Origin: Spirochaetales bacterium
GTDB taxonomy: Bacteria > Spirochaetota > Spirochaetia > Treponematales > Treponemataceae
Length of the DNA: 64,000 nucleotides
Reading direction: 5' to 3'
Assembly: GCA_003246335.1 (NCBI GenBank)
Contig: QKAR01000018.1
Coordinates: 1-64,000 of the forward strand
The notes beneath the pieces were generated by a model that saw only the letters and a program-made list of their open reading frames with translations, searched no databases and was not told the origin of the DNA. Shown here in pieces: positions 1 to 64,000 of the stretch (within the stretch, counting starts at the first letter, position 1; every line of letters begins with the position of its first letter). The position numbers and the translations under genes were made by a program.

Positions 1-16
1 CGGATTATGTTAATAA

Positions 17-130
17 TGCCTGGTGGCCATAGTGGAGAGGTAATACCCGTTCCCATCCCGAACACGGAAGTCAAGCTCTCTTACGCCGATGATACTGCTG
101 CAAAGTGGGAAAGTAGGTAGCTGCCAGGCT
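17..130 (+). rRNA. rrf: 5S ribosomal RNA
   Basis: Terminal helix GCCTGGTGG/CTGCCAGGC with typical 5S core (CCATAGTGGAGAGGTAATACCCGTTCCCATCCCGAACACGGAAGTCAAGC); followed by a T-rich tract. Confidence 0.95.
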
Positions 131-315
131 TTTTTATTTTAAAAATAATGCGTACATCATCGCTGTATCCACCGTTTCGTGGTTATTTTTCGCGTGATGT
201 AGCCGCTCCAAGCCCGTAGAGTTTATGACTATGTCCCCGGTTTCTTTCCCTCAGCTCCTTGAAGAATTGCGAAAATCATAGTATTCTAAAGATAATAGAC
301 GTGTCGGAGGTTCAT

Positions 316-789
316 ATGGCGGCTGGCGATTCGCAATTTCAGCTTGTGACTTTTCAACTTGGCGAAGAATTGTATGGCGTAGACATTATGGACGTAAAGG
401 AAATCGTTCGGGTGCAGGATGTTCGTCCAATTCCGAACGCGCCGTACTACGTTGAGGGAATCTTTAACCTTCGCAGCGAGATTATTCCCATCATCAATCT
501 CCATAAGCGCTTTCACCTAAAAAAAGCGCAATTAGACGAAGGCGATGAATATTTAGGTGGGTTCATTATCATTAATATAGATGGGAATAAACTCGGAATT
601 ATCATCGATCGCATCGCCCGTGTCGTGATGATTCAGCAATCCGATATTCAACCACCGCCTCAGATGATTAGCGGTATCGGCGCCGAGTATATTACCGGCG
701 TTATCCGGCAGGAAAACGGTTATTTAATAGAGTTGGATACCCGCAGATTATTTAATCCGAAAGAATTGCAGAAACTCGCAAGTCTATAA
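316..789 (+). CDS. cheW: Chemotaxis coupling protein CheW
   Basis: FQLVTFQLGEELYGVDIMDVKEIVRVQDVRPIPNAPYYVEGIFNLRSEIIPIINL is typical of CheW; start placed at ATG 316 inside the longer ORF. Confidence 0.93.
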   Translation: MAAGDSQFQLVTFQLGEELYGVDIMDVKEIVRVQDVRPIPNAPYYVEGIFNLRSEIIPIINLHKRFHLKKAQLDEGDEYLGGFIIINIDGNKLGIIIDRIARVVMIQQSDIQPPPQMISGIGAEYITGVIRQENGYLIELDTRRLFNPKELQKLASL

Positions 790-820
790 CTTACGCGACG
801 AGCTTTACGGTCGCAAACGT

Positions 821-1855
821 TTGGTGCACATGAAATTACCGGTTTATAGTTCTACGATCCGCCGCAGGGAAATGGACGCGGTTCTCACTTGCATGGTGTC
901 CGAAAAAATCGGGCCCGGCGAGACGAATTTGCGCCTTACTCAAATCGTGCGCGAATCTTTTTTAGTCGAGGGCGCCGCCGCGGTCCGTAGCGCCGCCATT
1001 GCGTTCCAGTTCGCAGTTACTGCCTTGGATCTGCCCGTCGGTTCGGGCATCGTTATTTCGGCTCTTGCGCCGGCATGGCATTATCAAGTCGTGTCGAAGT
1101 TGGGATTTTCCCCAATCGTCGCCGATGTAGATCCCGACACCGCTTTAATGCCGCTCGCTTCCGTCGAGGACGCTATTTCTCGTGGGGGGAGGGTTATTCT
1201 CTATCACGAAACCCTTGGCTTTTTGCCTGATTTTTATCCGATTCTCGCCTTAAACGTCCCGCTTATCGAGGATATTTCCCAAAGCGCCGGCGCCGAATTC
1301 GGCGGAAAGAAGGCTGGGCAATTCGGCGTGTTCTCGATTCTCGGACTTGAGGAACGCGATATTTTGACCGCCGGAGGCGGCGCGCTTTTAATCTCGCCGA
1401 ATAAGCGAGAATCCATCGTGTTAAAAAAAATAGCCGACGAGGCGCCGGTGACCGATATATTGCCTGATATGAACTCGGCGCTCGCGTACGTACAGATTAA
1501 AGAATCGACTCGCAACGCCATAATGCGCAAGGATATTTCGGAAGGCTTTATGCGCTCGGTCTTGCAAAGCCGGCACAAAACGATCGTTCAAGGCGGAGAT
1601 GGCCTTTCCTCGAATTATTCGTTTCCGGTTATTTTGTCGAGCGGTGTTAAGGAAGTTAAGCAATACGCGAATCGAAAAGATATTGAAATAGAGCCGGCTT
1701 TTGCCGGTACGGTCATTGACCGTTATGGCGAAACGCTTGGCGAATTGCCCAACGCCCGGTCGTTACTCCTACGGTGCGTGCTTTTTCCGCTATACCCCCG
1801 CCTTGGCGCGAGTAACGCGGCTAAAATCGCGAAAATTCTCGCCACTTTGCCGTGA
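821..1855 (+). CDS. DegT/DnrJ/EryC1/StrS-like fold-type-I PLP protein, probably catalytically atypical
   Basis: EDISQSAGAEFGGKKAGQFGVFSILGLEERDILTAGGGALL matches the DegT motif region, but the PLP-lysine position is not Lys. Confidence 0.7.
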   Translation: MVHMKLPVYSSTIRRREMDAVLTCMVSEKIGPGETNLRLTQIVRESFLVEGAAAVRSAAIAFQFAVTALDLPVGSGIVISALAPAWHYQVVSKLGFSPIVADVDPDTALMPLASVEDAISRGGRVILYHETLGFLPDFYPILALNVPLIEDISQSAGAEFGGKKAGQFGVFSILGLEERDILTAGGGALLISPNKRESIVLKKIADEAPVTDILPDMNSALAYVQIKESTRNAIMRKDISEGFMRSVLQSRHKTIVQGGDGLSSNYSFPVILSSGVKEVKQYANRKDIEIEPAFAGTVIDRYGETLGELPNARSLLLRCVLFPLYPRLGASNAAKIAKILATLP

Positions 1856-1867
1856 TGGGAGCGCCCG

Positions 1868-2740
1868 GTGCGAAAGAAAGCGATAGCGATAGTAAATACC
1901 TATAAATCCTCCGCTTTCGCGCTGTCGGAGGAAATTCGAGCCGAACTCTCGCGGCGAGACGTGGATTGCCTTCGGTTCGATTATGACGGGATTTCGATCG
2001 ACAACCCCTTTGGCTCTTTTGATTTCGCCATCACGCTTGGCGGCGATGGAACCGTTTTGTTCGCCGCCCGCCATTGCGCGCCTAAAAACATTCCCATTTT
2101 TCCCATTAACCTCGGGGAGTTTGGCTTTATCGCGGGCATTCAGCCAAACGCCTGGCAGCAGCCCCTCGATGACTATCTCGACGGCAGGACGGTCGGCAAT
2201 ACGCGTATGATGCTGACCGCGCGGGTCCTGCGCGGGGGCGCGGAAGTTTTTTCATCAATAGCCTTGAACGACGCCGTCATTTCGGGGAACGGGATCGCGA
2301 AAATCGTCCGTCTTTCGGTAGAATTTAACGGCGCGTCGTTCGGCATGTATAAAGCCGACGGCATAATAGTAGCGACGCCGACCGGTTCAACCGCGTATTC
2401 CGCCGCGTCGGGAGGCCCAATCCTCGCGCCGGATTTATCAGCCTTCGTTCTTTCGCCCATTTGTCCGTTTTCGCTCTCGAATCGCCCGATTGTCCTTCCC
2501 TCGAGCGGGGTAATGCGCATTAACGTTCTGGAAATGCGCCATAAATCGGCGCTGTTGACGATCGACGGCCAGGAAATGTTTCCTTTGCGCGAAGGCGACG
2601 CGATATTCCTCGAGGAAGCGAGCCATCGCGTGCGCCTGATCGGTTGCGATACCGACGTTTTTTACGCGGCCCTTCGCTCTAAGCTGAATTGGTCGGGGGC
2701 TCCGGTAGCGCCCGCGCAAACCGGCGGCTACCATGCTTGA
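1868..2740 (+). CDS. nadK: NAD kinase
   Basis: LGGDGTVLFAARH (GGDGT), GEFGFIAGI, DGIIVATPTGSTAYSAASGGPI motifs; GTG/ATG start uncertain. Confidence 0.95.
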   Translation: MRKKAIAIVNTYKSSAFALSEEIRAELSRRDVDCLRFDYDGISIDNPFGSFDFAITLGGDGTVLFAARHCAPKNIPIFPINLGEFGFIAGIQPNAWQQPLDDYLDGRTVGNTRMMLTARVLRGGAEVFSSIALNDAVISGNGIAKIVRLSVEFNGASFGMYKADGIIVATPTGSTAYSAASGGPILAPDLSAFVLSPICPFSLSNRPIVLPSSGVMRINVLEMRHKSALLTIDGQEMFPLREGDAIFLEEASHRVRLIGCDTDVFYAALRSKLNWSGAPVAPAQTGGYHA

Positions 2741-4448
2741 GGATTTAGCGGTAAAGGATTTTGCCTTAATCGATTCCGTTTCGCTCGAGTTCGGCGCGGG
2801 ACTAAATATCCTTTCCGGGGAGACCGGCGCGGGAAAATCCATACTCATCGGCTCGCTCACGTTCTTGCTTGGCGGCAAAGCCGACGCCGACGCCGTCAGA
2901 AAGGGCGCCGAAGAGGCCCGCGTTTTCGGTACCGTTCGACTGGAGGATAGCGCTAAGCTCGCGCGGGCTTGGCTCTCGGAACGCGGCATCCCGATAGAGG
3001 AAAATCGGGTGTTGCTTCGCCGGACGCTCAAAGCTTCCGGAAAGAGCAGCGCCTGGATTCAGGATACGCCCGTGACGCGGGGCGAATTGTCGGAGTTTAC
3101 CTCTTTTTTAGTTGATATCCATGGTCAGCATGACCATCAGTCCTTGCTGAAAGTCGATGAGCATCGTCGCTTTCTCGATTCGTTCGCCGGCATCGACTCA
3201 GACGTCGCGGACTTTACCGCCTTGTACGTCGCGCTTGGCGCGAAGCGCAAGCAGCGGGACGAAATAACGAATAACGAGGCCCAACGCCGCGAGCAGGGAG
3301 ATTTTCTGTCATTTGCCCTCGAGGAAATCCGAAAAGCCGCGCTTAAGCCGACCGAGGAAGACGATCTCGAGAGCGAGGAAAAAAGGCTTGCGCAACATGA
3401 GCGCCTCTATGCCGCCATCGACCAATCGGCGGAGCTGATTTCTTCCCACGAAGGCGTCGTTCCCGCGTTGAAGAAAATACGCGCCTCACTTGAGCAGGGG
3501 TCGGCGATCGACGCTTCGCTCGCGGCTCTTTCGAGTCGCGTCGAGAGCGCTTTTTACGAGCTAGAGGACGTATCGGAATCCCTGCGTCAGTATCGGGACG
3601 CGCTCGTTTTCGACCCGGCCCGGCTCGAGGAAATCGAGGAACGCCTTTCGCTCATCTATAAGTTAAAGAAAAAGTACGGCAAAACCATCCCCGATATTCT
3701 TTCATGGGCAACCGAAGCCGAAGCGAAGTTAGCGCTCCTTTCCGACGGGGAAAACGCGCAAGCGCAAATTGACGCGGAAATAACGTCGCTCGAGAAAAAA
3801 ATTTACGCGCTCGGATCATCGATCTCGCAGCGCCGCGAACGGGCGGCCGCGCGGCTGAAAAGCTCCGTCGAGGAAGTGCTCTCGGCGCTCGGTATGACCT
3901 CGACCGAATTTACCGTGTCCGTCGGCAAGAGAAATTCATCCGAGGGCGCGTCGCTCCCCGCCGTCCCCGGAGGCGCGACGATGAACGCGGGGCCCTATGG
4001 GTTCGACGTCATCGAGTTCATGATAAGCCCGAACCTCGGGGAACCCCTGCGCCCGCTCGCCAAAATAGCGTCCGGCGGCGAACTATCCCGCGTCATGCTC
4101 GCCCTCAAGACGGCCCTCGCCGACGCGGACGAGTCGGGAACGCTTATTTTCGACGAGATTGACGCCGGCATTGGCGGCGAAGTCGCCCTCGCGGTCGGCG
4201 CATACTTGCGGCGCCTGTCCATGCGCAAGCAAATTTTATGCATCACCCATCTTGCCAGTATCGCCGTAAGGGCGGATAATCAAATAAAGATCGAAAAATC
4301 GTCAGAGCAGGGCAAAACGGTAACGCGGGCCTATCCCGTGACCGGCGACCTTCGGGTTTCGGAAATCGCCCGCATGCTCGCCGGCGACGTATTAAGCGAG
4401 GCCTCGACTTCGCACGCGCGGGAGCTCTTGGCGAAGTTCGCGCAATAA
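2733..4448 (+). CDS. recN: DNA repair protein RecN
   Basis: GETGAGKSILIGSLTFLLGG Walker A, DIHGQHDHQSLL, LASGGELSRVMLALKT signature, TLIFDEIDAGIGGEVA. Confidence 0.95.
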   Translation: MLEDLAVKDFALIDSVSLEFGAGLNILSGETGAGKSILIGSLTFLLGGKADADAVRKGAEEARVFGTVRLEDSAKLARAWLSERGIPIEENRVLLRRTLKASGKSSAWIQDTPVTRGELSEFTSFLVDIHGQHDHQSLLKVDEHRRFLDSFAGIDSDVADFTALYVALGAKRKQRDEITNNEAQRREQGDFLSFALEEIRKAALKPTEEDDLESEEKRLAQHERLYAAIDQSAELISSHEGVVPALKKIRASLEQGSAIDASLAALSSRVESAFYELEDVSESLRQYRDALVFDPARLEEIEERLSLIYKLKKKYGKTIPDILSWATEAEAKLALLSDGENAQAQIDAEITSLEKKIYALGSSISQRRERAAARLKSSVEEVLSALGMTSTEFTVSVGKRNSSEGASLPAVPGGATMNAGPYGFDVIEFMISPNLGEPLRPLAKIASGGELSRVMLALKTALADADESGTLIFDEIDAGIGGEVALAVGAYLRRLSMRKQILCITHLASIAVRADNQIKIEKSSEQGKTVTRAYPVTGDLRVSEIARMLAGDVLSEASTSHARELLAKFAQ

Positions 4449-4483
4449 CCGGGTTTCGTGCCCGCTACCTGAGGAGATAACGC

Positions 4484-5293
4484 ATGGCGAAGGTAACCGA
4501 CGAAGCGAGGCAGATGTACGGCGAGCAGGTCGCCTCGTATCAGCAGCAAATCGACGCGCTTCTCATTCGCGAGAAGAATATGCTGATGATGATCGAGAAG
4601 GATTCCATGGGCGCTTCGTACAAGAAGCTCATGCTCACGGACGAAATGCTGTACCTTTCGACGCTCTATCTTTCCAAACATTCCCTGTCGGTTTCCGTCC
4701 TAGGCGTGAAGAACGAGGACGCGCTCAACGACGCGAGAAAATCCCTCTATAAGGCGGTTATTTATCTCGAGGAAGTCGTATCGAATTTCATCGACGTACC
4801 GTTCACCGACTACGCCGACAAAGTCGACGAGATTAAGAACCTCCCGCAGTCGAAGCGGTATTTGCTCGTGCGCAAACTCGGGCTCGCCATACGGCTCGTT
4901 ATGGACGCCTATGGGGATAACACGAAATGGCGCTGGGCCTTCGTGGAGCTCGAGGCGCGTTTCGCCACGGTCGCGAAAAATATTCTGGATCTCAAAACCG
5001 CGTCGAAAGACGGCCTTGACCATGCTTCCCCGGACTACGACGACACCGTCTACCATCTGCGTCTCGTGAAGCGATTGCTTGGGCAGGCCGCCGACCGATA
5101 CCGGGAAAAGTACGAGCTTTCCACCGGACGCATCGACGATTTTAGGCTCGGCATCAGCTATTTGCTCGCCCTTCGCCGCATCCACCTCATCCTTAACGAG
5201 CGCAATGAGGCGGAAGAGGCCAAAAAAAAGGCCGACGTTTGGAAGGATAAAATGGAGAAGGACCACAAGCGAAGCGAGTCCCAAAAGAAATGA
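4484..5293 (+). CDS. Conserved hypothetical, largely helical protein
   Basis: Clear ORF with SD (gaggagataacgcATG) downstream of recN; no recognisable catalytic motif. Confidence 0.7.
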   Translation: MAKVTDEARQMYGEQVASYQQQIDALLIREKNMLMMIEKDSMGASYKKLMLTDEMLYLSTLYLSKHSLSVSVLGVKNEDALNDARKSLYKAVIYLEEVVSNFIDVPFTDYADKVDEIKNLPQSKRYLLVRKLGLAIRLVMDAYGDNTKWRWAFVELEARFATVAKNILDLKTASKDGLDHASPDYDDTVYHLRLVKRLLGQAADRYREKYELSTGRIDDFRLGISYLLALRRIHLILNERNEAEEAKKKADVWKDKMEKDHKRSESQKK

Positions 5294-6225
5294 GCCGCCA
5301 TTCCGTCATTCTTGACGTAGATACCGGGCACGACGACGCGGTCGCGATAATGATGGCCGCGGCCTCGCCGGAAATTGACCTCGTCGCCATAACGGTAACC
5401 GCGGGGAACCAGTACCTTCCGAAAACGCTCGCGAATACGCTCAATGTCTGTTCCGAGCTATCGATAGACACTCCCGTGTACCCGGGCATGACCGCGCCAT
5501 TGCTTCGCGACCTTGTTCCCGCGCCGCTCATTCACGGCGAGTCCGGTCTTGACGGGCCGATTTTCGGGCCGTGCGCGAAAAAGGCGGAAAAAGAGCACGC
5601 TGCCCGGTTCATCGTTGACGCCGTCATGTCGGCGCCGCCGGGGACGATCACGATCGTCGCGGTCGCGCCCCTCACCAACGTCGCGATGGCGATAAAGCTT
5701 GAGCCTCTCATCGCACTGAGACTGAGCGAGATCGTGGTTATGGGCGGCTCGATGCGCGCCGGCAACGTGACTCCCTCGGCTGAATTTAACATTCACGCCG
5801 ATCCAGAGTCGGCCGCTATCGTTTTTTCGAGCGGCGCGCGCGTCACCATGCTTGGGCTCGACGTTACGACGAGAGTCGTGCTGACCGCGGAACGGCTCGA
5901 TTTTTTATCGCGCCTTCCCGGGAAGGCGGCCTCGCTTTTCTCCGCGAGCATGCGCCACTATTCCGCCGCCTGCCAAAAATACGCGGGAGAATGTCCGGCC
6001 CTGCACGATCCGTCGTGCGTCGCGTACGCGATCGATCCCTCGATCGTCCAAAAAAAATTCTTGAACGTGCGGGTGGAGTGCGCCGGGGCGCTTACCCTCG
6101 GTCGCACGGTTGTCGACGAATCCGGGGTATCGGGGCTCGCGCCCAACGTTTACGTCGCCGTTTCGTACGACGCGGACCGATTTTGGCCCTTGCTTGAGGC
6201 ATCGCTGCTAAAATACCGTGGGTAG
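5290..6225 (+). CDS. Inosine/uridine-preferring nucleoside hydrolase
   Basis: N-terminal DVDTGHDDAVAIMMA Ca-binding motif; EFNIHADPESAAIVF. Confidence 0.93.
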   Translation: MSRHSVILDVDTGHDDAVAIMMAAASPEIDLVAITVTAGNQYLPKTLANTLNVCSELSIDTPVYPGMTAPLLRDLVPAPLIHGESGLDGPIFGPCAKKAEKEHAARFIVDAVMSAPPGTITIVAVAPLTNVAMAIKLEPLIALRLSEIVVMGGSMRAGNVTPSAEFNIHADPESAAIVFSSGARVTMLGLDVTTRVVLTAERLDFLSRLPGKAASLFSASMRHYSAACQKYAGECPALHDPSCVAYAIDPSIVQKKFLNVRVECAGALTLGRTVVDESGVSGLAPNVYVAVSYDADRFWPLLEASLLKYRG

Positions 6226-6251
6226 CGAAAACGGCGGTTTCCGTCGTGCTC

Positions 6252-6280
6252 TTGAGCTATATTTTGAAAGTGGCTATACT
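6252..6280 (+). promoter_or_regulatory. Sigma-70-type promoter (TTGAGC-17-TATACT) upstream of BMP lipoprotein gene
   Basis: TTGAGC at 6252-6257, 17-bp spacer, TATACT at 6275-6280. Confidence 0.6.
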
Positions 6281-6288
6281 GCAGAAAG

Positions 6289-6312
6289 TACGCGATTTTG
6301 GAACATCGCGTA
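6289..6312 (+). promoter_or_regulatory. Inverted repeat in predicted 5' UTR of the BMP gene
   Basis: TACGCGA-ttttggaaca-TCGCGTA, perfect 7-bp arms, just downstream of the predicted -10. Confidence 0.5.
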
Positions 6313-6333
6313 TTAAAAAGATCAGGAGGATTT

Positions 6334-7440
6334 ATGAAGAAACTCATCACCGTGCTTGTTGCGTTAGCGACGACGCTCGCGGTATTTACCGGATGCGCCA
6401 AGAAAACCGAGGCGGCCGCTACCGAGACTAAACCGACCATTCGGCTCATCACCGACGCGACCGGAATCGACGACAAGTCGTTCAACGCCGCCGCTTGGCG
6501 CGGAATTCTCGCGTTTTACGGCGACACTTGGGATAACCAGGCTGGCCGCGGCAAGCTCTATGACGTCGTAACCTGCCAGACTCAGGATAAATACATCCCG
6601 AACCTCAAGCAGGCCGCCGACGAAAAATACGGCATTATCTGCGTTACCGGCTTCACTTTCGCCGACGCCCTCGGCGAGGTCGCCCCGCTGTATCCCGATC
6701 AGAAGTTCATGATCGTCGACGTTGACTGGGTCAACCAGCCGAACGTGCTTCAGTACGTGTTCTCCGAGCATCAGGGTTCGTATCTCGTCGGAGTCGCGGC
6801 TGCGCTCAAGGCCCAGGCCGACGGCATCGCCAACCCGAAATTCGGTTTCATCGGCGGCATCCCCGGAGCGACGATCACGAAGTTTGAAATCGGTTACATT
6901 GAGGGAATCAAGTCCATTTTCCCGAACGCCCAGGTTCTCGACTACTACGCGAACGATTGGGGCAAGCCCGAGCTCGCGAAAGCCCAGGCCAAGAACTGGT
7001 ATGATTCCGGCGTGTATGCCATCTACTCCGCCGCCGGCGGTACCGGTAACGGAACCATCGCCCAGGCTAAGGAATATCGCAGCCAGGGAAAGAACGTGTG
7101 GGCCATCGGCGTCGATTCCGACCAGTATGAGGAAGGCGTGTACGCCGACGGAAAGTCCGCCGTTCTCACCTCGATGCTGAAGAGCGTCGAGACCGCGACG
7201 CAAGACGCGCTCAAAGCCATCGAGTCCGGCTCGTATCCGAGCGGAGTCGTCGTTCTCGACATGAAGGCGAACGGTATCGGATTCTCCGAGCGCAACGCCG
7301 AGCTTGGCGCCGAGAACATCGCGAAAATCAACGCGGTTAAGCAGGACATCATCGACGGTAAGATCACCGTTCACGCGACCTACAAAGACGCTCTCGCCGC
7401 CGGCGCCGTGCCCGAAGGCCTTGGCGCTAAAGACAACTAA
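6334..7440 (+). CDS. BMP family ABC transporter substrate-binding lipoprotein (purine nucleoside receptor, PnrA/TmpC-like)
   Basis: MKKLITVLVALATTLAVFTGCAKK lipobox; TDATGIDDKSFNAAAWRGI; followed by sugar/nucleoside-type ABC genes. Start at ATG after AGGAGG. Confidence 0.92.
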   Translation: MKKLITVLVALATTLAVFTGCAKKTEAAATETKPTIRLITDATGIDDKSFNAAAWRGILAFYGDTWDNQAGRGKLYDVVTCQTQDKYIPNLKQAADEKYGIICVTGFTFADALGEVAPLYPDQKFMIVDVDWVNQPNVLQYVFSEHQGSYLVGVAAALKAQADGIANPKFGFIGGIPGATITKFEIGYIEGIKSIFPNAQVLDYYANDWGKPELAKAQAKNWYDSGVYAIYSAAGGTGNGTIAQAKEYRSQGKNVWAIGVDSDQYEEGVYADGKSAVLTSMLKSVETATQDALKAIESGSYPSGVVVLDMKANGIGFSERNAELGAENIAKINAVKQDIIDGKITVHATYKDALAAGAVPEGLGAKDN

Positions 7441-7464
7441 TTTGTAGCAGACGGGTTCAATGAG

Positions 7465-7503
7465 GGGCTGTTTGGCGCGTACGCGCCGGACAGCCCATTT
7501 TTA
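7465..7503 (+). terminator. Rho-independent terminator/attenuator between receptor and ATPase genes
   Basis: GGGCTGT-TTGGCGCG-ta-CGCGCC-GG-ACAGCCC hairpin followed by ATTTTTA. Confidence 0.75.
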
Positions 7504-7535
7504 TGCGGGTTTTGAACGCAATCGGAGACTGGTGA

Positions 7536-9083
7536 ATGGAAAGTAACGCGATCGAGATGCTCGGCATCACGAAAAAATTTCCCGGGGTTCTCGCCAACGA
7601 TCACATCGATTTGCGCGTGCGCGATAACGAGGTACACGCGCTTCTCGGCGAGAACGGGGCGGGTAAATCGACTCTCATGTCAATTCTTTTCGGCTCGTAC
7701 GATCCCGACGAGGGAATCATAAAAATTCGGGGAAAAGAAGTTAAAATCAAGGATCCCAACGCCGCGACGGCGCTCGGTATCGGGATGGTTCATCAGCACT
7801 TTAAGCTGGTTCATAACTATACCGTCACCGAAAATATCGTGCTCGGCATCGAAAGCCGGAATAAGTTTGGGTTCCTTGACCTTAAGAAGGCGGAGAAACG
7901 AGTCGCGGAACTTTCGGATCGGTACGGCTTGAAAGTCAACCCGCGCGACCGCATCGAGGACATAACGGTCGGCATGCAACAGCGCGTGGAAATACTGAAG
8001 ACGCTGTATCGAAACGCCGATATCCTCATTTTCGACGAGCCGAGCGCGGTGCTTACCCCGCAGGAAATCGACGAGCTCATGGACATCATTCGGCGTCTCA
8101 AGGCCGAGGGCAAGACCATAATCCTCATCACGCATAAACTGCGAGAGATCAAGGCAGTCGCCGAGCGCTGCACCGTCCTCAGGCGCGGTAAGTACGTCGG
8201 AACGGTCGATGTCGCCACGGTGAGCGAGCCAGAGATGGCCGAAATGATGGTCGGCCGGGCGATAAAATTCGAGATCGATAAGGGGCCGGCCTCTCCCGGA
8301 AAAACCTTATTATCGATTAAGGATTTGTCGGTCATGAATTCGCGCGGCATCGAAAGCGTTCACGGTCTGTCGCTCGACGTTCGCGCCGGCGAAATCGTCG
8401 GCGTTGCCGGCGTCGACGGTAATGGCCAAACGGAGCTCATTTACGCCATTACCGGCCTTGCCCCGGCGGGGACCGGCTCCATTTTCGTTGATGGCGTTGA
8501 CGTCACGAACATGACCGTGAAGCAGCGTATCGAGGCGGGAATCGGGCATATACCGGAAGATCGGCATCGCCATGGGCTCGTCCTCGATTTTTCCATCGCC
8601 GAGAATTGCGCCCTCAAGAACTACGATAAAGTACCGTACTCGACCCGCGGGGGATTCTTGAATTCCCCCGCCATGGCGAATCACGCGGCCGAGCTCATTA
8701 CCCAGTACGACATTCGCGCCGGCGAGGGGCCTTCTATGCGGGCCCGCAACATGTCCGGCGGGAACCAGCAAAAAGTTATCATCGCCCGCGAGATTGACCT
8801 TTCGCCGAAAGTGCTCATCGTCGCTCAGCCGACGCGCGGACTTGACGTCGGCGCGATCGAGTATATCCGAAAGCGCATCGTGGCCGAGCGCGATAAGGGT
8901 AGGGCTATCCTGCTCGTTTCGTTCGAGCTCGACGAGATCATGAACCTTTGCGACCGAATCGCGATCATCTCGAAGGGCGTTATCGCTGGCGTGTTCGCGG
9001 ACGGGGAAGTCGACGAGCACCAGATCGGCCGCATGATGGCCGGCTCGAAAAAGGAAGAAGTTATGCAGGGGGCAGACCGATGA
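7536..9083 (+). CDS. Nucleoside ABC transporter ATP-binding protein (two ABC domains)
   Basis: LLGENGAGKSTLMSILFG, ITVGMQQRVEILKTLYR, ILIFDEPSAVLTPQE; second domain GVAGVDGNGQTEL, NMSGGNQQKVIIAREI. Confidence 0.95.
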   Translation: MESNAIEMLGITKKFPGVLANDHIDLRVRDNEVHALLGENGAGKSTLMSILFGSYDPDEGIIKIRGKEVKIKDPNAATALGIGMVHQHFKLVHNYTVTENIVLGIESRNKFGFLDLKKAEKRVAELSDRYGLKVNPRDRIEDITVGMQQRVEILKTLYRNADILIFDEPSAVLTPQEIDELMDIIRRLKAEGKTIILITHKLREIKAVAERCTVLRRGKYVGTVDVATVSEPEMAEMMVGRAIKFEIDKGPASPGKTLLSIKDLSVMNSRGIESVHGLSLDVRAGEIVGVAGVDGNGQTELIYAITGLAPAGTGSIFVDGVDVTNMTVKQRIEAGIGHIPEDRHRHGLVLDFSIAENCALKNYDKVPYSTRGGFLNSPAMANHAAELITQYDIRAGEGPSMRARNMSGGNQQKVIIAREIDLSPKVLIVAQPTRGLDVGAIEYIRKRIVAERDKGRAILLVSFELDEIMNLCDRIAIISKGVIAGVFADGEVDEHQIGRMMAGSKKEEVMQGADR

Positions 9084-10192
9084 CCGGATTGAAAAAGAGA
9101 AGAACGTTCGGTGAGCTGCTCATGAGCTCGGACGCGGCAATTTCGGTACTGGTCGTCTTGCTTGGATTCCTATGCGGGACTATTCTCATTTTGAGCGTGA
9201 GCCGAAATCCACTTAACATGTATAAGGCGCTCGTTCAGGTGCTTACGGGATACAATATCGACCGCGGCAGGTGGTACGTGCGGTACGTCGGCGAATGGCT
9301 TGCCCAGTCGATGCCCTTCATTCTCTGCGGTCTCTCGATGGCTTTCGCCGCGCGCGTTGGCCTGTTCAATATCGGCGGCGAGGGCCAGTACGTGGTCGGC
9401 CTTACCGTCGCGCAAATCTTCGCCCTGCTCGGCCCGCAGGTCTCTTTCCTGCACTGGTTCCTCGCGCTCGTTCTCGCGATGGTCGGCGGCGCGTGTTGGG
9501 GCGGAATCGTCGGCTGGCTCAAGGCGAGGTTCGAGGTTTCCGAGGTCGTCGCGACCATCATGCTCAACTACATTGCCTTGTACGTCTCCCGAATTCTCAT
9601 CATGGCCCTTCCCGGGACGAATACGTATAAGACCGCCGACTATCCGACGACCGCCTTGCTTTCGTCTCCGTTTCTTCAAAAAATAACCGCGGGGTCAACG
9701 CTGAACCTCGGAATCATTTTCGTCGTCATCGCGGTGATCGTATATTGGCTCATCATCGAGAAAACGCGGCTCGGCTTCGGGTTGCGGGCCACGGGCTTCA
9801 ATAAAGAAGCGGCGCGATACGGCGGCATTCCCGTCGTGAAGAGCATCGTTCTTTCCATGGCCATAGCGGGCGCGTTCGCCGGGCTCGCCGGGGGAATCGT
9901 CGCGCTTGGCTCGTTTAAATACGGACGAGTGCTGGCGGGCAACGACGGTTACGGCTTTACCGGAATCGCAGTAGCCCTTGTTGGCAACAATACCGCGGGC
10001 GGGAACCTGCTCGCCGGTCTCCTCTTCGGGATGCTCTCCTCCGCGCAGCCGCTCATGGAATCGAACGGCATTCCGAAGGAAATCACCTTCATCATTCAGG
10101 GACTCGTCGTCATTTTCGTCGCCATCCGCGCGGGATTCCGCATGATCGTTAATCTTCTGTCGAAGAGCAAAGCCGCGAAGGAGGGCAAGTAA
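9080..10192 (+). CDS. ABC transporter permease (nucleoside)
   Basis: GLFNIGGEGQYVVG, multi-TM; ATG 9080 overlaps the ATPase stop. Confidence 0.92.
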   Translation: MTGLKKRRTFGELLMSSDAAISVLVVLLGFLCGTILILSVSRNPLNMYKALVQVLTGYNIDRGRWYVRYVGEWLAQSMPFILCGLSMAFAARVGLFNIGGEGQYVVGLTVAQIFALLGPQVSFLHWFLALVLAMVGGACWGGIVGWLKARFEVSEVVATIMLNYIALYVSRILIMALPGTNTYKTADYPTTALLSSPFLQKITAGSTLNLGIIFVVIAVIVYWLIIEKTRLGFGLRATGFNKEAARYGGIPVVKSIVLSMAIAGAFAGLAGGIVALGSFKYGRVLAGNDGYGFTGIAVALVGNNTAGGNLLAGLLFGMLSSAQPLMESNGIPKEITFIIQGLVVIFVAIRAGFRMIVNLLSKSKAAKEGK

Positions 10193-10194
10193 CC

Positions 10195-11100
10195 ATGGAA
10201 AGCATACTCGGGAAAATCCCGACCATACTGATGCTGGTGTCGCCCATATTGATCACCGCGACCGGCGGCATGATTTGCGAGCGATCCGGCGTCGTCAATA
10301 TCGCGCTAGAGGGATTAATGGTTTTCGGCGCGTTCGCCGCCGCGGCCGCGCAGTATTTCCTTTTTCCGGTTTTGGGGTCGGGCGCAGTTTGGGTCTCGCT
10401 TCTTATCGGCGCGATCATCGGCATGGTCTTTTCCTCGATTCACGCGTTCGCCTCCATTTCGCTGAACGCGGACCAAACGGTCTCGGGAACGGGCATCAAC
10501 CTGCTTGCGAACGGAGTGACGATATTCCTCTCTCAAATTCTCTTTCATCAGGATCGAACGAAACAATTCCAGAAGGGAATGGAGGCAGGACTCGGGGATA
10601 TTTATCCGACGGCCTATATCGCGCTCGCGGTGATACTCCTTACCTGGTTCGTTCTGTATTTGCGGCCGTTCGGCCTTCGGCTGCGCTCTTGCGGCGAGAA
10701 CCCGCAGGCCGCCGCGTCCGTCGGGATAAACGTGAAGAAAATCCGCTACATCGCGGTTCTCTCGTCCGGTTTTCTCGGCGGGCTCGCCGGCGGTTGCCTC
10801 GTGCTGACCACGAACACGCAGTTTACCTCGACCGCGGTCAATGGCCACGGATTCATCGCGCTCGCGGTCGTTTCGTTTGGGCGATGGCGGCCGATCGGAA
10901 TCACCGGCGCCTCCCTTTTGTTCGGGACCGCACTCGCGTTTTCGATCATTGCCGGCGGTATTCCGACGTTCCGTGTCGTGCCGACGGAAATATTCAACAT
11001 CATTCCCTACGCGATTACCCTTTTGACGCTCGTGATTTTCAGCGGTAAAAATTACGCGCCGCTCGCCGCGGGCCGTCCCTACGAGAAAGGCGCGAGCTGA
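10195..11100 (+). CDS. ABC transporter permease (nucleoside)
   Basis: MICERSGVVNIALEGLMVFGAFAA motif; multi-TM. Confidence 0.92.
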   Translation: MESILGKIPTILMLVSPILITATGGMICERSGVVNIALEGLMVFGAFAAAAAQYFLFPVLGSGAVWVSLLIGAIIGMVFSSIHAFASISLNADQTVSGTGINLLANGVTIFLSQILFHQDRTKQFQKGMEAGLGDIYPTAYIALAVILLTWFVLYLRPFGLRLRSCGENPQAAASVGINVKKIRYIAVLSSGFLGGLAGGCLVLTTNTQFTSTAVNGHGFIALAVVSFGRWRPIGITGASLLFGTALAFSIIAGGIPTFRVVPTEIFNIIPYAITLLTLVIFSGKNYAPLAAGRPYEKGAS

Positions 11101-11816
11101 TGGCGACGCCGCACAATTCCGCCGCTCGCGGTCAAATCGCCGAAACCGTGCTCCTTCCCGGCGACCCGAATAGGGCGCGCTTCGTCGCCCGAGAATTCCT
11201 TACCGAGTCCGAGGAAGTCACGAACGTTCGCGGCATCCCCGGATACACGGGGCTGTGGCGCGGCGCGAAGGTGTCCGTCATGGCGTCCGGAATGGGTGGT
11301 CCTTCCGCCGGCATTTATTCCTACGAGCTGTACTCGTTCTTCGGCGTCGAGCGGATCATACGCATCGGTACCGCCGGGGGCCTTCGGGATTCCCTCGAGC
11401 CGGGCGACTTGGTTTTCGCCGTGTCGGCTTCGACTGACTCCAATTACGCGCGGCAGTATTCGCTTCCCGGCACCTTCTCCCCCTGCGCGGATTACTCCCT
11501 TCTCGAGCGGGCGGTCGCGGTCGCTCGTTCTACTGGCGTCAGCTTTAGCGTCGGTCAGGTTTTTTCCTCAGATTATTTTTCCGAGTATAACGCGTTGGGT
11601 CCCGATGCCTCCTGGAAAACGTGGGCGAGGGCCGGATGCGTCGCGCAGGATATGGAAACGTACGCGCTTTACTGCAACGCGTCCTGGCTCGGAAAGTCGG
11701 CGCTCTCGATACTGACCCATACCGACTCGTGCGCGACGGGAAAATCGATCCCCCCCGATAGACGTCAATCGTGCCTCGAGCCGATGATTCGCGTCGCCTT
11801 AGAGATCGCGACATGA
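11100..11816 (+). CDS. deoD: Purine-nucleoside phosphorylase, DeoD type
   Basis: VLLPGDPNRARFVAREFL, SVMASGMGGPSAGIYSYELY, RIGTAGGL, AQDMETYALY. Confidence 0.9.
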   Translation: MATPHNSAARGQIAETVLLPGDPNRARFVAREFLTESEEVTNVRGIPGYTGLWRGAKVSVMASGMGGPSAGIYSYELYSFFGVERIIRIGTAGGLRDSLEPGDLVFAVSASTDSNYARQYSLPGTFSPCADYSLLERAVAVARSTGVSFSVGQVFSSDYFSEYNALGPDASWKTWARAGCVAQDMETYALYCNASWLGKSALSILTHTDSCATGKSIPPDRRQSCLEPMIRVALEIAT

Positions 11817-12439
11817 TCGACCGCGACGGCTTCCTCGCGCTTATGAGGGATCGCTACGCCTGTAAGAGATTCTCGGCCGAGCGTCGCGTCGATGACGCCG
11901 AGGCGGCGTACGTGCTTGAGTGCGGCAGGCTTTCCCCGTCGTCGTTCGGGCTTGAGCATTGGCATTTTTTCGCCGCGCGTTCCGCGTCCGCGATCGCTAA
12001 CCTTAGGAAGGCGTGCTTTGACCAGGACGCCGTCGGGACCGCGTCCTTGGTTGTCGTGATTGCCGCCCGACGCGCGCCCGCGTACGATCCGCAGGGGCCT
12101 TTCGTCGCCTCGCGCGGCTCGCGCTTCCCCGGCACCCTTTCCGCCTTCGTCGAGGATTTCTCGGGCTATTACGATTTTTTACGGGAAAATAACATGCTCG
12201 ACCATTGGGCGCGTTCCCAATGCTACCTCGCCTGCGCGAACATGATGACTGGCGCGGTGGCCTCCGGAATCGATTCGTGCGCCATCGAAGGCTACGATAA
12301 CGAGATGGTTCTTGAGTCCCTTGGGCTTTCGCCGTGCGAATGGGAAACCGGGATAGTAGTCGCCTTCGGCCACGCGGCGCTCTCGGAATCTCGCGAAAAA
12401 ATCCGCGCTCCGTTTTCGGAGGTCGTCACGTATGTTTGA
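11813..12439 (+). CDS. Nitroreductase family protein
   Basis: RYACKRFSAERRVDDAEAAYVLECGRLSPSSFGLEHWHF; ATGA overlap with the upstream gene. Confidence 0.88.
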   Translation: MIDRDGFLALMRDRYACKRFSAERRVDDAEAAYVLECGRLSPSSFGLEHWHFFAARSASAIANLRKACFDQDAVGTASLVVVIAARRAPAYDPQGPFVASRGSRFPGTLSAFVEDFSGYYDFLRENNMLDHWARSQCYLACANMMTGAVASGIDSCAIEGYDNEMVLESLGLSPCEWETGIVVAFGHAALSESREKIRAPFSEVVTYV

Positions 12440-13628
12440 CAAAGCGTTCGTCCTGAAAATTTTCGAGGGTTTTTCCATCGAGCGATGGAACGATCTCGTT
12501 CGGCCGCTCGAACTCATCGAGATGGACAAGACCGCGGAAAAAACCGTGCTCGCGTACATGCTCGGAAAAATGGAAGAGGCTCGGGGAGGGACGATAGACT
12601 GGAACGCAGTCATCTATGGCTCCCTGTTCGATCTCTTGCGAAAAATCGCGCTTTGCGACATAAAGGCCCCCGTTCAGCGAATGATACACGATGAGTATCC
12701 CGAGGAATTCGATCGGTTGAACCGCTGGGTCGTCGAGCAGTATCGGCCGATCATATCCGACCCTCGGCTTTTCGATGGCTTCTCTTCCTACGTGCTTTCG
12801 GCTCCCGACAAGGGCGATCTTACGTGGCGCGTCGTCCGCGCCGCGCATAAGTACTCGACGCGCCGCGAGCTCGACATGATCCGCCCCGTCAACGAAAGCG
12901 CGCGGCTCGTCGGCATCGATGAGGGCCTCGACCGCGACATGGAAAGCTTTCTCGACTTGCGCGGCGTTCAGTTGCTTATCGCGAAGCGACTGGCCTTTGA
13001 CTTCATCATGGAGGTCGAGAAACTTAGGTTTCAGACGCGATGGAACCAAACTCCGCGCGTCCCGAGGACGAGCGTGTTGGGACATTCCTATTTCGTCGCC
13101 GCGTTGACCCTTCTCATGAGCCGCGCCGCCGGCTGCGGCGAAATCCGCGTCTACGATAATTTCTTCTCGGCCCTTTTTCACGATCTTCCCGAGGCGGTTA
13201 CCCGCGATATCATTTCGCCCGTGAAGCAGGCGACGCACGAGCTTCCGGGCATCGTGAAGCGCATCGAGGATCGGATCGTCGAGCGGGAGCTCATTCCGCT
13301 CATGGACCCGTCCTTTCGCGATGAGCTCATGTATTTCACGAATATGGAATTCGAGAATCGGATAATTGGAGAGGACGGAATGCCGCGGTCCGTCTCGGTC
13401 GAGGACCTCGCCGGTTGCGCGGACGCGGGGAAAAAGCCCACCGACGGAAAAATCGTGCGCGCGGCCGACCATATCGCGGCCTTTATCGAGGCGGACGCGT
13501 CGATTCGCTACGGCATTACCTCAAAACACCTGCGAGACGGGAGAAAGAACATACTCGCCCTTTATCCGCGCGGCAAAACCGTGAATGGCCTAGACGTCGC
13601 GGCTTTTTTCGCGGAATTCCCCGAGTAA
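12432..13628 (+). CDS. HD-domain phosphohydrolase (YfbR-like)
   Basis: SVLGHSYFVAALTLL, ALFHDLPEAVTRDIISPVKQ; HD motif followed by PE. Confidence 0.85.
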   Translation: MFDKAFVLKIFEGFSIERWNDLVRPLELIEMDKTAEKTVLAYMLGKMEEARGGTIDWNAVIYGSLFDLLRKIALCDIKAPVQRMIHDEYPEEFDRLNRWVVEQYRPIISDPRLFDGFSSYVLSAPDKGDLTWRVVRAAHKYSTRRELDMIRPVNESARLVGIDEGLDRDMESFLDLRGVQLLIAKRLAFDFIMEVEKLRFQTRWNQTPRVPRTSVLGHSYFVAALTLLMSRAAGCGEIRVYDNFFSALFHDLPEAVTRDIISPVKQATHELPGIVKRIEDRIVERELIPLMDPSFRDELMYFTNMEFENRIIGEDGMPRSVSVEDLAGCADAGKKPTDGKIVRAADHIAAFIEADASIRYGITSKHLRDGRKNILALYPRGKTVNGLDVAAFFAEFPE

Positions 13629-13657
13629 CCGACAGGGGCCCCCTTTCGCGCGCGGAG

Positions 13658-15055
13658 CTAATCGAGAATGGTGACCTCGACGCGGCGATTTTGCGATCTT
13701 CCTTCGTTTGTCGCGTTGTCCCCGATCGGCCTCGTTCCCCCGTATCCCGCGTAGATAAACCGATCCGCCGGTATGCCCCGGCGCACGAGCTCGTCGACGG
13801 TTTTTTTCGCGCGTTGGACCGAAAGGGTCTTTTCACCTTCCGGTTTACCTACCGCGGCAGTGTGTCCCTCGACGAGGAAATGTCCCTCGGGAACGAGTTT
13901 AAGCGCGTCCGCGATGGCGTCCAGTCGCCAGGATTCCTCGGTCAATATTTCGTCGCTGTCGGCCTTAAATCTTAGGGCGCGTACGGATAGTCGTACGCCT
14001 TGCTCGGTTTCTTCCACCGCGAATGCCGATTTCGGCGCCTCGGAGGCGATTTTTTCGGCGATCGTGGCTTCGCCCGCGTCGACGACGGTTTCCGCTTTTG
14101 TTGTCGTCGCCGTCTTGCCGTCTTGGCCCGATTTCGGTGATGGAGACTGATCGCTCGTGCCACTTGTCGGCCGCGGGTCGGCTTGCGCGCCTCCCGAGGG
14201 AGATCGTTTGTCGTTGGCTCTATCCCCGATGCCCGCTTCGTCGGCTATGCCCGAAAGCCCCGCGACGAGCGAGGCCCGGTCGATTGCCGGCGGAAAATCG
14301 GTGAAAATCGCGGTGTTGCCCCTGAAGCGAATCGTTGACCCGTCAGCGTACTTAAACGTGTCGTCGAGACGGTCAAGAATCAGCACCACCGAGCCCGTGT
14401 CTCGCTCGACGAGGATATCGGCGTCATGCGTGCCGCTTGCGTCCACGAGAGATGGATCGTCAGTTTTTAATTTTCGATATTTATTGATCCTCGTCGCGTA
14501 TTTCGCCTTGATCCGATAGACTTCGATTCCTTGATAGATTTCGCCGCCCACGAACGTGTACTCCACGAGGATCGGCAGGAGCGTGCGCTTCCCCTCGTTT
14601 TTGGGGTCGATGGACCTCGTTCCCTCGGCCTGCCATCGATCGCCGGGATTAACGGGAATGTCGGGAAATACGGGGAAATCCCTCATTTGCGGCAAACCCT
14701 CGTCTTGCGCGAACGTCATGCGCCCCGACGGCCCGATGAAAAACCTCGCGGGAACCGTCTCGTTCAGGCCCTGGGCGGTTTTCGAAAGATTCTTCGTCGT
14801 TTCCTCAAGGAGGTAAAAGAAACCAGAAAACGCGATGCCGTTTTTTTGGGGGCCGTCGCACGAAATTTGCGAGCGCGTCTCTCGGTGGGTGAGTCCGACG
14901 TATTTTCCGTTGACGTACGTTGACCAATTCGACCGTTCCACTTGATAGTATGACGATCCGGCGAGCGCCGTGATCGTCGCTCCCGATTTTTGCGGTGTTT
15001 GGGTAAACGCGAGCGCCGCGGTCAACGCGAATACGCCGAGGTGGAAAGCTTTCAT
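13658..15055 (-). CDS. OmpA-family outer membrane protein
   Basis: Signal peptide MKAFHLGVFALTAALAFT; C-terminal FLVEGHTAAVGKPEGEKTLSVQRAKKTVDELVRRGIPADRFIYAGYGGTRPIGDNATNEGRSQNRRVEVTIL. Confidence 0.9.
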   Translation of the reverse strand: MKAFHLGVFALTAALAFTQTPQKSGATITALAGSSYYQVERSNWSTYVNGKYVGLTHRETRSQISCDGPQKNGIAFSGFFYLLEETTKNLSKTAQGLNETVPARFFIGPSGRMTFAQDEGLPQMRDFPVFPDIPVNPGDRWQAEGTRSIDPKNEGKRTLLPILVEYTFVGGEIYQGIEVYRIKAKYATRINKYRKLKTDDPSLVDASGTHDADILVERDTGSVVLILDRLDDTFKYADGSTIRFRGNTAIFTDFPPAIDRASLVAGLSGIADEAGIGDRANDKRSPSGGAQADPRPTSGTSDQSPSPKSGQDGKTATTTKAETVVDAGEATIAEKIASEAPKSAFAVEETEQGVRLSVRALRFKADSDEILTEESWRLDAIADALKLVPEGHFLVEGHTAAVGKPEGEKTLSVQRAKKTVDELVRRGIPADRFIYAGYGGTRPIGDNATNEGRSQNRRVEVTILD

Positions 15056-15131
15056 GGCGATTAGTCTACATCATTTGGGGCGAACGCGCATTAACCGATG
15101 GCGGTAATCTGCTTCGGTTTTTTTGTAAGGT

Positions 15132-16031
15132 ATGCGGCTTTTTACGCCGAAAATGAGTGAGATGAGTAAGAGAATTCCTAAGATAAACGCATCAGTGTTC
15201 GTATTTTTGCTGCTCGCCATGAGTTCCGGAGCCGAGCAAATAACGCATATTCTCCAAAAGGGAGAGACGCTCTACGCTTTGAGCCGTAAGTACCATGTAT
15301 CTCCCGAGCTCATCATGAGCGCGAATGGAATTCAAAACGCCGATAAGCTTCGCGCTGGGCAAAAAATCATCATCCCTGATTCCTATGTGGCGCAAAAGGG
15401 CGATACGCTCTATGGCATCGCGCGTAAATTCGGTGTGTCGGTATCGGAATTGCAGGCGGCGAATAGATTTTCTCAGGATTACTCGCTGAAGGCCGGCGAT
15501 ACGCTTTTTCTCCCCGCTCAGGCGAACGCTTCCCCCGCTTCCGTCATAACGCAGCCAAGCGTTACGGCGTCGGCTGCCCCGTCTCAGAAGACTGGAGTCC
15601 CCTCGGGCGAAAAAAACGCGGCTACGAAAGAAATCGAGGACCCCCGCGCCTACGACAAAAAAAACGTCGATTCATCGATCATTTGGCCGGTTTCCGTGAA
15701 AGACATCGCTTACTTGTCCGGAAAGGTGTACGGCGTCTCAATTACCTCCGCCATTGGCGAAAAAGTAAAGGCGATTAATTCCGGGACCATTCTATCCGTA
15801 GGGCCGTATCGCGGTTTCGGTCAGGTCGCCTTCCTTCAGTCCAAGGGAGGGTATATCTATGTCTACGGCGGTTTATCGGCGATAAACGCGAAACCGGGTC
15901 AACTTCTCGCATTTGGCGACGAAATTGGAGTTTTGGGTACGGATTCTTTATCTGGAACCCCGCGTTTGTATTTTATGGTATATAATAAAGATAAGCCGGT
16001 TGACCCAGCGAAGGCGCCGCGCGGATACTAA
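15132..16031 (+). CDS. LysM-repeat, M23/NlpD-like cell wall protein (true start may be 15153 or 15165)
   Basis: Two LysM repeats (THILQKGETLYALSRKYHVSPELIMSANGI; YVAQKGDTLYGIARKFGVSVSELQAAN) plus a degenerate M23-like C-terminus. Confidence 0.88.
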   Translation: MRLFTPKMSEMSKRIPKINASVFVFLLLAMSSGAEQITHILQKGETLYALSRKYHVSPELIMSANGIQNADKLRAGQKIIIPDSYVAQKGDTLYGIARKFGVSVSELQAANRFSQDYSLKAGDTLFLPAQANASPASVITQPSVTASAAPSQKTGVPSGEKNAATKEIEDPRAYDKKNVDSSIIWPVSVKDIAYLSGKVYGVSITSAIGEKVKAINSGTILSVGPYRGFGQVAFLQSKGGYIYVYGGLSAINAKPGQLLAFGDEIGVLGTDSLSGTPRLYFMVYNKDKPVDPAKAPRGY

Positions 16032-16052
16032 AAAAAGGTATATTCCAAACGT

Positions 16053-17057
16053 ATGAAAGTTGAAAAAGGCGAGAAAGAGCGAAAGAAAAAACCGCGCAAC
16101 ATCTCTCTTGACGACTCCCATGGGGGAAAAAAAAGTCGCGTATCGAAAGATACTGATCCGTTAGCCCTCTATTTAAAGCAAATATCCCGCTATCCATTGC
16201 TCGGCATTACCGACGAGCAGGACATCGGGCAAAAAATACAGAAAGCGAAACTTTCGCTCGTTTCCTTAAAAGAAGCTTACGCTGATCGACTCGCCGACCC
16301 CGTTTTCCTCCGCGAGGCGTCAAAGTTGGAAACTGCGCTCCGCGATTTAAAAAATCGCATGATAACCGCGAACCTTCGTTTAGTCGTTTCCATCGCGAAA
16401 AATTATCAGCATCGCGGGCTCGGATTACTCGATCTTATCGACGAGGGAAACATCGGCCTAATCGAGGCGGTTGAGCGTTTCGACTATACCCGCGGTTGCA
16501 GGTTTTCCACTTACGGCACCTGGTGGATCAGGCAAGCGATCATTAAGAGCCTCGCCGACAAGGGGCGGTTAATTCGAATCCCCATTCATATGCTCAATAC
16601 CATCAGCAAATGTTTTTTCGTCGCGAAGCAGCTTACGCAGGATCTTGGCCGCGACCCGAGTCCTGAGGAGCTATCAGAGTATCTGCAAATTCCCGCCGAC
16701 CGCATCCGCGAGATAATGAGCATTTCCCAGGAAACGACAAGCCTCGACACGACGGTCGACGACGACAACAACACGCGGCTGTCGGACTTAATTAGCGACG
16801 ATACGCTCGTCGAGCCCTTTGAGCTCGTTTTCACCGCGACGCTTCAGGAGACGATGGATGACGTATTGGGCCAACTGACCGAGCGCGAGATGAAAATAAT
16901 AAAATTGCGCTTTGGCCTAACGGAAAAGGGCCCGTTAACGCTTGAAGAAACCGGAAAGCTTCTCGGCATCACGCGCGAGCGCGTCCGCCAAATTCAGGGT
17001 AAGGCGCTGTGCAAACTGCGCGGGCACGAGGCGCTTGAGGCTTTCCACGAAGACTAA
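16053..17057 (+). CDS. RNA polymerase sigma-70 family factor (RpoD/RpoS-like)
   Basis: NLRLVVSIAKNYQHRGLGLLDLIDEGNIGLIEAVERFDYTRGCRFSTYGTWWIRQAI; LGITRERVRQIQGKAL. Confidence 0.95.
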   Translation: MKVEKGEKERKKKPRNISLDDSHGGKKSRVSKDTDPLALYLKQISRYPLLGITDEQDIGQKIQKAKLSLVSLKEAYADRLADPVFLREASKLETALRDLKNRMITANLRLVVSIAKNYQHRGLGLLDLIDEGNIGLIEAVERFDYTRGCRFSTYGTWWIRQAIIKSLADKGRLIRIPIHMLNTISKCFFVAKQLTQDLGRDPSPEELSEYLQIPADRIREIMSISQETTSLDTTVDDDNNTRLSDLISDDTLVEPFELVFTATLQETMDDVLGQLTEREMKIIKLRFGLTEKGPLTLEETGKLLGITRERVRQIQGKALCKLRGHEALEAFHED

Positions 17058-17098
17058 TCGATCACTCGGCCACCATTGAGAGGCCTCGCCGCAATCCT

Positions 17099-17785
17099 TC
17101 ACTGATCCTCGATATCGGCGAAGAGGTCTTCTTCCTCTTCGTATTCCTCTTCGGTATTTTCCTCGTCCGCATCGCTCGCTTGCGGGATTTGGGCGCTGAC
17201 GCTTTGCCCTAGGTCGTGCTGCGCGTCTTTGCCTTGATCGCTCGAGAGTGAGGGGATTAGGCATGCGAGAAAAAGTTCCATGCAGACGCGCGCGTCGTCT
17301 TCCGCGCGATGGGCGTCAATCGCCATAATGCCGAATCGCGCGGCGAGATCCTGTAATTTGTAGTTAGGCAACCCCGGATACGCGGCTTTCGCGTACATAC
17401 GGGTGTCGACGACTTTATTCCGAAGGGGCGCAAGTCCCGCCCGAGAGAGTTCCTCATTAATGAAGGAAACGTCGAACGGCGCGTTATGCGCGACGAGGAT
17501 CGCGTCCCCTATGAATCTAATGAAATCGGGAAGGACCTCGGCCGCGGATGGCTGACCCTCGAGCATTTTGTCGGTTATTCCGTTTACTTTCGTGACTTCG
17601 GGTGGCATCGGCGTACCGGGATTCACGAGCGAGCCGAAACGGGAGATAATGCCGCGCGAATCGTATCGAATCGCGCCGATCTCGACGACGCGGCAATTTC
17701 TGGGTTCGAGTCCCGTGGTTTCGGTATCGAAGGCGACGAATGTCGCCTTCGGGAATTCGGCTATGAGCCAGTCGAATGCGGACAT
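17099..17785 (-). CDS. 3'-5' exonuclease (DnaQ-like, DEDDh)
   Basis: FVAFDTETTGLEPRNCRVVEIGAIRY; HNAPFDVSFINEEL; HRAEDDARV. Confidence 0.92.
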   Translation of the reverse strand: MSAFDWLIAEFPKATFVAFDTETTGLEPRNCRVVEIGAIRYDSRGIISRFGSLVNPGTPMPPEVTKVNGITDKMLEGQPSAAEVLPDFIRFIGDAILVAHNAPFDVSFINEELSRAGLAPLRNKVVDTRMYAKAAYPGLPNYKLQDLAARFGIMAIDAHRAEDDARVCMELFLACLIPSLSSDQGKDAQHDLGQSVSAQIPQASDADEENTEEEYEEEEDLFADIEDQ

Positions 17786-17793
17786 TACGCTCG

Positions 17794-19563
17794 TTACGCC
17801 TTCGCGAGAATATCGTTAATCTCGTCCGCTATCGCCTTGATCGTGTCTTTTGCGGTTGATTTCGCGGCGTCGAGTCCTCGCGCCGAGGCGGTAACCGGGC
17901 AAGAAACGTAAAATTTGATTTTCGGCTCGGTTCCGCTCGGTCGCGCGCTGACGACGGTTCCGTCCTCGAGGAAAAACTGGAGTACGTTGCTTGATGGAAG
18001 CCCCGTCGGCGTTTTCTCGGAAGGTTTTGAGGGCGCGTAGGAAACGCCCTCCTGCACGTCGCGAATGCGCTCGACTTTTTTCCCTCCGAGGGAGGTGAGC
18101 CCTTCGTCGCGAAGTTTCGCCATGAGGTTTTTCATCGTGTTACCGCCCGACGCGCCGGGGAAACCCTTGCTGATAGCCCATTCCTCGAAATAACCGTGCT
18201 CGGTCCAGAGCTCCTCAAGTCGGTCAAGGAGACTTTTCCCCTTACTTCTCCAGTACAGCGTCATTTCGGCGCACATTGCGGCGGCTGAAACGCCGTCCTT
18301 GTCGCGAACTTCCGTCTCGACGTTGTATCCGTAGCTTTCTTCGAACCCAAATACGTACGCGTTGCCGGACGAGCTTTCAAAGTTTGCCATGACCGAGGCG
18401 ATCCACTTGAACCCGGTGAGGCATTCGACGGTCTCGATGCCGTAGGACGCCGCGATGCGGTCGCTCATCGCGCTCGTGACGATAGAGCGGATGATAGCCG
18501 GCTTTGCGGGCGTCGTACCGGCTTCTTTATGCGAGAGGCAGATGTAGTCGGTGAGCAGCGCGCCCATTTGGTTTCCGGATATCAGTACGAATTTCCCGTC
18601 GGGTCCGGGAACGGCGCTGCCGAAGCGGTCAGAGTCGGGATCGGTCGCCATGACGACGTCCGCTTTTTCCCGCTCGCCCAATTCGACGGCCATCTTGAGC
18701 GCCGCGGCCTCTTCGGGGTTCGGATAGGAAACCGTGGGAAAATTCCCATCGGGATTTTTTTGCTCGGGAACGGTGATGACGGTGAGTCCTAGGTCACCGA
18801 GGACTTTTTCGACGTGCATCGCCCCCGTTCCGTGAAGCGGGGTGTACACGATTTTCACTTCCTGCGCCTTTTCCTTTATTAGGGACGGTCGGAAGAGTTT
18901 CGATTTGACCATCGCCCAGTATTTGTCGTCGATCTCGCTATCGATCAATATGAGCTTGCCCGCGCGGATGGCTTCGTCTTTCGATATGGACTTAACCGTC
19001 GAAACGGCGTTGACTTCCCGTATGATGCCGACGTCATGGGGCTCGGTAACCTGAGCTCCGTCATTCCAGTAGGCCTTGTACCCATTGTATTGAGGGGGAT
19101 TGTGCGACGCGGTTACCACGACTCCCGTATCGCAGCCGAGCGTTCGGATCGCGAATGACAGTTCCGGCGTGGGGCGCAGTCCGGTGAATAAATACGTGGT
19201 AAAGCCGTTCGCGGCGAATATGAGCGCCGTGGCCTCGGCAAAAACGGAGGAATATCTGCGGGAATCGTACGCGACGACGGCTCTCAGGGTTCCCTGCGTG
19301 GTTTTTTCGGGGAACGTCTTGATGAAATAGTTCGCGAGTCCCTGGGTAGCGCGGTTAATGACGTACGTATTCATGCGGTTCGTTCCACCGCCGATTACCC
19401 CGCGCAAGCCACCCGTGCCGAATTCGAGATCCTGGTAAAAACGGTCCTCAAGTTCCTTCACGTCCTTCTTTGCGATCAAGTCTCGCACTTCAGCCGCGAA
19501 TTTCTCGTCTTTTTCCTCGGAAACGTAGGCTTCTGCCCGGGAAAGTATCGTCCGTTCGTCCAT
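17794..19563 (-). CDS. Phosphoglucomutase/phosphomannomutase (alpha-D-phosphohexomutase)
   Basis: GTGGLRGVIGGGTNRMN; GVVVTASHNPPQYNGYK; ATDPDSDRFG; RPSGTEPKIKFY. Confidence 0.95.
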   Translation of the reverse strand: MDERTILSRAEAYVSEEKDEKFAAEVRDLIAKKDVKELEDRFYQDLEFGTGGLRGVIGGGTNRMNTYVINRATQGLANYFIKTFPEKTTQGTLRAVVAYDSRRYSSVFAEATALIFAANGFTTYLFTGLRPTPELSFAIRTLGCDTGVVVTASHNPPQYNGYKAYWNDGAQVTEPHDVGIIREVNAVSTVKSISKDEAIRAGKLILIDSEIDDKYWAMVKSKLFRPSLIKEKAQEVKIVYTPLHGTGAMHVEKVLGDLGLTVITVPEQKNPDGNFPTVSYPNPEEAAALKMAVELGEREKADVVMATDPDSDRFGSAVPGPDGKFVLISGNQMGALLTDYICLSHKEAGTTPAKPAIIRSIVTSAMSDRIAASYGIETVECLTGFKWIASVMANFESSSGNAYVFGFEESYGYNVETEVRDKDGVSAAAMCAEMTLYWRSKGKSLLDRLEELWTEHGYFEEWAISKGFPGASGGNTMKNLMAKLRDEGLTSLGGKKVERIRDVQEGVSYAPSKPSEKTPTGLPSSNVLQFFLEDGTVVSARPSGTEPKIKFYVSCPVTASARGLDAAKSTAKDTIKAIADEINDILAKA

Positions 19564-19699
19564 GTTGTCGCTCCTTACGTCAAGACCAATATTCGATTTG
19601 GAGTATAGCCGTTTTGTCTCGATTGAACAAGGATTTTCGCGCGTCGCGAAGGGAATCGAACTTGCCCGAGTTGGTAATTTTTTTTATACTCCGTATCGT

Positions 19700-20953
19700 A
19701 TGCGAAAGTTGGCGCCTCTTATCCTCTGTTTTTTTTTCGCGTCGTGCTCGCGGAAAACCCCCGTAATGGTTAGCGCCGTTTCCTCAGCGCGGTGGTGCGC
19801 GCAAGAAGCTTCGGCGCTCGCGAAAGACATGACTCTTTCGGAGAAAGCGGCTCAGGTCATCATGAACGGGATAGACGGCAATGAGCGATTTTCGCCGTAT
19901 TTACTCGATCATTTTCGCGGCGTCGTGCCTGGGGCGATTTTGCTTTTCGGGTACAACATAGCCCCGACGCCGGAGCGAACTGCCGCGTATGTCGATTCCT
20001 GCGCGAAATCCTTCCGTTCGCTCGGCGGCGATATTCCCGTCATGTTCGCCATCGACGACGAGGGTGGCGAGGTTTTCCGTACCCGCGGGGTTACTTCGTA
20101 TCTCCCTTCCGCTCGCGATATCGCGGGAAAATTAAGCCCGAAAGATGCAGAGTCGCTTTACTTCAGCCTCGGCAACCAGCTTCGCTATCTCGGCATCACG
20201 ATGAACCTCGCGCCGGTCGCGGAAATTCCGACGGATCTCAATGTCGGCTTTCTCGACTCTCGGTTGTTTTCGGCTGACGGGACTGTGACGGATTCATTCT
20301 CGCGCGCGGCCTCTCGGGGCTATTCTCGCTCTGGCATCGTTCCCGTCCTCAAGCATTTTCCCGGCTCCGGCGACGCCGATCCTCATTCGGGATTTCCAAA
20401 AATTGACGCGACTCGCGAGGATATAATTCGCCGGTACGGTGCGCCGTTTTCGTCAATTTCGGGGGATTGGCCAGCCGCGATTCTCGTATCGCATTCTCTT
20501 GTCCCCTCCGTCGATACTGTTCCGTTTTGCCTTTCCTTCGCCGGGGTCACGGGAATCTTGCGCGACGAACTCGGTTTTGACGGCGTCGCGATTACCGACG
20601 ATATTTCGATGGATGCCATTCGCCGCGCGGGATGGTCCTCGGGCGAGGCGGCCGTCGCCGCCATTTCGGCCGGTTGCGATATGGTTATGACCTCTGATAC
20701 CGACATACGCTCCGTCGCGCGCGCGATCGAAACCGCCGCGAAGGATGACCCCCTGTTCGCCGCTCGCTTGGACGAATCGGTAGTCAGGATCCTCACGCTG
20801 AAGATTCGGGTCGGTCTCGTCAAAACGGCCTTAAGGCGGTATAGTGACTCTCGCTCGGGCTCCGGAAAAAAAGCGGCTTTCAATCTATCGTCATTCACCG
20901 AGTGGAAAGCGCGTGCGGAGCGCACGTTGCGGGAGGGGAGTGGAAATGAGTAG
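19700..20953 (+). CDS. Glycoside hydrolase family 3 (NagZ-like) lipoprotein
   Basis: Lipobox LILCFFFASCS; AIDDEGGEVFRT; VLKHFPGSGDADPHSGFP; VAITDDISMDAI. Confidence 0.9.
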   Translation: MRKLAPLILCFFFASCSRKTPVMVSAVSSARWCAQEASALAKDMTLSEKAAQVIMNGIDGNERFSPYLLDHFRGVVPGAILLFGYNIAPTPERTAAYVDSCAKSFRSLGGDIPVMFAIDDEGGEVFRTRGVTSYLPSARDIAGKLSPKDAESLYFSLGNQLRYLGITMNLAPVAEIPTDLNVGFLDSRLFSADGTVTDSFSRAASRGYSRSGIVPVLKHFPGSGDADPHSGFPKIDATREDIIRRYGAPFSSISGDWPAAILVSHSLVPSVDTVPFCLSFAGVTGILRDELGFDGVAITDDISMDAIRRAGWSSGEAAVAAISAGCDMVMTSDTDIRSVARAIETAAKDDPLFAARLDESVVRILTLKIRVGLVKTALRRYSDSRSGSGKKAAFNLSSFTEWKARAERTLREGSGNE

Positions 20954-21668
20954 CGAAAACGAAGTCGGGCCCGTCCTCTACTCGGACGAGACTCTCGCGG
21001 TCGTGAACAAGAGAATCGGGGAAATCTGCGAAGGCGGCGAAAAATCGAACGCCGGCTTGCTCATCGTTAATCGGGTCAGACCGCTTCTCGAGGAGCGGTT
21101 GCAAAGAAAATTAACCGCGTTGGAAGCGGTTCACCGGCTCGACCAACCGGTTTCGGGATGCCTCCTTCTAGCCTTCGATCGCGCGTCTTTCGCCGCGCTT
21201 TCGGCGGAATTCTCCTCAGGCGCCATTCGTAAGAAATATTGGGCCATCGTCGAAAAATCATCCCGCGCCGACCTTTCGGGGCGGCTTGAGCACATGATTC
21301 GTTTTGACGCGAAACATCATAAAGCGACCGCGGTTCCTTCCGGAGAGGTTCGGTCCCCGGGGCCGGAATGGAAGCGGGCCGCGCTTTCGTGGACGCTGAT
21401 TGGCTCGGGCGACCGATATGACTTTCTCGAGATCGTTCCCGAAACCGGACGGACGCACCAAATCCGCGCGCAGCTCGCGGCGGCCGGGATGGTAATTAAG
21501 GGCGACTTAAAGTACGGCGCGCGCCGCAGCGACCCGCGCGGTGGCATTCGTCTTCACGCGCGCGCGATTCAGTTTCGTCATCCGGCTACTAACGAGGTAT
21601 TAACGATATCGGCCCCGATCGAGGATATCGATCCCCTTTGGTCGGCCTTTTCAGCGGCGGCGCGATGA
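20946..21668 (+). CDS. RluA-family pseudouridine synthase
   Basis: VHRLDQPVSGCLLLAFDR; ETGRTHQIRAQLAAAG. Confidence 0.93.
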   Translation: MSSENEVGPVLYSDETLAVVNKRIGEICEGGEKSNAGLLIVNRVRPLLEERLQRKLTALEAVHRLDQPVSGCLLLAFDRASFAALSAEFSSGAIRKKYWAIVEKSSRADLSGRLEHMIRFDAKHHKATAVPSGEVRSPGPEWKRAALSWTLIGSGDRYDFLEIVPETGRTHQIRAQLAAAGMVIKGDLKYGARRSDPRGGIRLHARAIQFRHPATNEVLTISAPIEDIDPLWSAFSAAAR

Positions 21669-22465
21669 GTGTTCGGCTCGACGTCGCGGGTAAAGAGTCG
21701 TTTGATCGGTATTATTCCGCCCTTTTCGGTTCCCGTTGGCCGGCTCTGCGCGAGGCGCTTCTTAAGCCCGTAGGTCACGCAAGCTGGGATCGTGAGCTTC
21801 TTAAGCCCTATTTCCTTGATCCCGGCAGCGTAGTCGCCGCGCTTTCTCTGCCGCCGGTCATTGACGGCAGAGTCCTCGATATGTGCGCGGCCCCGGGCGG
21901 AAAAACCTTAGTTTTATTAGGTCGACTGGGCGAGGGTTCGCGGCTTACGGCAAATGAGTTTTCTCGCGATCGAAAGCAGCGCCTTATAACTGTTCTCGAC
22001 GAGCACGCTCCCGCCGAACTGCGGGAACGGGTCTCGGTTACGGGCTTCGACGCCTCGCGCTGGTCACGGTACGAGCAATCGTGCTATGACAGAATCCTTC
22101 TCGACGCCCCCTGTTCTTCGGAGCGGCATGTCCTTTGTTCCGAAAAACACCTCGCTGAATGGAAACCCTCGCGAATTAAGAGCCTTGCGATACGTCAATG
22201 GTCTTTGCTATCCGGCGCCTGGCTCGTCCTCGCGCCGAAAGGCTTGCTCCTTTACTCTACCTGCGCCCTCGATCCCGCCGAAAATGACGAAATCGTGCGC
22301 CGTTTGCTGAAAAAATACCCTGACGCTGCGATTCGCGAACCAGACTTCGATTCCCTTCCCCCGGAATACCCTCGCGGAGAGCGAACGCTGTATGGCTTTC
22401 ACGTTCTGCCCGACGCCGACGGAGGAGCCGGCCCTTTGTACTACGCTCTTATCGAGAAAACATAA
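21665..22465 (+). CDS. RsmB/NOP-family RNA (cytosine-5) methyltransferase
   Basis: VLDMCAAPGGKTLVLL; ILLDAPCSSERH; LLLYSTCALDPAENDEIV. Confidence 0.93.
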   Translation: MSVRLDVAGKESFDRYYSALFGSRWPALREALLKPVGHASWDRELLKPYFLDPGSVVAALSLPPVIDGRVLDMCAAPGGKTLVLLGRLGEGSRLTANEFSRDRKQRLITVLDEHAPAELRERVSVTGFDASRWSRYEQSCYDRILLDAPCSSERHVLCSEKHLAEWKPSRIKSLAIRQWSLLSGAWLVLAPKGLLLYSTCALDPAENDEIVRRLLKKYPDAAIREPDFDSLPPEYPRGERTLYGFHVLPDADGGAGPLYYALIEKT

Positions 22466-22565
22466 CCGGATTCGGCGTAACTTTCTATTTTTCGCCGCGC
22501 GTATGGACGCGAAAAAAAAACTGGTGTAAACTTAGGGTTAGTTTCATTCCCAGGGGTATCAGCGC

Positions 22566-23810
22566 ATGGCCTACGTTAAGCAAACTCGAGAACAGATTCT
22601 CTCCGGAATAATCGAAACCGAGTCCTCTATCAATAAGATACAGGACGTTGACGTGCTCATGGAGCTCATTCTTACCGAGGCGCGGAAAGTAGTGCATGCC
22701 GACGCGGGCTCGATTTACGTGCGGGACGGCGACCGTCTCGCCATCCATTATGCCCAGAACGATACCCTGCAGCGGCAGTTACCCCCAGGACAAAAAGTCG
22801 TCTATTCGTATTTTTCTTTTCCGATCAACGAAAAAACGATAGCCGGATATTCCGCCTTAACGAAGCAACTCGTAAACGAAAAAGACGTTTATGAAATTTC
22901 TCCGGATAAATCGTATAAATTCGGGCGGCAAAGCGACGCGGTCTCCGGGTATCGCACCGTTTCAAACTTAACGATTCCTTTGATGACCTCCGGAGGGAAC
23001 ATCCTCGGCGTCCTGCAAGTTCTTAACGCGCTCGACGAAAACGATCAAGTGACGTATTTCGATCACGACGACGAACTGTATATCAGCCATTTCGCGGCGA
23101 ACGCGACGGTCGCCCTCGAACACGCGCATTTAACGCGTTCCATGGTCTTACGCATGATTCGCATGGCGGAAATGCGCGACCCGAAGGAAACCGGCCCCCA
23201 CGTTAATCGCGTTTCTAGCTACGCGGTCGAGATATACGATCGGTGGGCGTTCAACCATCAAATCGACGAGAACGAAAGCCGGAAGTACCGCGATACGCTG
23301 AAAATCGCCTCAATGCTCCATGACGTGGGAAAAGTGGCGATATCCGATCTCATACTGAAAAAGCCGGCGCGTTTTACCGAGGAGGAATACCTCGTAATGC
23401 AGGGGCATACACGGCTTGGAGCGAAACTGTTTAACGAGATAGAATCGCCGATCGACCGGATAGCCCGCGAAGTCGCGTTGACCCATCACGAGAATTGGGA
23501 CGGCAAAGGCTATCCCGGAAAAGTAAACGTCGAAACAGGCGAGACCGAAGAGGCTGACCCGGAAACGGGAAAACCCGTTGGGTTGCGAGAGCGAGAAATC
23601 CCCATTTCGGGGCGAATCGTCGCGCTCGCGGACGTCTATGACGCGTTGTCCTGCCGTCGCGTCTATAAGGACCCTTGGACTGAAGAGGACGTGTTAGCTG
23701 AAATCAAGAAAATGCGCGGCCAAAAATTCGATCCCGAGGTCGTGGACGCCTTTTTCGAGATCCTTCCTTCGATTCAATCCATCAGGGATCGTTTCCCCGA
23801 CGTAGATTAA
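22566..23810 (+). CDS. GAF-domain HD-GYP protein (putative c-di-GMP phosphodiesterase)
   Basis: N-terminal GAF-like region; ASMLHDVGKVAISD; HHENWDGKGYPG. Confidence 0.93.
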   Translation: MAYVKQTREQILSGIIETESSINKIQDVDVLMELILTEARKVVHADAGSIYVRDGDRLAIHYAQNDTLQRQLPPGQKVVYSYFSFPINEKTIAGYSALTKQLVNEKDVYEISPDKSYKFGRQSDAVSGYRTVSNLTIPLMTSGGNILGVLQVLNALDENDQVTYFDHDDELYISHFAANATVALEHAHLTRSMVLRMIRMAEMRDPKETGPHVNRVSSYAVEIYDRWAFNHQIDENESRKYRDTLKIASMLHDVGKVAISDLILKKPARFTEEEYLVMQGHTRLGAKLFNEIESPIDRIAREVALTHHENWDGKGYPGKVNVETGETEEADPETGKPVGLREREIPISGRIVALADVYDALSCRRVYKDPWTEEDVLAEIKKMRGQKFDPEVVDAFFEILPSIQSIRDRFPDVD

Positions 23811-23813
23811 TTT

Positions 23814-24278
23814 TTAGCTCGACTCGGTCGCTTTCGTCAATTTCGTAACTTCCCGATCGAGCGCGTTCGCAAAATCCTGCAATTCCTTACGGCCGAACTG
23901 TCCCGTTTTTTCCGGCGTAATGCCGTTATTGAAAAGTTCGAGCATTAAATTTCTCATGGAAAGCCGCTCGTTGATGTTTAACTCGGTATATACGTTTCCG
24001 CGGTCATTAATGACGCGGATTCCCTTATCGACGAGCCGTTTGGCGAGCGGTATATCGCGCGTGACGACTAAATCTCTCGAGTCCGCGTGGTCGACAATGT
24101 AGTCATCGGCGGCGTCGGGCGTTGCCGCAGAAAGGATCATCTCGCAAAATTTCGACGAGGGAAGGGGTATGCTCCGGTTCGCGACGAAGCGGGCGGTAAT
24201 GCCGCGGCGTTCTGCGGTTTTCCCGATAAGGTCGCGAACTTGACGGGGGCAAGAATCGGCGTCAACCCAAAAAAACAC
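23814..24278 (-). CDS. YaiI/YqxD family (DUF188) protein
   Basis: FWVDADSCPRQVRDLI; DDYIVDHADSRDLVVTRDIPLAKRLVDKG. Confidence 0.9.
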   Translation of the reverse strand: MFFWVDADSCPRQVRDLIGKTAERRGITARFVANRSIPLPSSKFCEMILSAATPDAADDYIVDHADSRDLVVTRDIPLAKRLVDKGIRVINDRGNVYTELNINERLSMRNLMLELFNNGITPEKTGQFGRKELQDFANALDREVTKLTKATESS

Positions 24279-24280
24279 GG

Positions 24281-25489
24281 CTACCGTCTCGGTACGGACG
24301 CGAGATAGGCCGTGCCCGTACCGGAAAAATCGATCGCGGCGCCCGTCGCGGGGATAAACGCTGAAAAACCCTTCGATATGACTACTGCGTCTCCCGCATT
24401 CGATTTCGCGGTTAGAGTTCCCTCCGCGCCTATGATAATGGTGGGTGTGTTCGCGGTGAACCGGTATGCGGTTTCCTTAACGCGAAGCCGTGCCAGTTCG
24501 AACTCGGGGGATTCGGTCTCGTAAGCGAAAAAAACGTCGGCGTCCGAGGGAATGATTTTATTGGGAAGATAGGGCGCAGGGCTGAGAATCGAGAATAATT
24601 CTTTCTTATCGATGTGCTTCGGGGTCAGCCCACAGCGCAAGACGTTATCTGAATTGGCCATCAACTCCAATCCAGTTCCTTTAATATACGCGTGCATGAT
24701 CTTCGCCGGTAGGTATATGGCTTCGCCGGGATTAAGATCTATGACGTTTAAGTATAGCGGGGCAAGGATTCCGATATCCGTGGGATAGTGGCGGGCGAGT
24801 TCCATAATTAACGAATAAGCTGCTCGCATGGTCCGATCGTCCGTTTTTTCCAAAAGTTCTTTACCTTTGGCCAAAAATAGGCATATGGTTTGTTCTTTTT
24901 TTTCCGCGTCAAGGTCTAGCAGCGATTCGCAAAAAATAGGATACGAACCGTCACGCGTAAAGCGCTCGGTCAAGGCGGCGATTTGCGGCGCGGCGACGGC
25001 GGAAAAAAGCTTGATCGTCTCGCTTTGGGGGCGGAAACCGCACATGGCGGTAAAGGGCGTAAGCGCCATAATTATTTCTGGTTTATGATTATTATCGCGA
25101 TAGTTACGTTCGGGCGCGTTAACCGGTATGCCCGCTCGATTTTCACGCTCGAAACCCTCAATTGCCTGCTCGCGCGAGGGGTGTACTTGAATTGAAAGCG
25201 GCGATCCCGCCGAAAGAACCTTGAATAAATATGGCAATCTATTGCCAAAACTCGCTACTGCATCGGCTCCCATTGTTTTTTCAGGGTTTTCTTCGATGAA
25301 TTGCTTCAAGGATTTTAGTTTTTCGTCGCTTGCGGATGTAAGTAAGCTCGATGCCGCAGGATGTGCTCCCATCCATAATTCGGCCATCGGTTTTCCCGTT
25401 GCCGGAATATCGGTAAAATCGGGAATGCCGTCAGATGATCCCCATGCGTAGCTTTGGATCGTGTTTTGGAGAGGGTAAAAAGTTTTCAT
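24281..25489 (-). CDS. manA: Mannose-6-phosphate isomerase, class I
   Basis: LQNTIQSYAWGSSDGI; LSIQVHPSREQA; NHKPEIIMALTPFTAMCGFR; YLPAKIMHAYIKGTGLELMANSDNVLRCGLTPK. Confidence 0.95.
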   Translation of the reverse strand: MKTFYPLQNTIQSYAWGSSDGIPDFTDIPATGKPMAELWMGAHPAASSLLTSASDEKLKSLKQFIEENPEKTMGADAVASFGNRLPYLFKVLSAGSPLSIQVHPSREQAIEGFERENRAGIPVNAPERNYRDNNHKPEIIMALTPFTAMCGFRPQSETIKLFSAVAAPQIAALTERFTRDGSYPIFCESLLDLDAEKKEQTICLFLAKGKELLEKTDDRTMRAAYSLIMELARHYPTDIGILAPLYLNVIDLNPGEAIYLPAKIMHAYIKGTGLELMANSDNVLRCGLTPKHIDKKELFSILSPAPYLPNKIIPSDADVFFAYETESPEFELARLRVKETAYRFTANTPTIIIGAEGTLTAKSNAGDAVVISKGFSAFIPATGAAIDFSGTGTAYLASVPRR

Positions 25490-25497
25490 GGTTATTG

Positions 25498-25797
25498 TTA
25501 GGTAATGACTTGTTCTATGCGAGATATCATCCCCAGGGCGATTTTTTCCGCTTCGACCAAGTCCGTCGAAGAGATTTGCCCTGATTGACGCATCTTTTCC
25601 TTATAAAGCTCATCGGAAAGGAGAATTCCCGCAATAATCGCGATTTTAAGCGGTTCGGTTAACCCCGAGCGCGTCTCGATTTGGGAGACGGTTTTTTTAT
25701 AATGGGCGAAAATTGCGGCTAAGTAGTCAGGAGTCTCGTCGGCTTGGATGGTGAAAGAAGTACCGAGCAAATCAATCTGTAAATTGCCTTTTGCCAC
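25498..25797 (-). CDS. zapA: ZapA-like cell division protein (GTG start proposed)
   Basis: VAKGNLQIDLLGTSFTIQADETPDYLAAIFAHYKKTVSQIE...KIAIIAGILLSDEL resembles ZapA; ORF-track start is too far upstream. Confidence 0.75.
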   Translation of the reverse strand: MAKGNLQIDLLGTSFTIQADETPDYLAAIFAHYKKTVSQIETRSGLTEPLKIAIIAGILLSDELYKEKMRQSGQISSTDLVEAEKIALGMISRIEQVIT

Positions 25798-25843
25798 CGG
25801 AAATACTCCTCTCTGACGAACTCCCTGTTCTGAAAAAAAGTTC

Positions 25844-26284
25844 TTAAAAAATATCCATTTGGCCATCGACGCTTGTCGCGTCGGTAGTCGTTTTCCATTC
25901 CGCGTCGATGTCAATGACGTTCGACGATAACGATTCTGGCGCTAATTCAGAGGATATCTCGAGGTTTTCAGGCTGAACGGGCGCTTCAATCTGCGTGTCA
26001 GCGGACGCATCGACGTCGGGTTGGGCAGTGGTCGCGCTCGTTTCGCCATGAAAAACGGAATCCTCAAAGGCGCTGAGCCGGTCAAGCGCGCTTAAGATGC
26101 CTTCCTCGATCCTGCCCTGATCATCCTTAAAAGAGCGTACTAATCCTTCCAGTTCGGCAACGCGCGACTGTAACGACGACAATTGCCCCCGAAGATGATT
26201 GTTTTCAGTCGTTAACGATTGGATTTTCGTAACGGCTTTTTCTACGCGATTTTCAAGAAGTCTGACTTGATCGAGGCTCAGCAT
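25844..26284 (-). CDS. Coiled-coil protein (ZapB-like in character)
   Basis: LDQVRLLENRVEKAVTKIQSLTTENNHLRGQLSSLQSRVAELEGLV heptad-rich; immediately upstream of zapA-like gene. Confidence 0.6.
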   Translation of the reverse strand: MLSLDQVRLLENRVEKAVTKIQSLTTENNHLRGQLSSLQSRVAELEGLVRSFKDDQGRIEEGILSALDRLSAFEDSVFHGETSATTAQPDVDASADTQIEAPVQPENLEISSELAPESLSSNVIDIDAEWKTTTDATSVDGQMDIF

Positions 26285-26285
26285 G

Positions 26286-26645
26286 TCACATTCCCAACGC
26301 TTTTTTCGAGGTGGCAACGACGGCCTTAAATGCCGAGGGATCCTCGATTGCCATATTGGAAAGCGCCTTGCGGTTAATGATAACGCCCGCCTTGGTCAAT
26401 CCGTCGATGAAACGGGAATAAGAAATTCCTTCGTCGCGCACGGCGGCGTTCAAGCGGGTGATCCACAAAGCGCGCATCTCGCCTTTTCGGTTCCTGCGCG
26501 ATTCGTAGGCATGGGTCAGTGACTTAACGACCGCGTCTTTCGCAGCCTTAAAACTTGTTCCGCGGCGTCCGCGGAAACCCTTTGCAAGCTTAAGAATTTT
26601 CTTGCGATGGTCTTTTCGTTTGCTTCCGTCTATTGCTCTTGGCAT
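26286..26645 (-). CDS. rplT: 50S ribosomal protein L20
   Basis: KILKLAKGFRGRRGTSFKAAKDAVVKSLTHAYESRRNRKGEMRALWITRLNAAVRDEGISYSRFI. Confidence 0.98.
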   Translation of the reverse strand: MPRAIDGSKRKDHRKKILKLAKGFRGRRGTSFKAAKDAVVKSLTHAYESRRNRKGEMRALWITRLNAAVRDEGISYSRFIDGLTKAGVIINRKALSNMAIEDPSAFKAVVATSKKALGM

Positions 26646-26667
26646 GGGTGACTCCTGAAATTAGTAA

Positions 26668-26868
26668 TTAACCGTACGGTAACAGTTGTTTGCGGATTTT
26701 CGCTGCGTCGCATTCCTCAAGAACTCCGCCGTGGCGGAGATTTCTTTTCCGCTTTGTCGTTTTCTTGGTCAGGATATGGCGAAGGTTCATCTTCTTGTAC
26801 TTGACCTTTCCGCTTCCGGTGAAGGAAAAGCGCTTTGCGGCGCATCGTTTGCTTTTCATCTTTGGCAT
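26668..26868 (-). CDS. rpmI: 50S ribosomal protein L35
   Basis: [45 protein letters not shown]. Confidence 0.97.
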
Positions 26869-26883
26869 AACAGCACTACCTCG

Positions 26884-27405
26884 TCATTTTTTTGCTTTGG
26901 GAGCGAGCGTCATCGACATAAAGCGGCCTTCCATAGCCGGTTGTTTTTCGATCACGTAATCGTCGCCAAGCTTGTTTAAAACATCTTTGAGAACTACAAG
27001 ACCAAGTTCGGTATGCGCCAGCTCGCGTCCGCGAAATCTGATCGTTACCTTAACTTTGTCCCCGCCGGCAAGAAAATCCTTCACGTGCTTAGACTTAAAA
27101 TCGAGATCGTGATCGTCGATTTTAGGCTGCATGCGAATTTCCTTGAGCTCCTGCAATTTTTGTTTCTTCTTGGATTCACGGAGCTTCTTCTCCATTTCGA
27201 AACGATATTTGCCGTAGTCAAGAATCTTGCAAGCGGGCGGGTTTGCCTGCGGTGCAACTTCTACCAGGTCTAAGCTTTGTTCACGAGCTATTCTCAGCGC
27301 CTCAAGAGTAGGGACTATACCCTTTTGCTCGCCTTGCTCATCAATAAGCCGTACCTCGCGCGCGCGGATTTGTTCATTAATCCGCAAACCTTTATTGTCC
27401 GCCAA
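26884..27405 (-). CDS. infC: Translation initiation factor IF-3 (TTG start proposed)
   Basis: [69 protein letters not shown] precedes TTG-GCG-GAC. Confidence 0.95.
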
Positions 27406-27544
27406 CGATCCCCCTTGTGTACAAACGTTCGTTTGCACGGTCTCAAGCAAAGTTACAACAGAAACTATAGCAAGGATAGCGTTTATCTGTCAAGGTTTGT
27501 CGGTTGCTTGCATTCCATTGCCCGTGTGTGCTACGTTTTCAATC

Positions 27545-28174
27545 ATGCTCTTCATAAACTGTATGCTCGTTCCGCTTGCGTTTTTATACGTGCTATCGGC
27601 AAAAGCGCCCGATCGGCGTTCGGCGATGTACGTTCCCTTTTTCGTTGGTTTGGGCGCAGGGGCGCTTGCAGCTTTCATTCATCATCTATTCTATCCGATC
27701 GCAACCATAGCGGTACCGTCTTTTTTTATCAAGCTTTCGCTCGTGTTTGGATTCGAAACGCTTTTGCCAGTATCGCTTTGCGTGATCCCGCTCGCGTTCT
27801 TGTCCGTTTCAAGGCCTCGCGAGAAAATTTTGCAATTTTTTCCCGCCGTGTGCGGCTGTTTCTCTGTTTTCCTTCCATATATAATAGCGATTTCGTATGC
27901 CGTGCCCGACCTTTGGTCGGTCGTCTTCGTTCCAGCAATGAATCTCGCATTAGTGTTGTTTTTCGATTACATTAACGAATCGAAAATCGCGCGGTTTAAC
28001 CGCAATCCCGATATCCTGGACGGAGTGGTCGTGTACGGGCTGTTTTTAGCGTATGCGCTCGTTATCGCCGTCACGAAAGTTTTATGGTTTTTCGTATTCC
28101 CTTGGTGGATCGTGTACCCCGTTTCTTTAGCGATAATTTTTCTTCCTTTTTATCTCCGTCGCGTAAGCAAATAA
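27545..28174 (+). CDS. Hypothetical multi-pass membrane protein
   Basis: MLFINCMLVPLAFLYVLSAKAPDRRSAMYVPFFVGLGAGALAAFIHHLFYP, repeated hydrophobic segments; ORF-track start extends antisense into infC. Confidence 0.6.
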   Translation: MLFINCMLVPLAFLYVLSAKAPDRRSAMYVPFFVGLGAGALAAFIHHLFYPIATIAVPSFFIKLSLVFGFETLLPVSLCVIPLAFLSVSRPREKILQFFPAVCGCFSVFLPYIIAISYAVPDLWSVVFVPAMNLALVLFFDYINESKIARFNRNPDILDGVVVYGLFLAYALVIAVTKVLWFFVFPWWIVYPVSLAIIFLPFYLRRVSK

Positions 28175-28211
28175 AAAAGCCGAACGTCGAATATCTCAAC
28201 GTTCGGCTTTT
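28175..28211. terminator. Bidirectional terminator hairpin between convergent genes
   Basis: AAAAGCCGAACGT-cgaatatctca-ACGTTCGGCTTTT with A tract on one side and T tract on the other. Confidence 0.85.
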
Positions 28212-28293
28212 CGTCGGTAACGTGCCTTGCGGCACCGACAGGGCGGCGTGAGCCTATAGGCCCATACCGCTGTGCTTAAATCGTCGTCCAGAC

Positions 28294-29292
28294 TTACGCC
28301 TGTCCAGCCGATCCCAACACTTCCTTGTTTTTGTGCATATAGAGTTTCTTGAGCTCGTCGCGAGCCGGTCCGAGGTACTTGCGCGGGTCGAACTCGCTCG
28401 GCTGCTCGGCGAAGACTTTGCGGATCGCGGCGGTCATCGCGAGGCGGCCGTCGGAGTCGATGTTAATTTTGCAAACGGCGCTCTTCGCGGCCTTGCGGAG
28501 TTGTTCCTCGGGAATTCCGACGGAGTCGTCGAGTTTTCCGCCGAATTTCTCGATTTCCTTTACGTATTCGATGGGAACAGACGAAGATCCGTGAAGTACG
28601 ATCGGGAAACCGGGGAGCTTTTTCTCGATTTCGGCGAGCACTTCAAAGGCGAGAGGCGGCGGAATGAGGATTCCGTCGGGGCTGCGGGTGCACTGCGCGG
28701 GTTTGAACTTCTGGCGACCATGGCTCGTGCCGATGGAGATGGCGAGAGAGTCGACGCCGGTCTTCTTCACGAAGTCCTGGACTTCTTCCGGTTTGGTGTA
28801 GTGGCTTTCTTCGGCGGAAACATCGTCTTCAACGCCGGCGAGAACGCCGAGTTCGCCTTCGACGGTGACATAGTCTTTCTGGGAATGGGCGAAGTCGCAA
28901 ACTTTCTTCGTCAGGGCCACGTTTTCCTCGTACGAAAGATGTGAACCGTCGATCATAACGGAAGAAAAACCGCTTTCGATGCAGTCTTTGCAGAGTTCAA
29001 GGCTGTCGCCGTGATCAAGGTGAAGAACGATCGGAATATCATATCCCAGCTCGTGGGCGTATTCTACGGCGCCGCGGGCCATGTTTTTCAGGAGGTTTTT
29101 GTTCGCGTATTTTCGCGCTCCGGAAGAAACCTGAAGAATCACCGGTGACTTGGTTTCGACGCACGCCTGAATGATGGCTTGCATTTGTTCCATGTTGTTG
29201 AAGTTGTAGGCGGGAATTGCGTATCCGCCTTTGACGGCCTTCGCAAACATGTCTTTCGTGTTTACCAGACCGAGGTCTTTATAGCTGGTCAT
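28294..29292 (-). CDS. fba: Class II fructose-bisphosphate aldolase
   Basis: AIPAYNFNNMEQMQAII; PIVLHLDHGDSLELCKDCI; SVMIDGSHLSYEENV; DSLAISIGTSHG; VLHGSSSVP. Confidence 0.96.
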   Translation of the reverse strand: MTSYKDLGLVNTKDMFAKAVKGGYAIPAYNFNNMEQMQAIIQACVETKSPVILQVSSGARKYANKNLLKNMARGAVEYAHELGYDIPIVLHLDHGDSLELCKDCIESGFSSVMIDGSHLSYEENVALTKKVCDFAHSQKDYVTVEGELGVLAGVEDDVSAEESHYTKPEEVQDFVKKTGVDSLAISIGTSHGRQKFKPAQCTRSPDGILIPPPLAFEVLAEIEKKLPGFPIVLHGSSSVPIEYVKEIEKFGGKLDDSVGIPEEQLRKAAKSAVCKINIDSDGRLAMTAAIRKVFAEQPSEFDPRKYLGPARDELKKLYMHKNKEVLGSAGQA

Positions 29293-29325
29293 ATGTCGCT
29301 CCTTTATCGATAAAATGATGATTTA

Positions 29326-29354
29326 AGTGTAGAAGGATAGCGGTTTTTGGTCAA
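29326..29354 (-). promoter_or_regulatory. Predicted fba promoter TTGACC-17-TACACT
   Basis: Reverse-complement reading upstream of fba. Confidence 0.55.
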
Positions 29355-29373
29355 TACAAACGAAATAAACGGT

Positions 29374-29402
29374 TTGACAAAGGTATATCGACAACATATA
29401 AT
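29374..29402 (+). promoter_or_regulatory. Consensus sigma-70 promoter TTGACA-17-TATAAT upstream of flaA
   Basis: Perfect -35 and -10 hexamers with 17-bp spacer. Confidence 0.85.
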
Positions 29403-29449
29403 AATACCAGGCTTAATTTTCTCCGATGAGTTCTAAAAAGGAGTTTGGG

Positions 29450-30178
29450 ATGAAACAAGGCGGTTTAATCATCGCGGGCCTTGTCCTTCTGTTTGCTGTT
29501 TCTGCCGCGCCGGTAATGGCGCAGTCGCGGTCGGTAAACTACGAAACGTATATCGTGGATAATTTCGATTCACAAAATACGGATTGGACGTGGACTGCAG
29601 TGGGAAGTAAGTTCGTTACGAAGGACTATCCCGTACTGAAGAGTTTTGATGGTATGCCCAATGCCATTCGTGTTACTCAGACCGATACTAATGGAAATTA
29701 TAAGTTTCTTGGTCTGGAAGTCAAATTCGATCGGAAAGGCGACAATTGGGTCGATATTTTCCCCACGAAAGGGCAAGATGAAAATGGAAAACCCGCGCCG
29801 TACGAAATCCCGTTCAAAGGACGCATTTCCCGGCTCGATATGTGGGTTTGGGGCGCGAATTACGCCTATGAGCTTGAGATGCTCGTTCGCGATTGCAACG
29901 GCCGCGTTCACACCCTTTCTTTTGGTTTAGTGAATCACGAAGGGTGGAAGAATATGTCCGTGTTCGTTCCGTCGGGCATTCAGCAGGCCTCGCCGTATCT
30001 CGACGGAGTACAGCAAATGTCATTTGTTGCCTTTAGGCTTAGGACTCGGCCGACCGAGCGGGTTGATAGCTTTAAGATTTTCTTCGATCAGTTCAAGGCG
30101 CTTACCGATACGTATATGCCGTCGTACGATGGATTTGAGCTCGTGGACACGAAATTCGGTGAGGAGAGCGGAAAATGA
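29450..30178 (+). CDS. Flagellar filament outer layer protein FlaA-like
   Basis: Signal peptide; VDNFDSQNTDWTWTAVGSKFVTKDYPVLKSFDGMPNAI...; LDMWVWGANYAYELEMLVRDCNGRVHTLSFG is FlaA-like. Confidence 0.88.
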   Translation: MKQGGLIIAGLVLLFAVSAAPVMAQSRSVNYETYIVDNFDSQNTDWTWTAVGSKFVTKDYPVLKSFDGMPNAIRVTQTDTNGNYKFLGLEVKFDRKGDNWVDIFPTKGQDENGKPAPYEIPFKGRISRLDMWVWGANYAYELEMLVRDCNGRVHTLSFGLVNHEGWKNMSVFVPSGIQQASPYLDGVQQMSFVAFRLRTRPTERVDSFKIFFDQFKALTDTYMPSYDGFELVDTKFGEESGK

Positions 30179-30930
30179 AAAAGGTCTTAGTTGGGATTGT
30201 ACTCTGCCTATTCGCTGTAGCTTTCGCTCAAACTACCTCTGATGACTATAAACTTGATGCCGCAAATCCTTCCTTAATTGGCAATGATTCCGCAGTTCAG
30301 AAACTGAAAGAAGTTTCGATCGATAAGTTTGAAAGCGAAGGTACTTGGTCCGCGTGGATGTCTTCGGACGAGGGCGTCATATCGTCTCGCTTATTCGATG
30401 GTTCTCCGCATGTCTGGACCGACGCTGAGCCTTCTGGGAAAAAACCCATTGTCGATGAGCAGGGGAAAAACATCCCGGATGATAAGGTTCTGGGCGTTAA
30501 GGTCGAGTATTTCCGCCGCGGTTACAACTCCTTTGAGGTTAAGGCGATTAAGCCTCTGCCCGTTGAGGGAATCGCCAAGACGGTCAGCGTTTGGGTCGTT
30601 GGCCGTAATTATAACCATACGCTGAAGCTCATTCTTGAAGATTACTGGGGAAATCAGTTTGAGCTCTACGTCGGTAAACTTAACCATTCCGGTTGGAAGT
30701 TAATGACGGTCGCCATTCCTCCGCAGAATCCCGACGGGAAATCAGGTATCATTCAAAAAGACTATCATTATAGCACTCGGATGGGCCTGAAAATCGTCGG
30801 GTTTAAAGTTGAGTGCGATCCTACCGATGCCTATGGTAGCTATTTCATTTACTTTGACGATCTGCGCGTTGTTTCCGATCTCTACGAGATCAGCAATCGG
30901 GATCAAGACGATATGTACGACAACTGGTAA
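30175..30930 (+). CDS. FlaA-like flagellar filament outer layer protein (second paralog)
   Basis: Signal peptide MKKVLVGIVLCLFAVAFAQ; VSIDKFESEGTWSAWMSSDEGVISSRLFDGSPHVW; SVWVVGRNYNHTLKLILEDYWGNQFELYVGKLNHSGWK; overlaps the previous stop. Confidence 0.88.
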   Translation: MKKVLVGIVLCLFAVAFAQTTSDDYKLDAANPSLIGNDSAVQKLKEVSIDKFESEGTWSAWMSSDEGVISSRLFDGSPHVWTDAEPSGKKPIVDEQGKNIPDDKVLGVKVEYFRRGYNSFEVKAIKPLPVEGIAKTVSVWVVGRNYNHTLKLILEDYWGNQFELYVGKLNHSGWKLMTVAIPPQNPDGKSGIIQKDYHYSTRMGLKIVGFKVECDPTDAYGSYFIYFDDLRVVSDLYEISNRDQDDMYDNW

Positions 30931-30953
30931 CAGTTATCGAATTTTTTCGTGGG

Positions 30954-30980
30954 AAGCCGCCGATAAGGCGGCTTTTTTTT
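30954..30980 (+). terminator. Rho-independent terminator after flaA-like pair
   Basis: AAGCCGCC-gataa-GGCGGCTT followed by TTTTTT. Confidence 0.85.
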
Positions 30981-30994
30981 ACATTAGGTGAAAA

Positions 30995-32179
30995 GTGAAT
31001 ACATTAGACGTTCAGCATAAAACGCGATTGTTAAAAAATATTTATTTTTTTCATTCGCTGCCGGATTCGAGTCTTGAAAAAATAGTCGCCTTGGGAGTCG
31101 AAAGCTTTTTCGAGCGCGGGGCGGTAATTTTTTTTGAGGATTTACCCGGTGATTGTTTCTTCGTGATTTTGGAAGGCGAGGTGGAGATTTTAAAGCGGCA
31201 CGGGCAGCCAGACGAGGTTTTACTCGGCGTCAGCGGCGCGGGTCAACCCGTTGGCGAGATGGCGCTTATCGATGAACGCCCCCGGAGCGCGACGGTTCGC
31301 GCTCGAACCGACGTTCGCGTGTTCGTGATTTCGGCTTCAGATTTTAAGAATTTGCTTCACTCCGAAAATGCCATTTGCATAGCCTTGCTTCGCGCTTCAA
31401 CCATGATGGTTCGTCGCTCCAATGAATCGCATTTAGCGGATCTCGATAGGCAAAATAAGGAATTAGCGCGCGCGAACGCTGAACTAAAAGCTGCGCAGCA
31501 CGAGCTCTTAAACCGAGAACGCCTGTCCGTCGTAGGGAAATTTTCTTCGTTAATATTGCATGACATCAGGAACCCGTTATCCGCGCTCAAAAGCCGCGTG
31601 GAACTTTTGAGATTGAATTATAAAGAAGAAAATTACTGCGAAGAGGCAATTAAGCGCATAAACGACGACATTTCGCGCATGGAGGACCTTGCTGCTGAGT
31701 TTCTCGATTATGCGCGCGGGGAAATCAGATTACAAATGTCTGTGTGCGATTTAAACGCGCTTTTTGACCGTTTTCGCGATTCCTTCTCAGTTAAATTTCA
31801 GCAGTCGTCCGTCGTGATCCATATTGAAAACTTCGTTGCGAAACCGGTTATTCTCGACGAGAATCGCATGTTGCGCGTTTTAATCAACGCATCCGAGAAT
31901 GCGTATAAGGCCATGCCGACTGGCGGAACCGTGAGCATTGTCGCGCGGCAGGAAAACGGTCGGTTGATTATCGTTATTTCGGATACGGGCGTCGGAATGT
32001 CTCAAGACGTGCTTTCTCATATGTTCGAGCCTTTTTATTCCGCTTCTTCCGCCGGTGGAACGGGACTGGGCATGATTATCATCAAAAACATCGTCGACGC
32101 GCATAACGGGAATGTCTCGATTGCCTCAAAAGAGGGCTCTGGAACGACGTTGACGATAAGCCTTCCGTCTTTAATTTGA
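30995..32179 (+). CDS. Soluble histidine kinase with N-terminal cyclic-nucleotide-binding domain
   Basis: FFEDLPGDCFFVILEGEVEILK...VGEMALIDERPRSATVRARTDVRVFVIS (cNMP-BD); LILHDIRNPLSALKSRVELL (H-box), SENAYKAMPTGG, ISDTGVGMSQD, STGGTGLGM-like G-box. Confidence 0.9.
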   Translation: MNTLDVQHKTRLLKNIYFFHSLPDSSLEKIVALGVESFFERGAVIFFEDLPGDCFFVILEGEVEILKRHGQPDEVLLGVSGAGQPVGEMALIDERPRSATVRARTDVRVFVISASDFKNLLHSENAICIALLRASTMMVRRSNESHLADLDRQNKELARANAELKAAQHELLNRERLSVVGKFSSLILHDIRNPLSALKSRVELLRLNYKEENYCEEAIKRINDDISRMEDLAAEFLDYARGEIRLQMSVCDLNALFDRFRDSFSVKFQQSSVVIHIENFVAKPVILDENRMLRVLINASENAYKAMPTGGTVSIVARQENGRLIIVISDTGVGMSQDVLSHMFEPFYSASSAGGTGLGMIIIKNIVDAHNGNVSIASKEGSGTTLTISLPSLI

Positions 32180-32854
32180 TTGAAACGTTTTTACTCGACG
32201 ATACACAAAGCTATTTCCGTTTTTTCCGGTTAGCTCGATAAATCCCGCCTTGCGTAGCGTCCAAGCCATTTTACCCGCGTGTTTACCCGCGCCATTTTGC
32301 TGAAGGTCCTTGACGGTGAATTCCTGCGGGACGCCCGGTGGAAGCAGCCTCGCCCAATCCTCGGGGGATCTTAACGTCGTGCGTTCATGGACGCACAGCA
32401 ATTTTTTGTCAGCCTTTCGTATGCCTTTTCGGCGCCATGAGCCCGTTCCATCTGCGACGCGTATTTCTAAAATATCCGCGTGAACGAGCTCGATCGTCAG
32501 TTTGGGATTTCCCAACAATCGCCATAATCCCGTAGATTCTCCAAATATCGCGTACGCGTTCGCGTGCTTTGGGCTCTTTCGCCGCGAAACGAGGCTGCCG
32601 TCGGGCGCATACGTCTCGATAACGCAGTTGCGGGCAACCGGAAAAACGAGCGTAACTGAGCGTTCTTGTAGGAGTTTTTCGAGTTTAAGGCGAAGTTTTC
32701 CCAGCTGCGCGGTTTGTATTTCGATTATATCGCCTTTTTCAGTAACGACATCGCAGATTGAGCCTAGTAGGGGGACTTCTTTTTGTCCCTTTGGCCCGCA
32801 ATAGAGGTCTTTAAGTTCTTCGTGTAAGAGACTTTCGTTCCACGTATTAATCAT
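32171..32854 (-). CDS. Hypothetical protein with PD-(D/E)XK-nuclease-like motif and winged-helix-like C-terminus
   Basis: LLHEELKDLY...GSICDVVTEKGDIIEIQT fits E...D-x9-ExQ; ORF coherent with 4-nt overlap to upstream small gene. Confidence 0.6.
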   Translation of the reverse strand: MINTWNESLLHEELKDLYCGPKGQKEVPLLGSICDVVTEKGDIIEIQTAQLGKLRLKLEKLLQERSVTLVFPVARNCVIETYAPDGSLVSRRKSPKHANAYAIFGESTGLWRLLGNPKLTIELVHADILEIRVADGTGSWRRKGIRKADKKLLCVHERTTLRSPEDWARLLPPGVPQEFTVKDLQQNGAGKHAGKMAWTLRKAGFIELTGKNGNSFVYRRVKTFQSN

Positions 32855-33090
32855 AGGTATTCGGTTAAGTCGTTCGCGCTGAGTTGCTCCAAATTATAGA
32901 GCGTCGTTACCGTACCGCGCTCCTCGATCGTTCTTTTTCTCGCGACGTGGTAGGCAAGCATTTTATTGGTCGGGAGCGGAAGACGCAATGGAAAACCATT
33001 CATGTCTATTAGATCCCCAGGATGCAATTGGTGCTCGATCTCGCGGGTTTCTCCGTCCGGAAAAACAATAAAAAAATCATACAACGTCAT
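32851..33090 (-). CDS. Small hypothetical protein (79 aa from internal ATG)
   Basis: MTLYDFFIVFPDGETREIEHQLHPGDLIDMNGFPLRLPLPTNKMLAYHVARKRTIEERG; ATGA overlap with downstream ORF. Confidence 0.6.
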   Translation of the reverse strand: MTLYDFFIVFPDGETREIEHQLHPGDLIDMNGFPLRLPLPTNKMLAYHVARKRTIEERGTVTTLYNLEQLSANDLTEYL

Positions 33091-33169
33091 GGCGAAACTA
33101 TACCGCAGTCGCAATATCGCTGTAAACCGCACTCTTTATCGCGTTTTTCCGCTTTTTTCTCGAAAGCGA

Positions 33170-33197
33170 TTGACAATCGAAATTTTGGTGCTAGAAT
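33170..33197 (+). promoter_or_regulatory. mraZ promoter TTGACA-16-TAGAAT
   Basis: TTGACA 33170-33175, TAGAAT 33192-33197. Confidence 0.8.
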
Positions 33198-33203
33198 AGG
33201 GAT

Positions 33204-33243
33204 TAAGTGGAAAAAAGTGGGAGAAAGTAGAAGAAAGTGGAAA
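33204..33243 (+). promoter_or_regulatory. Predicted MraZ operator: four 10-bp direct repeats (AAAGTGGNNN)
   Basis: TAAGTGGAAA AAAGTGGGAG AAAGTAGAAG AAAGTGGAAA, uninterrupted, just downstream of the -10. Confidence 0.85.
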
Positions 33244-33686
33244 CTGGACTGCTGACCGGTGAGTATCGAAACACACTCGATGAAAAAGGCCGAATCATGT
33301 TTCCCGTTCGGCTACGGTCAGAACTTTCGGCGAGTTCACTCATTCTTACCCGGGGAATCGATCGTTGTTTATGGCTTTTCACGGCGGAACAATGGCAAAT
33401 TCTCTCGGATAAAGTGATGGAATCCGCGTCTCTCTTTCAGTCACAATCTCGTTCAGTTCTTCGGCGTTTGATCGCCCCGGCGCAAGAAATCGAAATCGAC
33501 AAATCGGGTCGTATCTCGATTCCTCAAAGTTTGCGAGAATTCGCCGGTTTGGACAAAGAGTGCGTTTTTTTAGGTATCAATAAATATTTCGAGCTGTGGG
33601 ATGCGGCCGAATATGAAAAATATTTAGGGGAGAGTGAGGCAGATTTCCGCGGCGCCACCGAGGGCCTTGGAAGCATTTGCTTATAA
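33237..33686 (+). CDS. mraZ: Transcriptional regulator MraZ (GTG start)
   Basis: LLTGEYRNTLDEKGRIMFPVRLR; EIDKSGRISIPQSLREFAGL; followed by rsmH. Confidence 0.93.
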   Translation: METGLLTGEYRNTLDEKGRIMFPVRLRSELSASSLILTRGIDRCLWLFTAEQWQILSDKVMESASLFQSQSRSVLRRLIAPAQEIEIDKSGRISIPQSLREFAGLDKECVFLGINKYFELWDAAEYEKYLGESEADFRGATEGLGSICL

Positions 33687-33692
33687 AAAACG

Positions 33693-34634
33693 ATGGAAAT
33701 AATTCATACGTCGGTTTTATTAAACGAATGTCTCGAATTGCTCGCGCCGGAAGGCCCGAGTCCCCTCATGATCGACGGTACGCTTGGGGAAGGCGGTCAT
33801 ACCGAAGCCTTCCTCGCGCGATTTCCCGACCTACGCGTCATCGGGATAGACGCGGACGTAAGAATTCAGGCGAAGGCCCGCGAGCGATTGGCGGCTTATG
33901 GCGAGCGCGTTTGCTTTTATCCGGGGTGGTCCGACGTTTTTTTCGAGAATTATCCCTCACAGGACAAAAAACCCGACGTCATTTTAATCGATCTCGGCAT
34001 CTCCCTGTTCCATTACGAAAAATCCGGTCGCGGTTTTAGCTTTCGCGCCGACGAGCCCCTTGATATGCGACTCGATCCCTCGTCGGGTAAAAGCGCGGCC
34101 GACGTCGTCAATACCACCCGTGAAACCGAGCTCGCCAACCTCATTTACCAATTCGGCGAGGAGCAATACTCCCGTCGCATCGCCAAGTCTATTTGCGAGG
34201 CCCGCGCATCCGCTCCGTTCGCGACCGCGCGCGCCCTCGCCGAGTGCATTTACGCCTCCGTTCCCGCGCCCTACCGCCATGGTCGCACGCATCCCGCGAC
34301 GAAAACTTTCCAGGCGTTGCGCATAGCCGTGAATAGCGAGCTCGATCGTCTGCCTCGGCTCCTGGACCTCGCGTTTTCGTGCCTCGCGCCGAACGGAAAA
34401 TTCGGCGTAATCACCTTTCATTCGCTTGAGGACCGAATCGTAAAAAATTATTTTAGGGATCTGGGGAAGGCCTGCATATGTCCCCCCGATGTGCCGATAT
34501 GTAAGTGTGGGGGAAAGCCTCGTGCCGCGGTTTTAACGAAGAAAGCGATATCGGCGTCGCCCGAGGAAATTGAGCGGAATTCCCCGTCGCGAAGCGCGCA
34601 TTTGCGCGTCGTGAGAAAATCGATTACGGAGTGA
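33693..34634 (+). CDS. rsmH: 16S rRNA (cytosine(1402)-N4)-methyltransferase
   Basis: HTSVLLNECLELL; DGTLGEGGHTEAFL; DLGISLFHYEKSGRGFSFRADEPLDMRLD; FHSLEDRIVKNYF. Confidence 0.97.
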   Translation: MEIIHTSVLLNECLELLAPEGPSPLMIDGTLGEGGHTEAFLARFPDLRVIGIDADVRIQAKARERLAAYGERVCFYPGWSDVFFENYPSQDKKPDVILIDLGISLFHYEKSGRGFSFRADEPLDMRLDPSSGKSAADVVNTTRETELANLIYQFGEEQYSRRIAKSICEARASAPFATARALAECIYASVPAPYRHGRTHPATKTFQALRIAVNSELDRLPRLLDLAFSCLAPNGKFGVITFHSLEDRIVKNYFRDLGKACICPPDVPICKCGGKPRAAVLTKKAISASPEEIERNSPSRSAHLRVVRKSITE

Positions 34635-34641
34635 GACGGAA

Positions 34642-34929
34642 ATGATGAAAACTTTCGCGACAATTCTTTTTGCCCTCGCTATTCCGCTAACCCTTTTCGT
34701 CGGTGTATGGCAGACGAGTCAATACGGCTCGCTTGAGAATGAAGTCAAATCGATGGAAAAAGAGCAATATGAGGTTATCGCGTTAAATCGTCGGCTGATT
34801 TCCGGCATAACGCTTCTTTCGACACCCGAACGCATCGAAAAAGTCGCGACGGAAGATCTTGGGATGCGTAAGGCGCTTCCCGATGAAATAACCCGAATCG
34901 AATTGAAAAAGGGTAAACTCGGTGGCTGA
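34642..34929 (+). CDS. Small TM/coiled-coil protein, positional FtsL candidate
   Basis: Single N-terminal TM then coiled coil, between rsmH and murF. Confidence 0.6.
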   Translation: MMKTFATILFALAIPLTLFVGVWQTSQYGSLENEVKSMEKEQYEVIALNRRLISGITLLSTPERIEKVATEDLGMRKALPDEITRIELKKGKLGG

Positions 34930-36334
34930 ACAATCGTTTTTAATGACCGTTCCGAGTCTCATCGAGGCCGTGAACGGCGTTTGCCTTAATGGATGTTTTC
35001 CCGAGCGCGGGTTTTCGTCCGTCGCGACCGACAGCCGAAACGTGGTGCCGGGATCGTTGTTCGTGCCGTTGATGGGCGAAACGCAAGACGGTCACGGCTA
35101 TATACCGAACGCGCTTTCCGCTGGCGCCTCGGTCGTTTTCGTCGATCGGGCCCACGGCGACGGATCGTTTACGTTTTTCTCGAATATGGGCAACCAATAC
35201 GGCGCCGCGATGATTATGGTCGAAAATACGCTGAGCGCCCTTCAGGACGCCGCGCGGGCGTACGTGCGCAAATTCCCGAATCTCGTGCGCGTCGGAATCA
35301 CGGGTTCGAGCGGTAAAACGACGACGAAGGAAATCGTCGCCGCCGTTTTGGCCGAGCGGTTCCGCGTTGTCTCCAACGAGGGAAATCTCAACTCGGAGAC
35401 CGGGCTGCCGCTTTCGGTGTTTAAAATTCGCGAACATCACGAGGTTGGGGTGTTTGAGATGGGCATGAATCGCAAGGGCGAGATAGCGGAATTGGCCCGC
35501 GTGCTTTCTCCTTCGCTCGCGCTTATCACGAACGTCGGAACCGCCCATATCGGAATTCTCGGCACGAGGGCCGCCATTGCTGAGGAAAAAAAACAAATAT
35601 TTTCCGAGTTTGGCCCCCAGAGCGTCGGATTCGTGCCGGAGGACGACGATTTTCGCCCTTTTTTGTCCGAAATACCGGTCGGATCCGTCAAGACCTTTGG
35701 GCCGAGCACGACCGGTGGATTCGAGGGGTCGGAAGATCTTGGCATCGATGGGTCGTTAATTCGCTATTCCGGCACGGAAATACGATTTGCGCTACCCGGC
35801 CGCTACAACTTGAAAAACGCCCTTGGGGCGATTGCACTTGCCCGTCACGTTGGCTTAACCCCCGAGGAGATACGCGCCGGAATAGAGCGCGTTCGACCGC
35901 TATTCGGCCGCGCCGAGATATTCCGCGGCCCGGTTACCGTCATGCTCGATTGCTATAACGCGAATCCAGAATCGATGGAGAGCGCGCTTGATTTTTGCAA
36001 AAGCCTAACGTGGCGCGGACGTAAAATTCTCGTTCTCGGGTCCATGCTCGAGCTTGGGGACGAGTCGATCGATGCGCACGCGCAAGTTTGCCGTCTCGCG
36101 ATGGACTGCGGCGCCGATGAGCTCTTTATCTTTGGCGAGGAGATCGTTCGGGCCGCGGCGAGCCTCTCTTGGAAACCGGTCGTCGCCCAAGGTTTCACCG
36201 ATATCGAAAAACTCGGTCGCGCGCTCCAAGAAACCGTGCGCGCCGGCGATCTCGTGTTTTTAAAGGGTTCCCGCGGAATGTCTCTTGAGCGTCTGTGTCC
36301 GGCGCTCGGGGTCGGCGAGGTTCGGCATGCGTAG
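34922..36334 (+). CDS. murF: UDP-N-acetylmuramoyl-tripeptide--D-alanyl-D-alanine ligase
   Basis: VATDSRNVVPGSLFVPLMGETQDGHGYI; GITGSSGKTTTKEIVAAVL; MLDCYNANPESMESAL. Confidence 0.94.
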   Translation: MAEQSFLMTVPSLIEAVNGVCLNGCFPERGFSSVATDSRNVVPGSLFVPLMGETQDGHGYIPNALSAGASVVFVDRAHGDGSFTFFSNMGNQYGAAMIMVENTLSALQDAARAYVRKFPNLVRVGITGSSGKTTTKEIVAAVLAERFRVVSNEGNLNSETGLPLSVFKIREHHEVGVFEMGMNRKGEIAELARVLSPSLALITNVGTAHIGILGTRAAIAEEKKQIFSEFGPQSVGFVPEDDDFRPFLSEIPVGSVKTFGPSTTGGFEGSEDLGIDGSLIRYSGTEIRFALPGRYNLKNALGAIALARHVGLTPEEIRAGIERVRPLFGRAEIFRGPVTVMLDCYNANPESMESALDFCKSLTWRGRKILVLGSMLELGDESIDAHAQVCRLAMDCGADELFIFGEEIVRAAASLSWKPVVAQGFTDIEKLGRALQETVRAGDLVFLKGSRGMSLERLCPALGVGEVRHA

Positions 36335-37478
36335 AAAAGCCTTTACGGTTGAGCGCAATCGCGCTGCGGAAAAAATCGACGTTCCGTTTTTACTCATCGC
36401 GATCGTGCTCTGCGGTTTGGGTTTGACGACGCTCTATTCCGGGTCAATTGGGTACGCGGAGAGGATCTTCGGCGATCCGCTCCATTTCGTGAAGCGGCAA
36501 TGCGTCAATCTCGCCGTCGGCGTAGTGGCTTGCGCGTTTCTATCCATGATTAACCTTGAAAAGGTTCGCGTGGCCCTCCCTAAAATAGTCATCGCGACGC
36601 TCGTGCTCATGGTTTTGCCTTTTTTCCCCGGTATCGGCATTACTCTCAATGGAGCGTCTCGATGGATTCATCTCGGTTTCACGACGTTTCAGCCCTCGGA
36701 ATTGGTAAAAGGCGTAATTGTTATTTTTCTCGCGAACTTATTCGCCAAAAAACACGATCGACTTGACGAGCCGAATGTCTCCGTATACCCCGCGGCTTTC
36801 ATGAGCGCGCTTTTCGTCGCTATCGTGTACCTTCAAAATGATTTTTCCACCTCGATTTTCATTCTCGCGGTCGTTCTCGTCATGTTTTTTTTCGCCGGCG
36901 TCGGCGTGAGTTGGTTCGTGCGATTGTTTTTGGTAATGCTTCCTTTGGTCGCGATAATGGTTTTATCAAAAGCCTATCGCGTGGAACGAGTTCTATCGTT
37001 CCTTCATCCCGAATCCGACCCGCTCGGCGCGGGCTATCAGGTAAACGCCGCTTTGCAGGCCCTTTCTGAAGGCGGTTTTTGGGGCAGGGGATTGGGAAAT
37101 GGCATTCGTAAAATATCGAGCATTCCCGAAGTTCAGTCGGATTTTATTTTCGCGGTTTGGGGCGAGGAGATGGGTTTTTTGGGCGTTCTCGCGTACTTCG
37201 CCTTGATTGTGTCGTTCTCGCTTAGGGGCTTTTGGCTCAGTTTGCGCGCGCCGGACCGCTTTCGGTGCTTGCTCGGCCTCGGGTGCACTTTCGTGATTCT
37301 TTTTCAGTCGTTGCTGAATTGCGGCGTCGTGATTCGGCTTTTTCCGGCTACTGGGATAGCCCTTCCGTTCTTTTCCTCGGGGGGGTCCTCATTGCTTATT
37401 ACGCTTAGCCTGTGCGGATTAATTATAAATGTTTCGCGGCGCGCTGCGCCGCAAGAGGGGGATATTCAAAATGTCTGA
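36327..37478 (+). CDS. ftsW: Cell division protein FtsW (SEDS)
   Basis: TLNGASRWIHLGFTTFQPSELVK; LQNDFSTSIF; LPFFSSGGSSLLITL. Confidence 0.94.
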   Translation: MRRKAFTVERNRAAEKIDVPFLLIAIVLCGLGLTTLYSGSIGYAERIFGDPLHFVKRQCVNLAVGVVACAFLSMINLEKVRVALPKIVIATLVLMVLPFFPGIGITLNGASRWIHLGFTTFQPSELVKGVIVIFLANLFAKKHDRLDEPNVSVYPAAFMSALFVAIVYLQNDFSTSIFILAVVLVMFFFAGVGVSWFVRLFLVMLPLVAIMVLSKAYRVERVLSFLHPESDPLGAGYQVNAALQALSEGGFWGRGLGNGIRKISSIPEVQSDFIFAVWGEEMGFLGVLAYFALIVSFSLRGFWLSLRAPDRFRCLLGLGCTFVILFQSLLNCGVVIRLFPATGIALPFFSSGGSSLLITLSLCGLIINVSRRAAPQEGDIQNV

Positions 37479-38277
37479 GGCCTTCGTCGTCGAAACCGGA
37501 AAGCGCCATGAGGGTATCGATTTTAAGCCGTATCTCCTTCGCGCGCTCGTCGCGATCCTCTCGATTTTCCTCTGCGCCGAACTCATATTTTACCTTATTA
37601 TCGTTCCCGCGACGTCTCGCGTCAACTTAACGGTTTCCGGCTCCGCCACGGTCGGCGTGGACGAAATCGCCGCCCTCGCGGGGTTGACCGGTAAGGAACG
37701 ATGGCTCGCCTTCGACACCGCCTCGGTAGCCTCTCGCCTCGCCGCGAACCCCCTGTTCGAGTCGGTACTCGTCGAGAAGAAATTCCCGGATCGCGTCATA
37801 GTGTCGGTCGTCCCGCGCGTACCCGTCGCGGTATCGCTCGGCCTCGTGAACGGCAGGACGGTCCCGGTGGAGATCGACCAAAATGGCGTAGCGTTTCGCA
37901 TCGGCGCGATTCCCGCGGGAGTGAGCGTTCCGCTGATAACCGGATTGACCTTTGAGAAGCCCGTCGCCGGAATGCGGTTAAACGAAAGGCTCAAGCCGCT
38001 TCTCGCCGACTTGAAGGACCTTGAGTCGAAAAACCCGGTTTTGCTCTCGTCGGTTTCGGAAATCAGGATCGACCCCAAAACGTACGGCGGCTACGATCTC
38101 GTCGTGTATCCCGTTAATTCCCGCGTGCGCGTTCGGACCGATAAGGCGTTGAACGAAGACGCGTTACAGTATATGATGCTGGTACTCGACGTGGTTAAGG
38201 GCCTCGCGATCGATGTCGACGAAATCGACATACGCGCGGGTACCGTTTCCTATCGCGTAAAGGGGGGACAGCTTTGA
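37471..38277 (+). CDS. ftsQ: Cell division protein FtsQ/DivIB
   Basis: N-terminal TM, POTRA-like VNLTVSGSATVGVDEIAALAGL...LFESVLVEKKFPDRVIVSVVPRVPVAV; position before ftsA. Confidence 0.88.
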   Translation: MSEAFVVETGKRHEGIDFKPYLLRALVAILSIFLCAELIFYLIIVPATSRVNLTVSGSATVGVDEIAALAGLTGKERWLAFDTASVASRLAANPLFESVLVEKKFPDRVIVSVVPRVPVAVSLGLVNGRTVPVEIDQNGVAFRIGAIPAGVSVPLITGLTFEKPVAGMRLNERLKPLLADLKDLESKNPVLLSSVSEIRIDPKTYGGYDLVVYPVNSRVRVRTDKALNEDALQYMMLVLDVVKGLAIDVDEIDIRAGTVSYRVKGGQL

Positions 38278-39515
38278 GCGAGGTCGTCGTTGGACTCGAT
38301 ATCGGCACGAGCCGCGTACGCGCGGTTATTGGCGAAATTTCCGACGCAGGAGTCTTTCAGATCACCGGCGTCGGCACGAGTCCTTCCACCGGTTTGCGCA
38401 AAGGCGTCGTCGTTAACATCGAAAACACCGTTCGGGCCGTTTCCCAAGCCGTCGAGGCGGCGGAGCTCATGAGCGGCCTCGAGGTCAGCCGGTGCGTGAT
38501 CGGGCTCGGCGGAACGCACGTTGACGGCCTCAATTCCCGAGGAGTCGTCGCCGTTACCGGCAAGGGCCGAGATAACCGCGAAATCGGCCAGGACGATATA
38601 TCCCGCGTGATCGACGCGGCTAAGGCTGTCGTCATCCCTATGGACCGACAGGTCATCCACGTTATCCCCCAATCCTATATCGTCGACGAGCAGCGCGGGG
38701 TCAAAGATCCGCGAAACATGATCGGCGTCCGCCTTGAGGCCGAAGTCCACATCATTACGGGCTCGGTGACTTCCGTCCAGAATCTCGTGAAATGCGTCAA
38801 TCGCGCGAATTTGCAGGTTGACGAATATATGTACCAGGCGCTCGCCTCGGTGAAGTCGGTCATGAGCGAGGAAGAGCGCGAGCTTGGCTCAATCCTCATC
38901 GACCTCGGCGGCGGCACCACGGACGTGCTCGCGATCGCCGACGGGGCCCCCCTCCTTACCGCCGTGCTCCCGGTCGGCGGCATTCAAGTGACGAATGATA
39001 TCTCTATCGTGAAGGGCATCTCCGTCGAGACGGCCGAGCGAATTAAGCTTGACGCCGGCTGCTGTTGGATGCCGCTCATCGAGGAAAACGAGGAAGTGAT
39101 CCTTCCCGGCGTCGGCGGACGTCCCCCGGTCGTGATCCCCCGCTCGGAAATTTGCGAAATCGTTCAGCCGCGCATGGCGGAACTTTTCGGCATGGTGAAA
39201 GAAAAACTCGGTCCCATCATGAAAACCCGGCAATTATCGGGTAACATTGTCATTACCGGCGGCGGGGCCCTTTTGCCCGGCGTCGTCGAGCTCGCCTCGG
39301 ATATTTTCGGCACGCAGGCGGTTCGCATCGGCGTTCCCGGGAACTTCGGCGGCCTTACCGGCGAATACCGCAGCCCCGATTACGCCACCGTTTTGGGTCT
39401 CGTTCTCGACGCGCAGGAGCGCATGGCGTACTCAGTCGAGGAAACCTCGACGCAGGAGCGCAAGGCGCGACCCGGGCTGGATCGCATTAAGCTTTGGTTT
39501 AAGGAATTTTTTTAA
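38274..39515 (+). CDS. ftsA: Cell division protein FtsA
   Basis: VVGLDIGTSRVRAVIGE; IDLGGGTTDVLAI; NIVITGGGALLPGVVELA. Confidence 0.97.
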   Translation: MSEVVVGLDIGTSRVRAVIGEISDAGVFQITGVGTSPSTGLRKGVVVNIENTVRAVSQAVEAAELMSGLEVSRCVIGLGGTHVDGLNSRGVVAVTGKGRDNREIGQDDISRVIDAAKAVVIPMDRQVIHVIPQSYIVDEQRGVKDPRNMIGVRLEAEVHIITGSVTSVQNLVKCVNRANLQVDEYMYQALASVKSVMSEEERELGSILIDLGGGTTDVLAIADGAPLLTAVLPVGGIQVTNDISIVKGISVETAERIKLDAGCCWMPLIEENEEVILPGVGGRPPVVIPRSEICEIVQPRMAELFGMVKEKLGPIMKTRQLSGNIVITGGGALLPGVVELASDIFGTQAVRIGVPGNFGGLTGEYRSPDYATVLGLVLDAQERMAYSVEETSTQERKARPGLDRIKLWFKEFF

Positions 39516-39563
39516 CGCGTTCGATAGCAGCGTTGGCAAGTTTTTTCTGGGAGGGGAAAACTC

Positions 39564-40769
39564 ATGAATTACGAAGTACTCGATCAAAAAGAGATAAGTC
39601 CGACGGTCATTAAGGTTATTGGCGCCGGCGGCGGCGGCTCGAACGCGGTTAACCGCATGATGGCGGCCGGATTGCAAAACGTGGAATTTCTCGTCGCGAA
39701 CACCGATTTGCAGGCGCTGAATTACTCGAACGCGGGCGTGAAGCTCGCGATCGGCTCGAAACTAACCGGCGGACTCGGTGCCGGCGGCAAGCCGGAAGTC
39801 GGGGAAAAGGCCGCGGTCGAGGACACCGAAACGATAAAAAACGCGATTAAGGGCGCCGACATGGTGTTCGTGACCGCGGGTATGGGCGGCGGTACCGGTA
39901 CCGGCGCGGTTCCCGTCATCGCGCAGATCGCGCGCGAACAGGGCGCCTTGACGGTCGCGGTCGTGACGCGACCCTTCGATTTCGAGGGGAAAGTCAAGCA
40001 GCGCCTCGCGGACGAGGGCCTCGATAAGCTCCGCAAGGCAGTCGACACGCTCATCGTCATTCCCAATCAATATCTTCTTAAGCTCGTGGACCGGCGCACG
40101 CCGATCAAGCAGGCGTTCGTCATGGCCGACGACGTGCTGCGCCAGGCGGTTCAGGGCATTTCCGACCTCATAACCCATCCCGGAATCATTAACATCGACT
40201 TCGCCGACGTTAAGACGACTATGGAAGGCCAAGGCGACGCGATTATGGGTATCGGCATGGGCGAGGGCGATAACCGGGCGGTGGACGCCGCGACGAACGC
40301 TATCAACAACCCCCTGCTCGAGGATTCCCATATTGAGGGCGCGAATCACATCCTCATCAACATCTCCGGCAACGAGGAGATGACGCTGATGGAGGTCGAG
40401 GAAATCGTCAAGATCGTCACCGCGAACGCGGATCCGGAAGCCCTGATTATTTACGGTACGGCGATAGACAACGCGATGGGCGACAAGCTGAGCGTCACCG
40501 TCATAGCGACGGGGTTTTTCTCCTCTGACTATCAAGTTCGCCTTGAACGGACCGCGGTAAGCGCGCGTTCGGAGAAGGAACCGAAAAAAGATCAGGGCGA
40601 GTTCATGAACATGAAAGATTGGAAGGAACTCAACGAGCGTAAGGAAAAACCCATCGTCGGGCTCGGCACGCGCAATAGCGCCCCGAGTCCCGTCGTCCCG
40701 GTACCGACAGCCGCGGACGACCTGGACACGCCGACGGTCATGCGCATTCAGCAGAAGGCGCCCAACTGA
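39564..40769 (+). CDS. ftsZ: Cell division protein FtsZ
   Basis: [48 protein letters not shown]. Confidence 0.98.
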
Positions 40770-40801
40770 CCGAACGGCTCCTGCGCTCCTATCAGGCTTT
40801 T

Positions 40802-41668
40802 TTGCTCGCCGGGGAAGCGCGCGCTCGCGCCACGGCCCAAACGTACGGTTGTTCCGTCGCGCTCTTTCTTTCGTGGCTTCAGGCCCGGGGGAAGGGCGAG
40901 CGCGAGGCGACCACGGACGATTGCGTGAATTTTCTTTTGAGCCGAGCCGATGGCGGGGCCTCGGGTAAGACGGTCGCGCGCGACCTTGCCGCTCTCCGTT
41001 CTTTTTTTCGCTACTTGGCGATGGAACGCGTCCGGTTGGACAATCCCGCCTTGACCATCGAAAGCCCCCGCAGGGAAAAAAAACTGCCTCGCGCGTTCTC
41101 GCCAGAGCAAGTCGAGCGTCTGCTTTCGGCGATACCGCTTGATACCCCCAATGGAATTCGCGACCGCGCGCTCTTCGAGCTCGTGTATTCGTGCGGCCTT
41201 CGGGTGAGCGAGGCGGTTTCGCTGTCGCTGCCGGACGTGCGTTTCCGGGAGCGCGTGGTGTTCATAAAGGGGAAGGGGAATAAGGAACGGATTGTCCCGT
41301 TCGGGAGCGAGGCGGAGTCACGATTGCGGGCCTGGCTCGAAGGCCCGCGCGCCGAGCTCTCTGGCAACTCCCGGTGCGACGCCGTATTCCTTAATAATCG
41401 CGGAACGCGCCTTTCGCGCAAGGGCATATGGAAGCGATTTCAGGAAATCGAGGCGCGTGCGGGCGTTACGGGAAAAATCCACACGTTTCGCCATTCTTTC
41501 GCGACTCATCTTCTTTCCGGCGGGGCTGATTTGCGTTCCGTGCAGGAGCTTCTCGGGCACGCCGATATCTCGACGACGCAGATTTACACGCACGTCGACG
41601 ACGATTCCCTCGCGCTCTATCACGCGGATTTTTTCGATAATTATCGGGCAGACGACGATAATGAGTAG
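40802..41668 (+). CDS. Tyrosine recombinase XerC/D-like (N-terminus probably extends upstream)
   Basis: YSCGLRVSEAVSLSLPDV; HTFRHSFATHLLSGGADLRSVQELLGHADISTTQIYTHV. Confidence 0.93.
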   Translation: MLAGEARARATAQTYGCSVALFLSWLQARGKGEREATTDDCVNFLLSRADGGASGKTVARDLAALRSFFRYLAMERVRLDNPALTIESPRREKKLPRAFSPEQVERLLSAIPLDTPNGIRDRALFELVYSCGLRVSEAVSLSLPDVRFRERVVFIKGKGNKERIVPFGSEAESRLRAWLEGPRAELSGNSRCDAVFLNNRGTRLSRKGIWKRFQEIEARAGVTGKIHTFRHSFATHLLSGGADLRSVQELLGHADISTTQIYTHVDDDSLALYHADFFDNYRADDDNE

Positions 41669-41692
41669 ATAATGATTTCGGGGGAATGCGCC

Positions 41693-42421
41693 ATGAAAAA
41701 ATCGCCGCTCGTTTTATTCGCCTGCTTCGCCGCGCTCGCCGTCGTCTCGTGCGGGCCCAACACTAAGACCATTCAGCGCATGCAAGCCATCGAAACCGGG
41801 GTCGATAGCCCGACAACTATCGCGGAATTGACCGACGCGATTAATAAGTACCAGACGCGGGTTGAGGATATCATCAACGCCGACGCTAAGTCGGGGCTGT
41901 GGTACAAAATACTCGCGATTAGGTATATGGATAAGGGGATGTACGGGAAGGCTCTTGAGAATTTCCAGACCGCCATCGCGTTCTATCCCACAAACCAAAA
42001 TCTTTATTATTACGTCGGCGTTTGCGCCGGCTACATGGCGAAAGCCTCGCTCGACTTTAACGCGACCGGATCTCCCTCCGAGCGGGATCGGTATTACGCC
42101 CTCGCGGAATCGGCGTATTTACGCGCCATTTCCATCGAACCCAAATACGCGCGCGCCCTCTATGGCCTTTCGATTTTATACGTATTCGAGCTCAAGGAGC
42201 CGGAGAAGGCGATCCCGTATCTGGAGTCGGAATTGAAGATCGAGACGCGCGACGTTGAGGCGATGTTCGTGCTCGCCGGCGCGTATTACTCGGTTGGTCA
42301 GTACGACGATTCGGTTTCACTGTACGATAAAATCATCGCGATGAAGCCCGATAAGGAGCGACTCGCCGACGCGGAAAACAACAAAGGGGTCGTTTTAAAC
42401 GCGGCTTATGGGCAAAAATGA
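41693..42421 (+). CDS. TPR-containing lipoprotein
   Basis: MKKSPLVLFACFAALAVVSCG lipobox; TPR-like repeats (KALENFQTAIAFYPTNQNLYYYVGVC; SVGQYDDSVSLYDKIIAMKP). Confidence 0.85.
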   Translation: MKKSPLVLFACFAALAVVSCGPNTKTIQRMQAIETGVDSPTTIAELTDAINKYQTRVEDIINADAKSGLWYKILAIRYMDKGMYGKALENFQTAIAFYPTNQNLYYYVGVCAGYMAKASLDFNATGSPSERDRYYALAESAYLRAISIEPKYARALYGLSILYVFELKEPEKAIPYLESELKIETRDVEAMFVLAGAYYSVGQYDDSVSLYDKIIAMKPDKERLADAENNKGVVLNAAYGQK

Positions 42422-43349
42422 GCTTTTCCTCGGATTGTCGCGGCTTTCGTTCCTCTCCGCGCGCGAAAAGACGATTTTAGGCGAAAACCTTGACAATCTT
42501 GAATCCCTTACAGTACTTTCTATAGAAGATATTCGACAAATCGTCGGCCGAGGTATTAGCGTCGGTAGGTTGGAGTCTATAAACCTTTCCGAAACCGTGC
42601 CTCGGGATACGGAAATTATGCGCCGATTCGGAATCCGTTTCGTTACCGTTTTTTCCCCAGAATATCCCCCGCTTCTTCGAGAGATTCACGACCCGCCGTT
42701 CGCGATTTTTTGGCGCGGTTCGTTACCCGATCCCGAGCGTCCGTTGATCGGCATGGTCGGGACGCGCAGTCCTACGGGAACGGGGATGCGCGTCGCGACT
42801 CGCATCGCTCAGGAATTCGGGGAGGCCGGCGTTGGCGTCGTTTCCGGGCTCGCGCGCGGCATCGATGCGTTCGCCCATCGGGGAAACGCGAGCGGGGGCG
42901 GTCGATCGGTCGCCGTGCTCGCTTGCGGTCTCGATCGGATTTACCCGAGAAGCAACGCGCGCCTGGCCGCAACCCTCATAGGGACGGGCGGCTGCTTACT
43001 GAGCGAGTATCCTCCGGGAACGGAGCCGCTGAAATTCAGGTTTCCCGCGCGGAACCGCATCATTTCGGGGCTTTCGCGCGCGGTGCTCGTCGTCGAGGCC
43101 CCCGAGCGTTCGGGCGCGCTGATTACGGCGGACTTCGCGTTGGAGCAAGGGCGGGATTTGCTCGTTTGCGGCGAAACCCTCGCATCGTCGAAAGGCGCTG
43201 GAATCGCGGCGCTTCACGCCGACGGCGCGCAGGCGGTCTTCTCCGCGCGAGAGGTTTTGTCTCAGTGGTCAGGGGCGAAGGCTTTCGCTTCGCGGCCGCG
43301 CGACGCCCAGCTTCGGTTTGGATTCGAGAATAGTATGAGGAGCATGTGA
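42408..43349 (+). CDS. dprA: DNA processing protein DprA
   Basis: YPPLLREIHDPPFAIFWRG; MVGTRSPTGTGMRVA; VSGLARGIDAFAHRG; FPARNRIISGLSRAVLVVEA. Confidence 0.95.
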   Translation: MGKNELFLGLSRLSFLSAREKTILGENLDNLESLTVLSIEDIRQIVGRGISVGRLESINLSETVPRDTEIMRRFGIRFVTVFSPEYPPLLREIHDPPFAIFWRGSLPDPERPLIGMVGTRSPTGTGMRVATRIAQEFGEAGVGVVSGLARGIDAFAHRGNASGGGRSVAVLACGLDRIYPRSNARLAATLIGTGGCLLSEYPPGTEPLKFRFPARNRIISGLSRAVLVVEAPERSGALITADFALEQGRDLLVCGETLASSKGAGIAALHADGAQAVFSAREVLSQWSGAKAFASRPRDAQLRFGFENSMRSM

Positions 43350-43350
43350 T

Positions 43351-45501
43351 ATGGCCACCAAAAAGGCTACGAAAAAAAGCGAAGGAAAAACGACGCTGGT
43401 CATCGTGGAGTCTCCCGCGAAGGCGAAAACGATAGAAAAATATCTCGGTTCCGGCTACGTCGTGAAGGCTTCCATGGGACACTTAATCGACTTGCCGAAA
43501 TCCCGCATCGCGATAAGCGTAGAGAATAATTTTCAGCCAGAATATATAACCGTGCGCGGACGCGCTAAGCTTTTAAAGGAACTGCAAAGCGACGCGAAAA
43601 AATCCAAGGCCGTCCTGCTCGCCAGTGATAATGACCGCGAAGGGGAGGCGATCGCCTGGCATTTGCGCAACGCGATTCGCCAAAAGTCGGAAGTCCCCAT
43701 CGACCGCATCGTGTTTAACGAAATCACGCCGCAGGCTATCAAGGACGCGGTGAAGCACCCATCGAGCATCGACGAGTCGAAAGTAAACGCGCAAAAGGCG
43801 CGTCGCGTTCTCGATCGGCTCGTGGGCTATAACCTTTCGCCGCTGCTGTGGAAAAAAGTGAAGAACGGCCTTTCCGCCGGGCGCGTGCAGTCCGTCGCGC
43901 TCAGGCTCATATGCGAGCGAGAGGTCGAGGTCGAGAATTTCATTCCCGAGGAATACTGGTCGCTCGACGCCGACTTTCGCAAAGGGAGATCGGAGTTTAC
44001 CGCCCAGCTCGTGACGTATAAGGGCGAGAAGCCAAACCTCACGAACGAGGAATCCGTTAAGGCGATAATCGCCGAAATCGACGGCTCCGAGTGCGAGGTA
44101 GCGGACGTTAAATCGACCGATAAGTCCAAAAAGCCCCAGGCCCCGTTTACCACGTCGAAGCTTCAGCAGACGGCCGCCAATCGTCTCGGCTTCACCTCGA
44201 AGAAGACGATGCAAATCGCCCAACAACTGTACGAGGGCGTGAACATCGGATCGACCCGCGTCGGTTTGATTACCTATATGCGTACGGACTCGACGAGAAT
44301 CTCGGTCGTGGCCCTCGAAGAAGCGCGCGCCTGGATCGCCGAGAAGTTCCCGGCCGATTTGCCCCCGGCCGCCATCGAATACTCGGTGGAGAAAAAAGCG
44401 CAGGACGCGCACGAGGCGATCCGCCCAACGTACGTGACCTATACGCCCGACTACGTGAAAGAATTCCTCTCTCGCGATCAGCTGAGGCTGTATTCCATTA
44501 TCTGGGAACGTTTCGTCTCGAGTCAGATGGCGAGCGCTAAGAGCCGAACTTCGAGCGTGGATATTCGCGCGGGCGAGGCTCTTTTTCGCGTGTCGTCGAC
44601 CCGTATCATCGAGAAAGGCTTTTATCAGGTGATAAAGACCCTCGCCTCGAAAGAGGACCGAGAAAAACCCCTGCCCGAGATGAAAGTCGGGGAAAAGCTT
44701 CAATCGGCGGCCTTTCATCCCGAGCAGCATTTCACGCAGGGTCCCGCCCGGTTTACCGACGCCTCTATCGTCAAGACCCTCGAGGAAAAAGGGATCGGCC
44801 GCCCGTCGACCTATGCGCCGATCATCTCGGTCTTGCTGGAGCGGTACTACGTTACGCGATCCAATAAGCAGCTCGTGCCAACTCAGCTCGGCAGGACGAT
44901 CAATGAGATCCTCGTGGCGTCGTTTCCCTCGGTCGTCGACGTCAATTTCACCGCGAACGTCGAGAAAAACCTCGACGAGGTCGAGGACGCAATAATCGAA
45001 TGGCCGTCGATGATCGGGAATTTTTACGGCCCCTTTCGCACTCGCCTCGACGAGGTCATGCAAACGCTCGATAGCGTGAAAGGCCGGCTCGACGAGACCA
45101 CCGATTACGTGTGCGAGCTGTGCGGGAAGCCAATGCTCAAGAAATTGGGCCGTTTCGGCTTTTTCCTCGCGTGCTCTGGATTTCCCGATTGCCGGAATAC
45201 CCGCTCGATCCCGCTCGCGAAATGCCCCCGGCCCGGTTGCGACGGCGAGATAGTCGCCCGCCGCACGAAGGGGAGGGGAAAGGAATTTTACGGCTGTACG
45301 AATTACCCGACCTGCGACTTCATCACGCACTTCAAGCCGATTAACGCGACGTGCCCGAAATGCGGGCAGTTTTTGGTCGAGAAATACGACAAGAAAAACG
45401 GCTCGTTCAAGTCCTGCATAAACCCCGATTGCGACTTTCTTCATACGCAGGAGGACGGCGTCGAGGCGGTTCCCGACTCCGAGGCCGAAGGAGAAGAATG
45501 A
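43351..45501 (+). CDS. topA: DNA topoisomerase I
   Basis: LVIVESPAKAKTIEKYLG; ASDNDREGEAIAWHL; GLITYMRTDSTRIS; C-terminal four-cysteine zinc-finger modules. Confidence 0.98.
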   Translation: MATKKATKKSEGKTTLVIVESPAKAKTIEKYLGSGYVVKASMGHLIDLPKSRIAISVENNFQPEYITVRGRAKLLKELQSDAKKSKAVLLASDNDREGEAIAWHLRNAIRQKSEVPIDRIVFNEITPQAIKDAVKHPSSIDESKVNAQKARRVLDRLVGYNLSPLLWKKVKNGLSAGRVQSVALRLICEREVEVENFIPEEYWSLDADFRKGRSEFTAQLVTYKGEKPNLTNEESVKAIIAEIDGSECEVADVKSTDKSKKPQAPFTTSKLQQTAANRLGFTSKKTMQIAQQLYEGVNIGSTRVGLITYMRTDSTRISVVALEEARAWIAEKFPADLPPAAIEYSVEKKAQDAHEAIRPTYVTYTPDYVKEFLSRDQLRLYSIIWERFVSSQMASAKSRTSSVDIRAGEALFRVSSTRIIEKGFYQVIKTLASKEDREKPLPEMKVGEKLQSAAFHPEQHFTQGPARFTDASIVKTLEEKGIGRPSTYAPIISVLLERYYVTRSNKQLVPTQLGRTINEILVASFPSVVDVNFTANVEKNLDEVEDAIIEWPSMIGNFYGPFRTRLDEVMQTLDSVKGRLDETTDYVCELCGKPMLKKLGRFGFFLACSGFPDCRNTRSIPLAKCPRPGCDGEIVARRTKGRGKEFYGCTNYPTCDFITHFKPINATCPKCGQFLVEKYDKKNGSFKSCINPDCDFLHTQEDGVEAVPDSEAEGEE

Positions 45502-46412
45502 ACGCGCGGCTCGAGGAATATTTTTCCTACTTGACCGGCGTTCGCAATCTTTCGCCCCGCTCGATCGCCGCGTATCGGCGGGATTTGTCACTGTTCGACG
45601 ATTATTCGTCCGGCGATCCGCTTGCCGCGGACGCGGACGAGATTCGTCTTTTCGTCGCGGACTTAGGATCTCGCGGGTATGAGCCTTCGGGCGTCAATCG
45701 CGTCCTTTCGTCCCTGCGCGGTTTTTTCCGCTATGCCGCGCGCTTTCAGCTTCGTTCGGATAATCCCATGGTTTCGGTGCGCAACCTTCGCGTGGCGCAA
45801 AAGTTGCCGGGATTTCTTTTTCCCAAAGAGGCTGAGGAGTTTTGCGCCGCGCCAGCCTCGGATTCTCCCAATCCCCGTACCGGCGCTCCCGCGCTGTGGC
45901 CTGAGCGCGATCGGGCGCTTTTTCTTTTCATGTATACTTCGGGCTCGCGCGTCTCGGAAGTCGCCTCCCTCTCGCTCGGCGATTTCGCTGAAGATTTTTC
46001 ATCGGCGATCGTGATGGGTAAGGGACGGAAGGAGCGTCGGGTTTTTCTCTCGGCAGAGGCCCGGATTGCGCTTCGCGAATGGCTTCTCGTTCGCTCGGCT
46101 TTCCTGAAAGGGTCCGAGGGCACGCGGGAGATCAGGGCCGTGTTTATCTCGAGAAGGGGAAAACCCCTTTCCGCGCGCGGCATTCATTTCGTCGTTTCGC
46201 GGTATGCCGACGGGGCAAATTTGCCGCGCCGCATAACGCCGCACTCGCTTCGCCATTCTTTCGCGACTACCCTCGTGAGCCGCGGCGCCGATATCCGAAT
46301 CGTCCAGGAACTGCTTGGCCATTCGAGCGTGTCGACGACCCAGCGATACACGCACGTGAGCGCGGAGCACGTGAAAAAACTGTACCGCCGCGCGCATCCG
46401 CACGGCGAGTGA
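45498..46412 (+). CDS. xerC: Tyrosine recombinase XerC/CodV-like
   Basis: MNARLEEYFSYLTGVRNLSPRSIAAYRRDL; ITPHSLRHSFATTLVSRGADIRIVQELLGHSSVSTTQRYTHV; ATG overlaps topA stop. Confidence 0.92.
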   Translation: MNARLEEYFSYLTGVRNLSPRSIAAYRRDLSLFDDYSSGDPLAADADEIRLFVADLGSRGYEPSGVNRVLSSLRGFFRYAARFQLRSDNPMVSVRNLRVAQKLPGFLFPKEAEEFCAAPASDSPNPRTGAPALWPERDRALFLFMYTSGSRVSEVASLSLGDFAEDFSSAIVMGKGRKERRVFLSAEARIALREWLLVRSAFLKGSEGTREIRAVFISRRGKPLSARGIHFVVSRYADGANLPRRITPHSLRHSFATTLVSRGADIRIVQELLGHSSVSTTQRYTHVSAEHVKKLYRRAHPHGE

Positions 46413-46427
46413 TAAGGAGCAACAGGC

Positions 46428-46967
46428 ATGAAGCAGCAGCGGATACGGAGCACGACCGTTATCGCCGTCAGGCGAAACGGGAAGGTCGCCATGGCGGGAG
46501 ACGGTCAGGTTACGATGGGCGAGACCGTAATGAAGCCTAACGCGCGAAAAGTGCGCAAAATATTCGACGGTAAAATTCTCACCGGTTTCGCCGGAGCCAC
46601 GGCGGACGCGTTTACCCTTCTCGAGCGCTTCGAGGCCCGCGTGAAGGAATACGGCGGGGACATCACGCGCGCGGCGGTCGAGCTCGCGAAGGATTGGCGC
46701 ACCGACAAGGCACTAAGGAATTTGCAGGCGCTCCTTCTCGTCGCCGATAAGGAAAAAACCCTGCTCATTTCCGGAACGGGGGACGTCATCGAGCCCGCCG
46801 AAGACGCGCTCGCCATCGGATCCGGGGGAAATTACGCCTACGCCGCGGCGCTCGCCTATCTTGAATCGACGGATCTTTCCGCCCTCGATATCGCCCAAAA
46901 AAGCCTTTCCGTCGCCGGGAAGATTTGCATCTATACGAACGACCGTATCACGGTCGAGGAACTCTAA
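46428..46967 (+). CDS. hslV: ATP-dependent protease subunit HslV
   Basis: [61 protein letters not shown]. Confidence 0.97.
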
Positions 46968-46978
46968 GGTTGTGTCAT

Positions 46979-48376
46979 ATGGTCGAACTTGATTCTCTCA
47001 CCCCAAAAGCCATCGTCGCCGAACTCGATAAATACGTGATCGGTCAGAATAAGGCGAAGCGCGCCGTCGCCATCGCCCTCCGCAACCGAACGCGGCGCCT
47101 GAAGCTTCCCGAGGAATCCCGCGACGAGGTCGCGCCCAAAAACATCCTGATGATCGGGCCCACCGGGGTGGGAAAGACCGAGATCGCGCGTCGGCTCGCG
47201 AGGCTTTCCGGAGCGCCGTTCCTCAAGGTAGAGGCGACGAAATACACCGAGGTCGGCTATGTCGGCCGCGACGTCGAGTCGATGATCCGCGATCTTATGG
47301 CCGTCGGCTATTCGATGGTCAAGGCGGAAATGCAGGCGACGCTCCGCGGCGAGGCGGAAAAGCGCGCTGAGGAAATTTTGCTCGATCTTTTGTTGCCGGG
47401 CATGAAAAAGAAGGATACCCCCTCCGCCCCGCTCGTCGCCCTGCCAGCCGGCGAAACCGCCAAGGAAACTGACGGGGGATCGGCCGATCAAGGCTCAACG
47501 CGCGAGAAATTTCGGGCCATGCTCCGCGCGGGAACCCTCGACGACCGCGTCGTCGAGGTGAGCGTGCAGCGCTCCGGCAACGCCGGCTTCGAAGTCTTCG
47601 CCGGCTCGTCAAACATAGAGGATCTCGAAATGAGCGTCGCGAATATCACGAACCTCATTACCGGCGGAAAATCCAAAAAAAAATCCGTTTCGGTGCGCGA
47701 GGCGCGCGAAATCATCATCGCCGAACAGCTCGATAAGCTCGTCGATCAGGATAAAATAACCGAAGAGGCGAAATACCGCGTCGAAGAGACGGGCATCGTG
47801 TTTATCGACGAAATAGACAAGATCGCGAATCGAAGCGACCGCTCGGGAGGCCAGGACGTTTCCCGCGAGGGCGTCCAACGCGACATTTTGCCCATAGTCG
47901 AGGGCTCGAACGTCACGACGAAATTCGGCGTGATCGACACGACGCATATCCTGTTCATCGCCGCCGGCGCCTTCAACGTGTCGAAACCGAGCGATTTAAT
48001 TCCGGAGCTTCAAGGTCGTTTCCCCCTGCGCGTCGAGCTTGAGTCCCTCGTCGAGGCGGATTTTCGCCGCATCCTGCTTGAGCCGAAGAACGCGCTCACG
48101 AAGCAGTACCGAGACCTCCTGGCGACCGAGGGCGTAACCCTGTCGTTCGCCGACGAGGCGATCGATCGCATGAGCGCCCTCGCGGCCGAGGTGAACGCGC
48201 GCATGGAGAACATCGGCGCCCGCAGGCTGCACACGATTTTGGAAACGCTTTTGGAGGACCTGTCGTTTAACGCGAACGATCTTGCGGGGCAGTCCGTGGA
48301 GATCACGCGGGAGTACGTCGACGAGCGGCTCAAGGACATTTCGCAGGACCAAGATTTGTCTCGTTATATCCTGTAA
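46979..48376 (+). CDS. hslU: ATP-dependent protease ATPase subunit HslU
   Basis: LTPKAIVAELDKYVIGQNKAKRAVAIALRNR; ILMIGPTGVGKTEIARRLA; FIDEIDKI; DLIPELQGRFPLRVEL. Confidence 0.97.
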   Translation: MVELDSLTPKAIVAELDKYVIGQNKAKRAVAIALRNRTRRLKLPEESRDEVAPKNILMIGPTGVGKTEIARRLARLSGAPFLKVEATKYTEVGYVGRDVESMIRDLMAVGYSMVKAEMQATLRGEAEKRAEEILLDLLLPGMKKKDTPSAPLVALPAGETAKETDGGSADQGSTREKFRAMLRAGTLDDRVVEVSVQRSGNAGFEVFAGSSNIEDLEMSVANITNLITGGKSKKKSVSVREAREIIIAEQLDKLVDQDKITEEAKYRVEETGIVFIDEIDKIANRSDRSGGQDVSREGVQRDILPIVEGSNVTTKFGVIDTTHILFIAAGAFNVSKPSDLIPELQGRFPLRVELESLVEADFRRILLEPKNALTKQYRDLLATEGVTLSFADEAIDRMSALAAEVNARMENIGARRLHTILETLLEDLSFNANDLAGQSVEITREYVDERLKDISQDQDLSRYIL

Positions 48377-48441
48377 GTTCCCCAGAAATGCCTTAACAGT
48401 CGCGCGAAAACGGCCGAAATTCATGGATGAGGAGCGGATCA

Positions 48442-48855
48442 ATGAACAGTTTTGCCCGGACTACCGACCTTATTCATCGCGCGCTCGACGTAAATACCCT
48501 TCGGTACAGCACGTCGGCGAATAACCTTTCCAACGCGGACGTACCGAATTTTAAGCGTTCGGACATCAATTTCGAGAGCGAGCTCAAGCGCGCCCTCGAT
48601 TCGGAGGAAAACGCGCGCGGTCAGTTTCAGCTCGCCACGACCGACCCTCGCCATATAAAATCCGACGGGGTTGTCGACTATAAAAACGTCGAGCCTCGGC
48701 GAGTTCTTGACTATACGACAACCGCGAAGGCGAACGGCAATAACGTCGACCCGGAGCAGGAAGCGATGACGCTGTTGCGCATTCAGCTTAATTATCAGCT
48801 TTTGAGCCAAATGGAGAATTTCCAATTCTCCCAAGCTCAGTCCGTGCTAAAATAA
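48442..48855 (+). CDS. flgB: Flagellar basal-body rod protein FlgB
   Basis: ALDVNTLRYSTSANNLSNADVPNFKR; C-terminal NYQLLSQ. Confidence 0.94.
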   Translation: MNSFARTTDLIHRALDVNTLRYSTSANNLSNADVPNFKRSDINFESELKRALDSEENARGQFQLATTDPRHIKSDGVVDYKNVEPRRVLDYTTTAKANGNNVDPEQEAMTLLRIQLNYQLLSQMENFQFSQAQSVLK

Positions 48856-48872
48856 CGGGAGGACGGTGAGCC

Positions 48873-49328
48873 ATGGGTCTTTTCACGAGCATTAACATCG
48901 CGGCGACGGGCATGAGCGCCGAGCGCCTTCGCACCGACGTCATTTCCGACAATATCGCGAACGCCTCGACGACGCGCACTCAGGACGGCGGCGCGTTCCG
49001 TAGGAGCCGGGTAGTCCTCGCCCAGCGCGAGGACGGCATCGATTGGCGCACCGCCTTTACGCCGGAAGGCCTCGCTCGCGGCCCCGGCTCGGGTGTTAAG
49101 GTTACCTCGGTGGAAAAGGATAATTCCGACCTCCGCCTCGTTTACGACCCGACGCACCCGGACGCGATAACTTCGGGCCCGAAAGCCGGCTACGTCGAAT
49201 ACCCGAACGTCAACATCGTCACCGAGATGGTCGACTTAATTTCGGCGTCCCGTTCGTACGAGGCGAACGCCTCGGTGATTCAGGGTTCAAAAGAAATGTT
49301 CATGCAGGCTTTGGAGATCGGTCGCTAG
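48873..49328 (+). CDS. flgC: Flagellar basal-body rod protein FlgC
   Basis: MGLFTSINIAATGMSAERLRTDVISDNIANASTTRT; GYVEYPNVNIVTEMVDLISASRSYEANASVI. Confidence 0.96.
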   Translation: MGLFTSINIAATGMSAERLRTDVISDNIANASTTRTQDGGAFRRSRVVLAQREDGIDWRTAFTPEGLARGPGSGVKVTSVEKDNSDLRLVYDPTHPDAITSGPKAGYVEYPNVNIVTEMVDLISASRSYEANASVIQGSKEMFMQALEIGR

Positions 49329-49368
49329 CCGATTGGGCTGGCGATAAGGTTGGGGGAGGGGATAAAAA

Positions 49369-49677
49369 ATGGGCGTAACGCCGGTTACCGTTGCTAATTT
49401 TCGATCGAATATGGTTTCGTCAGCGGAAATGATTGATCAAGCCGCGCGGCCAGAGACCGCGAGCTTCGAGCAGACAATCCTGAAGGCGTTTGACCAAATG
49501 AACGAGAAGCAGGTGAAAACCAGCGACCTCGCCCAGCAGATGATCGTGGATCCTGAGTCCGTCGACGCGCATGACGTGACCATCGCGATGGCGGAGGCGA
49601 ATCTTTCCCTTAAATTAGCCCAAACCGTCATCGATCGAGTCGTGAAAGGTTGGAACGAGATCACGACAACTCGCTAA
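49369..49677 (+). CDS. fliE: Flagellar hook-basal body protein FliE
   Basis: VDAHDVTIAMAEANLSLKLAQTVIDRVVKGWNEI. Confidence 0.94.
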   Translation: MGVTPVTVANFRSNMVSSAEMIDQAARPETASFEQTILKAFDQMNEKQVKTSDLAQQMIVDPESVDAHDVTIAMAEANLSLKLAQTVIDRVVKGWNEITTTR

Positions 49678-49760
49678 TAATGTGCTATATTAATTAATCG
49701 TTATACGCTATAATAACATACAAAATCGTACGCAGGTTCGTTCTGTAACGGGAGGGGAGC

Positions 49761-51464
49761 ATGAACGAATGGCTGAAAAAGCTTTTTTCGCAGATATCAG
49801 CGCTTTGGGGAAAATGGACCGTTGTCCAGAAATTGATTTTGGGCGGCGTCGTTTTGGCGGCGATCGTCGGAGTCGTCGTCCTTTTTTCCGTTTCGTCCGC
49901 CCCTACCATGGTTCCGCTCATCGACGCCCCGATCACCGACGCCGATGCCCGCGACCGAATCATCGTTCGGCTTAATCAGGAAAACGTAAAAACTTCGGTT
50001 TCGGCGGCCGGCATCATTTCCGTCCCGGACGAGACGACGGCGCGCCGCATGCGCTCGCTTCTCATCCGCGAGGACTTAATCCCGCAGAACACCGACCCGT
50101 GGGCCATCTTTGACGTGGAGCGCTGGACCACGACCGATTTCGAGCGTAACGTCAACAAGCGCCGCGCCATCATCGAGGAAGTCCGTCAGCACATTAAGGC
50201 GATCGACGACATCGACGAAGCGAGCGTCGTGGTAAATATCCCGGAAAAAACGCTCTTCGCCGCGGACCAGGAACCGGTAACCGCGAGCGTCATCCTCTAT
50301 CCAAAGCCGGGTAGCGATTTCCTTTCTAATCGAAAGAAAATTGAGGGTGTCCAGAAAATCCTCAAATTCGCCGTTTCCGGGCTCAAGGACGAAAACATCA
50401 CGATCGCCGACAGTTCTGGAACCGTCCTTAATGATTTCGAGGGCATGAAGGAGTGGGATCGGCTCACCCGAATCGAGAAAGAGCAAAAACTCATCGCTCA
50501 GCTTGAGTCGCAATACCGCGCCAAGATACTGAGCTCGCTTCAGCAAATTTACGGCATGGATCGTGTTCGCGACTTAAACATAAAAATTGAGATGGATATG
50601 TCCGAGAAGGCGATCCAACAGCGCGATTACCTTCCGACGACGATTAAGCCCGATAATCCCGAGACTCCGTATGACGATTCCGAGGTCGTCCAATCGGTGA
50701 CGATATCCTCGGAGACCTCGACGACTCGTTGGCAGGGCTCCGGCTATAATCCCGAGGGGCCCGCGGGCGTCGAGGGTCAGACCGCTCCCGCCTACAAAGA
50801 CATGTCCAACCTCTATGGCCTTTCCGAGCAGTCGATCGTGAAGAAAAACGAGGCGATCGGCCAGCGGGACACGACCGAGACCGTGAGCCCCGAAATGGGT
50901 CGCCGTACGGTTTCCGTCAATATCGACGGGGTGTGGAGCAAAAAGCGCGACGATAAGGGTAATTTCATCGTAACGAACGGGGCAATTGAGCGGGATTATA
51001 AGCCGATTCCTTCCGACGAGTTAAAATCCGCGACGAAAGTCGTGCAGGACGCGATCGCTTTCTCGAGCGCCCGCGGCGACTCCGTAAGCGTCCTCAACAT
51101 TCAATTTGACCGCTCGGCGCAATTCGAGAAAGAGGATCTCGCCTATCTTCAGCGCCAACAGCGTCAGCAAACGATACTCTACGCCCTCATCGCGATCGCC
51201 GTTATCCTCGTCGCGTTCATCTTCTATCGCATGATAACGCGCGAGCTGGAGCGTCGCAGACGGCTCAAGGAAGAGGAGCTTTTGCGCAAGCACCAGATGG
51301 AGCGCGAAAAAACGCTTTGGGAAGCCGAGCAGGCGGGCATGGAGGTTTCCATGTCGGTCGAGGAGCGCAAACGGCTTGAGTTGCAGGAAAACGCGGTGAA
51401 CATGGCGAAGGAACATCCCGAGGACGTCGCCTTGCTCATACGCACTTGGTTGATGGAGGAATAA
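49761..51464 (+). CDS. fliF: Flagellar MS-ring protein FliF
   Basis: PLIDAPITDADARDRIIVRLNQENVKTSVS; RAIIEEVRQHIKAIDDIDEASVVVNIPE; C-terminal TM and tail. Confidence 0.96.
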   Translation: MNEWLKKLFSQISALWGKWTVVQKLILGGVVLAAIVGVVVLFSVSSAPTMVPLIDAPITDADARDRIIVRLNQENVKTSVSAAGIISVPDETTARRMRSLLIREDLIPQNTDPWAIFDVERWTTTDFERNVNKRRAIIEEVRQHIKAIDDIDEASVVVNIPEKTLFAADQEPVTASVILYPKPGSDFLSNRKKIEGVQKILKFAVSGLKDENITIADSSGTVLNDFEGMKEWDRLTRIEKEQKLIAQLESQYRAKILSSLQQIYGMDRVRDLNIKIEMDMSEKAIQQRDYLPTTIKPDNPETPYDDSEVVQSVTISSETSTTRWQGSGYNPEGPAGVEGQTAPAYKDMSNLYGLSEQSIVKKNEAIGQRDTTETVSPEMGRRTVSVNIDGVWSKKRDDKGNFIVTNGAIERDYKPIPSDELKSATKVVQDAIAFSSARGDSVSVLNIQFDRSAQFEKEDLAYLQRQQRQQTILYALIAIAVILVAFIFYRMITRELERRRRLKEEELLRKHQMEREKTLWEAEQAGMEVSMSVEERKRLELQENAVNMAKEHPEDVALLIRTWLMEE

Positions 51465-51467
51465 GGA

Positions 51468-52541
51468 ATGGCCGCAGCCGCATCAACGTCATCGTCGAAA
51501 GATAAAGGGGCATCGACCGGCTCGAAAAAGGCAAAGGACGTAAAGTCTCTTTCCGGTCGCCAGAAAGCCGCGATTTTTCTCGTATCCCTCGGTTCGGAAA
51601 TTTCCGCCGAGATATTTAAGCATTTGCGCGAAGACGAAATCGAGACACTGACGTTCGAGATCGCGCGTCTGGAAACCGTCGAACCGGAGTTCAAGGACGC
51701 AATCCTTCAGGAGTTCCAGGACCTCATGATGGCCCAGAACTTCATCACGACCGGCGGTATCGATTACGCCCGCGAGCTGCTCGAGAAATCCGTCGGAAGC
51801 CAAAAGGCCATCGATATCATTAATCGGCTGACGAGTTCTCTTCAGGTTCGCCCGTTCGACTTTATCCGCCGAACCGATCCGGCTCACCTTTTAAACTTTA
51901 TCCAGCAGGAACATCCTCAGACCATCGCGCTCATACTCGCGTACCTTGAGCCCGCAAAGGCGTCCATCATTCTGCAAAACCTTCCCGACGAGATCCAAAG
52001 CGAGGTCGCGCGGCGCATCGCAACGATGGACCGCACCTCGCCGGACGTTTTGCGCGAGGTCGAGCGCGTTCTCGAGAAAAAGCTTTCGACTTTGTCGAGT
52101 GAGGACTACACGGCGGCGGGCGGCGTCGAGAGCATCGTCGAGATCCTCAACCTCGTCGACCGATCCTCGGAAAAATCCATCATCGAGGCCCTAGAGGACG
52201 AAGATCCTGATTTGGCGGAAGAGATCAAAAAGCGCATGTTCGTGTTCGAGGACATCGTCATGCTCGACGATCGCGCCATTCAGAAAGTCCTCCGCGAGGT
52301 CGACACGCAGGAGCTCGCCAAGGCGCTCAAGTCCGTCGATACCGAGGTTCAGGACAAAATATTCCGGAATATGTCTAAGCGCGCGGCCGGCATGCTCAAG
52401 GAAGACATGGAATACATGGGGCCGGTCAGGCTCAAGGACGTCGAGGAAGCGCAGCAAAAAATCGTTTCCATTATCAGGCACCTCGAGGATACGGGCGAAA
52501 TCGTTATCGCGCGTTCCGGCGAGGACGAACTCGTCGTGTAA
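51468..52541 (+). CDS. fliG: Flagellar motor switch protein FliG
   Basis: LSGRQKAAIFLVSLGSEISAEIFKHLREDEIETLTFEIA; QQEHPQTIALILAYLEPAKASIIL; FVFEDIVMLDDRAIQKVLREVD. Confidence 0.97.
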   Translation: MAAAASTSSSKDKGASTGSKKAKDVKSLSGRQKAAIFLVSLGSEISAEIFKHLREDEIETLTFEIARLETVEPEFKDAILQEFQDLMMAQNFITTGGIDYARELLEKSVGSQKAIDIINRLTSSLQVRPFDFIRRTDPAHLLNFIQQEHPQTIALILAYLEPAKASIILQNLPDEIQSEVARRIATMDRTSPDVLREVERVLEKKLSTLSSEDYTAAGGVESIVEILNLVDRSSEKSIIEALEDEDPDLAEEIKKRMFVFEDIVMLDDRAIQKVLREVDTQELAKALKSVDTEVQDKIFRNMSKRAAGMLKEDMEYMGPVRLKDVEEAQQKIVSIIRHLEDTGEIVIARSGEDELVV

Positions 52542-52553
52542 GGACGGTACTGA

Positions 52554-53489
52554 ATGGCGAAAACGGTATTTAGGCCCAATGAGATCAAGAACACCGACGA
52601 TCACGTGCTTCTTGAGCTGTCGAAAAAATTCGTCGAGGACGTTCCGGTCATGGAAGCGGAACCGGAACCGCTGTACGAAGGGCCGACGGCCGACGACCTT
52701 AGGCGAGAAGCCGAGCGATATCGCCAGGAATGGGAGAGCGAAAAGGCGAAAATGATCGAGGATGCCCAAGCGCAGGCGGCGTCGATCGTCAAAGACGCCG
52801 AAACGGCGGCTTTCGAGGAAGTAAAGCGCAAATCCGATCAAGCCCAGGAACTGCGGCAAAAAGCCGCGGATGAGGCCTCAGACATAGTCTCCCGCGCGGA
52901 GTCAAAAGCCGCCGAAATCGTCGAACTCGCGAATTCCAAAATGGAGGAACAGCTTAAAAACGGCTATTCCGACGGATTCAAAAAAGGCCAAGAGGAAGGA
53001 TTCAAAGAGGGAAACCTCGAGGCTCAGCGCCTAACGGACCGGCTTCACACGATTATCGAGCGCGTGATGGATAAGCGGCAGGAAATTCTCTCCGAGACCG
53101 AGCAGCAGGTCGTCGACCTCGTCCTGCTCATGACGCGCAAAATCGTGAAGGTCATCACCGAGAATCAGCGCAATATCGTCGTCTCTAACGTCGTTCAGGC
53201 CCTGAGGAAAGTGAAGGGGCGCGGCGACGTGACCATTCGCGTCAATCTCAACGACGTCGCCATGACGTCCCAGCACGTGAAGGATTTTCTATCGTCCGCG
53301 GAAAACGTCAAGAATATCGCCGTCGTCGAGGACTCTTCCGTCGATCGCGGCGGCTGCGTCATTGAGACGGACTTCGGTTCGGTCGACGCGCGGATCGTCA
53401 GCCAGCTCAACGAGATCGAGCAGCGTATCCTTGAGGTTTCGCCGATTCGCGCCAGAATTAAAACGGCGAATCCGATTAATCAGGATTAG
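52554..53489 (+). CDS. fliH: Flagellar assembly protein FliH
   Basis: Coiled-coil N-half, GYSDGFKKGQEEGFKEG; VDLVLLMTRKIVKVITENQRNIVVSNVVQALRKVKGRGDVTIRVNLND; between fliG and fliI. Confidence 0.93.
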   Translation: MAKTVFRPNEIKNTDDHVLLELSKKFVEDVPVMEAEPEPLYEGPTADDLRREAERYRQEWESEKAKMIEDAQAQAASIVKDAETAAFEEVKRKSDQAQELRQKAADEASDIVSRAESKAAEIVELANSKMEEQLKNGYSDGFKKGQEEGFKEGNLEAQRLTDRLHTIIERVMDKRQEILSETEQQVVDLVLLMTRKIVKVITENQRNIVVSNVVQALRKVKGRGDVTIRVNLNDVAMTSQHVKDFLSSAENVKNIAVVEDSSVDRGGCVIETDFGSVDARIVSQLNEIEQRILEVSPIRARIKTANPINQD

Positions 53490-53495
53490 CCTTCC

Positions 53496-54911
53496 ATGAT
53501 CGATATTTTCGATAAATACATCGATACCGTCGAGTCCACGGATCCCATTAAGTACATCGGAACGGTTAGCGGCGTCAAAGGCATGCTCATTGAGAGTTCC
53601 GGGCCGCAGGCCATCGTCGGCGAAATTTGCAAAATCGTCCTGTCGCGCGGGAACGCGCCAGTTTTCGCGGAAGTGGTGGGCTTTAGCGAAACGACGGTCC
53701 AGCTCATGAGCTATGGCGACACGACCGGAATCGAGATCGGTTGCCAAGTGATCGCGACCGGTGATCTTTTGACCGTTCCGGTGAGCGACGCGCTTCTCGG
53801 CCGCGTCGTCGACGCCATGGGGAAGGCAGCCGATGGAAAGGGAGAAATTTCCTCGTCGATCCGCTATTCCGCCGTAGCCTCCCCACCGGACCCCCTGCGG
53901 AGAAAGCCGATAGCCGAGCGCATCGTCACCGGCGTCCGCGCGATCGACGGGCTTTTGGCGGTCGGCCGCGGCCAGCGACTCGGCATTTTCGCGGGCTCGG
54001 GCGTCGGGAAGTCAACCCTATTAGGCATGATTTCCCGGAACACGAACGCCGACGTGAACGTGATCGCCCTCATCGGCGAGCGCGGCCGCGAGGTGGTTGA
54101 TTTCATCGAGAACGATTTGGGGCCGGAAGGCCTTAAGCGCTCGGTCGTCATCGTCGCGACGTCCGATCAATCACCGCTGTCGCGCATTCGCGGCGCCTAC
54201 GTCGCGACCGCGGTCGCCGAGTATTTCCGTGACCGGGGAAAGCACGTCATGCTCATGTTCGATTCCGTCACGCGTTTCGCGAAAGCCCAGCGCGAGATCG
54301 GCCTCGCCATCGGGGAGCCCCCCGCGACTCGAGGCTACACCCCAAGCGTATTCGAGACGCTTCCGAAGCTTCTTGAGCGAAGCGGTACTTCCGACCGCGG
54401 CTCGATAACCGGTTTTTACACCGTCCTCGTCGACGGGGACGATATGGACGAGCCCATTTCGGATACCGTTCGCGGCATCCTCGACGGTCACGTCATTCTC
54501 TCGCGGAAACTCGCGCAAAAATACCATTATCCGGCGATCGATGTCCTCGCGAGCGTGTCCCGTCTGTCGAACCGCGTCGCGGGCGAAGCGACTAAAAAGG
54601 CGGCGGTTTTCATTAGGCGCCTCATGGCGGTGTACGACGAGGCCGAGGACATGATAAACGTCGGGGCGTACCAAAAGGGCTCCAACCCCGCGATCGACGA
54701 GGCCATCGCGCATCACGTGAAGATCGAGGAATTCCTCAATCAAGACGTGTCGGACACTGCTCCTCTGTCAAAGACGCTCAAGGCGATGTCCGCCGTCGCG
54801 GGCATGGAAATCCCGGAAAGCGAGGCGGGGTACCAGGGAAGTTCCGCCCATCCGAAATACTCATCGTCGGCCCCATCCGCTATCGGGCCTAGTCCCGGCG
54901 GCGAGGAATGA
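53496..54911 (+). CDS. fliI: Flagellar export ATPase FliI
   Basis: GQRLGIFAGSGVGKSTLLGMISR; ALIGERGREVVDFIE; VMLMFDSVTRFAKAQREIGLA. Confidence 0.97.
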   Translation: MIDIFDKYIDTVESTDPIKYIGTVSGVKGMLIESSGPQAIVGEICKIVLSRGNAPVFAEVVGFSETTVQLMSYGDTTGIEIGCQVIATGDLLTVPVSDALLGRVVDAMGKAADGKGEISSSIRYSAVASPPDPLRRKPIAERIVTGVRAIDGLLAVGRGQRLGIFAGSGVGKSTLLGMISRNTNADVNVIALIGERGREVVDFIENDLGPEGLKRSVVIVATSDQSPLSRIRGAYVATAVAEYFRDRGKHVMLMFDSVTRFAKAQREIGLAIGEPPATRGYTPSVFETLPKLLERSGTSDRGSITGFYTVLVDGDDMDEPISDTVRGILDGHVILSRKLAQKYHYPAIDVLASVSRLSNRVAGEATKKAAVFIRRLMAVYDEAEDMINVGAYQKGSNPAIDEAIAHHVKIEEFLNQDVSDTAPLSKTLKAMSAVAGMEIPESEAGYQGSSAHPKYSSSAPSAIGPSPGGEE

Positions 54912-55339
54912 AGCGCTTTTCCTTTTCGCTTCAGCGGCTTCTTGACTTTCGCGAGTTTCGCGAAAAAGACGCGGAAATCGCGCTCGGAAGGGCTGTGTCC
55001 GCGCGGGAAGAGATATCTCTCGAGCTCGAGAGCGTCGCGAAAAAGCGCGTTGCGGCCGCGTACGAACGGGGCGGCGATTCCCCGATAAACGACCTCCTCG
55101 CGATAGACCGGTTCGTCGCGCGGCTCGACGCGCGCAAAGACGCCCTTTTGGAAGACCTTGCCGCGGCGGAACTCGCCGTAGAGCGCGCCCGGGAGGCGTA
55201 TCTCGAGGCGACCCGCAATCGGCGCGTCATCACGAAACTGCGCGAGCGGCGCGCCGGCGAATGGCGCAAGGAATACCTTGAGGAAGAAGCGGCGAACCTT
55301 GATGACCTAAGCGGGTCTCGCCCGTTTCTCGGTTCGTGA
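54908..55339 (+). CDS. fliJ: Flagellar export protein FliJ
   Basis: MKRFSFSLQRLLDFREFREKDAEIALG coiled coil; ATGA overlap with fliI. Confidence 0.9.
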   Translation: MKRFSFSLQRLLDFREFREKDAEIALGRAVSAREEISLELESVAKKRVAAAYERGGDSPINDLLAIDRFVARLDARKDALLEDLAAAELAVERAREAYLEATRNRRVITKLRERRAGEWRKEYLEEEAANLDDLSGSRPFLGS

Positions 55340-55353
55340 GGGCAAACCTTCCG

Positions 55354-57006
55354 TCAATACTTGAAGTCGCTGTCCCCGATGAACTCGCGGATAATGGACT
55401 GCCCGGGCACGTAGGCGGAAGAGATAGGCATGAAATTATTAAGGAAGACGAGTAGTCGCGACGCCTCGCTGTACTCGGGTTCGGTCGGTTTTACCGCGCG
55501 CAAAAGCGGTTCCGCGTATATCTTGAGGACGGAAAGCTCGTAGTCGAGCGCCGAGTTGAACATCGCGTCGGCCTTGTCCTGAAAGGGAAATATGTGCAGC
55601 CGCTCGCCTCGTTGGACGCTTGCCCACATCGCGATCGTCCCGGCCGCGCCTTTCCCCCTGAACTGCGCGTCCCGCACGATCCTCCTGAGCAACCGGTTAT
55701 CCGACGTCGGTATGCGGTTGTGGTCGTCGAGGTTGAGTTGCGTGAGCGCGGAAAGGTAAATTTTGAACTTATATTCGCCGCCGACCAGCGGGGTTAATTT
55801 GTCGTTGAGCCCGTGTATGCCTTCCATGACGATGATCGATCGCTCGTTGAGCTTGAGCTTTCGGCCCGTTTGCTTTCTCGAGCCGGTTTTGAAATCGAAC
55901 GACGGCAATTCCACTTCGTCCCCATTAAAGAGAGATACGAGTATCTCGTTCAAGTAGGGGACGTCGAGGGCCTCAAGGCACTCGTAGTCGGGCTTGCCAT
56001 CATCGTCGATCGGCGTTCCGTCCTTCCCTCGGTAATAGTCATCGAGGCTGATGACGATGGGCTCGTAGCCGAGGACGCGCAATTGCATCGAAAGTTTTTT
56101 CGACGTGGTGGTTTTACCGGAACTTGAGGGACCCGCGATCAGCACGACCTTCACTTTCGGTCGAGACGCTATTTTATCGGCGATCTCCGCGATTTTTTTA
56201 TTTTGAAGCGTTTCGCTGATCTCGATATATTCCTTCGCCTTGCGCTTGGCGACGAGCTCGTTTAGCTGGCCAACGGACGAAACCCCGACGAGCTTTCCCC
56301 ATTTTTTCGATTCGCTATATATCGAGAAGAGCTGCGGTATGTCCTCAAATTCGGTTAAGCGGTCGGGGTGCGCGGTAGGCGGAAACCTGAGCAAAAAACC
56401 TTCTCCATAGGGCCGAAGCTCGAAAACCCCCAGGGCCCCGGTTCTGTCCAAGAGTGGCTGAAAATAGAGATCCGAGTATGTTCCTACGGTGTTAATGAGT
56501 ATTTTCGGCTTACTCGTTTGGTTGAGCAAACGCAGGGTATCCGGTTGGTTCGTGTCGGCGAAAAGCTCGAGGGCTTCCTCGTAGGAAACGTACTTCGTGT
56601 GAACCGGAATGTCCGCCTCGATCATTTCGCGCATTTTCGACTCGAGCGCCTTCAAATCTATGGTTATGTTCGTGCCGCCGGATTCCAGCGTGTAATAGTA
56701 GCCGTAACCGAGGCTGTGCCCCACGAGGAGTCTCAGGTTCGGGTAAAGTTCGCGGGCGGCGGCGGCGAGGACGATGCATAGCGTTCTCCGGCATACGGAA
56801 GACGCGTCGGTCGTGCCGATCGTTACCGGCTCAACCCGCGCGCGCACGTCAATGTTGCGCGTAAGGGAGAAAAGCTCGTTGTTTACCCGCAACGCGATGA
56901 TCGGATACTTGGTGGCGTTAAAGTGGGGTATGAGGGCCGCGCCGGTCACGGGGGCGGGAAATTGCTTTACTGAGCCATCGGGAAAGACGATGTCAATACT
57001 CGCCAT
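55354..57006 (-). CDS. Nucleoside (uridine) kinase-like protein with N-terminal TGS/ThrRS-editing-like region
   Basis: IVFPDGSVKQFPAPVTGAAL (TGS); VCRRTLCIVLAAAARELYPNLRLLVGHSLGYGYYYT (ThrRS-like SAD); VVLIAGPSSSGKTTTSKKLSMQLRVLGYEPIVISLDDYYR (kinase). Confidence 0.9.
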   Translation of the reverse strand: MASIDIVFPDGSVKQFPAPVTGAALIPHFNATKYPIIALRVNNELFSLTRNIDVRARVEPVTIGTTDASSVCRRTLCIVLAAAARELYPNLRLLVGHSLGYGYYYTLESGGTNITIDLKALESKMREMIEADIPVHTKYVSYEEALELFADTNQPDTLRLLNQTSKPKILINTVGTYSDLYFQPLLDRTGALGVFELRPYGEGFLLRFPPTAHPDRLTEFEDIPQLFSIYSESKKWGKLVGVSSVGQLNELVAKRKAKEYIEISETLQNKKIAEIADKIASRPKVKVVLIAGPSSSGKTTTSKKLSMQLRVLGYEPIVISLDDYYRGKDGTPIDDDGKPDYECLEALDVPYLNEILVSLFNGDEVELPSFDFKTGSRKQTGRKLKLNERSIIVMEGIHGLNDKLTPLVGGEYKFKIYLSALTQLNLDDHNRIPTSDNRLLRRIVRDAQFRGKGAAGTIAMWASVQRGERLHIFPFQDKADAMFNSALDYELSVLKIYAEPLLRAVKPTEPEYSEASRLLVFLNNFMPISSAYVPGQSIIREFIGDSDFKY

Positions 57007-57077
57007 GAATCACCTCCGCGCTTGACGCTCGCCTTTCGTCCGGGCGTCTCCTTCTTTACGTTGATGGAGAAAAGATG

Positions 57078-57151
57078 CGGGACCGGAGGGACTCGAACCC
57101 CCTACCTACTGCTTAGAAGGCAGTTGCTCTATCCGGATGAGCTACGATCCC
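57078..57151 (-). tRNA. tRNA-Arg (anticodon TCT); 3' CCA not encoded
   Basis: Minus strand GGGATCGTAGCTCATCCGGATAGAGCAACTGCCTTCTAAGCAGTAGGTAGGGGGTTCGAGTCCCTCCGGTCCCG folds as a cloverleaf; anticodon loop CTTCTAA. Confidence 0.95.
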
Positions 57152-57311
57152 CGGACGTCTTGAAAAGGAACGTGGATTCCTTTCGAAACGATGTCTAAAA
57201 ATAATAGCATATTGGCTATGTTCGATCAACGGGTTCGTCGCGATGGTACGCTGCATGCCGTCGTGAAGCGGAGCAAGAATGTCGTATGTGGTGGGCATAG
57301 ACGATAGGCGA

Positions 57312-59564
57312 CTATCGGCGGAGTTTAAATTTCGCGACGCTCGACTTTAGCGAGGCAGCCCTCGCCGAAAGCTCCTCGCTGGTTGCCGCGCTTTCGTGCG
57401 AAACCGCCGCGTTTGACTGCACGACGCGCTTAACTTGCTGGATATTCGCGTTAATCTTTTCGATTCCGTCGTTTTGGTCCCGTGAGGCGATCGCTATCGA
57501 ATCGATGACGCCGGCGATGTCGGATGCGCTTCTTACGATTTTTTCCAGGGTGGACGCGGTTGCGTTCGCGAGTCCAGACCCCGCTTTCACCTTGTCGTCC
57601 GACTCGTCGATGAACGACGCGCTTTCTTTCGCCGCGTCCGAGCAGCGAGTCGCGAGATTCCTGACCTCGTCCGCGACGACTGCGAATCCTTTTCCGTACT
57701 TTCCCGCGCGCGCCGCTTCCACGGCCGCGTTCAGGGCGAGAATGTTCGTCTGAAACGCGATATCGTCGATCGTCTTGAGGATATTGGTGATGTTCGATGA
57801 CGCGAGCGCTATTTCCCGCATGGAGGCGACTAAGTCGCTCATGAGTCGGTTTCCGCTTTCCGCCGACTCTTTCGCCGCTGACGAAAGAGTCAGCGCTCTC
57901 TCGGCGTTCAGCGCGTTGAGCCTCGTTTTTTCGGTTACCATGCCGATAAGCGAAATAAGTTCGTCGACGGCGGAAGTTTGCTCGCTGGCTCCCGCAGCGA
58001 GATCGTTCGCGCCCAACGCCACTTGTTCGGCTCCCGCGCTAAATTGGTCGGCCGCGTCTTTAATTTCGTAAATCGTCGCGTCGAGCGTCGAGACGATCCG
58101 CTCTATCGCGTTTCGTATCAGGGCGAATTCGCCGGAGAAATCGTCGGATATATCAACGGTGAGGTTTAGGTTCGCTACCTCGTCGAGGGCATCCACGATG
58201 GCGGACGAGTAGCGCGATAGCTCGTCGATGAGCCTCGTCTTTTCGCCGAGGCTCGCGCACTCAAGCTCGATCTCCCGCTGGTTAAAGCGTATGCAATTCC
58301 TCCGGTCGTTAATCCCGTCGAAGATGGCGCGCGCCATCTGCTCGCACGTTTCGTAACCGCACGCGGAACAGTTGATCTGTCGAGCTTGTTCCGTCTCTTT
58401 ATGAAGGCCGAGATACACGGTCTCAAGATCAGTCTTCGAGGGGCTCGATCGCGGCGCTCGTCGGTCCGCGTACGCGCGCGTAAAGTCTTTGAGATCAAGT
58501 TCCCGATCGAAGAGGCGAAAGAGTTCCGCTTGCTTTGTTCTGAAACGCGCTCGCTCATTCGATTTCGAGGCTTTGAGCGCGTTGAGCGTCGCGTCCGCGT
58601 CGTCGATCGATACTTCCGCGCAGGTGCCCGTTCCTCGATTGCAACCGTTCGCGCAATTTAAGACGTCGACCAGTAGCGGCACGCTCGCCTTGCGGGATAT
58701 CCTACCGCCATATTCGTCGATATACGGATACGCGTGATGTATTCCCTCGATTTGCCTGACCCAGGCGCCCTTAACGAGCGCCTCGACGTTTTCGCGTAAG
58801 CCTCCCGGCCTGCTATAGAGGCATCCGAGCCAACATCCGATATCGTCGAAACCGCTTGGGGCGAATCGCGAAAGGTCGACGCGCGCGGCGTCGAGATGCT
58901 CTTTTAGCTTACGATAGGTGACGTTGTACCGCACGAATCCCTGCGTGTTTTTATCGCGAAATTCGTCGGCCTTACCGATGCAGGGCGAGAGAAAGGCGAC
59001 GCTATCGGTTATCTTTAGGTATTTTTTCATGTAAATCGCGGTGCAGAGCGTCGGGCTATGCACGGGCGCGAGCCTTGAAATGAGTTCGCTCCGGTACTTT
59101 TCGACGTAGTTGACGATCGCTGGGCACGGTTGGGCTATGACCGACGAGAGCGATTTTTCCTTAATGGCCTTGAGGTAAGCCCACGTCGTGATATCGGCGC
59201 CGAAGGAAACGTCGTATACGAGGTTGACGCCGATGGATTTGAGGTAGCCGAGCAGGTTTTCGTAGTTGGGAAAGTTAACCCTTGAGGCGGGCGCCGCGAC
59301 GACGGATATTTTCTCTCCCCGAGCGAGATCGGAGAAGAACTTTTCGGCGTCGTCGCGATATTGCCGGGCGCCGTGGGTACAAGCCGCGAGGCAGGCGCCG
59401 CAGCGAATGCATTTGGCTTGATCGACCGTTACGCGGTTTTCTCCGTTTTCGACGCGCGAAATATTCGCCCCGTCGACGGGGCACACGCGTATGCATTTAT
59501 TGCAGCCGACGCATTTTTCGCCAACCGTATAGACGATTTCGGTTTCGCCGTCATTTCGGCTCAT
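57312..59564 (-). CDS. Ferredoxin / [FeFe]-hydrogenase-like H-domain / 4Fe-4S domain fused to a methyl-accepting chemotaxis signalling domain
   Basis: [12 protein letters not shown] and [12 protein letters not shown]-domain [49 protein letters not shown] hairpin [43 protein letters not shown]. Confidence 0.93.
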
Positions 59565-60066
59565 TTTCCGTTACCTGCATCGGCGCGAGAAACTCGATAT
59601 CCTCGTCGGATAGTACGGCCCGGATATCGAGGATTACGATGAACTGATCCTCGACGTGCCCCATTCCGTCTATGAAACTTGTCTTCAGTTTCGACCCAAT
59701 TTTGGGTGGGGGCTCGATCTGGTCTTCCCGGATCGTGATGACTTTTTTAACGGTGTCGGCGAATATTCCCAACCGAAGGAAATTTTCCGTTTCTTCGTCG
59801 GCGCTCGCGGATATCTCCACCACGATGATCGCGGTGTCGCCGGTCACGACGGTCTCGCCCATCCCGAATTTCTGCTTGAAATCAAGAACGGGAACGACCG
59901 CGCCCCGCAAGTTCAGGATACCCTTCATGAAATCCGGCATTCTCGGGATGACGGTTATTTTGGGCACGACGAGAACTTCCCGCACGTCGGTAACGGGGAT
60001 CGCGTATTGATCGCCTGAAATAGTGAACGTCAGGAATTGATTCGACGTTTGATTCGCGTTTGCCAT
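59551..60066 (-). CDS. cheW: CheW-like chemotaxis coupling protein
   Basis: [58 protein letters not shown]. Confidence 0.94.
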
Positions 60067-60150
60067 AGCGGCATCCCCCTGATACTAGTATCTTTTATGG
60101 GAAGCGCCGATGCAACTTTTTTACGGCTGATTTTTTCGTTTCTTGGGTTT

Positions 60151-61455
60151 TTAGCCCAATTCCTCGGTTTTCCCCGCGTCAACGTCGATGGCGAGTACGC
60201 CGAGAAATTCCCCTTCAACCGACTTTACGGGTACGGCGACCGTGATGCATAGAGTGTTCGTCGCGCTCGAAAAATACGCGGGCGAAACGTACGGCTCCCC
60301 CGTCGACCGGGGTATCGCGAAATATTCCTTACCCGAACGCTTGACGCCGTACCCTTCGCCGCTTATTCTGCTCGCCTTCGCCGGATTACCGAGATTCGAT
60401 GATATTTGCGTTCCTTCCTCGTCCATGGCGTAAATGAGCTCAAAGGCTTTTGATTCGGCGAAGGCCGCCGAAAGCGTACGATCGAGAATTTCGCGATTTT
60501 GGAGTTCCCTTGGCGAAATCCGTTTCGCGAATTCGATCGTGCGATCGATCGCCGCGCGGCGATGGGCGGAGCCGCGCGCATCAAGGCTATTGAACGTGTC
60601 GAGCGTGGATTTTCGTAAGGCCGTGGCGAGTCCCGCCGCGGTATCTCCCTGCCCGACGATGAGCGAGCATTCGTCCGCAATGGCCCGTACGTCGGACGAG
60701 ATCGCCTGCTCGGCTTCCACGCGTTCGCGCGCGATGGCGCTGAATTCGGAAACGCTTTTTTCGGCGATTTCCGCGTTAGAGGCGATGCGTTCGAAGTCCC
60801 CGCTGAATCTGCGCGAAGCATCCGCCGCCGAGGACGCGGATGCCCGCGCGCTTTCGACCGAGGTACCCAACGCCCGAAGCCCTTGCTCGGCTTTTGATAC
60901 TTTTCTTAGTATTCCCTCGGAGAGTCGGCCCGATTCTTCCGACAACCGACGTATTTCGCGCGCGATCACGGAAAAGCCCCTTCCGTGATCCCCGGCTCTG
61001 GCCGCCTCGATAGACGTATTAATGGCTATGACGCCGATATTTTCCGTCGCGTTTTTAATCGCCTGAGAGTCCCTGACGACTTCCTCGATGAGCGACGAAA
61101 GTTCCCGGAGAAATGACGCGCTTTCCGTCGCTTGTGCGGACATGACCGCAATGTCGCGAGTGAGTTGCTCGACGTCCCTTTTTTTCCCTTTTGCCTGACG
61201 CGCCGTTTCCGCGATGGAGGAGGAGAGTTCAGCCGCGCGCGTCGAAAATCCGCCGAGTTCCGCAACCCCTTCTTCAAGCCGCATCTTTATGGCGCCGACG
61301 CTATTCTGTTGGTTCCGGACGGATTCCTTGAGCGATTCCATGCCGCGCTCCAGCGAACCGGTAATGCGGGCGCTCTCCAACGATGATTTGAAAATTGCAT
61401 CGGAAAGCGCCGCGTCGCTCGAAGCCGAGTTGTATTCTGTCGTGGTGTTTCTCAT
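60151..61455 (-). CDS. Soluble methyl-accepting chemotaxis protein with C-terminal Cache/PDC-like sensor domain (start ATG 61455 or GTG 61473)
   Basis: Signalling motif IKNATENIGVIAINTSIEAARAGDHGRGFSVIAREIRRLSEES in the N-half; C-terminal YAMDEEGTQISSNLG...GKEYFAIPRSTGEPYVSPAYFSSATNTLCITVAVPVKSVEGEFLGVLAIDVDAG; no TM segment. Confidence 0.88.
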   Translation of the reverse strand: MRNTTTEYNSASSDAALSDAIFKSSLESARITGSLERGMESLKESVRNQQNSVGAIKMRLEEGVAELGGFSTRAAELSSSIAETARQAKGKKRDVEQLTRDIAVMSAQATESASFLRELSSLIEEVVRDSQAIKNATENIGVIAINTSIEAARAGDHGRGFSVIAREIRRLSEESGRLSEGILRKVSKAEQGLRALGTSVESARASASSAADASRRFSGDFERIASNAEIAEKSVSEFSAIARERVEAEQAISSDVRAIADECSLIVGQGDTAAGLATALRKSTLDTFNSLDARGSAHRRAAIDRTIEFAKRISPRELQNREILDRTLSAAFAESKAFELIYAMDEEGTQISSNLGNPAKASRISGEGYGVKRSGKEYFAIPRSTGEPYVSPAYFSSATNTLCITVAVPVKSVEGEFLGVLAIDVDAGKTEELG

Positions 61456-61462
61456 TGAAGAA

Positions 61463-61491
61463 ACTATATCCACTCTTTAGTTGATTGGCAA
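61463..61491 (-). promoter_or_regulatory. Promoter TTGCCA-17-TATAGT for the chemosensory operon
   Basis: Minus strand hexamers; -10 ends 7 nt before ATG 61455. Confidence 0.6.
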
Positions 61492-61534
61492 CGCTTTATT
61501 TTAATTGCAGTCGACCTTTCAACTCCCGAAGCGA

Positions 61535-62872
61535 TTATCGTATGTTGAATAGCTCGCGGTGAAAGTCTCCGCTATTCATGCCCGCATTGATGAGGCTTCT
61601 CCTAAGGGTTTTCATGAATCCTGCGGGCCCGCAAAACCACACGCTTCCCTCTTTCCAATCGGGATTTTCCTCCATGATTTTTTCGCCGGTTAGTCGGCCC
61701 AAGCGCGCGCTATCCCAAATCTTGAGCTGGACGCCGGCCTTCGCGGCATCGGAGCGAATCTCGTCTTCGAGCCCGCCGTCGCTTCGAGAGACGGAGTAGT
61801 ACAGCGTTATCTTTGCGGTTCGGTCGCTTTTGGCGGCGAGCTCCCTCAATCGACCGATAAACGGAGTAATCCCGATGCCACCCCCGATCCAAATTTGGGA
61901 TTTTTTCCCGTCTACGAAATTAAACCTACCGTACGGTCCCTCTACGCGCACGACATCGCCTTCTTTGATCGAGGAAGGCAACCGTTTCGTATAATCGCCG
62001 AGTTCTTTAACGAAAAAATACAAGATTCTGCCGTCATTCCATTCCGATGCGATCGAAAATGGGTGAGGCTCGTCGAGGAATCTCGTTTTCAGAAACGCGA
62101 ATTGACCCGCGCGGTGCCCTATCCATTTTTTCTCGAGTTTAATGCCGATTTTTAGGGTACTCAGTTCGGGGTGTCTTTCGACGGTCACGACGGTCCCCCT
62201 TACTCGTCGGGCATTATTCGCGACGCGGAAGAAAATGAGAGTCGCGTAGACGGCGCCAATCGCCATCATGATCGCGGTGAGGACGCCGATTGGGCTGAGC
62301 CAGTACGCGCGTGTGAAAAGAACCGCTGAATGGAATACTAAGGCGAGATAAATGACGCTTTCAAGCCGATGCGAAAGGGCAAAAACCCGATAACCGATAA
62401 ATGTGAGCAACGCGATAAGCCCGAGTACTATCATTAGGTAAAACGCCCATTGGCTCGTCCAATGCGCGGGCCCCGTAAGTCGCTGAAGAAGGGTTTGCTC
62501 CGCAGTTCCGGGCCCCCCGTGTCCAGCGGGCCGTCCTCCACTCGACGCCATGATGCCGAACTGCATGAGAATCTTGAAGCCTGCGGCCAAAAACCAATGG
62601 ATGACGACGATCGCCATCGCAAGGATTCCCGCCCATTTATGGACCCGATACATCTTGTCGAGCCCACCCATAGCGCTTTCGAGCCAAACGGGTCGGGCCG
62701 CGAGCAGCACGCAGAGCGTGAGAAACCAAAAACCTAAAACGCCGGTAAGCTGAATAAAACCGTCGCGTAGGCCGAAAAACGTCGCCGTTTTGAAAGAGGC
62801 CCATCCTGTCAGCAACCAAAGTGCCGCAAGCGCCGCGCTAATGCCGGTTATTACGATAACATTTCTTCTCAT
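61535..62872 (-). CDS. Ferric-reductase-like transmembrane flavocytochrome with FAD/NAD(P) oxidoreductase domain
   Basis: Multi-TM N-half with HKWAGILAMAIVVIHWFLA and HRLESVIYLALVFHS; HPFSIASEW FAD motif; IWIGGGIGITPFIGRLREL; WFCGPAGFMKTLRRSL. Confidence 0.9.
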   Translation of the reverse strand: MRRNVIVITGISAALAALWLLTGWASFKTATFFGLRDGFIQLTGVLGFWFLTLCVLLAARPVWLESAMGGLDKMYRVHKWAGILAMAIVVIHWFLAAGFKILMQFGIMASSGGRPAGHGGPGTAEQTLLQRLTGPAHWTSQWAFYLMIVLGLIALLTFIGYRVFALSHRLESVIYLALVFHSAVLFTRAYWLSPIGVLTAIMMAIGAVYATLIFFRVANNARRVRGTVVTVERHPELSTLKIGIKLEKKWIGHRAGQFAFLKTRFLDEPHPFSIASEWNDGRILYFFVKELGDYTKRLPSSIKEGDVVRVEGPYGRFNFVDGKKSQIWIGGGIGITPFIGRLRELAAKSDRTAKITLYYSVSRSDGGLEDEIRSDAAKAGVQLKIWDSARLGRLTGEKIMEENPDWKEGSVWFCGPAGFMKTLRRSLINAGMNSGDFHRELFNIR

Positions 62873-62952
62873 TCTCGGTTCTCCCTGGCGTATTCGTCCT
62901 AAATACGGGCGAGTTTGACCGATTCAAAGTATAGCGCCAGAATGTGAAGCAT

Positions 62953-64000
62953 TTATGAATTTTGCCGATTTTTCTCCGCTTCCGTATTGTCTCCGCGATT
63001 TTTGACAGTGAGATGTTTTGCTTTTTTTTTCGTCTTGATGAAAAAAACCGGTACGCAGCAGATAACCGTAAGCGCGGTCGCCACGAAAAAAACGTCGTTG
63101 ACCGCCTGCACGTAGGCGTCGACGCGCACTTGCGTCACGATGAGCGAGGAGCCGACCGTCGTAGCCGTGGATGGTGGCAATCCAGCGGACACGGCGAGCG
63201 CCCCCTTGAGTTGGTTCGACGCGAACGTGAACGTTTCCGAGTACCGGTCGAGGTTTTCGCCCGTCGTCATCGCGTGAAAAATATTCCGGTTCGAGACGAA
63301 GGCCCCGAAAATGGCGACTCCGAAACTCGCCCCGATTTGGCGCATGAGCGAGATCATCGCCGAACCGCGCGCAAGTTTGTCGCGCGGGAGCGAGTTTACG
63401 GAGACCGCCTGAATCGCGATGAAAAAAAGCCCGAACCCGAGACCTCGAAGGCAGATCGGCAAAATCAGCATCCATCGCGGCGGGACTGTCGTCAGGAGGG
63501 TGTTCATCCAAAAGCTCAGGATGACTGCGGCGAGGCCGACGAAGGCGGGCACTTTCGGGCTCAATCGATCGGAAAGCACGCCGGCGACCGGGGATGCGAA
63601 GCCTTGAATCAAGCCTTGCGGCAAGTACATCATTCCCGCCTGCAGAGCCGAGTAGCCGAGCGTGTTTTGAAGGTATACGGGAAAGACGAAGGTCGACCCC
63701 TGTAAAATTAGCCCGAGCACGAACAGGATGATGTTCGACATCGCGAAATTCCAATCCTTCAGCAACTCAAGGTTGATGAGCGGCTGAGACGAGCGGAGCT
63801 CGATCATCAAGAACGATACGAACGAGAAAAAGGCGACGCCAAAGCAGGTGAGGATGAACGGACTCGTCCATCCCCCGAGGTTCCATGACGCGTTTCCGTC
63901 GCTGAGCGCCAGGATGAGCGACACGAGAAAGATCGCGATAGTGAAGAATCCCGGAAAGTCGAACGCGCCGGCGTTTTTGCTCTTTACCTCGCGCTGAATC
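62953..64000 (-). CDS. MFS transporter, DHA2/EmrB-like (partial; N-terminus beyond window)
   Basis: Multi-TM; SALQAGMMYLPQGLIQGFASPVAGVLSDRLSPK; RGSAMISLMRQIGASFGVAIFGAFVSNR; open reading frame runs to the window end. Confidence 0.9.
   Translation of the reverse strand, partial: IQREVKSKNAGAFDFPGFFTIAIFLVSLILALSDGNASWNLGGWTSPFILTCFGVAFFSFVSFLMIELRSSQPLINLELLKDWNFAMSNIILFVLGLILQGSTFVFPVYLQNTLGYSALQAGMMYLPQGLIQGFASPVAGVLSDRLSPKVPAFVGLAAVILSFWMNTLLTTVPPRWMLILPICLRGLGFGLFFIAIQAVSVNSLPRDKLARGSAMISLMRQIGASFGVAIFGAFVSNRNIFHAMTTGENLDRYSETFTFASNQLKGALAVSAGLPPSTATTVGSSLIVTQVRVDAYVQAVNDVFFVATALTVICCVPVFFIKTKKKAKHLTVKNRGDNTEAEKNRQNS

Follow-up and report, generated by a model that had tools for sequence, protein, structure and literature searches.

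We identified a gene that is predicted to encode a soluble chemoreceptor built on an [FeFe]-hydrogenase H-domain in a 64,000-nucleotide stretch of DNA from a Spirochaetales bacterium (hereafter, the window). Judging from its sequence, the receptor probably steers swimming by hydrogen or redox state. It is very likely a redox- or H2-responsive taxis receptor, and its assignment to the [FeFe] sensory hydrogenases, as the type defined by HydDB group C2, is the reading that we favor with reasonable confidence. It is somewhat probable that an H-cluster is actually present in the protein, and H2 sensing by the receptor is plausible. The features of the gene and its neighbors are listed in Table 1.

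Table 1 Features of the receptor gene and the adjacent genes. Positions are those of the window, and CpI residue numbers were assigned to the receptor by motif.
Feature	Position	Strand	Basis
H-domain chemoreceptor gene	57312..59564	(-)	intact ORF, 750 aa
Ferredoxin-type domain, two CxxCxxCxxxC motifs (residues 13-67)	59364..59528	(-)	Pfam Fer4_10, Fer4_7, Fer4
[FeFe]-hydrogenase H-domain (residues 85-311)	58632..59312	(-)	Fe_hyd_lg_C 89.8-92.7 bits; PDB fold match
L1 motif QPCP: Cys147 = CpI Cys300; Pro146 in place of proton-transfer Cys299	59121..59132	(-)	alignments
L2 motif SPCIGK: Cys195 = Cys355, Lys198 = Lys358, Ser193 in place of Met353	58971..58988	(-)	alignments
L3 motif CANGC: Cys304, Cys308 = Cys499, Cys503	58641..58655	(-)	alignments
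C-terminal Fe-S domain Cx2Cx4Cx16C (residues 396-425)	58290..58379	(-)	Pfam FeS PF04060, 27.8 bits
HAMP-like linker (residues 457-495)	58080..58196	(-)	weak HAMP_2 match; Tar alignment; tip distance
MCP signalling hairpin (residues 479-749), Tar/Tsr-like length	57318..58130	(-)	MCPsignal 160 bits; model helices
cheW	59551..60066	(-)	CheW 117 bits; 14-bp overlap with receptor start
Second MCP-like protein, upstream of cheW	60151..61473	(-)	MCPsignal 59 bits, MCP-like_PDC_1 32 bits

The initial annotation had described a single frame of 750 residues. Indeed, the gene starts with ATG, contains no internal stop, and occupies exactly the bounds given in Table 1. Pfam profiles were found in the order Fer4_10 (residues 13-62), Fe_hyd_lg_C, FeS, and MCPsignal, and each match exceeded its curated cut-off (22.1, 23, and 34.6 bits for Fe_hyd_lg_C, FeS PF04060, and MCPsignal, respectively), which confirmed the layout first read from the motifs, namely two ferredoxin motifs, an H-domain, a further Fe-S motif, and an MCP hairpin. 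The cysteines of the ferredoxin domain (18/21/24/28 and 52/55/58/62) correspond to two [4Fe-4S] motifs. The peak Kyte-Doolittle score of a 19-residue stretch was only 1.21; accordingly, the receptor is considered to have no membrane helix, in agreement with the earlier claim of a cytoplasmic protein with no periplasmic domain.

An assembly error or a frameshift that joined two genes would also produce such a protein, and the initial annotation had named this as a possible refutation. However, collinear full-length homologues were found in independent assemblies, at 59-61% identity over approximately 740 residues (L018, L019, and G195/L078) and at 45% identity (L020 and L021). Therefore, the fusion of the H-domain and the MCP stands, and these relatives refute an artefact, which we regard as extremely improbable.

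Alignment with relatives showed that all four H-cluster cysteines are kept in the receptor (Cys147, Cys195, Cys304, and Cys308), together with the equivalents of CpI Lys358, Pro354, and the Ala-Pro loop. As the first reading had held, the cluster cysteines of the loop positions are kept, and the L1 loop has a single cysteine, the proton-transfer residue being lost. Leu302, just upstream of the L3 motif, was found in place of Met497. Every tabulated MCP-fused relative keeps the four H-cluster cysteines, the Lys358 and Pro354 equivalents, and the four Fe-S cysteines. The motifs of catalytic group A enzymes (TSCCP, MPCxAKK, and ExMxCxGGC) were absent, with QPCP, SPCIGK, and LNCANGC at these places. 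Among the NCBIfam profiles, the H-domain was nearest to group B1 (130 bits, cut-off 450) and then to group A (TIGR02512, 93 bits, cut-off 406); scores so far under the cut-offs are expected of a divergent sensory H-domain. In the AlphaFold model, the H-domain was confident, with most 10-residue blocks at 85-95, and matched [FeFe]-hydrogenase structures in the PDB with a best E-value of 2.9e-19; CbA5H, HydA, and CpI were matched with E-values of at most 1e-15. Among sensory sequences, approximately 10% have Pro in place of Cys299 and approximately 32% have Ser in place of Met353 (PMC10055695).

Low turnover is retained by the sensory proteins TmHydS and TamHydS despite the loss of Cys299 (PMC10055695, PMC6984386), and the receptor might likewise serve mainly to turn over H2, as a slow hydrogenase attached to the chemoreceptor array. 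This is very unlikely, however, as none of Cys299, Met353, and Met497 is retained, the H-domain scored 93 bits versus 161-327 bits for the genome's other complete H-domains, and a complete MCP hairpin follows it in the same chain. The cytoplasmic fusion of H-domain and MCP, the kept ligand cysteines, and the lost Cys299 point to a sensor feeding CheA/CheW rather than an enzyme, which supports this part of the function originally proposed.

The cysteines of the C-terminal Fe-S domain are residues 399, 402, 407, and 424, and a domain with this Cx2Cx4Cx16C motif typifies the M2e/M2f sensory enzymes (PMC6984386, PMC13104023). The excised linker matched HAMP_2 weakly (E 0.003, under the HAMP_2 cut-off), and residues 222-515 of E. 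coli Tar, the HAMP region included, aligned with the receptor hairpin with no gap. The last Fe-S cysteine and the hairpin tip are 192 residues apart in each of the four members of the window's clade; for the order's common receptors with a measurable tip, this distance was 137-140 residues. The difference of approximately 54 residues equals the size of one HAMP domain, and the linker is missing from those common receptors that were measured. The HAMP-like insert is a variant of the linkage and no new kind of receptor. The MCPsignal match spans residues 560-714; in the AlphaFold model, helices 479-619 and 621-749 form the long antiparallel coiled-coil hairpin with a conserved tip that is characteristic of MCPs, and candidate methylation sites lie close to residues 524 and 726.

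With the overlap given in Table 1, the receptor is likely to be translationally coupled to cheW. On the opposite strand, fliF, fliG, fliH, fliI, and fliJ were found at 49761-55339 (names read from translations). A conserved operon context was considered and rejected, as near relatives have no cheW, second MCP, or flagellar genes beside the receptor, which stands alone in them; this lack of a kept cheW neighborhood counts against our preferred explanation. The second MCP-like protein (60151-61473) has an unusual order, in which the MCP signalling domain comes first and the C-terminal end is formed by a Cache/PDC-like domain; elsewhere, the genome encodes another protein of comparable length, whose MCP score is about equally low (G000:C97:3088-3594). 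Adjoining the chemotaxis genes, 61535-62872 (-) encodes a protein in which FAD- and NAD-binding domains come after a ferric-reductase-like transmembrane domain.

A search for hydEFG in the genome had been set beforehand as a check, and all three genes were found: HydE, HydF, and HydG, located at C87, scored 335, 501, and 424 bits, respectively, all above the cut-off. Since the organism has HydEFG, an H-cluster is the preferred cofactor of the receptor. The genome also has a flagellar operon, CheA-type genes at three loci, and MCP matches that number more than 30. Furthermore, it encodes two group A hydrogenases with TSCCP and one of group B, as well as a sensory H-domain protein that is distinct from the receptor and linked to a phosphatase; H2 is therefore considered to be part of the metabolism of this organism. 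At one locus (G000:C23; L082:4396-9113, minus strand), the group B hydrogenase, a SpoIIE-type phosphatase, and the sensory H-domain protein are encoded in a row; the last carries SSACP and Cx2Cx4Cx16C, a set that is C3-like and phosphatase-linked. Another locus (G000:C78; L083:3289-4527) encodes a hydrogenase-like protein that carries SCCCP and GMGCVGGC and scores under the group B cut-off; a protein with a DsbD-like/heavy-metal-associated domain is encoded next to it. The HydG of this genome (G000:C87; L079:6054-7415) scored 424 bits versus 840-945 bits in many genomes of the order, and this spread of scores corresponds to two or three distinct HydG types inside the order.

Receptors of this kind are already predicted in the literature and common in their order; hence, novelty of kind was not supported. 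HydDB defines [FeFe] group C2 as "chemotactic (putative)", with putative H2 sensing through methyl-accepting chemotaxis proteins (PMC5037454), and the receptor, which carries MCPsignal in the same chain as its H-domain, has no stated difference in kind from this group. A genome-mining study discarded clostridial C2 calls as unvalidated hydrogenases (PMC9431212); consequently, a C2 label calls for manual verification, as was carried out here. Of the features of the sensory [FeFe] groups C and D, the receptor has four H-cluster cysteines, a two-cluster ferredoxin, Cx2Cx4Cx16C, and a replacement of the proton-transfer cysteine, a residue that most members have replaced. Ballor, Paulsen and Leadbetter are said to have proposed in 2012 that sensory H-domain proteins of termite-gut treponemes act in phosphorelay, methylation, and possibly chemotaxis.

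The group C protein TmHydS of Thermotoga maritima shares two ferredoxin clusters, an H-domain, a C-terminal Cx2Cx4Cx16C Fe-S domain, and the loss of Cys299 with the receptor, whereas its output is PAS instead of HAMP-MCP; at Cys299, Met353, and Met497 it has Ala, Gly, and Ser, whereas the receptor has Pro, Ser, and Leu (PMC10055695). TmHydS stays active although Ala takes the place of Cys299 (PMC10055695). TamHydS of Thermoanaerobacter mathranii (group D/M2e) has Cx2Cx4Cx16C, Ser in place of Met353, and Leu in place of Met497 in common with the receptor, and forms a working H-cluster that turns over H2 (PMC8163306), but unlike the receptor, it has no fused output domain. That two of these positions are exactly as in the H-cluster-forming TamHydS argues by analogy for the favored reading. 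The same kind of comparison also yields an argument against it, since the change of Met497 to Leu in CpI cost this catalytic enzyme its [2Fe] cluster (PMC10055695).

The ferredoxin-H-FeS-MCP architecture was found across Treponematales, Clostridia, and Calditrichota, and the sensor module with its QPCP, SPC, and LNCxxGC motifs was fused to MCPs, GGDEF-EAL proteins, and histidine kinases, some of which have receiver domains. The query was matched at E 1e-60 or better in 108 of the 197 genomes of the order, a count that covers the module with any output, MCP fusions not being separated. All 15 fetched proteins of 670-753 residues from other genomes of the order were MCP fusions (seven confirmed with Pfam), and the notion that the fusion is limited to the window's genus was thus rejected. 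Other members in Treponematales (L077, L085-L097, and L099) and Lachnospiraceae (L027-L041) share the architecture and the three motifs with the receptor; they differ in having no HAMP-like insert where measured, a different hairpin, and a sensor-module clade of their own. In a 66-row tree of the sensor module, the output label needed 10 changes and the MCP label at least 4 (starred branches), and the window clade was set apart from the common treponemal clade. When the two spirochaete clades were held together, the AU test gave p 0.087 (p 0.17 with L020/L021). As this is no rejection, a separate origin of the MCP fusion in the window clade was dropped and is not claimed.

HydG and HydF were above the cut-off in 65 and 76 of the 197 genomes of the order, respectively. 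Among the 46 genomes at least 95% complete that bear the sensor module, HydG and HydF were present in 21 and lacking in 25, and 13 of these 25 also lacked a group A hydrogenase. We rechecked 21 genomes with HydG at E up to 0.001 and HydE at E up to 1e-15: both were above the cut-off in the same four genomes, and neither was in the remaining 17. The latter include the receptor-bearing, two-contig genomes G056 and G107, in which HydF was likewise not found; nevertheless, the G056 receptor retains every cluster cysteine. All ligands are kept in the MCP receptors of eight genomes without HydG. The occurrence of the same active-site letters in near-complete genomes without HydEFG tells against the favored explanation.

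These observations bring in a different receptor, whose H-domain would hold a cubane without [2Fe] and whose four cubanes would report ferredoxin or oxygen/redox status, the ligand not being H2. Because receptors keep the H-cluster pocket in genomes without a known [2Fe] route, it is possible, though we put it forward only tentatively, that in the QPCP-type H-domain, a hydrogenase fold has been converted to redox sensing for taxis with [4Fe-4S] clusters only, so that chemotaxis would read electron balance and not H2. For the receptor itself, we consider this less likely than an H-cluster. Its own genome has HydEFG. CpI Lys358 contacts the [2Fe] cyanide, and each of the eight tabulated MCP receptors from maturase-less genomes retains this lysine. 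Moreover, group A hydrogenases with intact motifs (L103, L104, L106, and L107) also occur without HydEFG in near-complete Treponematales genomes (G060, G020, G004, and G123, respectively). These hydrogenases carry TSCCP, MPCxAK, and EVMACxGGC or EIMACPGGC; HydG and HydE were not found in the four genomes, of which G060 is a single contig, and HydF was absent at 1e-70. In the sample, 28 genomes at least 95% complete have a group A hydrogenase and no HydG/HydF. Since intact-motif catalytic hydrogenases share this situation, missing HydEFG was rejected as proof of a missing H-cluster, and in this order, absence of HydEFG may not mean that H-clusters are absent. The order would thus have either many H-domain proteins without H-clusters or another maturation route.

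For the H-cluster-bearing receptor that we prefer, the following course is conceivable. HydEFG would load the [2Fe] subcluster into the H-domain, and the redox state of the H-cluster would be set by H2 binding or, via the two ferredoxin clusters, by the electron balance of the cell. With Cys299 gone, turnover would be slow and the reduced state would persist. A change of state in the C-terminal [4Fe-4S] domain may then strain the HAMP-like linker, and the hairpin would alter CheA activity, so that swimming would follow H2 or the internal redox state. As the same sensor occurs in many relatives without HydEFG, "H2/redox" is not narrowed to H2 here.

In the literature searched, neither an experimental test of H2 taxis via a dedicated receptor nor a tested C2 protein was found. 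The receptor described here is an intact example that is accompanied by HydEFG and cheW in one genome and has close homologues for comparison. The less expected result is that about half of its well-sequenced sensor-bearing relatives are without the known cofactor-making genes; as an alternative to a [4Fe-4S]-only sensor, the same data may indicate H-cluster maturation without HydEFG in Treponematales. Spanning genomes with and without the H-cluster pathway, the receptor family provides a test case for whether sensory H-domains need an H-cluster.
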